DNA from: Ceratodon purpureus
Lineage: Eukaryota > Streptophyta > Bryopsida > Pseudoditrichales > Ditrichaceae
Reading direction: 5' to 3'
DNA length: 64,000 nucleotides
Assembly (NCBI GenBank): GCA_014871385.1
Contig: CM026427.1
Span: 3,914,988-3,978,987 of the forward strand
Part shown: positions 1 through 64,000 of the stretch, in pieces
Position numbering within the stretch: position 1 is the stretch's first letter
Layout of the letters: each line of letters begins with the position of its first letter
Position numbers and translations under genes: made by a program
The notes under the pieces: generated by a model
Database searches by the model: none
Seen by the model: only the letters and a program-made list of their open reading frames with translations
What the model was told of the DNA's origin: nothing

Positions 1-997
1 ACATTAGTAAAGTACTTATAGTTATAGTTACAGCCTTGGGTGAAAGTGGCCCATGTGTAAGATATCCAAAAGCCATGACTGAAAGTTTGAGTTGTTTCAC
101 ATTCAAATGTATAATTTTTGAAAATGAGTAAATTTGTGTAAGATCCATATTTTGACAAAGTATTTTAATCCAATCAAAATTTAAATATAAGATTTTATAA
201 TAAGTTGTCATATTAAAAGAATTTAGGTCTTAAAACCAAGACATGTTGTATCTTTAACTAAATTTTAAATAAAATTTATGACACTTGAAAATAAAAGATC
301 AAATATTTGCATATTTATTTTAGTGTTTTGTGTAGTGTTAGTGAAAGGTCCTTCAAGTTTTGGATTCCCTACGTTATACTTTTTTCATCATATTGCCTTA
401 GCAAATCCATGACTGAAGGCAGTTCTTGCATTCATCTTGGTATATTAATCAAGTTGGTGAAACATTCTTACAACAAAACCCATATTCTACACAAAATAGA
501 AGATAAAATCACATGTTACATTTCCAATTGAAAAATGGAATTCCAACATACAATCAAACATTCAAAGACATTAAATTGTTTAAGACCACCAAAAACACTC
601 ATTTTCAAATCCCAAAACCCACAAATATCTACACACAATAAAACGTCAAAAATCATTAATAATGACACAATTTAAAACACAATAAACCAGAATCCACCAA
701 GGGGACTAAGGAAAACCATTACCAAAGTGGGGGAAAAGTAGAGACAGCCACCATGGTGAAAGGGGGACAATAACCATACTAATTAGTGAAGAGGGAGTTT
801 TCAAGACAACCAATAAATATCGTATATTTTGGAAAAATCAACCGATCTGAAACACCAATTCATCTAGATCTTACACAACTATCATTTTGGTAAAACCCAA
901 GTACCTCAAATCTTGTTCAGATTTTAGCCTGAAACAAAGATGATTTTAATCAATAATTTGGCTATTCAATTCAGATGACTTAAACCGAGAGTCCGAG
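1..997. other. AT-rich intergenic spacer
   Basis: No convincing coding sequence. The stretch is AT-rich, and the only open frame (307-531) is short, has no recognisable domain and looks like chance. It leads into a TATA-like element at its right edge. Confidence 0.6.
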
Positions 998-1039
998 TAT
1001 ATAAAGCGGGGACACACTCTGCACCGTTTCTAACCCTAA
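998..1039 (+). promoter_or_regulatory. TATA-like box and telo-box-like motif
   Basis: TATATAAA lies at 998-1005 and AACCCTAA (telo-box-like) at 1032-1039, followed by a CT-rich stretch typical of a plant 5' leader. The next plus-strand gene is TROL, whose ATG is about 840 bases further on. If these drive TROL, its leader is long or contains an intron that holds the minisatellite. This is inference; no transcript evidence is available. Confidence 0.35.
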
Positions 1040-1253
1040 TTTATGAGAGCTCTCCACTTCTCTCCGTGCTCTCTACGAATCACAAGGTAGTCAAGTCCTT
1101 CTGACCGCGGAAAATAGAAACACTTAGGTAACCTTGCCGTTGAGCGCAGATGGGTTGCAAACTACCGGTTTAACACAAACTGCCAGAAAGACAAAGATGA
1201 TATCCACATGTTCACTAATGATACCCACACAAAGACCACCACCACCAGAAGAG

Positions 1254-1515
1254 CCTGCCAGCGTGGAGGGAAAGAAGAGCAGAAGACCCTGCCAGCGTGG
1301 ATTGAAAAACACCAGATCCTGCCAGCGTGGAGGGAAAGAAGAGCAGAAGACCCTGCCAGCGTGGATTGAAAAACACCAGATCCTGCCAGCGTGGAGGGAA
1401 AGAAGAGCAGAAGACCCTGCCAGCGTGGATTGAAAAACACCAGATCCTGCCAGCGTGGAGGCCCAGAAGACTCTGCCAGCGTGGACAGAAGTACAGAACC
1501 TGCCAGCATGGCGGG
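1254..1515. repeat. 64-bp minisatellite upstream of TROL
   Basis: Three near-perfect copies of a 64-base unit start at 1254, 1318 and 1382. Degenerate partial copies follow at about 1446, 1473 and 1499. Each unit is itself bipartite: the core CCTGCCAGCGTGGA occurs twice per unit with different spacers. The array produces open frames in several frames on both strands, and these are artefacts of the repeat. Confidence 0.9.
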
Positions 1516-1526
1516 GTACTTGAACC

Positions 1527-1536
1527 GCCACGTGGG
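1527..1536. promoter_or_regulatory. G-box (CACGTG) upstream of TROL
   Basis: GCCACGTGGG contains the palindromic CACGTG core at 1529-1534, about 340 bases before the TROL start codon and just after the minisatellite. G-boxes bind plant bZIP and bHLH factors, including light-signalling ones. A light-regulated role would fit a thylakoid gene but is inference. Confidence 0.4.
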
Positions 1537-1874
1537 ACAAGAGAAGCAGGAGTAGCGATAGGGAGCGGATAAACCACGCCTGGCCCTCGCCCTCCGTCGG
1601 AGATCGCCTCCGCAACGTACCAGCCAACACCACACCAGCCTCGCTCGCTCCACCCCTGCAGCTGCCGCGCCCGGCTCGCAATCTGTCCCCTCCCCCGCCC
1701 CCAATCCATCCACTCTCCACTGATCCCCCATTTACTCCACCACTGCTCACAACTCACGTCCAGTCTCTAGCTGCTGCAACCAACACTGTCTTCGATCACC
1801 GAGCTAGTCCTTCAGTCCCACACTCTTGTCTAGCTTTCTCTAGATTGTTTAGCTTTGTCTAGATTCTAGTTCAG

Positions 1875-4800
1875 ATGGAGGTACTCTCGCGTGCTAGTGT
1901 GGTTGCTGCAGCTGCCGGGGCACCAGCTGAGGCTGGAGTGTCTGGGAGTAAGAATGTGGCGGTGCGGGTGAATCCAGTGGGGCTGTTTCTGCGACCAGTG
2001 GGGCAGTTTGCTGCGTCGGTGCTGGCTGCGCCAGCTGCGCTGGCGTTGAATTACGATGATTATGTGAAGAAGGCGGTCGAGGGGGGGCCTTCTGTGTCGG
2101 AGTCGTCGGGGTTCGAGCTGCCGAGTATTGAGCTGCCGAGTTTTGAGTTGCCGTCTGTGGAGTTGCCGTCGGTGGACTTGGATGGGGCTAGTGATTTTCT
2201 GAGTGCGAATCCTGTGGCGCTTGTGCTGGGGCTGGCGGCGGTTGCGGTTCCGTTCGTTGCGTCCCGGGCGTTTGCTGGGCCTGGGGCGTCGTTTGGGTCT
2301 GTGTCGGCTGTGGAGGCTTTTGAGAAGTTGTCTAGTTCCGAGCAGAATGCAGTGCTTTTGGATATCCGGGCCGCTGAGGATATTAAGGCTGAGGGGAGCC
2401 CGAACCTGAAGTCGATTAAGAAGACGGCTGTGAGGGTGGCGTATGATGCTGAGGACGATTCGTTTGCGGATAAAGTGTTCGCGAAGTGCAAAAATGCTGA
2501 GAGCACCACTGTCTATGTTTTGGACAGGTGAGTGTGTAATTCTTTCTGGAGTACTGGGATTTTGGAGTTTGAATTGTTAGAGTAATCACATTTCAACTCG
2601 AGTTTTCAGAATCGCATTTTGCTTGTTGGTGTTTTAGGGAATGACGTCTCGTAGGGGTTTTGACGCCATTGCTTCTCAAAATAATCTTGGGAGGTGATAC
2701 GGAAGAATGTGTCGGAAAAATTGACAATGTGCCCAGCAGGAACTGAAACATTATGCTCCTCGCTGAATTCTAGTGGGACTGATTTGGGAAAGTGGCCATT
2801 ACTGTGATTCGATTGTGTGGAAAATTTCGCCATTGTGAAAACAGCTCTATTTCCTGTCGCCCAGATTTTAGTGTCGTACAATAATGCGATTCTATTCAAG
2901 TCTGTTCAGTATTGCTGTAATGTAATTCCTCCTCTCTGGGTCTTCATTTGCACAGGTTTGACGGAAGCTCCGCCAGTGTGGCGAAGCTCCTAGCTAACAG
3001 TGGCTTTAAGGGTGCGTACGCTATCAAGGGTGGTTCCGAGGGACCAAATGGATGGCAGGTAAAGCCTGCAGATCGAAGCACAATTACTCTTCCTTTGTTT
3101 GAGTGCAGCTCTGTGGCCAATCCGAAGATTTTCTTCTGCTTCTTAAGAAATTTCAGATGTTCGTTTCATTTGCTGACATTGCGAGATTCATTTTCGCAGG
3201 CGAAGGACCTACCATGGGCCATGCCCCCCAAGTCTTTCAACCTTAACATTGACAGTCTCAAGAACATTATTGCAGATGGTCAAGTTGGCGAGGTATTTTC
3301 TCATTTGAATTCTGCGTACATGCGTTAGAGGGGTTGTAGCAGATAGGTATGTGATTTCATGACTGTTACGCCTTGAAATTAGGAGTACTTCCCAATTTCT
3401 TATTAGTATCCTTGTGTTGGTGTCACAATTGCAGGACGCGTTTCCGACCACCCTTGGTGTAGCAGCAGCGGCTGTTGCTGGTGCTGTTGTTTTGTCTGAG
3501 GTCTCGACTCTAAGCTCGCTGAATTCGTTTATGTTTCTATCAGTGCGAATATTTTCAGCGAATGATGGAATAGGAAAGTTCTTCGCACTAAGTTGTTTTG
3601 TGTTTTTGTGTCGAGCAGGCTGAGACTACATTGCAGCTGTTGGGAACAGTTGCGCTAGCCCAATTATTTTTGAAGAAGTTCCTCTTCGCCGAGGCAAGTT
3701 CCTTCTTGTTGGTTGATATGAGGCTGGGATCTGTCTGTACATTATGTACTGATACAACATTATGGAGCCCTCTTCCTTCGTGTTTTGACGGTTGTTGGGA
3801 TGAACTTGCAGGATAGGAAGAAAACAGTGCAAGAGATTAAAACGTTTTTGGACACGAAGATTGCTCCCAAGGAGTTTATTGAAGAGCTGAAGGTCTCTTT
3901 GCATTTCTCTTCTCTCCTTTCCATAACTGGTTACTTATAATTTTAGACTCAGACACTAATTACAGAACTCTTATTCTACATTAGCAAGCAGCTTTCGGAA
4001 TCAATCTTACAGATGACGGTACAATGGATTTCTAATTAATCTGTGTCAGTAGATATGCTCTAATCTCAGATTCGGGTAGTTATGGAATGAGTGCCTCATG
4101 TGTGCAAATTCTGAAACCTACCTTCATGGTTTTAGTAATTCTATTTTCTGAATATAAATCCCACAGGAAGTCGGAAGAGCAATTCTCCCAAAAGATGGTG
4201 AGGTCAAAGCAGCTATTGCAAGCGGGGAAAAGGTGTTGGAGAAGGAATTAGGAGTAGACTCTGTGACACCAGAGGCATTGGCAGAGAAAGCGAAGGAAAA
4301 ACTCGGAGAAGAGGCAGAGAAGCTTGGAGTGGAAATCCCAGATGTTAAGGCAGGTGTAGAGGAAGTCAAATCAGCTGTTGAGTCAGCCAAGGAGAAGGTA
4401 GGAGAGGAGGCAGAGAAGCTTGGAGATGAAATTCCAGATATTAAAGCAGGTGCGAAGGAAGTTCAATCAGCTGTTGAGTCAGCCAAGGAGAAGGTAGGAG
4501 AAGAGGCAGAGAAGCTTGGAGAGGAAATCCCAGATATTAAAGCAGGTGCGGAGGAAGTTAAATCAGCTGTTGAGTCAGCCAAGGAGAAGGTTGGAGAAGA
4601 GGCAGAGAAGCTTGGAGAGGAAATTCCAGATATTAAAGCAGGTGCGGAGGAAGTTAAATCAGCTGTTGAGTCAGCCAAGGAGAAGGTTGGAGAAGAGGCA
4701 GAAAAGCTTGGAGAGGAAATCCCAGACGTCAAGGCAGGTGCAGAGGAAGTTAAATCAGCTGTTGAGTCAGCCACAGAGGAGGCAACAAAATCTAGCAACG

Positions 4801-5265
4801 GCTCCACAGCTCCTGAGCCAGTCGAAGAAGAGAAGCCTTCGGCACTCCCTGTTCTTCTCGAGCCTCCAAGTCTCCCATCCAAGACAGAGGCAGAGACCCC
4901 AGTTGCTGAGGCAGAGACTCCGGTTGTGGAGGAGCCAGAGCCCAGTACAACCGCTGCCGAGGTAAAGGAAGTCACCGAGGAAGCAACTCCGTTCTTCGAT
5001 TCCGACAAAGAAGTCAAGCCAGCCAGCCCCTTCGAGCCCGTAGCAGCAGCAGTCGGCTCTTCCAGTTCTACTGATTCCTCGAGGTTAGTAACATCTCTCT
5101 CTCAACGGCTTGCATTTCATTCATATGAGAAAGCTAAGAAACTCTGCCATCTTGGTACGTTTTGGAGCAAACGGTGTCAAACTGTCCATACTCTTGTGTT
5201 TCTCCTCAAAGGCTTACTACAACGAGTAGACATGTATACTAATGTGATACTTAACGTGCAGTTAA
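1875..5265 (+). CDS. TROL: TROL: thylakoid rhodanese-like protein (STR4-like)
   Basis: TROL tethers ferredoxin-NADP+ reductase (FNR) to thylakoid membranes in vascular plants. Exons: 1875-2527, 2956-3058, 3200-3292, 3435-3500, 3619-3693, 3812-3892, 4167-5083 and a terminal exon from 5262. Phases join cleanly and give about 663 aa. Visible in order: a plastid-type N-terminus, a pentapeptide run ELPS(I/F/V) x4 (about 81-100), a membrane segment (about 111-135), a rhodanese domain (about 140-285) with Asp at the usual catalytic Cys (VLDRFDG), then two hydrophobic segments ending KKFLFAEDRK. Exon 7 encodes five near-identical 32-residue helical repeats and an acidic Pro-rich tail. The 3693 donor is GC (GCAAGT). 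The C-terminus is uncertain. Splicing 5083 to 5262 gives an immediate stop; reading on ends at 5339; an acceptor at 5268 ends at 5368. The canonical FNR-recruitment motif is not recognisable in any version. Confidence 0.88.
4284..4770 (+). repeat. 96-bp in-frame repeat encoding five 32-aa helical units in TROL
   Basis: About five consecutive 96-base units each encode a Lys/Glu-rich segment with the core KVGEEAEKLGEEIPD followed by KAGAEEVKSAVESA. The DNA copies are almost identical, so expansion was recent or is being homogenised. The composition predicts amphipathic helix, like LEA or apolipoprotein-type repeats. It lies between the membrane part of TROL and the tail where FNR would dock. 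Confidence 0.9.
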
Positions 5266-5339
5266 AAGGATCGAATCTCCCGGAGAACTTCCCCCGAGAC
5301 TCTTTACTTGGAGTGCTCGGCCATTCTTGTGTACGGTGA

Positions 5340-6244
5340 AGGTACTTGTCGACAAGGAGACGAGATAGACTCCAGCTTGTAGTGTAGGAATGCTGAGTGC
5401 GATTAATCCACTAATGCATCTAACAATGCTGCAGCAGTGTATTAGGATGTGAAGTAGGAACGTAGTTAGCGCAGTTTTGAGCCGAGTTGGAGAGGTAAGT
5501 GTCGTAGATGAGGTGGAATACGTGCGGCTGCTCTGTATTTGTACCTGATTTTCACTCTTGGTCGTCTTGGCGACTCGAGAGTGAAGCATCACAGTTTATG
5601 TACAGTCAATGTGATGATACCGATTTCAATTCTTTTCCCTGGTATATACTGCACCTTGTCAACAAAAATCTCGGCTCCCCTTTTCAGTCTGGGTATTGTA
5701 TTTTTCATGGACTCAACTTCAAATTCTTTGCAAAGACTGCTCCTCGCTTTCGGAACTTGTTCCAAAAAGCTGTCTGTCACGAAATCGTGGACGTTATCAC
5801 TCCATTGACTCTTTGTTGCGCACAAATGCTGTGTTTATAATTATCAATACCAACATTGGAAAAATTAAACAAATCCGTCTCTCATTCTCCCGATCCACGT
5901 TAAGATCCGTTCGTTGATGTAGAAGAGAATAAGCTCGCAACGATGCATTTAGAACGCGATTAATGAGCTGAAGCGTGGAACATATGCACAGCAATCATCT
6001 CATCATCGTACATGTTCAAACTTCAAATTTGTTTGTACAAGTGTACTACCCATTTCGATAGTACACGTGAGGGAAAGATGTACGACCGTTGAAAAGGCTG
6101 ACGAATTGCAACGACGGCTTTTCATGGAGATCAGGTAAGTGAGTACAAAGGAAATATTCCCTTGCATAAAAGCTTTTCTTGTGTCCCTTGCCTCTTTTTA
6201 GCCACTGTCGTCAGATCTGTCTGTTGTGATCGAAACGTGCTTTC
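5340..6244. other. TROL 3' flank, no gene seen
   Basis: AT-moderate sequence holding the probable TROL 3' UTR. Open frames here are short, overlap on both strands and lack domains. Nothing else is recognised. Confidence 0.5.
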
Positions 6245-6430
6245 CATTCCACATAATTCTTCTTTGGACCAATCCCAACGTGCAAATGTAACCAGTCGAA
6301 ATTCCACATAATTCACTTAGTTACATTTGCACGTGCATTCCACATAATTCACTTAGTTACATTTGCACGTACATTCCACATAATTCTTCTTTGGAATCCT
6401 CAACGTGCAAATGTAACCAGTCGAAATTCC
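6245..6430. repeat. Nested direct and inverted repeat
   Basis: An outer unit of about 60 bases beginning CATTCCACATAATTCTTC occurs at 6245-6306 and again at 6372-6430. Between them are two copies of a 36-base unit (6301-6336 and 6337-6372) in which GTTACATTTGCACGT is inverted relative to ACGTGCAAATGTAAC in the outer units. The whole block can fold into alternative hairpins. No transposase or protein signal is seen. Confidence 0.8.
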
Positions 6431-7350
6431 AATGCTAGAGGACAGTTCCCAACTTGAATTGACACGAAGCAAATCAATACTTAATTTTGCGTTGAAAATT
6501 TGGAGTGGATATTGAATTTGAAGCACTTTCCGCAAAGATCTCTTACGTTGTTCCTGATACAATCATCAACGATTTGTGTTAATGAGATGTTCTTTTTTCT
6601 GACAGATCTGACGGCAATGACACAAGCTTTGAAAGGCAGACTTTTTCAGGGGAAATCCTGTAGAACAATGGAAGTGTTTTCGCAAGCAAGGTTGTCAGCT
6701 CTTTGCAATCTGGTGGACAAGGTTTCCATTGAAGAATTTTCTTCAATGTGTTCTATCAGAACCATGTAGTACACATGCTCTTTTGATGTTGTACTAAACA
6801 GAGATGATTGCTGTCTATGTGTACAGTTCCAACCTTGAACCGATCGGCATCGTTTAGATCGGCAGATGTTTTACTTTGATACTCATTGTTCATCCAGGCA
6901 ACAATTATCAGAAACTACTAGAAGTTTTACAACATCTAAGAGTGATTGGGCGCTTTGACTGATCAGCAGCTTCGGAAGTATATGAAGCTCCAGGAATTGC
7001 GATTAGTGGTACAAACAACATAGAACCACAATATCTTACATTTAATCCTATCCACATAGTTTTGGTGGCCTCAAATACACATCGAACCGAAAAAAAAACT
7101 AGACTGTCTATAAAGACAGATGACGGCTTGAGGGCTGGTTTCATTGATATTCACATTATTCGAAAAATATGTGCACCCTCTGAAATGGATGCACATGCAA
7201 GTAAAATTGCATTATCGGTATTGTACGAAACAACTTCTATTCTACCATCACTCAATGATTCCTACCTACACTAGCTCTACAAAAGTCACTGCACTGCAGA
7301 AGAATATTGATGACTTCAAATGACTACTTAACAGCTGAATCATATATTTA
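6431..7350. other. Spacer between TROL and TWD40-2
   Basis: No gene is supported. The right part probably contains the TWD40-2 3' UTR, since that gene is transcribed leftward and stops at 7351. Confidence 0.5.
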
Positions 7351-10300
7351 TCAAGTGAGGGATATCAACTCATTATTGCCGTTCGCTGGCGGTGGAGTTC
7401 CAGCCCGAGGTGGTGCGACCGAAGCATTAATCGAAGAAGGTGCTATGGTAGAAGTAGGAACTGGAGAGGCTGATAAAGATGAAGGAAACCCAGCTGATGC
7501 GCCGGAGAAGAAGTCTCCTAATGGTTGAGAACCAAGTCCCGATGTAGGCGCTCTTAGTGGTTGAGAAACAGGTGCAGACGAAGAGGCTTTCATGGCCTTG
7601 AATCCGTCCAGATCTGAGAAATCTGCAACAGGTTGAGACTTGGCCACGAAAGGAGTCATTCCCAGAGCTTCAAAGCCCATCAAACCAGAAGGCTGCCCGA
7701 GCTGGCCACCTGCCATGGGAGGAAGCTGGGTGCCGGGAATACCTGGTTGGAAACCTAGAGGGGGAAAGGAAGCTGGCATCGGTTGAGGAGCGACACCCAA
7801 AAGTTGGCCTTCAAAGGCCACCTGAGAACCAGGGAAGGAAACTGGCATAGTTGGTGTCATGGATACGAGTTCGTTTCCGAGCGCTTGAGGTGCAGTGCCA
7901 GCCATAGGTGGTGTCACCGGAACAAGTTCATTTCCAAGCGCTTGGGGTGTTGCATCTGCCGAAGGCGGTGTCACAGGAACGAGTTCGTTTCCAAGCACTT
8001 GTGGTGCAGTACCTGGAGCTGAAGCTTCAGCGGACGTGCCTGGGGGTCCTTCAATCATGAGTTGTTCTCCTGGTTGAGCTGCTGCTGGTTGAGAGCCTTC
8101 AATCATGAGTTGCTGACCTGGAGCAGGCAGTGCATTTTGCGGCATTCCAGGAGCAGCTGGAAGAGCTGGAGCTGCAAGAAGACCTGCCTTCAGGTTGACA
8201 GGTGGTGCTACCTTCAATCCAGATGTTAATATACTAGGAGGCGGAATGATCTCAATAACTGGCTTCTTGGCTGGCTTTTGTGGATCAACCAAGCCGGGTA
8301 CAGTACTGTTTTTGTCTGGGGTCGGAAGGGGTGCCTCCACAGGTCCGAGGAGATCGGCGCCTGAAACAGGGGTGAGATTCAGTGGCTTGGGTTTTGCTAC
8401 ATCACCAGCTCCATGTTGTTTCTGAAGTAACTTATTCCATTGTTGCATGATTGTCTTTAGCGCCGGCCTTCCGTTCGACTGCAGAGAAAAAACTGACAAT
8501 GTAAGATACTGAAGTAAAAATCAACTGTTGGTAGTACTTTCTATGCTCCTTTAGCGGCGGCACATATTAACAGGAATTTCCAAAAATTTAGATACAAAAT
8601 TTAATAAGCCCTGAGATCTGCCGTTATGTTCAAACGGACAGAGAGACCTGAAAAGTTAAGAATTTTAAACAGCAGATAATGGACTCATCTCGAAACTTTA
8701 CTAGACTATAATTTGGTGGCTTTTTGACTGGCCAAAGCAAAGTCATAAATAATCAGCGAAACTAAATGCAAGTACTCACATGGGCATGAAGAGCAGCTTC
8801 CGCAAACATGCCAGTGTCCAGCCAAGCCTTCTCCATAAGATTGGGATCATTCAAGAGAGCAGCTGCCAGTGCTCCCTCACGACCCTGTCCAGCAGACAAC
8901 ATTGTGTTCACTTGCACCTGCAAGCCCAAGCACCAAACATGTAAGCTCGGTACTGTTGGTTATCAACGAAATATGACAACTGCTCTTGCTATTCGATACG
9001 TCAATACTGGATGTGGGAGTTCTTCTCTAAAATATTTCAACACCCGCCACAAATTTACAGCCATATACGAAATGAAACAGAAAATTTGTAACTAAATCTA
9101 AAGTTTAGCAGGAATGCAGGTCATGGTGAACCCACAAAAGTCCTCACACATCACAACCGAAATAGATTAAGGCACTGACAAACTGAAGGTAAAGATGCAT
9201 CATGTTGACGGTAGTTTGAGCTTATGTATATTGAGTGTAGGTAACGTACAGCTAATCTTGTCATCTCTCCATGAGTTGCAAGACGAAGTGAAAGTCCTCG
9301 GAGCTCATTTGGTTGAAGTGCTCCTTCGACCGCCCCAGCAGCTGCCAGTCTCTTCAATGCTTGTCCAGCAATGTCAGCTTGAGCAGTAGCGTCAGCAGCA
9401 TCAATCAAGTCAAGAAATTCTCGAGCAAATTTCACTACTCCAAAGACTGCTTCAGCCTTGGCCTCTTGGCTTGCTGTGAGGGAGAGGACACCCATAGCTT
9501 CGGTACTTAGATCAATATCCTGCCCAATACTACGGCTGTTACTCAAGATAATGAGTGTCTGCAATGCTCGCTTCAAGTCTCCGCTTTGCATGGCAAGATC
9601 GAACTCCAATCTGAACATAGCAATGCGACGATAAGGAAATTAGAACACGACTTACGCACACAGCAGCAGAACAGGAAGAACCAGTTGCGCTGAAAGCAAC
9701 TAGATTATAAACATCAAAATTACTTTTGGCATACCCACGGCGATATTTGTATCACCATTCTGCTGGTGCATTCTGAAATTGGATTGTACGGGTCCAAGCT
9801 ATATGAATTTACAAAAACAAGGAAAAACCGGTTACCTCGTGTAATAATGTGTTATTATAATAAGTTTTCTCGTGTAATTCAAGCTTAGCGAAGAAAACTT
9901 TATTACCTCTTGGAGATTCCTGGCAGATGGAGTGCCTCTGTTGCATAACCCATTCCAACCATGAAGTGTGCCAAGTCGTCGTGGTGCTCTCTACCAAGTC
10001 TAGCAGCCCTGTCATTCAAGAAAAGTACACAATCTTGCATCAAAAGGTAGGAGAGTATACAACAGCGGTATAAAAATTCTAATTAGTTTTCATTACCTTG
10101 CATTGGCATCAAAGGAAAGGAACAACACTAAGAACAAGTAACTTATATTTGAATTCGAGGCATGACATTGCAAAATGGCCAAATTTTTATTGCAAGGTTG
10201 GCTCACCACTTCACAGCACTAACGGCATCTCCATATGCAGCCAAGCATCGACACCGAATTCCAGGATGGCTCAAAGCTATCGCGTGGGCTGTATAATACC

Positions 10301-13300
10301 TGTATATAGATGAAACGATATTTAGTCCATATGAGCAGAACTTCACTGTACAAGTTACTGTACAGTTGATTGGCCTCAAAAGTAGTACAATATTGGACTT
10401 CAGAGCATCCAAACCTAAAAACATGAATAAAGAATATTCAATGCCACAAATGAAATTCTTTCTGCCAATTCGAAAACCGCGTGACAACTGTGCGAGCAGA
10501 AATAGACTTTAAAGACCTGGTCATCCTTCTCAACTGCTTTCCTTTGGTCTGTGATGCAAAAATGCCTACTTCAATGAGGAACTAAGACAGAGTGATCGTA
10601 CGCCAGAATCTACCATAAGAATTCTACACATCACATGACAAACTAACCACCTTAGATGGCACGTATGAAAGTAATACCTGTCGACTAGCCAGAGCACACC
10701 GTCCCTCACACCCACCACAACAAGAGGTCCAACAGGACGTTTTTGCTCTGGAGGCAGCCTGGAAACTGCAACATTAACACCTCCTCCGGCAACAACAGGC
10801 TCATTATTTACTCTGCCTCCTTCCAAATCTTTCAGTGGATTAGGGGCTTCTCCTTCAGTTTTCGATATCTTCGGCATTGAAACGAAAGGGGGTACTGAGG
10901 GAGCAGTTTGGAATGAAGCAAGCCTCACCACCTGTAACATTGGAGGCCGCAAAGCCATTCTATCCACAATACTAACTGCTTTAGGACCCTCGACAGTTAG
11001 CAACGCCAACTCATTATTCGTTACACTCGCCTGAGCCCTCATTGCCTTCTCTTCTGCCCTTCTCTTTTTTCTTTCGAGATCAAGGGCACTCACACCCGCG
11101 TCCACAAACACACACCTGCCAAGCCATTCAAATCAGAATAAATAAATAAAACAAGGACTCAATTCATTCAAAAACCATGAGATGATAAATATGGAGGAAG
11201 TTTAGAACAAACCAAGAAGAATCACAATAATATTTTATCCACAATCCTACTGAAACAAAATTTGAATAATAGCCTATGATCGAAAGGATCCAGACAGGAA
11301 ATCCAAAAGTAGTTCTAGACAAGCAAAAGCCGACAGAGTGATCAGGCACAACCCATTTGACCATTTCATTGAAAAAATAAACAAGCGAGAGACCTCCAAA
11401 AAAACTCAGACGGAAGTCAACAAATCAGAAGGCGCTTACTCTATTGTTGTGGGTGTGGCCAAGAAGAGCTGGCGACGGTGCCATATTCCACCTGTTGCAG
11501 ATCCAATTGCCACGTTTCCTAGGTACTGGTACTGTGGGCGCAGAGATGAAATGACGATGTATTTCTGATAAGCAAGTGCACAATACTCCACCGTCTGGTC
11601 CCAAGCACTCCATTCAGGTTGTGGCATCATCCCACTCACGGGCTTGAAAGTCTCCCAGCTGCAAGTGAAGCACATCCCCACATCAGTCTAAGCTGGGCAA
11701 CAAAACTATAACAAACTCGTAAAATATCAATTAGAAAGTTTAAGGAAATCATAATATTCCAATTAGTGCAGTTAACTGACATCCAAGCTTGCATACTAAA
11801 ATGACTAAGCTAAGAGCAGTAATGAGCGTTTGAACATAGAGGATAAGAAGGAATATTATCAAACTAAGAGGAGATATTCCTGAAATTCAGAGAGAGACAA
11901 TCAGTTTTCTGAACAGAAAGTGAAAATCGGACATAGGTGCACTGTAGGAAATAGCAAGTATCACAGAAGACGATTGACATTATTACTTTGCAAATTGATC
12001 ATTACTTTCCAGCATGAATATCTACTAGAACATACCTGTAAAGCTGAAAGTTTGACGGTGCTTCAGTAATTTTGCTAGTGGCTACAGTTGCATCTTCAAA
12101 CGTGCCACTTGATCCTGTTGCAGCTGCTGAAAGTCCCAAATTAATAGTGCTGGTTTTCCTTGGCATCTTGTATGCAACCCCCAGCAATGCACCTCCTTGC
12201 AATCCTGTAACCTGGTGGGGAAAGTATATTCAAATAGGGAAGTACTGAACACATAATTCGAGAACCACAAGCAGGAATTATCGTAATGAGCCTTTTGGCC
12301 CACCCTGATCATCAATGGTTACACAAACTTGCAAGAGAAGAAGGCCAGATATACAGTAAAATAGCCTACACAAACATGAAGGTCAATAAACTCACTGGCT
12401 CAGCTCGCTTATCAATAGATTTAGTCAAAAGATTCACGCTCCCATCGTCGAAGATGATACGTATCTGCACTGTAGCAGCTGCAGCAGCTGCCGCAGCAAC
12501 AGCTTGAGCCTGGGCAGCTGCAGCAGCTGCTTCTTTTGCTTTCCTTGACGAACCACCTTTGGGAGGGGGAGGTGGCCTCGGAACTGGAAAGGACTCGATC
12601 AATGCAAAACGCTCTTTGCAGGTGTCCCATGCAAAATGACGAGCAGATCCAGAGTCGATCAGCTGCCAATCAGCGGTTCTATAGACAGCGTATGATGAAG
12701 CATCTGGCCATACGACTGATACGTATCTGCCGTTCAGTGACAAAGACTTAAGTGGTCAGTCTGAGATCTCCCATGCATTCATTATGTTCCGTGAACAAGT
12801 GTTTACATTTGCTGATTCAAAACTTGACGAAGTTTTGAATTTAAAGGACAGCAGGACTTCGAAATCATAAAAAAAAAAGATTCCTTCTAGAATCTAGGAA
12901 GGCCAATTACATCAAATTGAAGGCATGCTAATTGTCAATACACATGCTAGGAAAGTGCACTTACTTTCCAGAATAACTAGTGGAGAGAACAGAATATGAG
13001 TCGTGACTAGCGGCCGTGACTTTCTTACGGATCTGCTTTACCTGCACAGTCCATCACGGTGGCTTAGTGGGTACCCAAAAGGACGTGCTTACGAGCATTG
13101 ATTGCAATGCCAAACCCATAAAGAATATGAACACGTTTTCCAAGTCATTCATATTCTCTGATCACAGCCAATTCGATATGTGCTACTTTCAGGAAACTGC
13201 CTCCTTCCAATTAACATCTGGAAACACGAAATCGACAATAAAGTCTTCAGTAATAAATCGTACCTGCATTTGTGGCGTCTCCGGCGTTTCGTTTCGTGGA

Positions 13301-16300
13301 CGACCGTTGAGCTCAATTAAAACACCAGTATTCGAGACAGTGGGGTTTGTTGGTGCGGCGAGCTGAAAGGAAAGTAGTTTTATCTCTTTCTCACTGGCGA
13401 ATGCAACGGAATGTTCTTTACCACCAGGTGGGGTAACAAGAGGTACAGCAGCTGGCAGAGCCCTTGCATCAAATTCACTGAGTATGACCCCAAAATTCGT
13501 TCCACTTGCAACTAAATGAGGTTGCAAGGGATGCACAGCCATACAGTAAGCCTGAATTGCAAAACAAATCAACCATCGTGAGTTCATATAGCTGTTAAAA
13601 GGAAAAACGGAGTGTTTAGTAGCAACACTTCTAGTACACAATGTATCCCCGAACAAAGGTAGAAAAGCAAACTGGAAAAAAATGAAAAAATAAAAAAGGA
13701 AATGTAACAAGATGATTGATGAGCAAAATATTTCCTGTGGAGTAGAAAAGCAGAACTCAAAGGACACCATAGAAAGGTGAAGTGCGTAGCATAAAAAGGA
13801 ACAGAACCTTCAGTTTTTTGCCAGACTGGAGCAATGCTGCGGGTACTTGTGATGTTAAATCGCAAAGTGGTCTCGTTGTAGCTCCATATGCTGAATGCTC
13901 TATGGCCCTGACAAACAAACCAAGAAATACATCGCAATTAAGTCATGTGCAGATTCATTCCTCCGACAATAATTCGAGTATTCGCAGGTTTCAGATTCCG
14001 TAGGAAAATATCATGTAAACTAATTTGTCAACCATGTATTTGATTCAAATAAAAACAATGTTCTTACCAGATATGAGGATCTTTGACACAAACAAGAAGA
14101 TCTAAGTTGGGAACGCGGGGATGACACCAGGATGCAACACTATGGCAAGCCAACTTTGAAACTGGCTTGATGCGACGCAATTCCTGCACAATTCAAAGTA
14201 GATTATGTAAGAGCTACCCAACACCCAATCCTCCACCCCAAATTACTCGCGCACTGCTCCAAGACAAGCCTGACCACAACATGAAACTCTACATAGAAAT
14301 AGGTCTTGTAAAAACTTTGCAATGACGAACAACCAAAAATCTGTTCCAAAATAAACCATAGTGCAACCCAAATTCTTCCATTTAGATACAATCAGGGGCA
14401 TACTGTATGCAGCAACCTAGTCAGGAGACTTACTTTGAAGGATTGTGTATCCCAGATTGCTAACGTCTTGTCAGCCCCAATGCTAATAAGTTGAGGAGGA
14501 CCTTCCTGAACCCTGGCAAGCTCTAGTGCATAAACCCCTTCTTTATGAGCCTGCACCCTCGATACGATGATCCCGCCTTAGAACATTCTAGTCATCTTGA
14601 CCAGGGTAATTAAGTGAGAAAGATAATAGCAGAACTAAATGTCCCTGATCTCACACCAAATCAGATTGCAGAGACTGAGTACAAAAACAAACAACCTTGA
14701 CTGAGAGCTTGGGCGTGAGCTCCCTTGTGGCCTGGGGACCATCTACATTCCACAAACTCAATGTCCCATCGTTGCCTCCAGAAACTAACATAATCTGCAT
14801 AACACAGCAAAACCAAGGTCAGATGTCTCTACACAGTCACCCAGAAAACTATATTATGGATATTCCCTAAGGAAAGACCAACAAAAACATGTATTCTGAA
14901 GCATGATATAATCGTGAGAAATATAAAATAAGATAAGTACCTCGCCAGAAGAGGCCTGGAATGTCAGTAAGCATGAAACGGGGCCTTTGTGGCCACTAAC
15001 ATATCGCCGCACAAGCTGTCACAAAAGTTAACAAGCATCAGTCTTCCCAACTTAGAAACAAACATCCCTTAAATTGGTATTGTTTTAGGAAAACAGTATG
15101 GAAATAAGAGAAAAAAATACAAGGAGTGAATAGGTTACGATACACAACAGAATGGAGAAGTGAGAACCTGCCACAGTGTCATAGAAAGAACCCTGATAAC
15201 CCCATCTGAACAGCCAAATGCAGCAATGGGGCCTTCCACAACACCTGATCGCGGTAAGAATGCTACACTGGAATTCCGCAGTGCAAAGGTGTCAGATCAA
15301 GTCTCAGCATGTCCCATTGGGTTTAAAGAATTGAGGTAACTCATTACGCTAAACTAATACGTAAGAAAATGCAATTTGTATCCAGGACGTTACCAAAGGG
15401 GAGACTTGCTGTCGAATACGGTCCTAGGGACATCACGAGCACGCATGCTCACTAAATCCAGAAAAATGACTTTATTCTCGCAACACACAACCAAGAAATG
15501 TCGGCCTTTAATCGTCATGTGGCCTCCCCCAATCGGTGGTTGCTGGTTGCCGGCAGTTATGGAGAGTTCCCCTGCGGCTGACCGGCTCATCCATGCTTGC
15601 CAGAATCGAACATCATCGTCATAAAAGGTGACATGCTTCACACTGCACCACCATACAAAGAAACATCACAGCTCCGATACCAAAACTTCTCCAGCCCTCA
15701 CTAGAGTCGCCATTACAGAAATGAGAATGTTCGCTAAGATGCAAAATTACTGAAGAAAGTCCCATCTATCAACAGCACGCTGCTAGCAACGAGTCACTGC
15801 CCCAAGGACCATGAGTTAATGGATATCAATAAGAAGACGACTAACCTTCCTCCCCGAATGGCCTCGGTACCTGATTTTGATTTCGCTTCTGAAATAACCC
15901 AACACAAGCCCCATCAAAACATTAACCAATAAGAATGTAATTGCAATCATCCTACTTACACCCTACTCATGGCTCGAAGTACTCCACAATTGATAGAGAA
16001 CATTTTCAGGAAATCGAACAAGTAAAATTTCCTAAAAGAGTGGATGCCAGTAAGAAGCAGTACCAGCTTCGCCTTCAGCGAGCTTTTGAAGCTGTGCTCC
16101 AACCAAACGACGTTCATCGACCCCTTTCACGTTCACCTCGTAAACGACCTATATCCATACCATCACTCCAGACATCAATTCACATCAACCTGGACACTCT
16201 TTGCCAAACCTCCCAGCTGATGCTGCACGAACACTCTCTAATGCCATAACCTAAAACGCAGGACAAAAGCATGCCAAAGGCACTCAAGCACTAATCACTG

Positions 16301-16988
16301 ACCAAGAATCCATGGTCTAATCCACCTGAAGACAACTTAAACGAACACCCGTTTCCTTAGTAGAACCTAAATCCACATCCCTAGCCAGCTGAAGTACTAA
16401 TTACACTGATCATGCCGACCAAAGAAGGATCAACCATCTCAATTAATGATTAAGCTGGATGTATAATTCATGATCGGATCCATGAGTAGAGCTCATCCTA
16501 CATAGCTGCAAAATAGCCGGCTACTAGAAAATCCCTACATGTTGAAATTCCCAGATTGAACCAAACATGAAAATCCCAGACTGAACTAAAATCCAGCATC
16601 ATATTAAACCAGTTTATGGATACAGCTTCAAGTGAGTAACAATCCACGGACCAGGTCGTAACCTAAAAACGAGCTCCAAATGGAACAGATTGCCGAACCA
16701 ACCTCCTCATAAAATGCACAAGGCGATTCCCCTACTCCAAACTAACTAGATGCAAATGTCAGGCTCCCATCACTCATCTCTCATCTCCAACTCCCCAGCT
16801 GCCTCCCAACAACCCCAAAAAACGCCCAAAACTTCCAAAACCTAGAAGAGACGCACCTGGCGATGCTCCCAGTCCCAGACGACGACATTATCACTGGCAT
16901 CCGCGGTGACGAGCCAAGGGTACGTCGGATGCAGCAGCAGCTTCACGACCTTGTCCTGCGTGGGACGAAACGCCCGAAGCCTCAACAT
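7351..16988 (-). CDS. TWD40-2: TWD40-2-like subunit of the TPLATE/TSET endocytic complex
   Basis: The TPLATE complex is an adaptor for clathrin-mediated endocytosis at the plant plasma membrane. Exons (descending): 16988-16857, 16148-16064, 15888-15846, 15642-15394, 15267-15168, 15015-14941, 14794-14696, 14550-14434, 14183-14068, 13907-13808, 13551-13264, 13041-12965, 12726-12396, 12211-12036, 11658-11440, 11115-10678, 10299-10207, 10008-9907, 9610-9250, 8917-8780, 8478-7351. They total 4467 nt, or 1488 aa, in frame throughout. The start MLRLRAF, WD40 propeller motifs (LVTADASDNVVVWDW, SIGADKTLAIWD), the Ala-rich KEAAAAAAQ stretch and the helical solenoid (LEFDLAMQSGDLKRAL, FLDLIDAADAT) match remembered At5g24710. 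The last exon encodes a Pro/Ala-rich tail of about 300 residues with internal repeats. An upstream in-frame Met at 17033 is less likely, because homologues begin at MLRLRAF. Confidence 0.93.
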
Positions 16989-17033
16989 TGTGACCCAAGT
17001 CTCCTGCTCACATCCCTGCCACCATCCACCCAA

Positions 17034-17390
17034 CCCACATTTTTCTCACATCAAACCTCTGCGCCAAACCCCGCCAATCTCACACCAACCTCACAACACG
17101 CGCAATCAAACCCTCCAAACCTGGAAGATGAGTCCCGAGTGCCCCTGCGCGCGATCCGCCTCGTCTCAACCCCGTCGCAGGCTCCGAGTGCGCTGCGAGG
17201 GCCTCAATCTGGAGCTGTGGGGGCTCGTTTCGGGTGGGATCAAAGCGGGGGGCGTTGTGGGCGGGCAGTGGGGGTGGCGATCTGCAGGAGAGGAGTGCAA
17301 TCGGCGTGGCGATGGTGAGACCCAGCTCCGCAAACTCGCTCGAAGCGGCCTCGAGCACTCTCCTGACCCGCTCCTGCGCTCCTGCGCTTG
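17034..17390. other. TWD40-2 upstream region
   Basis: GC-rich stretch directly upstream of the TWD40-2 start, probably its promoter and 5' UTR. Several overlapping open frames on both strands (to about 90-150 aa) reflect base composition and show no domain. Confidence 0.45.
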
Positions 17391-17407
17391 TTTCTCGTCC
17401 ATCATGC

Positions 17408-17600
17408 CAAGTTTCGTCTCTGTTTCGTTCGACGGTCGTTCTGGTTTCGTCCTGGATTCGTTCGACGTTCGTTTTAGCTTCGTTCGACGGTCGTTCTGGT
17501 TTCGTCCTGGCTCTGTTCGACGTTCGTTTTCGCTTCGTTTGACGGTCGTTTTGGTTTCGTCCTGGCTTCGTTCGAAGGTTGTTTTGGCTTTGTTTTGTAC
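17408..17600. repeat. Degenerate tandem repeat (TTCGTTCGACGGTCG type)
   Basis: Repeated blocks of TTCGTTCGACGGTCGTTCTG alternating with GGTTTCGTCCTGG and TTCGACGTTCGTTTT give a diverged array of roughly 50-60 base periodicity. The same motif family resumes weakly after the inserted element at 17608-17861. Confidence 0.75.
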
Positions 17601-17607
17601 AACCGTG

Positions 17608-17861
17608 GCTTACTAGCAGCTTCGTCCAAAAATAATTCTAAAAATAGAAAACAAAAAAATTAGAAAATTATGAAATCAAAAAAACGAAATCATAATAAAT
17701 TATTTCTTGAAGTACTTTGTTGGTTCTAAGCCATTTAAGGTCATTTTTATTGATTTTTGGCTAAAAAACAAAAATAGAGGAATTCGGTTTCCAAGAGACG
17801 AATTCCATTTTTTCAAAATAATTAAATATTCGAAGGTGCACGGACGAAGCTGCTAGTAGGC
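17608..17861. mobile_element. MITE-like element, 254 bp, with 20-bp terminal inverted repeats
   Basis: The left end GCTTACTAGCAGCTTCGTCC (17608-17627) is matched 19/20 by the reverse complement of 17842-17861. The interior is AT-rich and non-coding. It interrupts the TTCGTT-type tandem repeat. The size, the inverted ends and the lack of an ORF fit a non-autonomous DNA transposon; I could not fix the target-site duplication or superfamily. Confidence 0.65.
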
Positions 17862-18788
17862 TACAGTATCGTTTTGGCTTCCTTTGATGTTTGTTTGACT
17901 TTTGTTTTACGGTCATTTTGGCTTCTTTTTATGTTCGTTTCTATCTTGTTCTAATGATCGTTTTGGTTTTGATTGATGTTTGTTTATGTTACATTTGAAA
18001 GTTGTTTTGGGTGCGTTCAATAGTTCATCCAAATATTTTTTTGGTGTCTTATAATTGTCTTGAATCTTCACCTCTATGTTTGTCGACACTATATTTATTC
18101 CTTTTGTATTTTTCACCAACGTGTTTCTCATCTTTGTTTGTGTCTTAAATTTTCACGTTTGTATCTCTCACCTCTATGTTGTTTCAAGCTCTCAACTTTG
18201 TATGTCTTAAGCTTTCACCTCTTTGTTCATTTTAAAGCCTTCAACCTCTATGTTTCTCACCTTTATGTAGACTTAAGCTTTCACCTTTGTGTCTTTCTTC
18301 TTTGTGTCTCTTACCGTTGTATATGCATTATGGTCTTATATCTATGTCTTTCACCTTTATGTTGTCTCAAGGTTTTCCATCTACCCGTTGTGTATGAATT
18401 ATAGTATATCAACAATGATTGTTTGAACATTATCAATTTCAAATTTTGCTAATAGATGAATTAAATCAGAAGTGAAATTTTGCTAATAAATGAATTAATC
18501 AAAAGTGAAATTATCTTGAGATTTAAAGGTGGACAATCAAAGTGGGGGCAATGAAGTATAAATACAAAGAAAGATGCAAGTTACACATAAGAAAATCTTA
18601 ACAGATTCCGAACCAAACAAAAGGAGACAACAAGAAACCGACCAAGGAATTGATAATGTCGAACGTAAATACGAGCGCCAAGAGCGCTATTTAAACCAAA
18701 GATATTTAACACAACTTTATCCACCAAATAATCTTCACAACTATTCACAATTTCCGTTCCTAATTTGCAAAGCCTACACTACAAATCA
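17862..18788. other. Pyrimidine-rich intergenic spacer
   Basis: A CT/T-rich degenerate repeat (variants of TTCACCTTTGTGT and TCTCACCTCTATGTT) runs from about 18050 to 18380, followed by AT-rich sequence. Frames open here are low-complexity artefacts. The right edge abuts the LRR gene stop codon. Confidence 0.55.
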
Positions 18789-21700
18789 TTAACTCTGTCT
18801 TCGTGAAGTATTGACATTACCGAGGTTACTGGCAATTTCTACAGTCTTGGCTAGCGAAGAAGATATCCGCTTCACCATCCCGGGAAGAGCAGAAGAGGAC
18901 CGTTTTACACCGGAAGAGGATGATCTGTTGCTCATGAATGGTTGTGATAAGTTTCTTGCAAGCGACGATGGAGGAGCCGCAAGTTGTGAAGCAATATCTG
19001 TTTGGTAACCCCTTGCGTTCAGCAGCGGACCCTTCAAACCCACGGTCTCCTCTACATCATCTTCTGGATCAAGAATCACAATACGTCGTGATTTCTTCTG
19101 CTTCCGCTTGCGGGCACTGCCTCCAGAATTGGTCACCACGTCATCACTCTTTTGAGGAGACTGTACAGGTGACGATGATTCTTCAGCCATACTGACAGTC
19201 TTCCACTTTCCCTTCTCGTTCTTCCCAATTTCAGGTTCACTCATATCCGAGTACACAGGTGTGCTTGTTCCAGGATCTTCATCAATGTCCTTGATAGTTT
19301 GTGCCTTGTCAGCAGCAGCATGGAATTTAGATGTAAGCTCTTGAAAATCAATTTGCTTATCCACTACCGACAACGGGCTACTCGGGTCACTATTAGTCCT
19401 GTCTGATACGGAGTCTGCTTGATGATCATCAATAGAATCACTATCACCATCACTCGACGTGGATAAATCAAGTGGCAAACGAAGCATCTCGTTCACTAAG
19501 TTCTGCCGTCTGTGCATAAGAGCACTATCGTAATGAGGAGGAGAGGCCGGTAAGCCATCATCCTCATCCTCTCTCATTTGCAATGAACTCATACTAACAT
19601 CCACATTTTCAAAATCCTCCATATCAGACTTTGTCACGGTTTCCAGCACAAGTACAGCTTCTCGAAGGTCTTTAGGAACAGCTACATCCTCCAACCTTCT
19701 TCTAACCTCTTCTTTGCCTCGTCTCCTCCGTTGTGACCAACTCCCACTGTCACTGTTCCCCAGCATTTTGTCACCACCACCTGGACTGCGGCTCTCACTC
19801 TCCCAGAATCCAACAAGATCGTTCAGCCATGTACTCGAGCCTTCCCTTTTCATGTTTTCAATCTGTTGTATGAGCTGGGCTACCTCCGGGTCTACCTGCT
19901 CTCTCGCTTCTGATGCGCCTGGCGAGGAAATTTCAGGCTCTGCACCCGCTGCTTGCAAATCTTGTTGGGCGCTTTCAACTATTGCAGCTAGCTTGGAGGC
20001 ACCTGTGTCATCAATTGATGCCAATCGCGTGCTTTTCTTCTGCCATTCAAAACAGAGTGCAATCAGCTACATTCTCAGGGACAAATGTGTCACATAAAGG
20101 GCAATTTTCGAAACCCATCGCATTGTGTAGATAGGGTTAATACTGCGGATTTGATCAATAGCGATATCACCTCATATAATCATGTTTCGTTAAGATGACG
20201 TGCTTAGCTAAAACAGATTTCACAAAAAAATTACAAGAGTAGAAAGTCGACATACGAGGGTCGCATGTGCAGAATGTGCAGAATGCATATAACATACCTT
20301 GGGCGCTTGTCGAGATTGAGGAAGCAGAGCTTCAGAAGGTCCAGCATCGTAAAGTGGTACATCGGAACTCTTTGCAGGTACGTAAATACCGTAACTGGCT
20401 CGTTGCTTAATCCGTCGAGAAAGAATTCCACGCATGAACCAACTCTCCAGCTTCGTCATCGGTTTCCCATCCACTTCCAACTGTCACAAATAGAAAAAGC
20501 GGGAAGAAACTTAAGGTCACAAAACCCTTAATAGTGAGCATGATCGAAAGTCCTTCAGAAACTAAAAAAATAAAATGTAAAATAAGCATGAAACCGTTCG
20601 ATCCCTTGCCACGTTCCACAAGGATGAAACGAAATGCGGGTAAATCAACTACCTGTGTAGCTTTCAGAAACTTGGAATTTTCCCAAGCTGGCTTTCATGC
20701 CAGAAATAAGGTTGAATACCAAGACAAAGAAACAAAACCAGGCCAGCATAATCAAACAGTTACATTCTCCACCACGTAAAAGCTGCAATGACCCAAGCAC
20801 ATCCATACTAGACAGAAACACAGAAAAAATTCCCTACCTTACTTGGATTGTGAAAGTAGCTGAAAACTTCTTCACGATAGTGCGAGCTGACACTGATAGG
20901 GTTACCATTCAACCACAGGGATTGAAGAGCGGGCAGAAAGCCAAGAGCTTCCACCTCATGAAAGTTGGAAATTATGTTATGAGAAAGGTCCAGAGCTTCA
21001 AGAGAAAGAAGTGTCTCTATCCCACGTGTCGAAACGAGCGCGTTATTTCTCAAGACTAGCTTGGTGATGGTACCAACTACCTGCGTTGATTACAATCTCC
21101 AACTTAGACATAAAAATGTTGCAGGTGAACCCGCTTCCAAAAAACTCCAAAAAAATTCATATCGGATTCCAATCAAGCACGCGATGCATTCCATGCACTG
21201 CTTCATGAGCTGAAAGTACTATCAAGTACAAAAGGCGTCATACAATCAACATGAACAATAAAATCCCTTGAGAGGGTACTGTAGCCTTTAGATCGGGCCG
21301 TTCAGAATTTGCTACATGAGAAGAATGGCCAAATACATGAGACAAGTTTGAAACGAAGACTCCCACTGAATCAAATTCACCAGTGCCATCAACGTCATTC
21401 ATCTAGGGAATATAATTTGCAATTGATGAACCGTGACACTACCTGGCAATTGTCAATGCCAACACTCAAGCTTATAGCAAATACTTGAATAGAATCTCTT
21501 ACGTGCTGATTTTCTTGACGATGAAACTATCCAGCATGTAGGGCTCGGAAAGAAAGAAAAAACGATGTTTAACGCACCTGGTTCAATGACGCCACAGATG
21601 AAATGTGGTTGAATCCAAGGTCCAGGAACTTGAGCCGGGTGCACTTTTGAAGGTTTGCTACTTTGGCAAAATTATTTCTGCTAAGATCCAAGGCATCAAC

Positions 21701-23000
21701 AACAGGCAGAAGCTGCAAGGACTCATCCATCAAGGCTAACCCATTGCAAGGGCACGCTACAGCTGCGAGTCTGCTCCACTTCTGTGCAACATTTATCTCG
21801 ACGGTTTGCTCCGCAAAAATGTGCCTCAAAGCATTCTGCACGCCAAAAATGTCCATAGTCTTTATAGCTTCTCAATCAAGACAGGATCGAAACACAAAAC
21901 TCTTGAGAACTTTTCTAGGTTCTTAGCCCCTGCAAAGCAATATCCTCACATAACTCTCATCATCGACAGAATGATGAAAGAATTAATGAACCAGGATGCT
22001 CCACAGAGGAATTTCAAATGATTCCTCGCAGATATTGAGCCAGGACACCCAACAACACTCATTGAATTCTAAACCACCACTAAGGCCGTCTCAAGAAACG
22101 CTACATGCTCCTAACTACTCACCCGCAACACAGCTGCACTGAAGACCAAAAGCTCAACAGCACAAAAACCCCAGCCACAACGAAACTCTAAGCCTTGAAT
22201 CATTGCATGTATTCCAGCTGGTATCCAGTACCACATAAACAAGACTCTCATCACAGACCAGCACACAACGAGCAACAAAGTTTCTCTCCAAAAGAAAAAC
22301 CCCAAAGTGAGAACTTGACCTATTCCAAGCACAACTAAGAAACATTCCTCCAACAAAAATTGAAGAAATTAATCTCCATAGAAACGATTCACGAGCGACA
22401 AACAAACCAAAACATTAACCTAGAACAACAAAACCGCACCTAAAAACGAAATCCATAAGTCGTTGCTCCACAATTCGAAGATCTTGCATGCCAATTCCAC
22501 GGCAACAAATCCTCAAAACCTATCGAATTACGCTACACAGGATTAACCGGGACGCTTACGGCGGAATTGTGGCAGACGAGCTTCTCGAGAATCGGCCGCA
22601 ATTCAAGAAGGCCGCGAGCAGCCGAGGTCGACAAATCACACCCGCGAAGCTCCAGGCTCTTCAATTTGGAGAACGGCAGCAGAGTGATCGGGGTGGGGTC
22701 GCGCGCGGGCGCCGTCAGCACGGCGACGACCTGGAGCGAGCCGAGCAGGCGCAGCACGCGGCGCAGCTTCTCCAGGGCGCGGTGGTCGCCGAGGTCCGCG
22801 ACATAAGCCCGGAGGTAATCAACGGGTGCGCTCGAGCGCAGCTCCTCGAGCTCCTGCAGCGCCTCGAGGCGCGTCTGCACGTAATGCAGCCCCACGGGGT
22901 TGAGCTTGAGCACCAGCGTGCCATCCAGCAGGTTGCCCGCCTGCTGCTCGATGAAGCGCGCGAGCAGCTCCAGGTACCGGTCTCCCGTGACTATTGCCAT
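18789..23000 (-). CDS. STK11IP/LIP1-like leucine-rich-repeat protein
   Basis: Five exons: 23000-22560, 21835-21578, 21080-20838, 20480-20298 and 20039-18789. All are phase 0 and total 2376 nt, or 791 aa. The N-terminus (MAIVTGDRYLELLARFIEQQ, LDGTLVLKLNPVGLHYVQTR) matches the LIP1-type N-terminal domain of LKB1-interacting proteins as remembered from plant homologues. Leucine-rich repeats follow (LKSLELRGCDLS, VDALDLSRNNFAKV, LKFLDLGFNHISSV, LEALDLSHNIISNF, LQSLWLNGNPIS), roughly residues 85-310. The last exon encodes an acidic, Ser-rich, probably disordered tail of about 415 residues with a basic KRKQKKSRR patch. The role in plants is poorly defined; a protein-protein scaffold is likely. The start Met is strongly favoured, since homologues begin at the same residue. 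Confidence 0.9.
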
Positions 23001-23902
23001 TCATGCTGCTTCCTTCCGCCCTCCGCACATCCCCCGCAATTCTGCCCCTCCGACGACGCCTCCTCTGCTCCCTCCGCCTCAGCCCCCCTCCATCGCCACG
23101 CCCCTCGCACATCCCCGAGCGCGCTCCGCTGATGCTCCTGCTCTTCCGTCGTCTTCCGCCATAGCCACGCTCTCGCCATAGCCACGCCTTTCGTCTTCGA
23201 GTTCCTCTCCCTCTCCACGCCCAGGGTATCTACCAAGCACCATCACACCCCGGGCTTCAACATCCTCCGGGTGTCAACCTAGCCGGAGGATTAGATTGGT
23301 GACGTTGCCGCTAACTTTAGAGCGAACTATTCTAGCGACTATGATCCGGCTAGTTATGACGTCCGCCTAGGTATTCGAGCTCCCTCTCGATACCCGTGCT
23401 GTTGATGACGAATTTTCTCATTGATATCAATTTAGTTCGCTTGGCGGGTATCATTTCAGGTTTAGGGTCGTCTGACTTGGCCGCCAACTTTCGCAATGAT
23501 GTTTGCTTGTTGTTTTGTGATGTGAGTGGGCTTCACACTTGTGGAATGGCATCCCTTGGTTCCGTGTGGAGGTTGCTCATTGCTGGTTCATGTCATGTTG
23601 CCCACCAACCAGGAGTTTGCAAGAAGGAAAACGAATTGGCTAATGACTCAACTCCAAGTGGCAAGAGGATCATAGCAAGATGATATAACGAAATGATTCC
23701 TGAGAATCCTCTACCAATTTGTAGTGACAATGATAGGTAGGTAAGATCATGATACTTATTACCAATGCTAAACTGTACATTCTCTCTACAATGAATGTTT
23801 TACAACATCTACAAGCTTGAGTCTAGAACATCGCTGTACTCATACATATAACTTCATACATATAACTTCATTTGGTCTTGTACACAACTTGCAGCTGTTT
23901 GG
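23001..23902. other. Spacer between the LRR gene and the membrane-protein gene
   Basis: GC-rich on the left (probable promoter of the leftward LRR gene), then AT-richer sequence that probably holds the 3' UTR of the membrane-protein gene. No gene is supported; the frame at 23396-23683 has no recognisable domain. Confidence 0.5.
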
Positions 23903-24916
23903 CTAACTATACCTTCCTGACGGATGAACTTGGCTACCTTCCTGAATAGCTGTGATCGTCTTGAAAAGAAAAACCATCTCAACACCGGACGACCAAATGC
24001 AGGCAGCAGCAATAGCTGCAAGCATGATTCCTCCGAAGCTGTCCAGAGATTGATCAGAAGGATCATCGACGAGGCAACTGTAAGCGCCGACGATGAACAC
24101 AGCAAGTACTTGGCCCATGACCTTTTGCCACAGCCAGTCTCGCTCATGCTCCACCTTGCGCACATACGCATGCCGAATGAACGAGGACATAAGTGCGAAC
24201 AACGTCAAGTACGTGTACACAACCGCAGTGTTGAATATGATCTGAGATCTCCACATGTGAACCGGAGAGTGTCCGATGGCTTCCATCATGCTACACCCCA
24301 CGAGCGCAAGTTGCAGCTGATGCAACACATCCGAAAACAGCTGTTCCTTCAGTATCTCGAATCTGTTTTCGTCGTCGAACTTCCGGTGTATTCTTGCGGA
24401 GATGAAGGCAAAAGCGAGCGTGATGCTCACGAGAACTGCAGCCGTCTTGGCACCCGCCACCAGTGCGTGCTTGTAAAACCGGTGTCGGTAGAGCCTACTC
24501 AAGTCGGTCATGTCGCAACGGATCACCACGGCTTTCTTCCGGACGGGCAGTTGCCAAAACGACCAATACTTCCAGTAGTAAGTAAACTCCCGGACGATGC
24601 CCAAGTCGTAGTACGGCAGAGGCTCCAAGACGCCGTTGTTGTCGCCTGGGTATCGGTAGTTTGCGAGCTCGTAAGGACGGGAGTAGTCCTCTTGATACTC
24701 GCAGCAGAACTCGAACGGAACTCCGCGGATGTCTTCAGGCCAGACCTCGAAATATGGAAGCAGCGCGGTTTTGTTCCGGAAGCGAGAGCAGTTGTCTGGC
24801 ACCGTGAGATTCCATACGGGAGGAAGTAGTAGACTACCACTTGGGCCACTGCCAGAAGCCACTGCCAGAAGAGCTGATACCAGTAACATTGTCAGAACAG
24901 AGTGAATCGAAGCCAT
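23903..24916 (-). CDS. Orphan multi-pass membrane protein with signal peptide
   Basis: Intronless 337-aa frame starting at ATG (24916). I do not recognise the family. Residues 1-22 form a clear signal peptide (MASIHSVLTMLLVSALLAVA). The next 120 or so residues are predicted extracytoplasmic, with sequons NLT, NCS and NKT, a CC pair (FEFCCEYQ) and many aromatic residues. Four hydrophobic segments follow: around VAGAKTAAVLVSITLAFAF, IIFNTAVVYTYLTLFALM, VMGQVLAVFIVGAYS and GIMLAAIAAACIWSSG. This suggests an ectodomain anchored by a small helical bundle. Codon use is GC-richer than the flanks, which supports real coding. A long antisense frame exists but shows no protein character. A receptor-like or channel-like role is only speculation. 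Confidence 0.75.
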   Translation of the reverse strand: MASIHSVLTMLLVSALLAVASGSGPSGSLLLPPVWNLTVPDNCSRFRNKTALLPYFEVWPEDIRGVPFEFCCEYQEDYSRPYELANYRYPGDNNGVLEPLPYYDLGIVREFTYYWKYWSFWQLPVRKKAVVIRCDMTDLSRLYRHRFYKHALVAGAKTAAVLVSITLAFAFISARIHRKFDDENRFEILKEQLFSDVLHQLQLALVGCSMMEAIGHSPVHMWRSQIIFNTAVVYTYLTLFALMSSFIRHAYVRKVEHERDWLWQKVMGQVLAVFIVGAYSCLVDDPSDQSLDSFGGIMLAAIAAACIWSSGVEMVFLFKTITAIQEGSQVHPSGRYS

Positions 24917-26613
24917 TGCTATCTAGAATCTGCAAACAGAGGATCGACACACTCGAACGAGACACTGTAAGATCGCTTGAATGGCGACTTGCTTGAAACA
25001 CGTTACACATTCAGAATCGTTATTTCTGACCTTTTATTAATTTTTAGCTGCCGAGCTTGTAGGCTGAAAGATTGATTGGGGCGATCACGCGCGTCGGCGA
25101 GTCACTGTAGGACTGGCATATTGGGTCGGCAGGCGCTGCTTCGACGATGGGTTGCTCCTGCAGACAGAGATGGCTCCTCCGGACGGGCAAATTCTCCTGA
25201 GATAATTCCTTGTGCAGACATTACTGTTACCGAAGGTCCTCAAACATGCGCACCGACATTAGTACAGACTGTTTTGAAGGGTCTCCGGCCGACTCTGAGT
25301 ATCTCTGCAGGCAATGGCTGAACCGCAAACTTCTACCAGATCTTCGGGACTCTCAAGCCTGGGGAACGGGCCAGGACTGCCCATGGCCAAATGTGATTCT
25401 TATACCCCATTGACGAACTCAACAAGATTGAGTAGAAATTGGACAACCATGGTGGTGTGAGCATTTCTTCGGTGATTCGATTGGATGGGCTGCGCACCTT
25501 CCAGTAGAACATTTGATTCATTGGAAGAAGATGAGGACACGAGAAGTGCTTTATGTGAAACGACAAACTTGTTCCGTATAAAATTTACTGATTATTAAAT
25601 ATATAATAATATTTGTTTCACTTGCCTTAAATTCTACAATTTGTAGCTTAGTTAGTAGTAAATGAGATTATTGGAATTATGTGAATGGGCACCATAGATG
25701 AGAATATCAAGATGTACAAGTTATATAAGATTTTGACTCTTCATAATTTTAACATGTTCAAAATCTTAATCTTATGTTCTTTGGTGCGTAAGATTCCTCT
25801 TGCACTAATCTAAGGGTTTTAGGTAGACGAAGACGCACCACATTTCCGAACAAATCACTGCTTTGCTTCGATCTGTATACAATAAATTTAACACTGCAAT
25901 GACTTTAACTTGTACAAACAAGTTTCCCCGTGTTCAACAATCGAGAATCTAAGCCGTCAGGACGAAAATTGCCAAATCCACATGCCTTCTGGAATGTGTT
26001 TGATGTGATAGCTACGTGCTTTTAATTTTAAGTTGCTGATAATCAAAGAATGAAGTACCCAGTCTACCCTACTACCTCTTTGGATATCACGATAGGATTG
26101 GTACGTGGCTGTACCGGACTGCCAGACAACATAATTGAGCAACACAGTACTAATCTTTCTGTCTCGGAAGCTAGACATTGTGTGCCACAGACTGCAACAC
26201 GGTGTGAACATTCTTTACCTGAAAGTTTATGGTGATAAGGGCCTTAAGACTGAAACATCTTCCAGATATATATGTGCATTCAGATCTCCCCTTTCATTCT
26301 GAAAGTACTAAAACATCATCCACTAAATATCACATCTGCAAAATCTCCGACATGTGGTTTTTATGAATGAAATGGCGTAAGATTAATATGGAGCCGTGGA
26401 GCATTTTTTGGTCGCAGTTAAGTTTCTGCATGATATTAATGTTTTCTCTGAACTGTACATATGATAAATTTTGAAAGCTGCTGATATCATTATTATCACA
26501 AGCCCTGATTGACTGGGATAGTCGTGAAAAAAAAATAACAATAGAACGCTACCTGGGATATACCCAAGAGCTTGAATTAATATGCAGTCTAACCAGCAAC
26601 TCATGATGCATAA
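24917..26613. other. Intergenic spacer
   Basis: Promoter side of the membrane-protein gene followed by AT-rich sequence. Short frames only. I see no gene, RNA gene or repeat of note before the kinase-lectin stop codon. Confidence 0.5.
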
Positions 26614-29392
26614 TCAAAGATCAGGGATTGTAACAACGCCGAGCCTGTGCAGGAAGGTCTCACCTTCTCCGTGAAAACCGATAACCCTCGAACCTGTGTC
26701 ACTACTGAACTTTGTACTGCTTTCCCCACCAAAAGGACCATAAGTTCCGAGGTTTGTATGTATCGTTAGCGATGACACATTCATGAACCTTGGTCCGTCT
26801 AAAATTCCACCTTCAAACAGAGACCCGCTGATCTGTTTGATGTACTCAATATCAGGTTGCAACTCGATCTGCAGTTCCAAAACACAACCTACATTTAGAG
26901 GTCAAGCATCGATCACGGTGAACTTACACGAATGTACATTGACATAAAATCTAAGCTAGATAGCATAAATGAAAGGCAAAGTTGGCTTAATACCTTTGCA
27001 GTCTTATAACGTGGAAAGTCTGATCTTATATCATCCACTGTCTGTAAATATGATTCCCTCGTGAAGATTTTACCAAGGATCTCGTAGGTAACCTCGAATA
27101 AAGCTATCGGTCGACCTCCTTCTATGTATCCCAATTCGATGCTTCTTATGGATGTAGCCATGTCGTAAAACTCAGATCGTGACCCATAACCACAACTGTC
27201 TCCCCACGGTCCCTGCAACTGATCACATTTATGGTATCCACTGTCATTCTTTTAACTCATGTTTGAGGTTCTGATTCAAACAGATTACTCAGTCATGCCC
27301 CCTCACTGAATGTCTCAAATTTGCCCTTCAATCCTTTGAACTATCTTAAGCACTAAGTTAACTGACCAAAAGCAATATTTACATTTAAGCAAGACACCAC
27401 TGTGTAGTTAAACGGGATTGAACTAGAAGATAGATATTATGCTTTACCTTCACTCCCCCCAAAAATTTCTGGGGGTCGGCCCGACTTACAAATTGCTCTT
27501 GCAACTTCTGCTCATCACCTACAAGCCATTAAAAAAAAAAACAATTGTGTCCTTGTGAGTATAACGTTGAGTCAACACCGACTTGAAACTGGTCCATTTA
27601 CATAAAAACCACTCTAATCACGAGATGAGCAAATCAGACTTCTCACTACCAGAGAAGGCGTTGTTTCTCATTCCGTGAACCTCAGACTAATCATTGGCCG
27701 AAAAGGCTCTCATAGTGTTTGTCTCATATGTCACTTCTCACGTTCTCCGAAACTGTTCCGTGAATACCATGTTGCCAAAGCCTATTGTGAGGAACAAGAA
27801 AGTGCCCTAAGTGTTTCTATCACTTTGATCAAAACATGAGCACTACAATCTGATTAGGGATCTACCCACCGCCTTTACACTTTTATGAGTTCAAGCATAC
27901 CTTTGAGAAGTAAGCCTTTGATGTACCGCAGCTCCCTGCAGATTTCAGGAAACGGAGGTCGCTCATCGGGAATCTGGGACCAACATTTAGTAAGCAGGGT
28001 GGCCAACCGGAGAGGACAATTCGGCAACTCATACCGCAGGATTGGCCTCTCACCCGCCTTCGATCGCTTCTTCAACTCCCCCGGATTGCTAGGTTCAAAT
28101 GGATATTTCCCAGTGAGAATGTGGACGGACATCATGGCGAAGCTGTAGACGTCGGCTTTGAGCAGGTTCAGTCGAGCCTTCTCCGGGTCTTCTCTTGCTT
28201 TCATCACCTCCGGCGCCATGTACCTTGTGGTACCGGTGCCCATTGTGTTCGTTTCTGTTCTCTCGGCTGCTTTGGTCGAGCCAAAATCAGCAATCTTCAC
28301 TGAACTAATCCTTGAGGAGCCTTCATCAAAGTTAACAAGGACATTGCCCGGTTTAAGATCGCGATGAGCAACTCCCTTATCATGCATGTACCTCATGCCT
28401 TCCCCAATTTGGAGCAGCAACGAAACTGCTTCCACTACTGAAAGTCGTCCTTTCATTCGGCGTATAGCTCTGTCTAGGTCCATATCCAAAAGCTCCATCA
28501 CCAAATAGACTTCACGCTCCAAATCATTCTTGGAGAAGCAGAAGTGGCGCACTATGTGAGGATGGTTCCCCAATTTTCTTATGGCATCAATTTCCTTCTC
28601 AATTGAAGTCGATTGGATCTGCTCGAGCATTTTTACAACGCACTTGCCGTTCAGAAAGTTCGATTTTCTCACAACACCGAATGAACCTCTGCCAATTAAC
28701 TTGCCTCCAAGATCAAGGTCCTCTGGTTTCAAGAACACCAGATCACGGGAACAAGCCAGATGCTTTGCATGCAACTTTTCAGCCAAATCCCTTGCAACCT
28801 CTGGAATGAGCTCATTCAATTTTGCTGTACGTTCAAGGTAAACTAGTAGATCCATCTCATCCTCCTTCATCGCTTTGAGCAACGCCAATTCATGACCAGA
28901 GCATAATTGATAGTTGCAGGAAGTTGGTTCAAACTCAAAAGAGGTCATTTTTGAGCTTTCAAGTACGATACTTTGAAGAAGAGATGTGCACCACTCGATG
29001 TCATATATTAGATGTGAAAAGGTTTCTTTCAAATCACCTTGTTCCAAAGCTGCTCTTAACCACCCCGAAACGGTGATATCTGAGATGATGTGGCTCCTTC
29101 TCATCAACATGTCGGCATTGTGGAGAAATATATAAAGCTCCTGCAGCACAGGGATTGCACTGGCAAGGAAACGTACAGACTCCTCAATAGCAGCTAGAGT
29201 AGAGTCTGCCGCTTTCACTCTTTGGGCGAGAAAGTCACACTGGTGCCAGTTCACAAAATCATGACAACTACCGAGGGCACTACTCCAGAATTCATCTGAC
29301 CCCCGTGCTACTTCTCTGCAGCGTTTGATAAGTGCGTCCACGTTGGGTACAGGTTCTCGACCGGAAAAGAACGAAAAGATGTTCGGAAACAT
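26614..29392 (-). CDS. Protein kinase fused to a C-terminal jacalin-like lectin domain
   Basis: Four exons: 29392-27901, 27518-27448, 27218-26994 and 26868-26614, joining in phase to about 680 aa. The ATG at 29392 is the first in frame after a stop; an upstream exon is possible. Residues of about 1-225 are helical (leader FPNIFSFFSG, LIKRCREVARGSDEFW). Next comes a complete kinase: glycine loop IGRGSFGVV, VVK lysine, HRDLKPGN, DFG, APE, DVYSFAMM. The last two exons encode about 160 residues with jacalin hallmarks: start GPWGDSCGYGSRSEF, a TSIRSIEL strand, ALFEVTYEI, LTIHTNLGTYGPFGG and an IGFHGEGE end. Jacalin domains bind mannose or galactose glycans. The kinase looks active. A cytoplasmic glycan-sensing or defence kinase is inference. 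If the third-exon splice is skipped, the frame ends just after the kinase at 27875. Confidence 0.85.
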
Positions 29393-29850
29393 TGGAACCT
29401 CACTCTTTGCCAAATTGAATTGTGTAGTCAATGGAAGAAGGGAGAATAGCGCGGGGGAAGATCGCCAAACGTACTCTTAGAACGAGGCAGCCAATGATCG
29501 CCCCCACTGTCGGTAGGGTAACAGAGGCGGCCTGGCCGTGTTATTCGAGTAGGTATCGATCAGATTCGAATGTGATACCGACGCCGTCTTTCGACCCACG
29601 GAAGTCGAAAAGGAGCCCCGCGCGCAGACCCACAGAACCGTGCCGAACGGTTGTCTGCTCTGTAAGCTTCCACCAGCTCAAACGGCAACCCAAGTGTTCG
29701 ATCACAGCCGCACTGACAACAAAGAACAAAAGTAAGATGCTGCCCCAAGTGCCAAGCTTGTGCGCACAAGCCAGCTTGCAACCGATGACTGACACATGAG
29801 TTGCGTCCAAACAAACATCGTCTTAAAAGACTTACCTGAGCAGACGCATC
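29393..29850. other. Upstream region of the kinase-lectin gene
   Basis: Probable promoter and 5' leader of the leftward kinase-lectin gene. Overlapping short frames occur on both strands with no recognisable domain. Confidence 0.4.
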
Positions 29851-29952
29851 CGCTGCGGTGGGCGATCAAGCTGCTGCGGTGGGCGATCAAGCTGCTGCTG
29901 TGGGCGATCAAGCTGCTGCGGTGGGCGATCAAGCTGCTGCGGTGGGCGATCG
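29851..29952. repeat. 21-bp minisatellite, about five copies
   Basis: Five consecutive units of 21 bases with the core GCTGCGGTGGGCGATCAAG; one copy carries T in place of C. It lies about 460 bases upstream of the kinase-lectin ATG. Because 21 is divisible by three it creates long open frames, which I treat as artefacts. Confidence 0.92.
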
Positions 29953-30478
29953 ATACCATATTGTGACCAAGCCTAGCGGTATCGATCCCTCATCGTTGGT
30001 AAAACTTGTCTCTAACCTCTAACGGTGGTGGCACCATCGCAACGCGTCCAAGAACCTTTAAAATGATGACTGTCGCCCACAACGCCGAGCTCCAAGTTGA
30101 GCCATTCAACGCATATGGTGAAACCACCACCTATGAGCGGGCACCACCCATAAGCGTGCAACCAAGATTCTTGCCTTTATAAAGATTTAACCTCCTTGCA
30201 TGTACCTCATGAAACCACCTGTGTTGGACTCGGTAAAAGGATATAACGACCTCTTGTCCGTGATCCATAAACTTGGTCTATACTCGTCACTTGCATTTGG
30301 TACTGTGACTTTGCGTACTGGAATGATCTGTAATGCTTGGGTTTGTCTGAATAGTACCAAGGGTATAACACTCTAATATATGCCACAAGAATTGCTAAGA
30401 TACTGTTAACAGTACTAAAAAGCAGTAATGTAAAGAGAATGAAACAACCGGGAAGGTAAGAGACTACTAGTGACAAGG

Positions 30479-30602
30479 TGTCTTCTCCTCTCTCCTCTCT
30501 CCTCTCTCCTCTCTCCTCTCCCCTCTTCCCTCTCCCCTCTCCCCTCTCCCCTCCCTCTCCCCCCTCCCTCCTCCTCCCCCGTCCCTCTCCTTCTCCCTCT
30601 CC
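30479..30602. repeat. Polypyrimidine microsatellite (CTCTCTCC-type)
   Basis: About 120 bases of almost pure C/T, built from CTCTCC and CCCTCTC units, giving strong strand asymmetry. Such tracts can form triplex (H-DNA) structures. The Glu/Arg/Gly-rich antisense frame here is low-complexity. Confidence 0.9.
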
Positions 30603-31790
30603 ATAATTTTTATATATTAGGTGTATATATATTATACATATATTATTGTAATACATTTGTATATATTGTACTATATTACATCGTACATATTGTAACATGT
30701 TGTACCATCATTATATTGTATATATTTTACTACGATCATATGATAATATATTGTACCATACATGTTGTGATATAATGTAATGTAACTTTGACATTAGTCT
30801 AGAGATGATTTTCAAATTACTTTCATTTTGAGTCATGAGGTATTTTGAAGTGTATTTATTTTTTTGTTTTTTTGTTTTTCAAATCCTCACTGTTGAAGAT
30901 AGTTTTTTCAAAAGTAATCCTTAATTTATTTTTCTTTTCTCAAAGTCAATCTTCATCTTTATACTTTATCTTTAAATTTAGTCACTCTTAAATTTGTAAT
31001 TTATATAAGTATATAATTTTTCCTACATCAAGTCTTACATATTTTAGATAAAATGATTTGATGAAGAAACAATAAATGCAACTTATGAAAAGAAATACTT
31101 TATTAATGTTTTAAAATAAGAAGAGTTTTATAACATTTTACGATTAATAGAATTCAATAAGAGTAAGACTATAAGGAATGATATTGTGGTAATAGATCTT
31201 TATAATATGTATTCAATTGCATTGTGTTTGATTTGTTGCAGCACATACATTTATAATGTTGTGTTTCAAGAATTTCAAAAGTTTTCTAAAACATTTAAAG
31301 TCTGAATTTAAATGAACCTCCTTCTAACTCCAAATACTTGATGAAAACATTAATTACATATACTAAGTGATAAGATTTCTAAAATTCAAATTTTAATTTT
31401 ATATAAATTATTATCAGATAAATTTTTTTAAATTTATATTTTAAAACCATTATTATTTTATTTTGAAAATTTTAAATTATTTCTCTATCTTTTAGAAAAT
31501 GGCAAAATAGATAGAACGTCGTAACCTTACCATTATTGATTTTAACCCTACAACATTCAACTAAAGATATTCTCAGTTTCCATATTTGTGATGCAAAATG
31601 AGATGAAAATTGGAGAAATAAAGCAATCTTCTGTAAATATGGATGAGAATGATACAAGCCGCGCATAAACATCTTTTACTGCCACTAGAATCGCAACAAA
31701 TATGCTTGAATTGTCCAGTATCGTCCCCCACACCACCCGTGCATCAATCTATCCCACCCGTGCATCAATCGTGAAAAATCACACCGGGTA
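30603..31790. other. AT-rich desert with TATATTGTA-like repeats
   Basis: Very AT-rich. The first 170 bases carry repeated variants of ATATTGTAC and TATATTGTA (30640-30770). No coding frame, RNA gene or transposon hallmark is recognised. Confidence 0.6.
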
Positions 31791-32231
31791 TAAATCTAAA
31801 CATTTACCTTCAACTTTCTATTCTCCCTCACGGTGACGGAATCCCGAGGTCATGACCCCAAACCCGGCACCTGTCCGAGGAAGCACTTCACTAACTAATA
31901 CTTGTCCGCTCCAAATTAGAACGGGAAAACCCGGATTACACTACTTTAATTTAAAGTAGAAGCTTCCAAGCTCACCCGACTGACCACTCTCGCCGGCTTG
32001 TCGTCACCTCGGCGTGATCTCTCCGTTGTCGGAGCGCAGCTCTGCTCCGCATTTCTCCTCCCTCTTCTCCTCCTCGGAGCGGCCTTTCTTTCGACCTCTC
32101 GCTCGCCGTCAACGGAGCTCGGACGGTCGAGTTCTTGCGTTTCTTGTGTAGGTTTCTGGTTTTGTTTCGTGATTGTTGAGCTGCCCTAGGGTTTGGTCGG
32201 AGTTTGTAGAGTTTGGTAGAGTTTGGTAGCG
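31791..32231 (+). promoter_or_regulatory. Promoter and 5' leader region of the PLAC8 gene
   Basis: The composition shifts from AT-rich to CT/GC-rich about 400 bases before the PLAC8 ATG, as expected of a plant core promoter and leader. The first methionine codon of the frame is at 32232 (GCGATGG context). No specific TATA box is certain. Confidence 0.35.
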
Positions 32232-32825
32232 ATGGCGTCGTCGAAGAATATGGGAGCGTTTGAGGCGCGGAAGCATTTGCCGAACGTGTGGCATTCGGAT
32301 TTGATGCACACGCCGTTGGAGGCGCCGGGGTATTGTTGCTATGCGATGTGGTGTCCGTGTTTGGTAGCGTATCAGCAGCGAGGGCGGGTGCTGTTCGGGG
32401 ACTGGTCGCGGTACCAGTGCTGCGGCGGGGGGATGCCGTGCAGCGGCTCGTGCGGGGAGTCGAAATGTCCGCAGTTTTGCGCGGTGGTGGAGGTCACGCT
32501 GTGTTTTACTATGGCGGTGTCGACGACTCGGTTCATGTTGCAGGATGCGCTGCAGATTCAGAACACGAAGTGTGATAACTGTATTATTGCGACTATGTTT
32601 ATCGCGCAATATTTGAACTGCCTTTGCTGGATTGCGGCTATGGTGACGGATATTCCGTTTATTGACGAGGCTGCGGTTGTTACCGACCGCATTGCGGATA
32701 TTGCGTACTGCACGGTGTGCGCGTGCATCCAGACGCAGCACAAGTTGGAGCTCGACAAGAGAGATGGCTTGATTCAGCCTCGCATGACTGTTCCCCCTCC
32801 GCAACAGGAGATGTCTAGGTACTAA
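32232..32825 (+). CDS. PLAC8 family Cys-rich membrane protein
   Basis: Intronless, 197 aa, starting MASSKNMGAF. The hallmark CCxxxxCPC is present as CCYAMWCPC, followed by YQQRGRVLFGDWSRYQCC, GSCGESKCPQFC and a long hydrophobic Cys-containing region. The tail (YCTVCACIQTQHKLELDKRD, then PPPQQEMSRY) closely resembles remembered Arabidopsis At5g41390. PLAC8/FCR/PCR proteins act in cell-size control, metal or calcium transport or membrane scaffolding in plants; the function of this subgroup is unclear. GC-biased codon use at third positions supports coding. The upstream in-frame TTG is not a plausible start. Confidence 0.93.
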   Translation: MASSKNMGAFEARKHLPNVWHSDLMHTPLEAPGYCCYAMWCPCLVAYQQRGRVLFGDWSRYQCCGGGMPCSGSCGESKCPQFCAVVEVTLCFTMAVSTTRFMLQDALQIQNTKCDNCIIATMFIAQYLNCLCWIAAMVTDIPFIDEAAVVTDRIADIAYCTVCACIQTQHKLELDKRDGLIQPRMTVPPPQQEMSRY

Positions 32826-35699
32826 ATTGCTGGATCCGCGAATATGGCGAGCAGTGTACGGAGACAGTCGTTTAGAGAATGATATATCGTCAGGTTTAAG
32901 GATCGGGTACCATCAGTATTCCACAGCCAGGGTGCCACATTTGTAGCTGTTCTTTGGTTCCATTCTCACTGATGTCAGGTCCATCTCGCAGGCGTCTTTG
33001 AGCTAATGTAGCTGGTTGATTCTTTGTGCTACATATTTAGGCTTACTCTACCTTTTATATTCGACCTTCAGGACGGACCTGTGAGTTAGACTGATATTTT
33101 TGGCTTGACACTGGGCAGTATGTAGATATCTCCAGTTTTTGTGGTCTTTTCGGTCGCAGAGAATGTCTCTCTGCCGTGGTGTAATGGAATAATGTCATCA
33201 TAGTTTGGTTCATAGATGTAATAAAAAAAAATTGAAAATATCACAGCTCTTAGTGTTTGCATTTCCGAGCATCAAAAGAATTCTACCTGATATGTCGAGA
33301 TAGCTGGCGACATGCCACCATCCAGCCCAGAGCTTCAGTTTCAGTTCTTTAAAGTAGAGGCGTCAGCATCGATTTCTAATAGTTTTGGCTTCATACCCGA
33401 CTTGGACCAGTATGCCCGATCCAGGTTGAACCGGTACCTTTAGGACATGAAGAGATAGTCTGAAGGCAGTACAGGGAGATCAGTTAACTTTAAATTTGTG
33501 CAGTGGATGTCTTGGTAAACTGGTAACTCTCACAAACATGATTTCCTTCATGGGATAACCTTGGTAGTGTGGCGGAAGGTGAAACATCCTCTAGACTTAG
33601 AAATCATGTTGTCGTTTGAAGGGAAAGGACGCACCGCTGCACGTTATGCTCAGCTCCGTCCTTTCCCATCTTTCAGTATTCTTTCCCATCTCATTTGTTC
33701 TCGTTAACTGTCCTTCGCTTCAACTCTATCACTGACGCTAATCTAAGCCAGCCCGTGCCGTCGGCTTCTTCAGGCCATGAGATGTCGAGCTCTCATCTCG
33801 GGCTCTTCAGAGTAATTGGCATTCATGAAGCATTATGAGACAAACTCATCGCTATCACAGGTAGCCATCCTCTCCTCGTTAAGTAGAATAATTTCAATGT
33901 TTTCAAACAAGAAAAGTCACCAAGCTTCACTTTCTCCATGCGAAGTGCTGAATTTAACCACGATTTTTTTGAGATTCTAGCTTTTGTCTCATAACATTGA
34001 GTTAAGGTGACAATGTGAGCTGATCATGCAGATATGTTGTGAGTTCAAAGCTTCTTAGAGCAGATCATATTCTTGGGCTGCTTCGATGCAACCTTTGTAC
34101 TGAAGGATTGTTGTCTAGCTCTTCTGTGTTTCGAACTCTGTACTAAGCATCACAATGAAACTACTTACATTTGAACTGTCCTTAGTGAGGTGCTGTAGTG
34201 AATCATCAATTGACGCTACTCTGTATTTAGTCATGGTGTTTGAGCTAATCAAGACTTGCCATCCGTGTTTAGTAGACAGGAATAGAGCATTTCGCGAGTG
34301 TTATTTCGCTCCTTGTCTTCAGCTGCCAGTTTAGGAGATGGATGAAAACAACCATGCGACGGTCATTAAGGTCTCATCATTGCGAAAAATTTCTTAATGC
34401 TTGGGAGTTCCAGTCTTCAATTTCCCGAGCAATTTTTGGGTGACGGGTTATAAGTCATAGCAAATTTGCAGATGAGTTAAGATAGTGGTTGTTTCAAAAT
34501 CGTGTACCGTTTCTTTGAGTTTTGAGACTGATAAACCCTAACATGATTTTATAATAATTTGATTTTTGTGACACTTAAACATGAGTAAATTCAAAACTTC
34601 GAAGTTGGGGGAGCTTCACTAATTATGCACAATTGCATCAATAGCAGAGATGTGGGGCGCTTCTCTGCAGGTAACTACGTGAAGTCCATCTTCTCAATCT
34701 TCAATCTGTAGCATCGTAGTTGTTACGAAGACGTTTTTACATCAATGAATACACTTTTTGGTATTTGGAAAGATATTGATCGAAACTTTCCCTATGCCTG
34801 TTCCCATGAAGATGTTGAGACAAAATGCTGGTCCGGGCATCGGACATCACCTGAACAGATGAACTTCACATCCATAATACTACAAGAATCTGTGGACCAA
34901 TCTTGTCACTTGGATTGTTCTGAAGGGGTTTCAAAGGTGGTTGATTGGTAATACTTTACCCTTGTGAAAATCATTTTCTTTGGGGTCTACTTCAAAAAAC
35001 AAAAGTTACTAACTGAATTTTCAAAGAATGTGGTTAGAGTTCTAGAGAATGAAGCATGTATTTAATAATCTTTGGACCCTAAATTCATGCCTGCCCCTTA
35101 AAAAGGGACCTTACTACTTCCTCCTTTCCCCTTTCTCCGCTATGACCCTGAAGAGAATGAAAACTTAGAGGCGTTAGAGTTATTTGAAAAATCTCTAAAA
35201 AAAAAGATTTTGTCATGAATTTGAGAAGAAGGGTATATTGAGAAAGAATTATCTTTCAATTATTACGTCAATTAGTATTTGTAGGCATTGTTAGATGATC
35301 ACTACACATACCATGTCCTTGTGGAATGGAGGTAACAAAGGATTGAATGGACTTTGTAAAAACAAAGAGAATTTTTATAAACTTTATTAGTAACATAGAG
35401 AATTTACAATGGCATGACTTGAGTCGGCATGTATGACGTAGTAGAATGGCACATTATGATGATGTATAGGTTAATTTTACAAAACCCATAAATTTTCTCT
35501 AACTTCTTAACTTATACTTTCAGATTATAAAAAAATATCTAATTCAAAGACTTAATTGAATCAATTTACATAGATACTGTAAATCATTTAACGAGTTTGT
35601 AAGTTATATTGGAGATAGAAAAATGCATGAAGCCTAGTTGAAGTACTAAATGAATGGATCTACTTTTAATGCTATTGTACCTCTCTTGTAAAGTAGGGG
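32826..35699. other. Long intergenic region after the PLAC8 gene
   Basis: The first 400 bases or so are probably PLAC8 3' UTR. The rest holds only short frames, for example 34745-34951 without a domain. No RNA gene or clear repeat was recognised. The right end could contain upstream exons of the ORF at 35700, but I cannot support any. Confidence 0.45.
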
Positions 35700-36377
35700 A
35701 TGAAGTTGAGAAATAGTCAAAATGAACAACTCGGCAATATATGGGATGTAGTGTCCAATTTGGCAAAAGCTCTCACAGATGCACGAGATCAACTAGTGGG
35801 CCTTATTAATTCCTCGGCTACCGGAGGTACAAGATTAGCCGGAAGTGATAAGGGACTTCAACGCAATTATGGGAAGGAAAACACATACCATAGTGATGAC
35901 AATGGAAATGATCATCACGAATTAGCACGCTACCGTGGTGGTGGCTATATTCCGCGCCGCAGAGAGCCACGTAGCATACATCGCGCACACGCTCGTGGGC
36001 ATGTTGCGTTTGGTATCCACTCAGAGTTCAAACCTATGCCTCCCAGTAAATGTAAGCCTAAACGCCGTAGTTCAAGCCGCGGCAGGGGTGGAAAGAAAGG
36101 AACACAATTTGGATTGTTCTTAGATTCTAAGTCTAATTCTGTACAGGTCAAAACAAGGAAGGGATGTAAGAGCCCTGTGTGTATTAACTTAGATTATCCA
36201 GATCCAGGGTTATCAAACAAAGGTAGCAATTGTAGGCCATCTTCTCCTGACTCCAAACGCCATTGCATTGGAACACAATATGCAGCCTTGTTGAAAGAGG
36301 AAGCTAGTCGAATTCGAGAGCGACGCCTCTCCGAGGAAAAGGATCCGCGCACCAAAACAAAGTGGACTCGTTGTTAA
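35700..36377 (+). CDS. Unrecognised basic protein, 225 aa
   Basis: An uninterrupted ATG-started frame in AT-rich surroundings, with a somewhat higher GC content than its flanks. I do not recognise it. The first 45 residues could be helical (WDVVSNLAKALTDARDQLVG). The middle is His/Asp- and Arg-rich, with basic stretches KPKRRSSSRGRGGKKG and RYRGGGYIPRRR. The end is charged (KEEASRIRERRLSEEKDP). The composition suggests a nuclear or nucleic-acid-binding protein, or a fragment of a larger gene whose upstream exons I cannot see. It could also be non-coding. Confidence 0.35.
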   Translation: MKLRNSQNEQLGNIWDVVSNLAKALTDARDQLVGLINSSATGGTRLAGSDKGLQRNYGKENTYHSDDNGNDHHELARYRGGGYIPRRREPRSIHRAHARGHVAFGIHSEFKPMPPSKCKPKRRSSSRGRGGKKGTQFGLFLDSKSNSVQVKTRKGCKSPVCINLDYPDPGLSNKGSNCRPSSPDSKRHCIGTQYAALLKEEASRIRERRLSEEKDPRTKTKWTRC

Positions 36378-37086
36378 AAAATGACCATCACCAATACTTA
36401 TAGCTAATGGAAAAAATATATATATCCTTGCAACATTGATTCTAAGAAATGTTGTAATCTCACCTTCTTCCCCACAAATTGCTTTCAAATATTGCATCCC
36501 TGTATAAGAAAATTCTGCTCTGTTTTTGTTGACATCATTAGGTCTAAAAGAAATGCTGAGAAACAAATGTGTAATGCATTTCAACATCAATATTTGCAAA
36601 ACGTGATCAGAGATTGAAAACCGAGTAGGACTAAATCCACACATGTATCAATTTTGTCATAAGTGTAAAGGCGGCAGCTCCATCAAAACCCATAGACACA
36701 ACATGTTTCATTTTGTTGAGAGTTTAATTCCAGCACCAACACTAAATTCAGTACATTTAGAACAAATGAGAACAATGTCAAAAAAACAATTACTCAAAAA
36801 ACAAAGCCCAAGAGTAATTCAGCTATTTTAGATGATCTAACGATCTGAAGGGAGCTGACCTTGGATATTGTTAGACATCGAGGAAAGGAGCAACTTCAGG
36901 AGGTAAATCCTTCGTTAACTCATTTCCGAGTACCTTATATAAAACCCTTTGGAAGAACTTCAATGGCACACCATAAACAAATAAGATGACAAACAACAAT
37001 AGTTTGTGTTATGCACAATTGTTATTCGATTAAACAATCACTAGCTGCACCTTGCGAAAGGCATGAGGTTTGAACAGCAGTTACAT
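36378..37086. other. Spacer before the AlaAT stop codon
   Basis: AT-rich sequence with no supported gene. It probably includes the 3' UTR of the leftward-transcribed AlaAT gene. Confidence 0.5.
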
Positions 37087-42674
<5,588 letters not shown>

Positions 42675-44127
42675 CTCTCCCTCACCTCCAACCTCTCGCC
42701 CTCCCCCCTCCGCTTCTCCTTCTGCTTCTCCCTCGCCTTCTTCCTCTCCCCCCTCACCCCCGCCCCCGGCACCGCCAGTTGTGCCACTACAGCAGCCTTG
42801 TCCTAAGCAAGCACATATCCTAGTTGTTCCCCCTTTGTCCCCCTGCTTCACTACGCTCGTCGACTCCGTGGTCCCTCCCTTGCAGCGCCAAACTCACACC
42901 AACACCAAACCCTCCCTCCTTCCTCCTCCAAATCACACAACCGATCCGCTCCTCCTCCGAGGCTCTCTCCTCTAGGTTATACTAATAATATTGCTGCCGA
43001 AATTGGTGTAGCCTCTGTCTCAGTGACGCCAATCCCCAGACTGCTGATCGCGATAAGCTGATGTTAAAAATGTCATCACCTGTCGATGCTTGAAAATCAG
43101 ATCAATAAAATATATTCTTCCGAAAGCACGTAAAAAGGTGCAATCGCTGGAGACTCACGATGTTTTCGTTCGTGATAAGTTGGTAGCGAAAGATGCGCTC
43201 AACTGCACCGAAAACATGCATGTGACGACAGAGATGGCCCTGCATCACGTGAGAGGTGAAATGGACCATTTCATTCTAGTCACCACAGACTAAACAAGGT
43301 TTATCTGAACAAAGACGAGCCCTGTTTTGATGTCGTTTTTACGGTAGAAAAAAACAGAGGTTGTCACAGTACAGTAATGAGTTTATATATGTCATTACGG
43401 AGCGGATCGAATTCTGAATGCGGTGTGCAGGATTCCATCCTGTTGCAACATGAAACGACAAAGGGAACAATAATTGAAAGAGGAATATGATAAGTTTATA
43501 ATGAAGACAGTTTGAGAGAATTCAGGGTTCATTTGCAAGTTGTCATACAGATTGGCCCTGATACGACTGAGTAGTTTCGACGTAAGGATTTCTCCTGCAA
43601 AAATGTTCCAAACAAATACGACAGATCTGTAATAGGAAAGATCTTCAGTACAGAAAATTTGTAATTACATCAAGCAGGACATGCCGCATGTACGAATACT
43701 CTGAGAACATGAATTCAAGTAAATGATGAAAATAAGTTAATTCGTGAAATGAAAATGCAAAATTGGTAGTTCAAGTACAATTGTGGAAACAAAGCATCGA
43801 AACTGGTTTTGTCCACAGCTCACTATTACTTGCTACGAGGTCCAAACTCCCGAGTCTGCACACATCCATAGCAAGCGCCAGATGCGATGTGCGGGAATCT
43901 CTACATGAAATCCCAACTACTTCATGCGAACTATCGGCTGAAGGTTTGAAAATTGGGATTGCACTATTCCCAGATAGACTGGTCGATCCAATTGAACCTC
44001 ATGGGTAAACTAAGGCCACCGGATTCCTTTCTAAAACGGGGGGTACCAGCAGCTCGTGGTTACTAGAGACAGGTTGTTTGCCTGCTCACCAATCTAGAGA
44101 ACAATGTAAATATTAGGAAAAGAGGAA
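42675..44127. other. Spacer between AlaAT and the nucleolin-like gene
   Basis: Left part: CT-rich, probable AlaAT promoter and leader. Right part: probable nucleolin 3' UTR. Short frames at 43090-43293 and 43763-44008 lack any recognisable domain. Confidence 0.5.
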
Positions 44128-46222
44128 TCAATCATCGAATCTCATCTTCTTTCCTGCGGGTGCAGATGAACGACCTCCACGGCCACCTCGGCCGCCGAAA
44201 TCACCTCTTCCTCTACCACCACCTCGTCCTCCTCTTCCTGCACCCAGAGAAAAATGAATGAGTTTCATGTGTACGGCAAATTCAGAACACACCTGGTCCG
44301 TTCAATGACACAAACTGAATGATATGATGAACAAAGGGCTAAAACTTACCCCTGTCACCACCACGACCACCTCGTCCACCGAACCCACGACCACCTCCAC
44401 GGCCGCCTCGGTCACCTCCTCTTCCACCAAAGCCCCCTCTGCCTCCACCACGGCCTCCAGGAGTACCACCGCTGCTTGCCTCATTCACTACCAAACTCCT
44501 TCCGTTGAAGTCCGATCCATCCATCTCCGTTGCCTTCGTCAACTCGTCCTTGCTCGCAAACTCAACATATGCAAACCTGGAATACAATCAAGACGATGTT
44601 AAAAGTGTAAATCATATAGCTATTCAAGTCCCGCCAATAAATAAAAGCAGAATTAACGAGATGTTGCACACTAGCAACGGAGACGTACCCCTTAATCTCT
44701 CCAGACTCACGATCTGTTGGGATACGAACGTTCAATACTTCTCCACATTCACCAAAGAATTCAGTCAAACCACTCCGGATCTGCAAGAGGAAAAAGGTCT
44801 TATCGTAAGTAAGGAGTGAATCTACAAACCTGAATCATAATTAAAAAAATACTAGGTGGATGACTTCGATTGTTATTCTATTCATTTTAAGTGGAGGATT
44901 ACTTACAGAGTCCTCGTCTTGGTACTTGTCGAAACCTCTAACGTAAGCTGTCTTGTCAGATCCCGTTCTTCCTGGAGTTGCTCCGTTCGGACTGAAGTAA
45001 AACAAAAACCACATGTAAGATTCTACACTCTCAGGACCATTTGGGAATTAAGCTAAAGGAGGCAATGAACATCGAACTTACGTTGCTCCTCCTGGGCCAG
45101 CACCCCGCTCTCGTGCAAGGTCACAGAAGATATCTCTGCCTTCCAAATTCTGCCCACTCTTCTCAACTGCCTTCTTGGCTGCTTCCTCACTCTCGAACTC
45201 AACATGTCCGAATCCACGAGAACGACCATTTTCATCTTGGGCAATTCTCACGTCAGTGACTGTGCCGCAGTCACTGAAGAACTCAGAACTGCAATCGAGG
45301 AAGAAGATGAATGAGTTGCGTAATTCCACTAGAAACCACAATGATAAAGACTGCCTCAGGAATTTAGGACAAGCAAGTAAGGCCCGCGAATACTTACACT
45401 ACGTCTTGATCAGCAGCCCAGGCCAGATTCTTAATGAATATAGTCTTGCTTCCTCCCTCACTGGCTTGCTTGGCAGGAGTCTTGACCTGCACTTCCTCCT
45501 CGCTCTCCTCGTCGCTCTCGGCAGGCTTCGCACCAGTCTTCTTCACGGGCTGCAAAATTTAAAAATTGGTCATTCACAAATTCATTCTGAAATCAGGCAC
45601 CTTAAATCATGAGAAAATAAGAGACTTCATCCATGGAAGATATGCCAGTTATATATGTTACCTCATCCTCCTCACTGTCATCTTCCTCATCTTCGTCACT
45701 GTCAGCGGCAGCACCGTTTGCACCCTTTCCGTTAGCGGCCTTTCCGTTCACGGCCTTGGCGGCAGGCAACATTTCCTCGTCAGAAGATTCCTCCTCAGCA
45801 GCTTCCTGAATCATAACAACGTAAAAAAAAACATGAGAACTCTCTCTTTCGCAATTTCACCTAACAAACTCCACAAAGCAACCGCACTAAAAAGAGAGAG
45901 AAAAGCTAAAAATTCACCTCCTCAGACTCCTCCTCAGAGGATTCCACCTTCTTCGGTGGAGGAACGACCTTCTTCTGTCCCTTCGACTTCTTAGTCGGGG
46001 GCACACCAGCTGCCGCTTCAACAGCTCTCTTAGCTGCAAACAAAAACCTCAAAACAGTAAACCCCAGCACAATGTACCACTCTCCAACCTAGCTCCTAGA
46101 AAAAAACAAACACTCCAAACCAACACCATAAAAGTTAAATAAATACCTGTCTTCTTCTCCTCCGGCACCGCGGCAGGGACCACGGCGGCCACGGCCTGAG
46201 ATTTCTTCTTAGACTTTCCCAT
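44128..46222 (-). CDS. Nucleolin-like protein (acidic tracts, two RRMs, GAR tail)
   Basis: Nucleolin organises rDNA chromatin and pre-rRNA processing in the nucleolus. Nine exons: 46222-46147, 46033-45918, 45805-45662, 45549-45398, 45288-45082, 44991-44907, 44780-44689, 44576-44350, 44237-44128. They total 1209 nt, or 402 aa. Order: Lys-rich start MGKSKKKSQ; acidic Ser/Glu/Asp tracts typical of CK2 targets (residues about 50-150); RRM1 with RNP2 IFIKNL and RNP1 RGFGHVEF; RRM2 with RNP2 TAYVRGF and RNP1 KGFAYVEF; then a Gly/Arg-rich (GAR) tail with many RGG motifs ending KKMRFDD. Domain order matches plant NUC-L proteins, though it is shorter than Arabidopsis NUC-L1. The intron that splits the GAR tail leaves RGG repeats in both last exons. 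Confidence 0.94.
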
Positions 46223-46798
46223 TTCGAGTCCTTAAACCCTCCAAAGTATCAAAAACCTGCCAAAAACAACATAACAAAAAAATCAGAAACTCCGAAACAC
46301 TAAACTCCAAAAAAACACAACACAAAACCCTCCACATTCGCAACATCCCGAAACCATACATTCACATTCTCTAAACCATCCCATTCCATTCCAAACCCCA
46401 CAAACAAACCATCCACAACAAAAAGCATTCCTAACAAAAAGTAAAAGCACAGGAAACAAAGGAGAACACCAAGTTATTAGTAAGAACTACAGAGACAACG
46501 AGAAGCCGTTTCGAAAAGGTCGAAGAGACACAAGCAGAGTCGAGACGAACCGAGGTTTGGAATGGAGAGGAAATGTGAAGAGAGGAGGTGAAGCGCAGGG
46601 ACTTACGGAGAGGAGGGGCGTGAGTTCGAGGTCGGAGCGTCGGAGAGTGAGCGATTGAGAGGGGAGGGAGGATGAGCCTACATATGATGGCTGCAGTGGA
46701 GGGGTTTGGAGGCAGCAGCAGCCGACTTGAGGGCTTGGGGAGATTTCAGGGCAGGCAGTTTGGGCTGTTGGGTTGGGGGCGGCCGCCGCGCTTCATAT

Positions 46799-46808
46799 GC
46801 CACGTGGC
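46799..46808. promoter_or_regulatory. Perfect palindromic G-box (GCCACGTGGC)
   Basis: A 10-base perfect palindrome with a CACGTG core, about 580 bases upstream of the nucleolin-like ATG in a GC-rich stretch. Candidate bZIP/bHLH site. Its use is inference. Confidence 0.45.
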
Positions 46809-47829
46809 GGGACATTACCTGCGGAATCCCCTTCTAGGGTTGCCCGTGTGAACCTCGCGTGCTAATATCTGGTTCCGCTTGCTGATGTGGACGGGTGGAT
46901 CTTTTTGGCTCCTGCTGACTTGGCAGGTTTTGGATTTTGGAGATGAGTGAGTTTGGTTCAGTGTTTGTTTTTTCTTTTGAGCAGTGGTAAATTCTGAGGA
47001 AAAAAAATATGAGAGGTTTTGAAATAGGGTTTTATAAGGATTGGAAAAAAATGCAACAAGAAATATGTATTTCTCAATTATCTATAGAATTCCTAAGTGT
47101 AAAGTAACATATGATCCAAAACCGATCACATACTCTAATGTACAAATGAGAGACATATGTTTTTCATACTCTAGAAATTATGCATAATCAATTTTGGGGT
47201 AGTGGTTGATCGGTTTTGAGGCACTGGTTAATAATAGGACAACCAAATATAGATGTTGTTGTATCTAGGGTGTTATGTTTTAAATTAACTGTGTGATTAT
47301 GTTTTGAATTAACTGTGTGATTATGTTTTGGTGAACTTGGGGGCCTTAATGTCATGCTTAGGCCCACTTTGTACATAGTCTTCAATTTGTTGGATGCACA
47401 TGGTTGTTCAATTGGAATTTAAGGTGCTTTTTGGTTAAGATTGATTACAACTAGAGGCCGCATATGGAGGCTCAATTGAATACAGAGAAAAATACTAAAA
47501 TTCCTCTATTGTAATTCCTCATACCACAATTGAGAATTACGCTACAAAACTCAAGGATGCTCCTCTCACTTTTGATTAAAGTTTTTTTTTCATGCTCATA
47601 GAAAATTGGATGATATGTCTCTTGTGGCTTAAAGAAAATGCTCTATTCATTTTCTATAATTTAATTTATTTCTATTTTTCATAATCCATTGTATTTTTAT
47701 TTATAAATATATGCATTGTGTTGTTATTGAAATCAATTGTTGGCTATTTGTGTAAGGTACATGTATATATACAAAACATTTATAATTAAGTTATTTTTAA
47801 TTCAAGTATATGTACGATGGAGTAAGGTT

Positions 47830-47875
<46 letters not shown>

Positions 47876-48446
47876 GTTATTATTATTATTAAGTATTTAG
47901 GTATTAAATTGTTGAAAAAATATTTAAAGTATATATTGATTTAAAATCACACATATATATGTACATGTAGATGTATATATGTGTGTGTATTTAATGGCAT
48001 TTGAAATTACATGTATATTTTTACAAAAACAAAAATACATCACCCATAAAATGCTAACTAAAGTGAAATATTTTGTTAACGAATTCAAATTAGTAGGTTC
48101 GTTCCTTGTCAAATGGATTTTTTTCTTAATTTTGATAAAATAAGCTTCGTCTTTCCAAAATTTGATTTTCTTGATTTCTCTTCTTCACCAAAAATCACTT
48201 AAAATAACTTAAGGAGGCTTAGTTATAACAAAATATCACAAGAAATAATTTATTCTATTTTTGTTTAATAGTCTTCATAATTTCCAAAATTATTCGTTTA
48301 TTATTATTATTATCTGAGAACAAACCTGCCATGGTGTTATAGTATCAAAGTCTGCTCAAAAACAATTAGTTTACAAAAATTTCAACAATTGTCCAAAAAT
48401 TGACATACGATTTTTTAATATTTTTTTTACTTTTGTTTTATGAAAA
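46809..48446. other. AT-rich spacer with short repeats
   Basis: No gene is supported. A short direct duplication (GTGATTATGTTTT units) lies at about 47282-47335. The very low GC content and lack of open frames suggest old non-coding sequence. Confidence 0.5.
47827..47872. repeat. (TA)n microsatellite
   Basis: About 46 bases of nearly perfect AT dinucleotide repeat in an AT-rich region. Confidence 0.95.
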
Positions 48447-51400
48447 TGGATTTTCGCATTTTTGGGCAGCCTAGATGAAGGGGTTAAAAGTAATATTCTT
48501 TTCTAAGATTTTTCGAGTGCTTCTTTTACCACAAGGTGTATGTGGTAAAATCTACAAAGCCAGAATTTCAAATTTTGAGAACCTTTGTCTAGAAATTTTT
48601 GGTTTCAAGTCCTAAATAGACAGCTTAAAATTTGGTTTTTTTAAGATTTTTTTAAAAAAAATCTTAACCAAAAGACTACTTACATTCCAAACGGACTTAA
48701 GTCAAAATTTTACGAATTTTTCAAGGGCAGCCTCCAAAAATTACAATGACAAGGTTCGAAATTGTTTGTGATTTTTAAATTATTTCATCCAAAATTTGTC
48801 AAAATTTGAGATTATGGAAAGTTTTAGTTTCTTTTTTTTTGAAAATTCCCATATCATAAAGGTATTTACTAACCGTTCACTTTTTATTAGCCTAAAAACA
48901 TTTTTTTTGTGATGCATGTTTTACTATCTTGTTGTTTTTGTACCTTCTTCTATAAAATAATTTGCATGAAGGTCCAAAAAGCGTAATGAGACCCTAAATT
49001 TTTTTCATGAGCACACCTAACCTTGTGAACTACATGGAAAAAAATATGACCAAATTTTTTGAGATAACAATCTTTAATTCCGTCTTCGCACAGTGGAGGC
49101 AATGCCTCTAGAGCATTGACCCAAAAAAAATTGCACAAATTTTCAATGTCATGATCTTGGAAATGATAAACATCCAATGGTCAAATTTTAAAACAATAAC
49201 AAAAAATAGGCTTGGGTTCAAGTTCTTACAGTTGAAAGTCTTAAAAAATAAAAAATAAAATAAAAATTGTTCACACCCTTGGAAATGCATAGAGATAGAA
49301 AATTGCATTTTTGAGGTTTCAAGCTCCCAAAAACACAAAGAAATTTAGAAGTTTACCCCTTAAACATCAACTCGACAGTTTTGGTATGATTTAAGGTTTG
49401 GTCAGGCTCATAAGAGTCAAATTTTACTGGATGTGGCTGTAACTTTGGCACAACATGGGAAATTGTCATATCTTTCTAACAAGACCAAATTTTACTTTCA
49501 TCAGGGCCGTAGTTAAGAAATAATTTGTGTTTAAAGATCAAAATTCAATTTAGGGCAGTTGGAGCAGGTTTGTGGCCAATGGGAGTGGTGTACCAAATCT
49601 GTGACAGTGTACAGTGACTTCCAAATGATCCTTTCTGAAGTCGTTTCACAAGTTTTTTAAAAACTTGATTTTGAGAAATCCAACCGTAGGATCTTGTTCA
49701 GAGCCATTCAAGTAGCATATGTGCGAAGTTTTGTAATTTTTGACCGTATGGATCTTAAGATATATTTCAGTCAAAGTTCCAAGTTTTATAAAAATTGTCA
49801 GGTAGATCAATAGTGATTGGGTCACCTTCGTCACCCATTTTTTCTTCACCATTTTCTCCTCCTAAACCACAGTATATGCTTCAAAATTCATATCTATTTT
49901 GGATTTATTTATTTTTTGGATTTCTTTCCTCTAAAATTTCTTTTCCATACAAATGCATGTATATACCGTTCAGATTTCAAAAAATAGATGATCTTCTTAG
50001 GCATTTGTAGTGTGGAAAAAGTGCCAGCGTATATGCATTTCATTTGACTGCCGTCACTGGAAATGTGGTTTTCCAATGCTTCTCGGTGTTGTATTGTCCT
50101 CAATGTTTTGAGCATACTCCCAACTCACTTTAGAATCCAGAACTCAAGAGCCTCCAACCACACAATCTCAAAAGATTGGATGTTTCACTCTCTGAAGGGT
50201 GGCTGTTCCTACCGGACAATACCAAGAAAACTTTTCACTCAAGTTCAAACCTTATGATCTTCCAAACGGTGAGGATTTACAATCTAAAATTTTGTACCAT
50301 ATGTGATATTTGAGTTATTTGTAAAGCCATCCTGTCTTTTGTCCTCTTTTTTTCATGGACCAGAGCTAGTACCGTTCCTCCTCCTCCTCACAGTCCCACC
50401 CCTCTATCCAATTCTTCTCGCTTCCTCCAAATTTTTTATGAATAAAAATTTCAATCTATCCAGTATTCTATTCTGGGTTAACAGTGAGATCATGCCGATC
50501 CGGTCCTTTTCAAATTACAGGTCAAAAACTCAGGTTCTGAGGGACTTTACAAATAACTCTATTGTATCAATTGAAAACAGTCCAGAAACCATGTTGGCTG
50601 CAATGATTATTGAGTTTTATGTTGCAAATGATCAAAGATGAGCGCTGAATTTTGAGCACCCTATCAAGCTGGCCACTACGAGCATTGAAAACATACTTTC
50701 TATAAATTGGGAGGCTATCGTTGTAATAAAAAATATTCTTCGACAACAGGCATACATGTGTTTTTTTGTTGAAAATCTAAATTCCTCAAAATATCAGGGT
50801 AACCACGTTTCCGATGGTGGTATAACTCATGTAGTAAAATTGGCAGAGAATATGATGGCGGCTATCATGAAATGAAGAGTTCTAGGGACTTGACCATTTG
50901 GAAACATAACATTGTGACTTACTGATAACCAAATTAACCCTTAAAAGTCCCTTGGGGATAGTATATATGTTGTAGTATAAATGGGACTTGCTATCAACAA
51001 GAATCTCTAAATTCAAATCTTAATGATTTAACTTAAATGTCAACTTCTTTTTTGAATTTAAACTCTTTTAAGATGTGCATTCATTTCAGATACAACCAAA
51101 ATACACCCTATTCTAGTGGTCGCTACGGCACGCTCAGACCTTTGGAGGTTAAAACCTACCACTTGTCTTGTACTCATAAACATTGCCCATGTTTTTTATT
51201 TGTATACATGTAATTTAAAATTTTAAAATTTGTGGGTTTCTTGAACTAATCAATGAATTAACCCTTAAAGGCTTAATGGGATTGGAAAAAACCTTAGATG
51301 TGTTATAATATGTGTATTTTGTAATTCTTGTAGAACTTTGCTCACAAGATAAAATGAAGACTTTAATACTTAGATTAGATCGATACGGTTGAATTTCTTT

Positions 51401-52150
51401 TAGAAGTGATTATTTATTTTTTTAATCAATTAAAAATATTATATTTTTGAAAATTAATAACTCTAACTTTCATTGTGTTTTTGAGAGCTTGAAATCTCAA
51501 AAGTACGATTTTTTACCTCAATGCACTTCCAAGGGTGTGACCCAATTCTTAAACCTTTTCCAAGACATTCAACTATAAGATCTTTAATCCAAGCCTATTT
51601 TTAGTTATCGTTCCAAAACTTGACCACTAGATGTTTATCATTTGCAAGATTATAGCATTTAAAGTTTGTGGAAAAGTTTTATTGGAAATTGCTCAAGAGG
51701 CATTGCCTCCATGATGCGAAGGCGGATTTGAAGATTGTTACTCCAAATTTCTTGGTCATATTTTTTCCATGTAGCTAATTTAGTTAGGTATGCTCATGCA
51801 AAATTTTGGAGACTCAATACGTTTTTTAGATGTTCATGCAAATTGATTTTTTGAAGAAAGTATAATAACAACAAAATAGTTAAACATTCATAAAAAAGTG
51901 AACGGAATGGAATTTGAGTAGTGATTTGGTTATGAACATATTTCATTTTATTTTCTTAAACCTAATTTTAAACTGTTTGTTTTGGATTTGAAACCTAAAT
52001 TTTTTAGATGAAGGTTCTAAAATTGGAATTTGGTTTTGCAAATCTTACCACATGCACCTTGCGGTAAAGAGAGCACCCACTAAAAATCTTAGGCAAAAAT
52101 ATTACTTTTAACCCCTTCATCTAGGCTACTCAAAATTGCAAAAACCCCTT
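48447..52150. repeat. Large imperfect inverted repeat with about 2.1 kb spacer
   Basis: The arm at 48447-49339 (about 890 bp) is matched in reverse complement by 51473-52150 (about 680 bp). Matching landmarks include TTTAACCCCTTCATCTAGGC (right arm), GAGGCAATGCC, CCAAGGGTGTGA and TTTTTGAGAGCTTGAAA with their counterparts in the other arm. The arms have diverged visibly by substitutions and indels, so the repeat is old. No transposase, integrase or reverse transcriptase signal was recognised in the arms or the spacer. I leave the family unassigned: two copies of one unknown dispersed repeat in opposite orientation, or a decayed fold-back element. Confidence 0.8.
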
Positions 52151-53517
52151 ATGGGTATTAAGGAACATTAGGATTGAACTTTATATTATCAGTAGTTGAA
52201 ATTTGATATGATTGGGGATAATTTCATCTTATATGATAAAATAAAAAGAGGCCACTAATAACCCAATAAGAATACTATTAGTTTTCTCTAATAATAAGAT
52301 TTCTAACACTAAGCAAATCCTGCCATGTTTGTGTTTGAAGGCTCAGTGTAAACTATCTAGGAATGCAAACAAAGTTCTCTAAATTGGATGTAGTTCCCTA
52401 CTCACCAAACATCTAAAAAATGTTTTTATTTTATTTTTATTTAGCCAGGCACAACTCATAATTTCAACACAATCATAAAATGGTTGACTGGGCTTAAAAT
52501 TTGAGTTTCAAGGAGGTTCTTGTAGCTGATTTTATATTGGAATGTTGTGTGCAAAGAAGTTTAGGCAATTATGTCCTCAATCTACATATTGTCTAAGTCA
52601 CTTTTGGATTAGCCCAAGATATGACCAAAATCAGTTATGGTTTTCAACCCAATACCAATCCAAAATAATTTAGGTTTGGTGCATGATAGGTTCAACCCTA
52701 GAACATGCTAGGCTATTTTCAACCAAACACTGTCTCTTTCTTAAAAGTGTTATTGATGAAATTGAATGTAAATTATATATATTTCATTTGAACAATCTTG
52801 GAAAAGACTTACGTGAGGTCATGTGGATAAAAATATGAGTCATGAGGCTTCATGGATTGCGAGATTATAACATATTAGTACAAAAAAATAGAAATAAAAT
52901 TTTATCATTTTCATGTCAAAGTAAATACGCTACTAACAATGAAACCTACAACAATAAAAAATCTCCAACTAGAAAGTTGTTCACCTTTGTTTCATAAAGA
53001 CGTTCATACTTAGAATATTCATCAAAGAATTCTTTACTGTGAAAAATGCCCCAAAATTATCAAAGGAAGAAAAGTCTAAAACTAGACCTCTTGCACAAGA
53101 ATAAATACCATACCTTCATCTCACCTTGGATTGAGCAAAGATTACTACTAAAAAACTAGATTCAAATAGGAATCGAGGCGAACTAATAAATTCCTCAAGT
53201 AATTTTTGAGTTTTTTCAGTGGAGGGAAATGATTGCAAATCCAACACCAAATCTATTTGGAACAAAAATCTTCCAACATCCCCAAGTCCAACAGAGTTGC
53301 CAGACTCAAGGAGAATTTCGAGCTCTTTGACTTCGAGTTGAACGATCAAATTCTCTATCTTATTTTGTTAAAGAATTACAATTCGCAAGATAATTTTAAA
53401 GCTGGTATAAGCTAAGCTCTTTGTACTTGCTCGGAACTCGGCAGCTAAGTAAGTTTACTTCAAGTTCGGTTTTCGTCTGTACGTAACTGTTACTAAAGAT
53501 ATTAATGAATCTTTCAT
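52151..53517. other. AT-rich spacer
   Basis: No gene, RNA gene or clear element recognised. Confidence 0.5.
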
Positions 53518-53633
53518 ATATGATTATTTTTGATACTTTGGTACTGTTGATTTTTGGTACTTTGGAATTGTTGGACATATTGTTAACTTAATGCAAGTTT
53601 CATTGAGTTAGAGAATGAATTTCTAGGCACATA
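53518..53633. repeat. Direct repeat flanking a MITE-like element, left copy
   Basis: About 116 bases starting ATATGATTATTTTTGATACT and ending CTAGGCACATA. It is repeated with small differences at 53938-54058, on the other side of the inserted element. Confidence 0.85.
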
Positions 53634-53635
53634 TT

Positions 53636-53937
53636 AGGGTAAATGACCAGTAACCGACCATTTAAGCAATTTTGGAGGTTATTTCAAAGTATGATGTTGC
53701 AGAAACTTTTCCCATGTGGGAAGATAAAGTATTTGTGTGTACAAAAATTTACAGAATTTTTCCTCAAAAATTGAAATTACTATGAATTTTAAGGAGGCAA
53801 AAGTGCAGTGTACTAATTTACAATCATTGAAGATTTCCACCTAAAATGTTCAGAAAAGCAAAGATTTTATAGTAGAAAATGAAAATTTTGCCCAGCGGTC
53901 GTAAATTGGTCATGGTCGGTTACTGGTCATTTACCTT
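53636..53937. mobile_element. MITE-like element, 302 bp, with 25-bp terminal inverted repeats
   Basis: The left end begins AGGGTAAATGACCAGTAACC and the right end finishes GGTTACTGGTCATTTACCTT. The 25-base termini match at 24 of 25 positions when inverted. The interior is AT-rich and has no ORF. It sits exactly between two copies of a direct repeat of about 118 bp. Non-autonomous DNA transposon is the best reading; no superfamily is assigned. Confidence 0.75.
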
Positions 53938-54058
53938 ATATGATTATTTTTGGTACTTTGGTACTGTTGATTTTTGGTACTGTACTTTGGAATTGTTGGA
54001 CATATTGTTAACTTAATGCAAGTTTCATTGAGTTTGAGGAAGAATTTCTAGGCACATA
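53938..54058. repeat. Direct repeat flanking a MITE-like element, right copy
   Basis: About 121 bases, nearly identical to 53518-53633 apart from a five-base insertion (GTACTGTACTTTGG against GTACTTTGG) and a few substitutions. Confidence 0.85.
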
Positions 54059-55447
54059 ACTTAGGCTGTACTTTGGTGGTAGGATATATATGCAAGCTGG
54101 TGCTGACATGATCTGGTCGTCATCTCCCCCTCCCTCCACATGCAAGATATATATTCTTATGAAGCATACATCACTTAGTTACTGCTACGGATCGAGGAGA
54201 CAGGAAAGATCTAGACTCAAATTCGGTGTGAAGAGATCCCGTCGATCAGCTCCGGCCCAGCAACAATCAGCTGGTACCTTTCACCTTTGGCGACGACGTT
54301 GCATCCGCTGAAGAATTTCTTGTGTTTCATGTGATGTAAGTTCCTTAATTGGCTTGAGACACAAGTTGTTTGTTGAGGTTGGTGCCCATGTCGAGCTCGG
54401 TGTATGGATACTTTCGATGTTTTTTTTTAGAGGATGCGGATAGCTCATGATTCTGACCAGTTGTGAGTGTCTCTTTGCTTGTTATTGATGAAAGGATACA
54501 CCGGAAGGAGTGCTACTGGGAATGAGTAACCCTCTCTCCTCGATCTCCTAGCTGTATATTCTGTAAGTTGACAAAGGCGCTCTTGAAAAGTATGGCAATT
54601 TTGAACTCATCATGTCCTCCCTCCAATTTCTATCCAGTTCTGGTGTTTTCAACTATCTGCACATAGCATATAATACTTTGAATGAATAGCACACACCTTT
54701 GCAGGGGTTTAGGGTTGCATTTGTATAGTTCCTGCTTAAGGTGCTGGATTAGAGACTGACCCTTCAAGGATTTCTGCAGATTTTTGTAGGATGATAATTG
54801 CCAGCTTTTTGAACTCGTTTGTTCTACAGGTCGCCATGGCTGGTGAGTACAACTAGCTAGCCATGGATCTGCGAGGAAGCCTGCTGGAGAAGCCTTTGTG
54901 CCGATGGTAAATCATCTGATGGACTTGAAGATACACGGGAAGACCTGATCGAGCACCCTTACGTCGCCCTTCGATGTCCTGGCATGCTATTTACCCCGAA
55001 CTGGAAGCATTTTCATGTTGCAGACCCAGCTCAGTTCTTGAAGGCAGAGTGACATTGGCGAGTCTACGCAATAGTGCGCGGATCCAGTGACCGTGCCCTC
55101 CCTTTTTCGTTCCCAGTGAGTGAGTCTTCACTTCTGACTTCCAGACCTTGTGAATGTGGGAGGGAAATGTGAGAGCGTGTTTTAGGTCAGTCGTCAATAA
55201 CTGAGTCTATTTGTGAATTCTTTTGAAGCTGTGCTGTATCAATTGTGATGCGAAATGATTGTACCAAAAGACTGATACGAGTTCCAGCTTGAGGGAAAAT
55301 TTTGTCTGAGTGCGTTAGTATAACGACATTCTTTGAGTAGACTGGATTATCACAATACCGTCTGCAATTCCGACATTTTTCTTCTTCTTTTCCGGCTAAT
55401 ATGGGCTCGTTGGAACTTGGCACAGCTGTTCATGTTGACGAGCTCAC
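54059..55447. other. Upstream region of the tandem kinase gene
   Basis: GC content rises towards the kinase gene. A leader or non-coding 5' exons may lie here. An ATG at 55401 opens a short frame of about 36 codons overlapping the kinase start in another frame; it could be an upstream ORF. No domain is seen. Confidence 0.4.
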
Positions 55448-58400
55448 ATGGAGGAAGCTGCTTTTTACCTACAGCGCATTTCTGAGCGGATCGATGGTAT
55501 CCACATGTTAGCAGGAGATGGGAATCCATCTCGAAGTACTTCTCCCAATATAATGAAGGGTACACAATTTGGGTATCGGTCTCGAATTAGGACAGTTTCC
55601 TTTAACAAAGCGAAGTGCAGATACTTGGCGCAGGAGCTCGCAACCAAAATCCAATCAGATATCGCAACCTTATTAATTCCGGCGGCGAAGGGCGACACGG
55701 TTGGGCCAGTACTTCGGCACATTGCATTCGCGGTGGAGGCTGCAGAGCATCTCGTGGAAAGAAGTTGTAAGGAGAAGTGGTGGAACGAGATATTCTGGAC
55801 GGGAGATTCAACTGAAGCATTCTGTGACGTTCTCCAGAACTTGCAAGCAGCCATTGACATTGCGATTGGCAACGGGTCATGCACAGATCGAAGCATCTCA
55901 AGGTCTAGATCTGAGCTGGGACAGGAGTGGAGGTCGATGGTGCTTCAAGATCGTTCCTCTCTTGAGTGCAATGTCAGGCTGGTGATACAACATAGATTTG
56001 ACCCTGCATCAAGATATTTCTTGCACAACAAAGACCTGGAGATCGCGAATCATGTGCAAGCTAAGCTGGATGGAACTTACGCAGGGAATGTCATCCAGTT
56101 AGGGGTGACATTGGTATCCAAAGGAATTGCCAAAGGAATAACCTGCATCACATGGCATGGGAAAAAGTCTGTGTTGAAAAGATTCGAGAGTGATGAGCTT
56201 GCTAAGAGAGAAGCCGACATCATGAAGGATCTCATGCATCCACACATTGTGCTCCTATTTGGCTATGCTCTTCGTAGGCGGTACTTCGGGCAACCTTCAG
56301 TGCCGAATATTCTCCTCCAATATGCAGAAAGAGGAGATTTGCGTGAATACATCAAGAAGCTGGACAAGATCTGGAAGTGGATGTGATCGTGAATGTCATG
56401 TTGGAGATTGCCAAGGGAATGCATCACATTCACAGCAAAAAGATTGCACACCTCGATCTGAAGTCGATGAATGTCTTTGTAACGTCTCACGCAATCGCAG
56501 ACTTGCATGCTGCCAATTTCTTCCATGTCAAGATTGGGGACTTTGGCACGGCCATCAGGTGCAACGACGGGCCCATCCATGATTCCAGGGTTTATGGACA
56601 AGGCACGCATAGGTGGAGAGCACCGGAGTTGTTCAAGGAGGCACCTCGTTCAGACTTGGATTTGTACAAGGCTGATGTCTACAGTTACGCCATGGTGTGC
56701 GTGGAGCTTGTGACCAGACAACTTCCTTTGCAGGAGCGATTTCCCGATCAGCTCAACAGAAGCGAGTTGCACGCGTATATCTCAGAGTCCAGCAACAGGC
56801 CTTCGCTCCCAGAGACATACCCTCCGGAACTCTTGTCCATCATCCGTTGTTGCTGGGATGCTGAACCATCGAAGCGACCATCGTTTGAAGATATTGTCAA
56901 ATCTCTCGAAAGTTTGAAGGGCGAGATGCTTCTGAATGACAAGTTCTACTCCGCTCTCCCAAAAGTGACACAAAACGAGTAAGTTGATTATCATGTTCAT
57001 AAAACATGCTTTCATGCTTGGAAATGACCTCCTGTGCTTGTGTTGATCTAGACTGGTGTTATAGAGTAAAATTCATGAATTTTTGTGTTGGTGCATAATT
57101 ATATGATTGTGATCGAATGGTTATTGATCATTTAAACCTAAAATACATATATGTATATATACACATTCACTTATACGATCATAGATTGTTCTTTTGTGAT
57201 TGCGCAGAAGGGAACCAGAGCTTGCTGCTTGCATTACACCTATATTTAGACCTGGACCAGTGCCTGATTATAAGTTTGGTGGACCACCGCGTGATTATAT
57301 TTTTGCTCAGGGATTTGGTGGTGGAAGTGCATACGACCTCCGTGCTAATTCTGGTCAGGAACTAAGTGGTGGAAGGGTAGATGAACTTGATGAAATGGTG
57401 AAGAAAGCCACCATGTCTCCTATTTTTATGATACAGACTATCCACCTACCTTGTAGTGCTGACGGTTGGGAGATGCTGATTGAACTTGGAGAAGATGTGA
57501 GACACAAGATCGATGACTTTGTCCATGGAGGGGCAACAATGGGTCAGCAGATGTACACCTCACGAGCATCCCTCCTCCAACCCATCCTTAGCGAGTTCCA
57601 AGAGCAACTCCACCTTCTTTCTGGCCATGCCCACGATTATGACACCACAAGAAATGGATTATTCAATGAAGTGTTCCACGTTTTGAAGAGGGTGGAGTTC
57701 TTATTGGGAAGTTGCTCATGGCCTGCCATTGAATTCCATGGTGGGCCAACAGCCACCGACGAAGCTTTTCTGTCAATGTGGAAAAATCTAGACCATTGCA
57801 TGCAGATGATGAGGTATTCTTCAACGCTCCTACGGGCCACTGACGATTTATTTGAGGAAATCTCAAAGTTTCGATCGGAGAACCCAAACGAGGATTCTTG
57901 GAGCCGAGCATGCGAGTCCGACCGGCAGATGTTGCTTCGGTTCCTTTATTCATGTGTGATGATGTACAGAATTGACCAGCATCATCACTGGTATATGGGG
58001 AGCATTGCAGTAATCTCAAAAGACTCGGCGATGTATAGTGAGGGCCCAGCTGCTTTTAATATTCCATTGCAATTCGTCTGGCGGAGCGAAAATATACTGT
58101 GGGATGAAGGTCCCAATGGTCTGATCATGGGGCCTATGCCTTTCCTAGGTCAAGCAAACTATTTTTCCATCGTCGAAAAGAAGGAGGTTTACCACCAACT
58201 ACCGGTATATTGGGCCGTGAAAGTGTATGCACGCGAGAGTAGAAAGCTGGCTTACGATTTCATCAAACTAGCAAGCCTTCAACATCCACATGTGGTGCAA
58301 ATGTTCGGCGCATGGGAAGATGGGGACTCTGGTTATGTGGCCATGAAGATGATGCAGACGAATGTGATGCAGTTCTTGAGCCAGAAACAGGATAACACGT

Positions 58401-58984
58401 TGAGCGCCGTGTTGTTGCTCACCATCCTTGTCCAGATCGCTGAAGGGATGAGCTACATGCACAGCCACCATGTCCGCCATCACAACCTCAAGTGCTCGAA
58501 CGTGCTTTTGGGCGGATTCTATCAGAACTTGGAGATTGTTCACGTTGAGGTTTCAGATTACTGGTTCGATCGCGGGCAAGTGAGGGAAGAGGACCGGGAC
58601 TTGGAATCGAGCAGCTCATGTACGGTTCCCATCAAGGACACAGTGCAGTTTGGTGAAGGTGAAGAAACCGATGAGTATGCGTTTGATGTTTACCAATTTG
58701 CAATGCTGTGCTCGGAGATCTTTTCTATCCGTGGCACGCGAGAAGGATCAGAAGCCCCATCGCAAGCCAGTGGCTCTGATTCTGGTGAGGTTGATGATGA
58801 AGCAGTTACGGTCTCATTCCCAGAGAAGTGCCCGCGAGAACTTGCCATGTACTTGCAGAAGTGTGGCTCGAAGGATCCGAAACAGAGACCCAGGTTTGCT
58901 GAGATCTGCACTGTGCTTCGTAACCACAGAGCGTACATGATTTTGAGTGGAGATCAAGGGACTGGAAGCGCAGCAAGAGAGTAA
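55448..58984 (+). CDS. Tandem kinase-pseudokinase protein (one apparent frameshift)
   Basis: Exon 1 is 55448-56978, intron 56979-57207 (GTAAGT...CAG), exon 2 is 57208-58984. The splice phase is exact (GA|A), giving about 1100 aa. A helical N-terminal domain (about 1-210) precedes kinase 1, which has a degenerate glycine loop (SKGIAKGIT), lysine VLKRF, a catalytic loop HLDLKSMN (Arg to Leu), DFG, APE and DVYSYAM. Then come a Pro-rich linker (FRPGPVPDYKFGGPPRDY), a second helical domain and kinase 2. In kinase 2, AVKVYA is kept, but the catalytic loop is HHNLKCSN (Asp to Asn), DFG is replaced by SDYWF, and APE is lost, so it is a pseudokinase. Kinase 1 needs a one-base shift between 56347 and 56383; this may be an assembly error or real decay. 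Unspliced RNA would stop right after kinase 1. Tandem kinase-pseudokinases are known plant immune receptors; that role here is inference. Confidence 0.7.
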
Positions 58985-59122
58985 ATGCTTCATTTATATG
59001 AATAGTGTTTGTAAAAAAATTGGCATACCTGCTTCGGGGAGCACCAGTGTATATTGTGATCTACTTCACTTCTGATCCAAGAACCAGCTAGCCTGAAGAC
59101 GACAATCTTGACTTGCGACGAT

Positions 59123-59653
59123 ATGGGGTTGTTGGGATTTCACACTATGAAAATCAAGGAAGAGGAGCTTCTGGCTGGGGATCACATCTATACCGACCGG
59201 AACCAGCACACTTATTACCATCACGGCATCTTCATTGGCGACGACAGAGTGATCCATTTTACCAAAGTTTCAAGTGACTATCCCGCAGTTCCGGAGGAGA
59301 AGTGTGATCATCATTCTAACACCACAAGAGATACCGAAAGTGGAGTTCGTATGTCCTGTGTACTTAAGTGCTTTTTGCAACCCGGGCACTCACTCTACCG
59401 TTTCGTATACGATGAAGGATTATTGGCAATAGTAAGATCGACTCGGAGTGCAAGGCATTGTACTAGGGTAGAGTCGGTTTTGAGGCGCGCCAATGAGGAG
59501 CTCGAGGAGGACACCTTTGGGGGGTCTTCACTAATTTTGAAGAATTGCGAGACGTTTGCATACTTCTGCAAAACTGGCGTTAAATTCCACCTGAGCAAAC
59601 AGGTGCTGCGCTCATTAGGATTTCTAGTTCTTGCGGCCGCGATTATGGTTTAG
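59123..59653 (+). CDS. LRAT-domain (NlpC/P60-like) protein
   Basis: Intronless, 176 aa, from ATG 59123 (MGLLGFHTMKIKEEELLAGD). The start matches remembered plant LRAT-domain proteins of the LES1 type, which begin MGLL...KPGDHIY. The catalytic-type histidine lies in YYHHGIFIGDDRVIHF and the nucleophile cysteine in the NC motif KNCETFAYFCKTG. The last 20 or so residues are hydrophobic (SLGFLVLAAAIMV), a possible membrane tail. LRAT-fold enzymes are acyltransferases or thiol hydrolases; plant members are poorly characterised. It lies 138 bases after the tandem-kinase stop in the same orientation. The frame is open back to about 59060, so an upstream exon or read-through fusion is possible but weakly supported. 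Confidence 0.82.
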   Translation: MGLLGFHTMKIKEEELLAGDHIYTDRNQHTYYHHGIFIGDDRVIHFTKVSSDYPAVPEEKCDHHSNTTRDTESGVRMSCVLKCFLQPGHSLYRFVYDEGLLAIVRSTRSARHCTRVESVLRRANEELEEDTFGGSSLILKNCETFAYFCKTGVKFHLSKQVLRSLGFLVLAAAIMV

Positions 59654-62101
59654 GCCTAATCAGGTCTCGTTCATTCAGTTTTCATGGATTTCTGTGGCAT
59701 ATGATCGATTTCTGTAGCACATTCCTGTGAGACATATGATCGATCAAGTATCAGATTAGCAAAGATTCTATCGGGCAAGGCTGCAAGCACGTGGAGCAAA
59801 ACAATGGTAGACGTGGTTGATTTTGCAGCATTTTACACCAAGACTTAGGTTCGATATCGGAGTAACTGTTCAGAATGATGGAGCTCATGATATCTTGCTA
59901 TGATCCCTTCAAGTGGAGAATGACCAATCCAGTCATTTTGACATTCTTCAGACCTAACGATAGATATCCTAGGGAGCTCAATTGTCCCCGAATCCTTTGC
60001 CTGTGTAAGGTAAATCATAGAATCTGAGATGGCAGCACCGGAAGAGGAATGGAGCACAGGGTCTTTAGTCAGGTGCAAGTGCAACGATGTTAGCCCATAG
60101 ACCAAACACCATGTCCAGAGAAGGCACTTCGTCATCAAAGTGTCGTGTGGAGTACGCATTTGCCTACATTGTGAAAACCAAGTTTGTATAATTTAAACTC
60201 CAAGTTGATACAAAATGACGCACACCGGAGTAAGTCTGAAGTGAGTCTCACTGGCTCATCAAAAACAGGAAACGTGTTTTCAATGTTCACTGGAACACTA
60301 GCATGAGGCACTTGTATTTCAGCTTGGGAAGCAACTAAAGTTGCATGTACTCATATGTAAGTAAAGAAATTGAAGCACATGTTCAGACTCTACTTGTCTC
60401 CTTTCATTGAATGGTATGTGTATCTGTTAACCCAGGTCTACAATGTACTTTGTTCCTCGTAAAATTGCGGACAAGACCCATAAATCGAATGACATGAATG
60501 GAAAATCGAGAAAAGGGAATACATAATTGACTGTGCAAACTCAAAGAATACGGACGCTGTTACAAACAGAAAATCTAGACAAGATATTTTTATGGGAGAT
60601 ATTCATTACTTCGGCAGTATCACATATGCTTGTCAAAATGAGATTCCGAACTGTCTCAAAATACACGATCTAAACTGCCTTAGTTAAGAGAAATTGCCCG
60701 TGTACTTTACTGTACAGTAACTCCATGACCAGTTTGTTCGCTTTGAACATGAAGAGCAACTCTGTGCACATTCATTTGTGGTATTAAACTATTAATCAAC
60801 TTCGGTAGCAAACTCATAAATTTTCTTGCTGTTACAGGAACCAAGTCCGTCTTAAATTGTGTCTTTTTCTTGTTTGCTAAAAGACTCTGTAAAGTTATAT
60901 GTAATGAGTGCAATGATGTTCGTCAAACACAAACCGTATCTAATTCAAACTAAAAATAGAATGTCTTCTAATTTGATTTTGTGGTTGAGGCACAAATTTT
61001 AAAACTAATTTTCTTTTATCTGCAACTTCCGGACAAAGTGGGCACTATCACTATGTAATGTGAATTATCACAAATTTTAGAATTTCACAAATATGTGCAC
61101 CTAGATATGGTACTATTCATATGTTATTGCAAAAAAAAATCAGTTAAAGTGGTATTATCATAAACATTTTCAATTGTGTGAATTAAGCTAAAGAAATACA
61201 CTTTAGAAAATTCCTAGTAAAACACTAATTTGGACAAAACACTTGGCGTTGGTAAAAATATGTTCATTATTTACCATTACCACAAGTTTCATGGGAGTGG
61301 AATATAAACAACTTGTCCTTTTCAATCCTTTTTGCCACTTTTCTGAATAGGAAAGTTCCGGAAATTTTATTAAAAGGACTCATACAAAAAACTAAATGGT
61401 CAATAAATATAATTTTTTTTTATAAAATTAAAGTAGATGATTAGGTGCACCTATTTTTCATAAGTGACCCATTGAAATCATTTTGCAAAGTGATGATATT
61501 GTGGTGGAAACAAGGGAGGGGGGGAGAATTTTTTAATTGGACAGTCCTTTTGGACACCCCAATAGGACCATGACCTTAAAGTTATTGTACGAGGGCTTTA
61601 AATCCAAGCAAAGTGAATGGAGTCATTTGAAAAAGTGGCTAGAAAAGAATCAAAAACTATCTAAAATCACTTTTGATGAAGTGGTGCCCTCTCTATGTTT
61701 AAAAGGTATTCTAAGATAGTCAATTCATAGTTAATAGATGGATGTTCAGCCCTTCATGTTGGCGTGTCACTCCCTTTGTGCGCTTTACAGACTATTGAGT
61801 CTTGGAACACAAATAATGTCTAGGGAAATCTAATTGAAAGGCAGTGCAGTAGGTATTGCGTTATTGACACCGTGCTTAGTTGTTGGAAAGCGACGATTGA
61901 GCATGCTATCTTTCAAGAGGTATCGTAATGTTAAGGTAATCCAAAATTTAAGGAAAGTTTGTATCCTGCCACGACCTTTGTATAAAACAGCGTTGCATGT
62001 TTGAAACAAAGTTAAGCCTCTTGCAATCGGAACTTGAGCTGACAAATAAACAGAGACAAATGGCCAATCACCATGTGGAGAGCTCTAGAAACAAGGGCAC
62101 C
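59654..62101. other. Intergenic, AT-rich, no gene seen
   Basis: Only short frames. The minus-strand 104-codon frame at 59845-60159 has a hydrophobic start but no other support. The rest (60300-62100) is AT-rich with no recognisable element. Confidence 0.5.
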
Positions 62102-62232
62102 ATTAGAGGTCAGACGATAAACAAAAACACGGAATTTTTATTATGAGAACTCCGATACTTCTGCGTCTGTCTATCCAGGATCATGTATCTAAGTTCTGTT
62201 CACAGAAGATAGACTTAGAAGTCAGCCGTCAG
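62102..62232. repeat. Diverged dispersed duplication, copy 1
   Basis: About 130 bases (ATTAGAGGTCAGACGA ... GAACTCC ... GCGTCTGT ... TCCA ... AGCCGTCAG) recur in diverged form at 63423-63557 in the same orientation. Similarity is patchy but colinear. No family identified. Confidence 0.6.
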
Positions 62233-62259
62233 TCTGATGATGAAGCAAAAACCAGGCAC

Positions 62260-62345
62260 AGAGGTCTGCGACCAGTGTGAGACAATGTCTCAAACTTTTC
62301 TGTAGAGAAGTTTGAGACTATGTTTCACATCGGTTGCAGACCTCT
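62260..62345 (+). other. miRNA-like fold-back, 38-nt stem and 10-nt loop
   Basis: The left arm 62260-62297 begins AGAGGTCTGCGACC. The right arm 62308-62345 ends GGTTGCAGACCTCT. The arms pair over 38 positions with three true mismatches and three G-U pairs (plus-strand RNA), and the loop is ten bases. The region has no ORF. Shape and size fit a plant miRNA precursor or a small MITE-derived hairpin. Expression is unknown. Confidence 0.55.
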
Positions 62346-63156
62346 ACAGAGAGATTGCTGCAGACAAATGAGGACTTGCTACATTGGAGTATTGTTCCGG
62401 GCCTCCACTCCACTTGTGTTGGCCTTCTATTATCATCTAAACTGGTACTAGCCTCAACGGCTTGGCGGTCTTGAAGCCTACATGATAACAAAGTTGCAAG
62501 CCCCCTCCCTTGTTTTGATGACGGCGAGCTCTACTGTCAGTTTGTCACCGAGCATACGCTGCAAAGTAGGAGGCATTCAAGTTAGAGTAATCAGGTAGGG
62601 AGTCATAGCATCGATGAGAATCTTCGGGTTGGCACCACCACCTGCCCACCACGCACTCATGTTCTGATATAAAACACAACACATGCTTTCTAACAATACA
62701 CTCTTCGTGTAGAAAAACTCGACTCTGAGCAATGTGCACAAGAATATTGTAATCAACGCATGAACTGAATCACGTCCTCTGCAAGGCAAGGTATACACCT
62801 AGTCTGAAGAATCCCTCCAAAATGTCCGTCTCAGAAGCAGCAGAACGTACTCTATTGCAAACTGTGGATTCGTTCCATCACCATACGGCCAATCACAACG
62901 ACAAGGGCCTTTGCATAGAGGACTGCAAGAGTGATCTTCATATGCTGATCTAAGATGTCCCATCCACGCTGTCGGCACCCTTCAGAATCCACTCCATCTC
63001 CAGACACATCTGCAGAACAAGCAAGGAATAAGCTCCACCACGAAGAAAAGAGAATCCGACAAGAAACACGAGATAGAAAACCGCCAGTTGATGAACACAT
63101 GGACAGTCTTAACCTCAGAATAAAAGACGCCGGGTCATCATTTTCCAATCTTGAAC

Positions 63157-63336
63157 CAAGGGTTTCACATTACCAGGAGAGGATGCAACGGCGTAACGAA
63201 GCCACACGGAAAAGTAACGACGTCCGAAGCTACACGGCAATGTGGGAGATGTGAAACCAAGGGTATGTGTCTCCAGAGATATTACCAAGGGTTTCAAATT
63301 ACCTCTCGAGGGAGTAACGACGTCCAAAGCTAATCG
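63157..63336. repeat. Local direct repeat pair
   Basis: ACCAAGGGTTTCACATTACC (from about 63159) and ACCAAGGGTTTCAAATTACC (from about 63286) are each followed by GTAACGACGTCC(G/A)AAGCTA. This is an imperfect tandem duplication with a longer first copy. Confidence 0.75.
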
Positions 63337-63422
63337 GCAGGCCTGAGAGCAAACCGAGCCTGGAAAACAAACAGAACGACTTGACCGATGACCTCGCGTA
63401 CAAAATTAGAAGCAAGGGCAAG

Positions 63423-63557
63423 ATTAAAGGTCAGACGAGGAATAAAAATCTGGAAGGGAAAATAAGAACTCCCGTCCCCCCTTGGCGTCTGTTTGTCCAG
63501 TGTCTAGAGCAACCAGGTTATGTCCACAGGAAATACACTCAGAGGTCAAACGGTCAG
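63423..63557. repeat. Diverged dispersed duplication, copy 2
   Basis: Same-orientation partner of 62102-62232, beginning ATTAAAGGTCAGACGAGGAA, with matching GAACTCC, GCGTCTGT and TCCA blocks. Confidence 0.6.
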
Positions 63558-63810
63558 CTGGTTAAGCAATTGACACAAAACGGACAGAGCTTATGCGAAG
63601 AAGCCTACGGAGTTGCACGCAGAGCATAGAACTACTCTTACTGACCCTCTCCGCCAACGGGGTGTAGCCTGTACCTGAACATGCGGACACGTACAGAAGA
63701 CGAGCAGGAGAGCATCGGCTCCATATCTGGCAGCCTGAACCCAAGCTTGTGGTAAGTCGCTGATATTCGAGTGAAACGTGTTTCTCTTGCACGCCAGTCT
63801 TAGACTACCA

Positions 63811-63915
63811 GATATCGTAACTGCAAGTTACCATGTGGATGCTTGGAAGCACCAACCCTCAATAAAGAGCGCTTGGTGCTTCCAAACATCCACATGGGAA
63901 CCTGCCGTGGGATAT
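63811..63915 (+). other. miRNA-like fold-back, 105 nt
   Basis: The inner arms 63831-63855 (CCATGTGGATGCTTGG...) and 63873-63897 (...CCAAACATCCACATGG) pair at 24 of 25 positions around a 17-base loop. Pairing continues outward with a few mismatches and one bulge to GATAT (63811-63815) and GATAT (63911-63915). No coding frame explains it. The long, nearly perfect stem with a short loop is typical of a plant miRNA precursor or a young inverted duplication. Confidence 0.6.
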
Positions 63916-64000
63916 GAAGCTGGAAGAGGGGAAGAGCTTCCAGAGGTCCTCTGCACCTTTACCGCGTGACGAGCAACTGCAGTTGTTAGATCCAGAGGTA

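Follow-up and report, generated by a model that had tools for sequence, protein, structure and literature searches.

A frame-broken, fast-evolving MLKL-type kinase locus in the moss Ceratodon purpureus points to unbroken HeLo-pseudokinase-kinase genes in the same genome

The locus at positions 55448-58984 of the window, i.e., of the whole 64,000-nucleotide stretch of Ceratodon purpureus DNA analyzed here (contig CM026427.1, positions 3,914,988 to 3,978,987), is a broken, fast-evolving relative, and the family of HeLo-type kinase genes to which it points is the object of interest. At about even chances, we read the locus itself as a two-unit member of MLKL type, organized as one transcription unit, with its frame broken in the first kinase, and thus as a decaying gene or a non-functional allele. 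This reading is suggested by a break between coding-like frames for which no plausible intron was found, by the long branches of both kinases in the tree and by the lack of a close paralog of either N-terminus.

Results

Three coding-like frames follow each other in the region (A, B and C, the last being open over 57200-58984; Table 1). The first-pass annotation had treated 55448-58984 as readable in one continuous frame once a single intron was removed, which did not hold: the frame of the ATG at 55448 ends at a TGA (56384-56386) within kinase 1, and the C-lobe of this kinase sits in another frame. The coding signal switches frame there, too. In a codon-usage scan with sliding windows of 120 nt, trained on 43 family genes, the best frame was A up to about 56379, B up to about 56979, none up to about 57200 and C up to about 58959; five of the 120-nt scan windows within coding-like stretches scored higher in another frame, one of them (57220-57339) just past the putative acceptor. 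Rescue of the A/B break by an intron was attempted with 21 bridging GT-AG pairs, none of which was credible: the hinge and the catalytic loop are both spared by just one of them, which measures 35 nt. Plant introns usually do not fall to such a size, and the 35-nt candidate was rejected for its length, which leaves the break as a lesion or a sequence error. Bridging of the frame change in vivo, be it by programmed frameshifting or by a very short intron of this kind, is highly improbable despite the coding-like character of either frame as far as the break and the one pair that spares hinge and catalytic loop, since no obvious slippery heptamer was seen by eye, 35 nt is under the usual plant intron sizes and the open family members require no such event.

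Table 1. Features of the locus and of a reference gene in the window (positions are those of the window).
Feature	Position	Strand	Remarks
Frame A	55448..56386	+	ATG to TGA, 312 aa; N-terminal domain of MLKL/HeLo type (about 55589-56068), then the first part of the kinase 1 N-lobe
Frame A/B overlap	56347..56386	+	Site of the reading-frame break
Frame B	56347..56982	+	Remainder of kinase 1, in a frame other than that of A; terminates at TAA or, if spliced, at donor 56979
Putative intron	56979..57207	+	229 nt, GTAAGT...CAG, in phase by coordinates
Frame C, second unit	57208..58984	+	Diverged N-terminal region (weak HeLo match at about 57575-57952) and pseudokinase (about 58205-58951)
HHNLKCSN	58478..58501	+	Asn replacing the catalytic Asp; motif table
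SDYWF	58553..58567	+	At the DFG position; Asp of DFG kept, FG lost
Unbroken single-frame family member	27911..29425	-	HRDLK, DFG, APE; Pfam Pkinase 3.3e-42; reference for the broken locus

The per-codon scores of frames A, B and C were 0.049-0.060 as compared to 0.018-0.101 across the 43 family genes. Apart from the single break, all three frames are thus scored like family genes, and the catalytic motifs of kinase 1 are kept, so that a mistake in the assembly or a break of very recent date fits equally. That the break indeed arose in the assembly and that the gene is an intact fusion of the type HeLo-kinase-(HeLo)-pseudokinase appears rather doubtful to us. The codon scores within the family range, the K, D, DFG and APE kept in kinase 1 with only a single lesion found, and the 36 open single genes of 500-660 aa among the fetched loci, by which the family as such is maintained, would all agree with it; however, no homopolymer is present at the break (by eye), the long branches suggest weak constraint, and a search of the genome (362,488,568 bases, 151 contigs) found no second copy of the locus for comparison. 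Close paralogs of the N-termini of the two units were likewise not found in the genome, the E value of the best other match being 0.00115 in the case of frame A and 6.17 in that of frame C; counts from these searches are lower bounds. Our preferred reading remains that of a decaying gene, and gene models at 55448-58984 need checking for the frame break.

The presence of two kinase-type regions, as annotated, was confirmed by Pfam, with PK_Tyr_Ser-Thr matching the C-lobe of kinase 1 (about 56365-56934, frame B) at E 5.3e-29 and kinase 2 (frame C) at E 8.1e-26. Kinase 1 keeps the lysine (SVLKRF), HLDLKSMN (56449-56472), DFG and APE, its glycine loop being non-canonical by eye. Kinase 2 had been annotated as a pseudokinase, and its motifs agree: the lysine is kept (AVK, 58220-58222), HHNLKCSN and SDYWF replace the catalytic-loop and DFG motifs (Table 1), and APE is absent. 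By the motif table, the locus therefore combines one kinase with catalytic residues in unit 1 with one pseudokinase in unit 2. All matches in NCBIfam were to generic kinase models and fell far short of the respective cut-offs, and no Pfam match to NB-ARC or LRR was obtained in frames A, B and C, NB-ARC being absent from the next downstream gene as well. Two other genes of the window were observed in passing: directly downstream of the pseudokinase lies an LRAT-domain gene (59123-59650, + strand; Pfam LRAT 4.1e-17), and at 4158-5339 (+ strand) a repetitive helical protein with recurring EEAEKLGEEIPDIKAGAEEVKSAVESAKEKVG-like units is encoded, for which Pfam returned generic helical matches only.

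Between the two units, a canonical in-phase intron had been proposed. Its GTAAGT and CAG signals are present, and by coordinates its removal would put frame B (56347-56978) in phase with frame C (57208-58984), whereas the fusion by splicing is a prediction from the sequence. The G+C content of the interval is 31% as compared to 47-49% in the three flanking frames; AT-richness is common in much of the remaining window and hence not unique to this interval. Frame C has its first in-frame ATG at 57395, which leaves 62 codons between the acceptor and this ATG. These codons score 0.049 per codon, which equals the remainder of frame C; the score is matched or exceeded by 47 of 415 stop-free non-coding stretches of the same length, and of 413 coding pieces held out from training, 189 do not score higher. 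Hence, coding between the acceptor at 57207 and the ATG at 57395 is modestly favored, and with it splicing from frame B, without this amounting to proof. Taken together, the splice signals and the codon score suggest that both units most likely form one transcription unit via this intron. The alternative of two neighboring genes, i.e., a broken HeLo-kinase gene ending at the TAA at 56980-56982 and a separate pseudokinase gene starting from the ATG at 57395, is unlikely in our view: it would have to fit a 3' UTR, a promoter and a 5' UTR into only 412 nt, and it meets coding-like codon use, albeit modest, upstream of that ATG and an AT-rich stretch with an in-phase donor and acceptor. Nevertheless, the fetched family genes are open in a single frame, the first unit stops soon past its kinase as single genes do, the overlap of the GTAAGT with the TAA stop may be accidental, frame C has its first ATG where a HeLo-type gene might begin, and the scan window at 57220-57339 is better in another frame, all of which would suit two genes.

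Helical N-terminal domains had been annotated for the locus; this was confirmed for unit 1, whereas the N-terminus of unit 2 turned out to be only weakly similar. An HMM was built from the N-terminal 215 residues of 34 family genes that are non-redundant. Searched at a database size of 1000, it matched frame A (E 1.2e-12) as well as, at E 0.025-0.09, the N-terminus of frame C, with none of 20 shuffles of frame C reported at E 10. By hhalign, the N-terminal region of frame C matched the family at E 0.0016 with a probability of 16%, and the whole-length profile comparison of frame C gave E 6.3e-33 over residues 147-584, a span which includes the kinase. These values weakly suggest a HeLo nature of the second-unit N-terminus. 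Pfam MLKL_N matched frame A at E 0.014, which is under its cut-off. Across the family, MLKL_N was found at 0.01 in 4 of 37 members (best 1.9e-10) and, when 28 N-termini were searched at 0.1, in six (best 0.0016), next to DUF7792 (five), RPW8 (four), DUF1221 (three) and a further 21 Pfam families with one match each; the scatter indicates that single family members mostly have a weak MLKL_N match or none. A full-length profile of 37 of the 49 fetched open frames above 300 aa (the 12 omitted were near-copies, shorter frames and a 1491-aa frame) matched, among 177,635 PDB sequences, first 6lba (4.4e-93, profile positions 26-498) and then 6ka4 (2.7e-86, 24-527), both alignments covering both domains. 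The entries are labeled 'Protein kinase family protein' and 'F22L4.1 protein', respectively, and we take them to be Arabidopsis MLKL3 and MLKL2. The same two entries ranked first (6.1e-5) and second (2.4e-4) when a profile of the N-termini only (27 fetched genes and frame A) was searched against PDB, with an NxxQC motif in common; the third was the designed protein 9ugr ('Syn-F4-Link', 0.0013), presumably a four-helix design, so that helical make-up may add to the N-terminal match to 6lba and 6ka4. From these comparisons we take unit 1 to belong to the MLKL-type HeLo-kinase family.

The genome was searched with the query P0002, which gave 150 scored matches among 695 candidates, not necessarily all of the HeLo-kinase family; in 18 of the 150 match rows a stop falls within the matched stretch. 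The catalytic Asp is kept in 43 of the 44 single-kinase rows of the genome, near-copies and fragments included. NLR-associated proteins, a class counted to include MLKL, are reported in all tested species including mosses in the excerpted text of PMC11218826, and the plant MLKL family has been described as conserved across seed plants (PMC9950082). Several further features of the family were observed. The HeLo-kinase gene L060 (G000:C9:7301071-7304763) has a C-terminal part which is Sel1-repeat-like by eye, and Pfam Sel1 matched one of 37 family members (not named in the output). Eleven family matches within about 0.54 Mb (G000:C5:15.09-15.63 Mb) probably form a tandem array. Degenerate kinase copies are paired about 9 kb apart at G000:C6:6896-16529, C32:33428-43071 and C7:18769942-18779351; with one TAG and one TAA per row, they are probably duplicated pseudogenes.

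With L050 as the query, 15 open frames containing at least two kinase regions were found in the genome, two of these frames having a match row with an internal stop. Nine of the 15 were read, and seven of these (L033, L043, L045, L050, L051, L058, and L063) show the order HeLo-type N-terminus, pseudokinase, kinase. In the first domains (d1), the catalytic Asp is replaced by Glu in all seven (HGELK in six, HEELK in one), and all seven second domains (d2) retain Asp and DFG, the second kinase of L063 being shortened. The N-terminal HMM was applied to six of the seven genes and matched all of them (8.2e-14 to 8.7e-8); for L063, which was outside this test, L050 matches from residue 13 to 490. The annotation had suggested an independent bryophyte version of the kinase-pseudokinase fusion. 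As a working fusion at the window locus this was not supported, and it is these unbroken single-frame tandem genes elsewhere in the genome that support it better. The C-terminal stretch of L063 (G000:C10:16175200-16179200) is Myb/trihelix-like by eye and possibly an integrated domain. The other two frames that were read differ in content: L034 (G000:C13, about 15171548-15175147, - strand) is an open frame of 1491 aa, whose fetched part holds three kinase regions and the beginning of a fourth; L034 is partly a near-copy of L033, about 35 kb apart, and carries further kinases. L062 (G000:C3:6699000-6702500) has two active-looking kinases in one open frame, with HRDLK and DFG in both and no obvious HeLo domain by eye.

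A kinase tree of 58 rows was calculated, from which seven rows had been omitted as near-copies or fragments, L063_d2 among them, one short L034 piece having been dropped earlier. All first domains group in a single clade (100/100, 7 rows), a second clade consists of both L062 domains and the d2 domains of six genes (99/97, 8 rows), and the d1 clade is joined to the d2 clade (99/98). This topology indicates one internal duplication, after which catalysis was lost in domain 1. Both window kinases are excluded from this tandem-kinase clade (starred in the tree), and their branches are long (1.69 and 3.05 as compared to a median of 0.34), for which reason their position is unsure; the winK1 row was used without its hinge columns. 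In AU tests, neither winK1 with the d2 clade (p-AU 0.118) nor winK1 and winK2 as a pair (p-AU 0.287) was rejected. The dN/dS ratios were determined for four pairs with shared genes (L051/L058, L051/L045, L033/L043, and L033/L050) and amounted to 0.15-0.22 in the pseudokinase d1, with values of 0.18-0.45 in the second kinase and of 0.25-0.46 in the N-terminus; for the linker, 0.22-0.73 was obtained in three pairs, the ratio not being computable in one. The d1 ratio was the lowest of the three domains in all four overlapping pairs, in L033/L050 barely so (0.179 vs. 0.180), and the ratios of the two L033 pairs are rough since their dS is 0.85 or more (up to 1.9). The pseudokinase d1 therefore appears to be kept by selection.

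Discussion

The fast-diverging window locus would thus consist of a HeLo domain and kinase, followed by a diverged N-terminal region and a pseudokinase. As sequenced, translation from the ATG at 55448 would cover the HeLo domain and a portion of the N-lobe and then stop, and a tandem function is unlikely because no straight-read product holds the whole of kinase 1. The intact form would most likely have worked like plant MLKLs and tandem kinases, with the pseudokinase sensing or regulating, the kinase relaying the signal and the HeLo bundle acting at membranes; an immune role of the locus and of the tandem family is what we infer.

Plant MLKLs (6lba, 6ka4 and wheat Pm13) share with the locus an N-terminal domain of HeLo/DUF1221 type that precedes a kinase domain, whereas the locus has a second unit and the frame break. 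The C-terminal kinase-type domain of plant MLKLs is present in both units, with that of unit 1 lying partly in another frame. As to a pseudokinase such as that of Arabidopsis MLKL, the two units differ: unit 2 has pseudokinase motifs (HHN, DYW, no APE), and in unit 1 the Lys, Asp, DFG and APE are all present, the catalytic residues being retained in Pm13, too. Retention of the catalytic Asp in the single-kinase rows of the genome is like Pm13 and unlike AtMLKLs, as far as these are described in the excerpted text of PMC10951266, where the HeLo domain of AtMLKLs is also reported to be able to trigger cell death in plants.

In cereals, tandem kinase proteins (TKPs) act in disease resistance, and their layout resembles that of the unbroken HeLo-pseudokinase-kinase genes. 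The TKPs Yr15/WTK1, Sr62, and RPG1 are comparable to the window locus in that kinase and pseudokinase are combined in one predicted product, the order being kinase-pseudokinase in Sr62 and Yr15 and pseudokinase-kinase in RPG1 (PMC8956640). According to the model presented there, the pseudokinase is proposed to be an effector decoy and the kinase the partner that starts signaling (PMC8956640). Sr62 and WTK3 are reported to depend on an NLR, and cell death by some TKPs to require a helper NLR (PMC12830362). Most clades of the TKP set of 2018 correspond to RLK families (PMC6170490); by contrast, the family described here is of MLKL type with a HeLo domain, and the frame of the window locus is broken. 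The HeLo-pseudokinase-kinase genes are closer to the locus, coming from the same genome and wider family and having a HeLo-type N-terminus, a pseudokinase and an active-looking kinase, but they differ from it by a single open frame, one HeLo domain, the pseudokinase in first position and, in the tree, a clade without the window kinases. Moss Pkn-NLRs are kinase-containing receptor genes, too, and expanded in mosses (PMC10952240); frames A, B and C differ from them in lacking an NB-ARC or LRR match.

A moss tandem kinase as such is not new, since one Physcomitrella patens protein is among the 89 selected TKPs of Klymiuk et al. (2018), who, in the excerpted text, reported additional conserved domains for none of their 92 (PMC6170490). 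A review citing Reveguk et al. (2025) describes non-kinase integrated domains as common in TKPs (PMC12835825). For the HeLo-pseudokinase-kinase layout, no description was found in the excerpted literature searched; the TKP atlas of Reveguk et al. (2025) may list it.

Tentatively, and as something possible rather than probable, we propose that mosses built tandem kinase receptors from MLKL: the HeLo-pseudokinase-kinase family would go back to one old internal duplication, with the pseudokinase now being its most constrained part, and the window locus would stand for a second attempt, made separately and broken by now. By analogy with the systems compared above, a HeLo-pseudokinase-kinase protein would unite sensor, relay and executioner, perhaps without the helper NLR of some cereal TKPs. 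If this is true, the tandem design had its origin in another kinase family and could bring along a cell-death module of its own; the HeLo-tandem-kinase family could be tested in a transformable moss.
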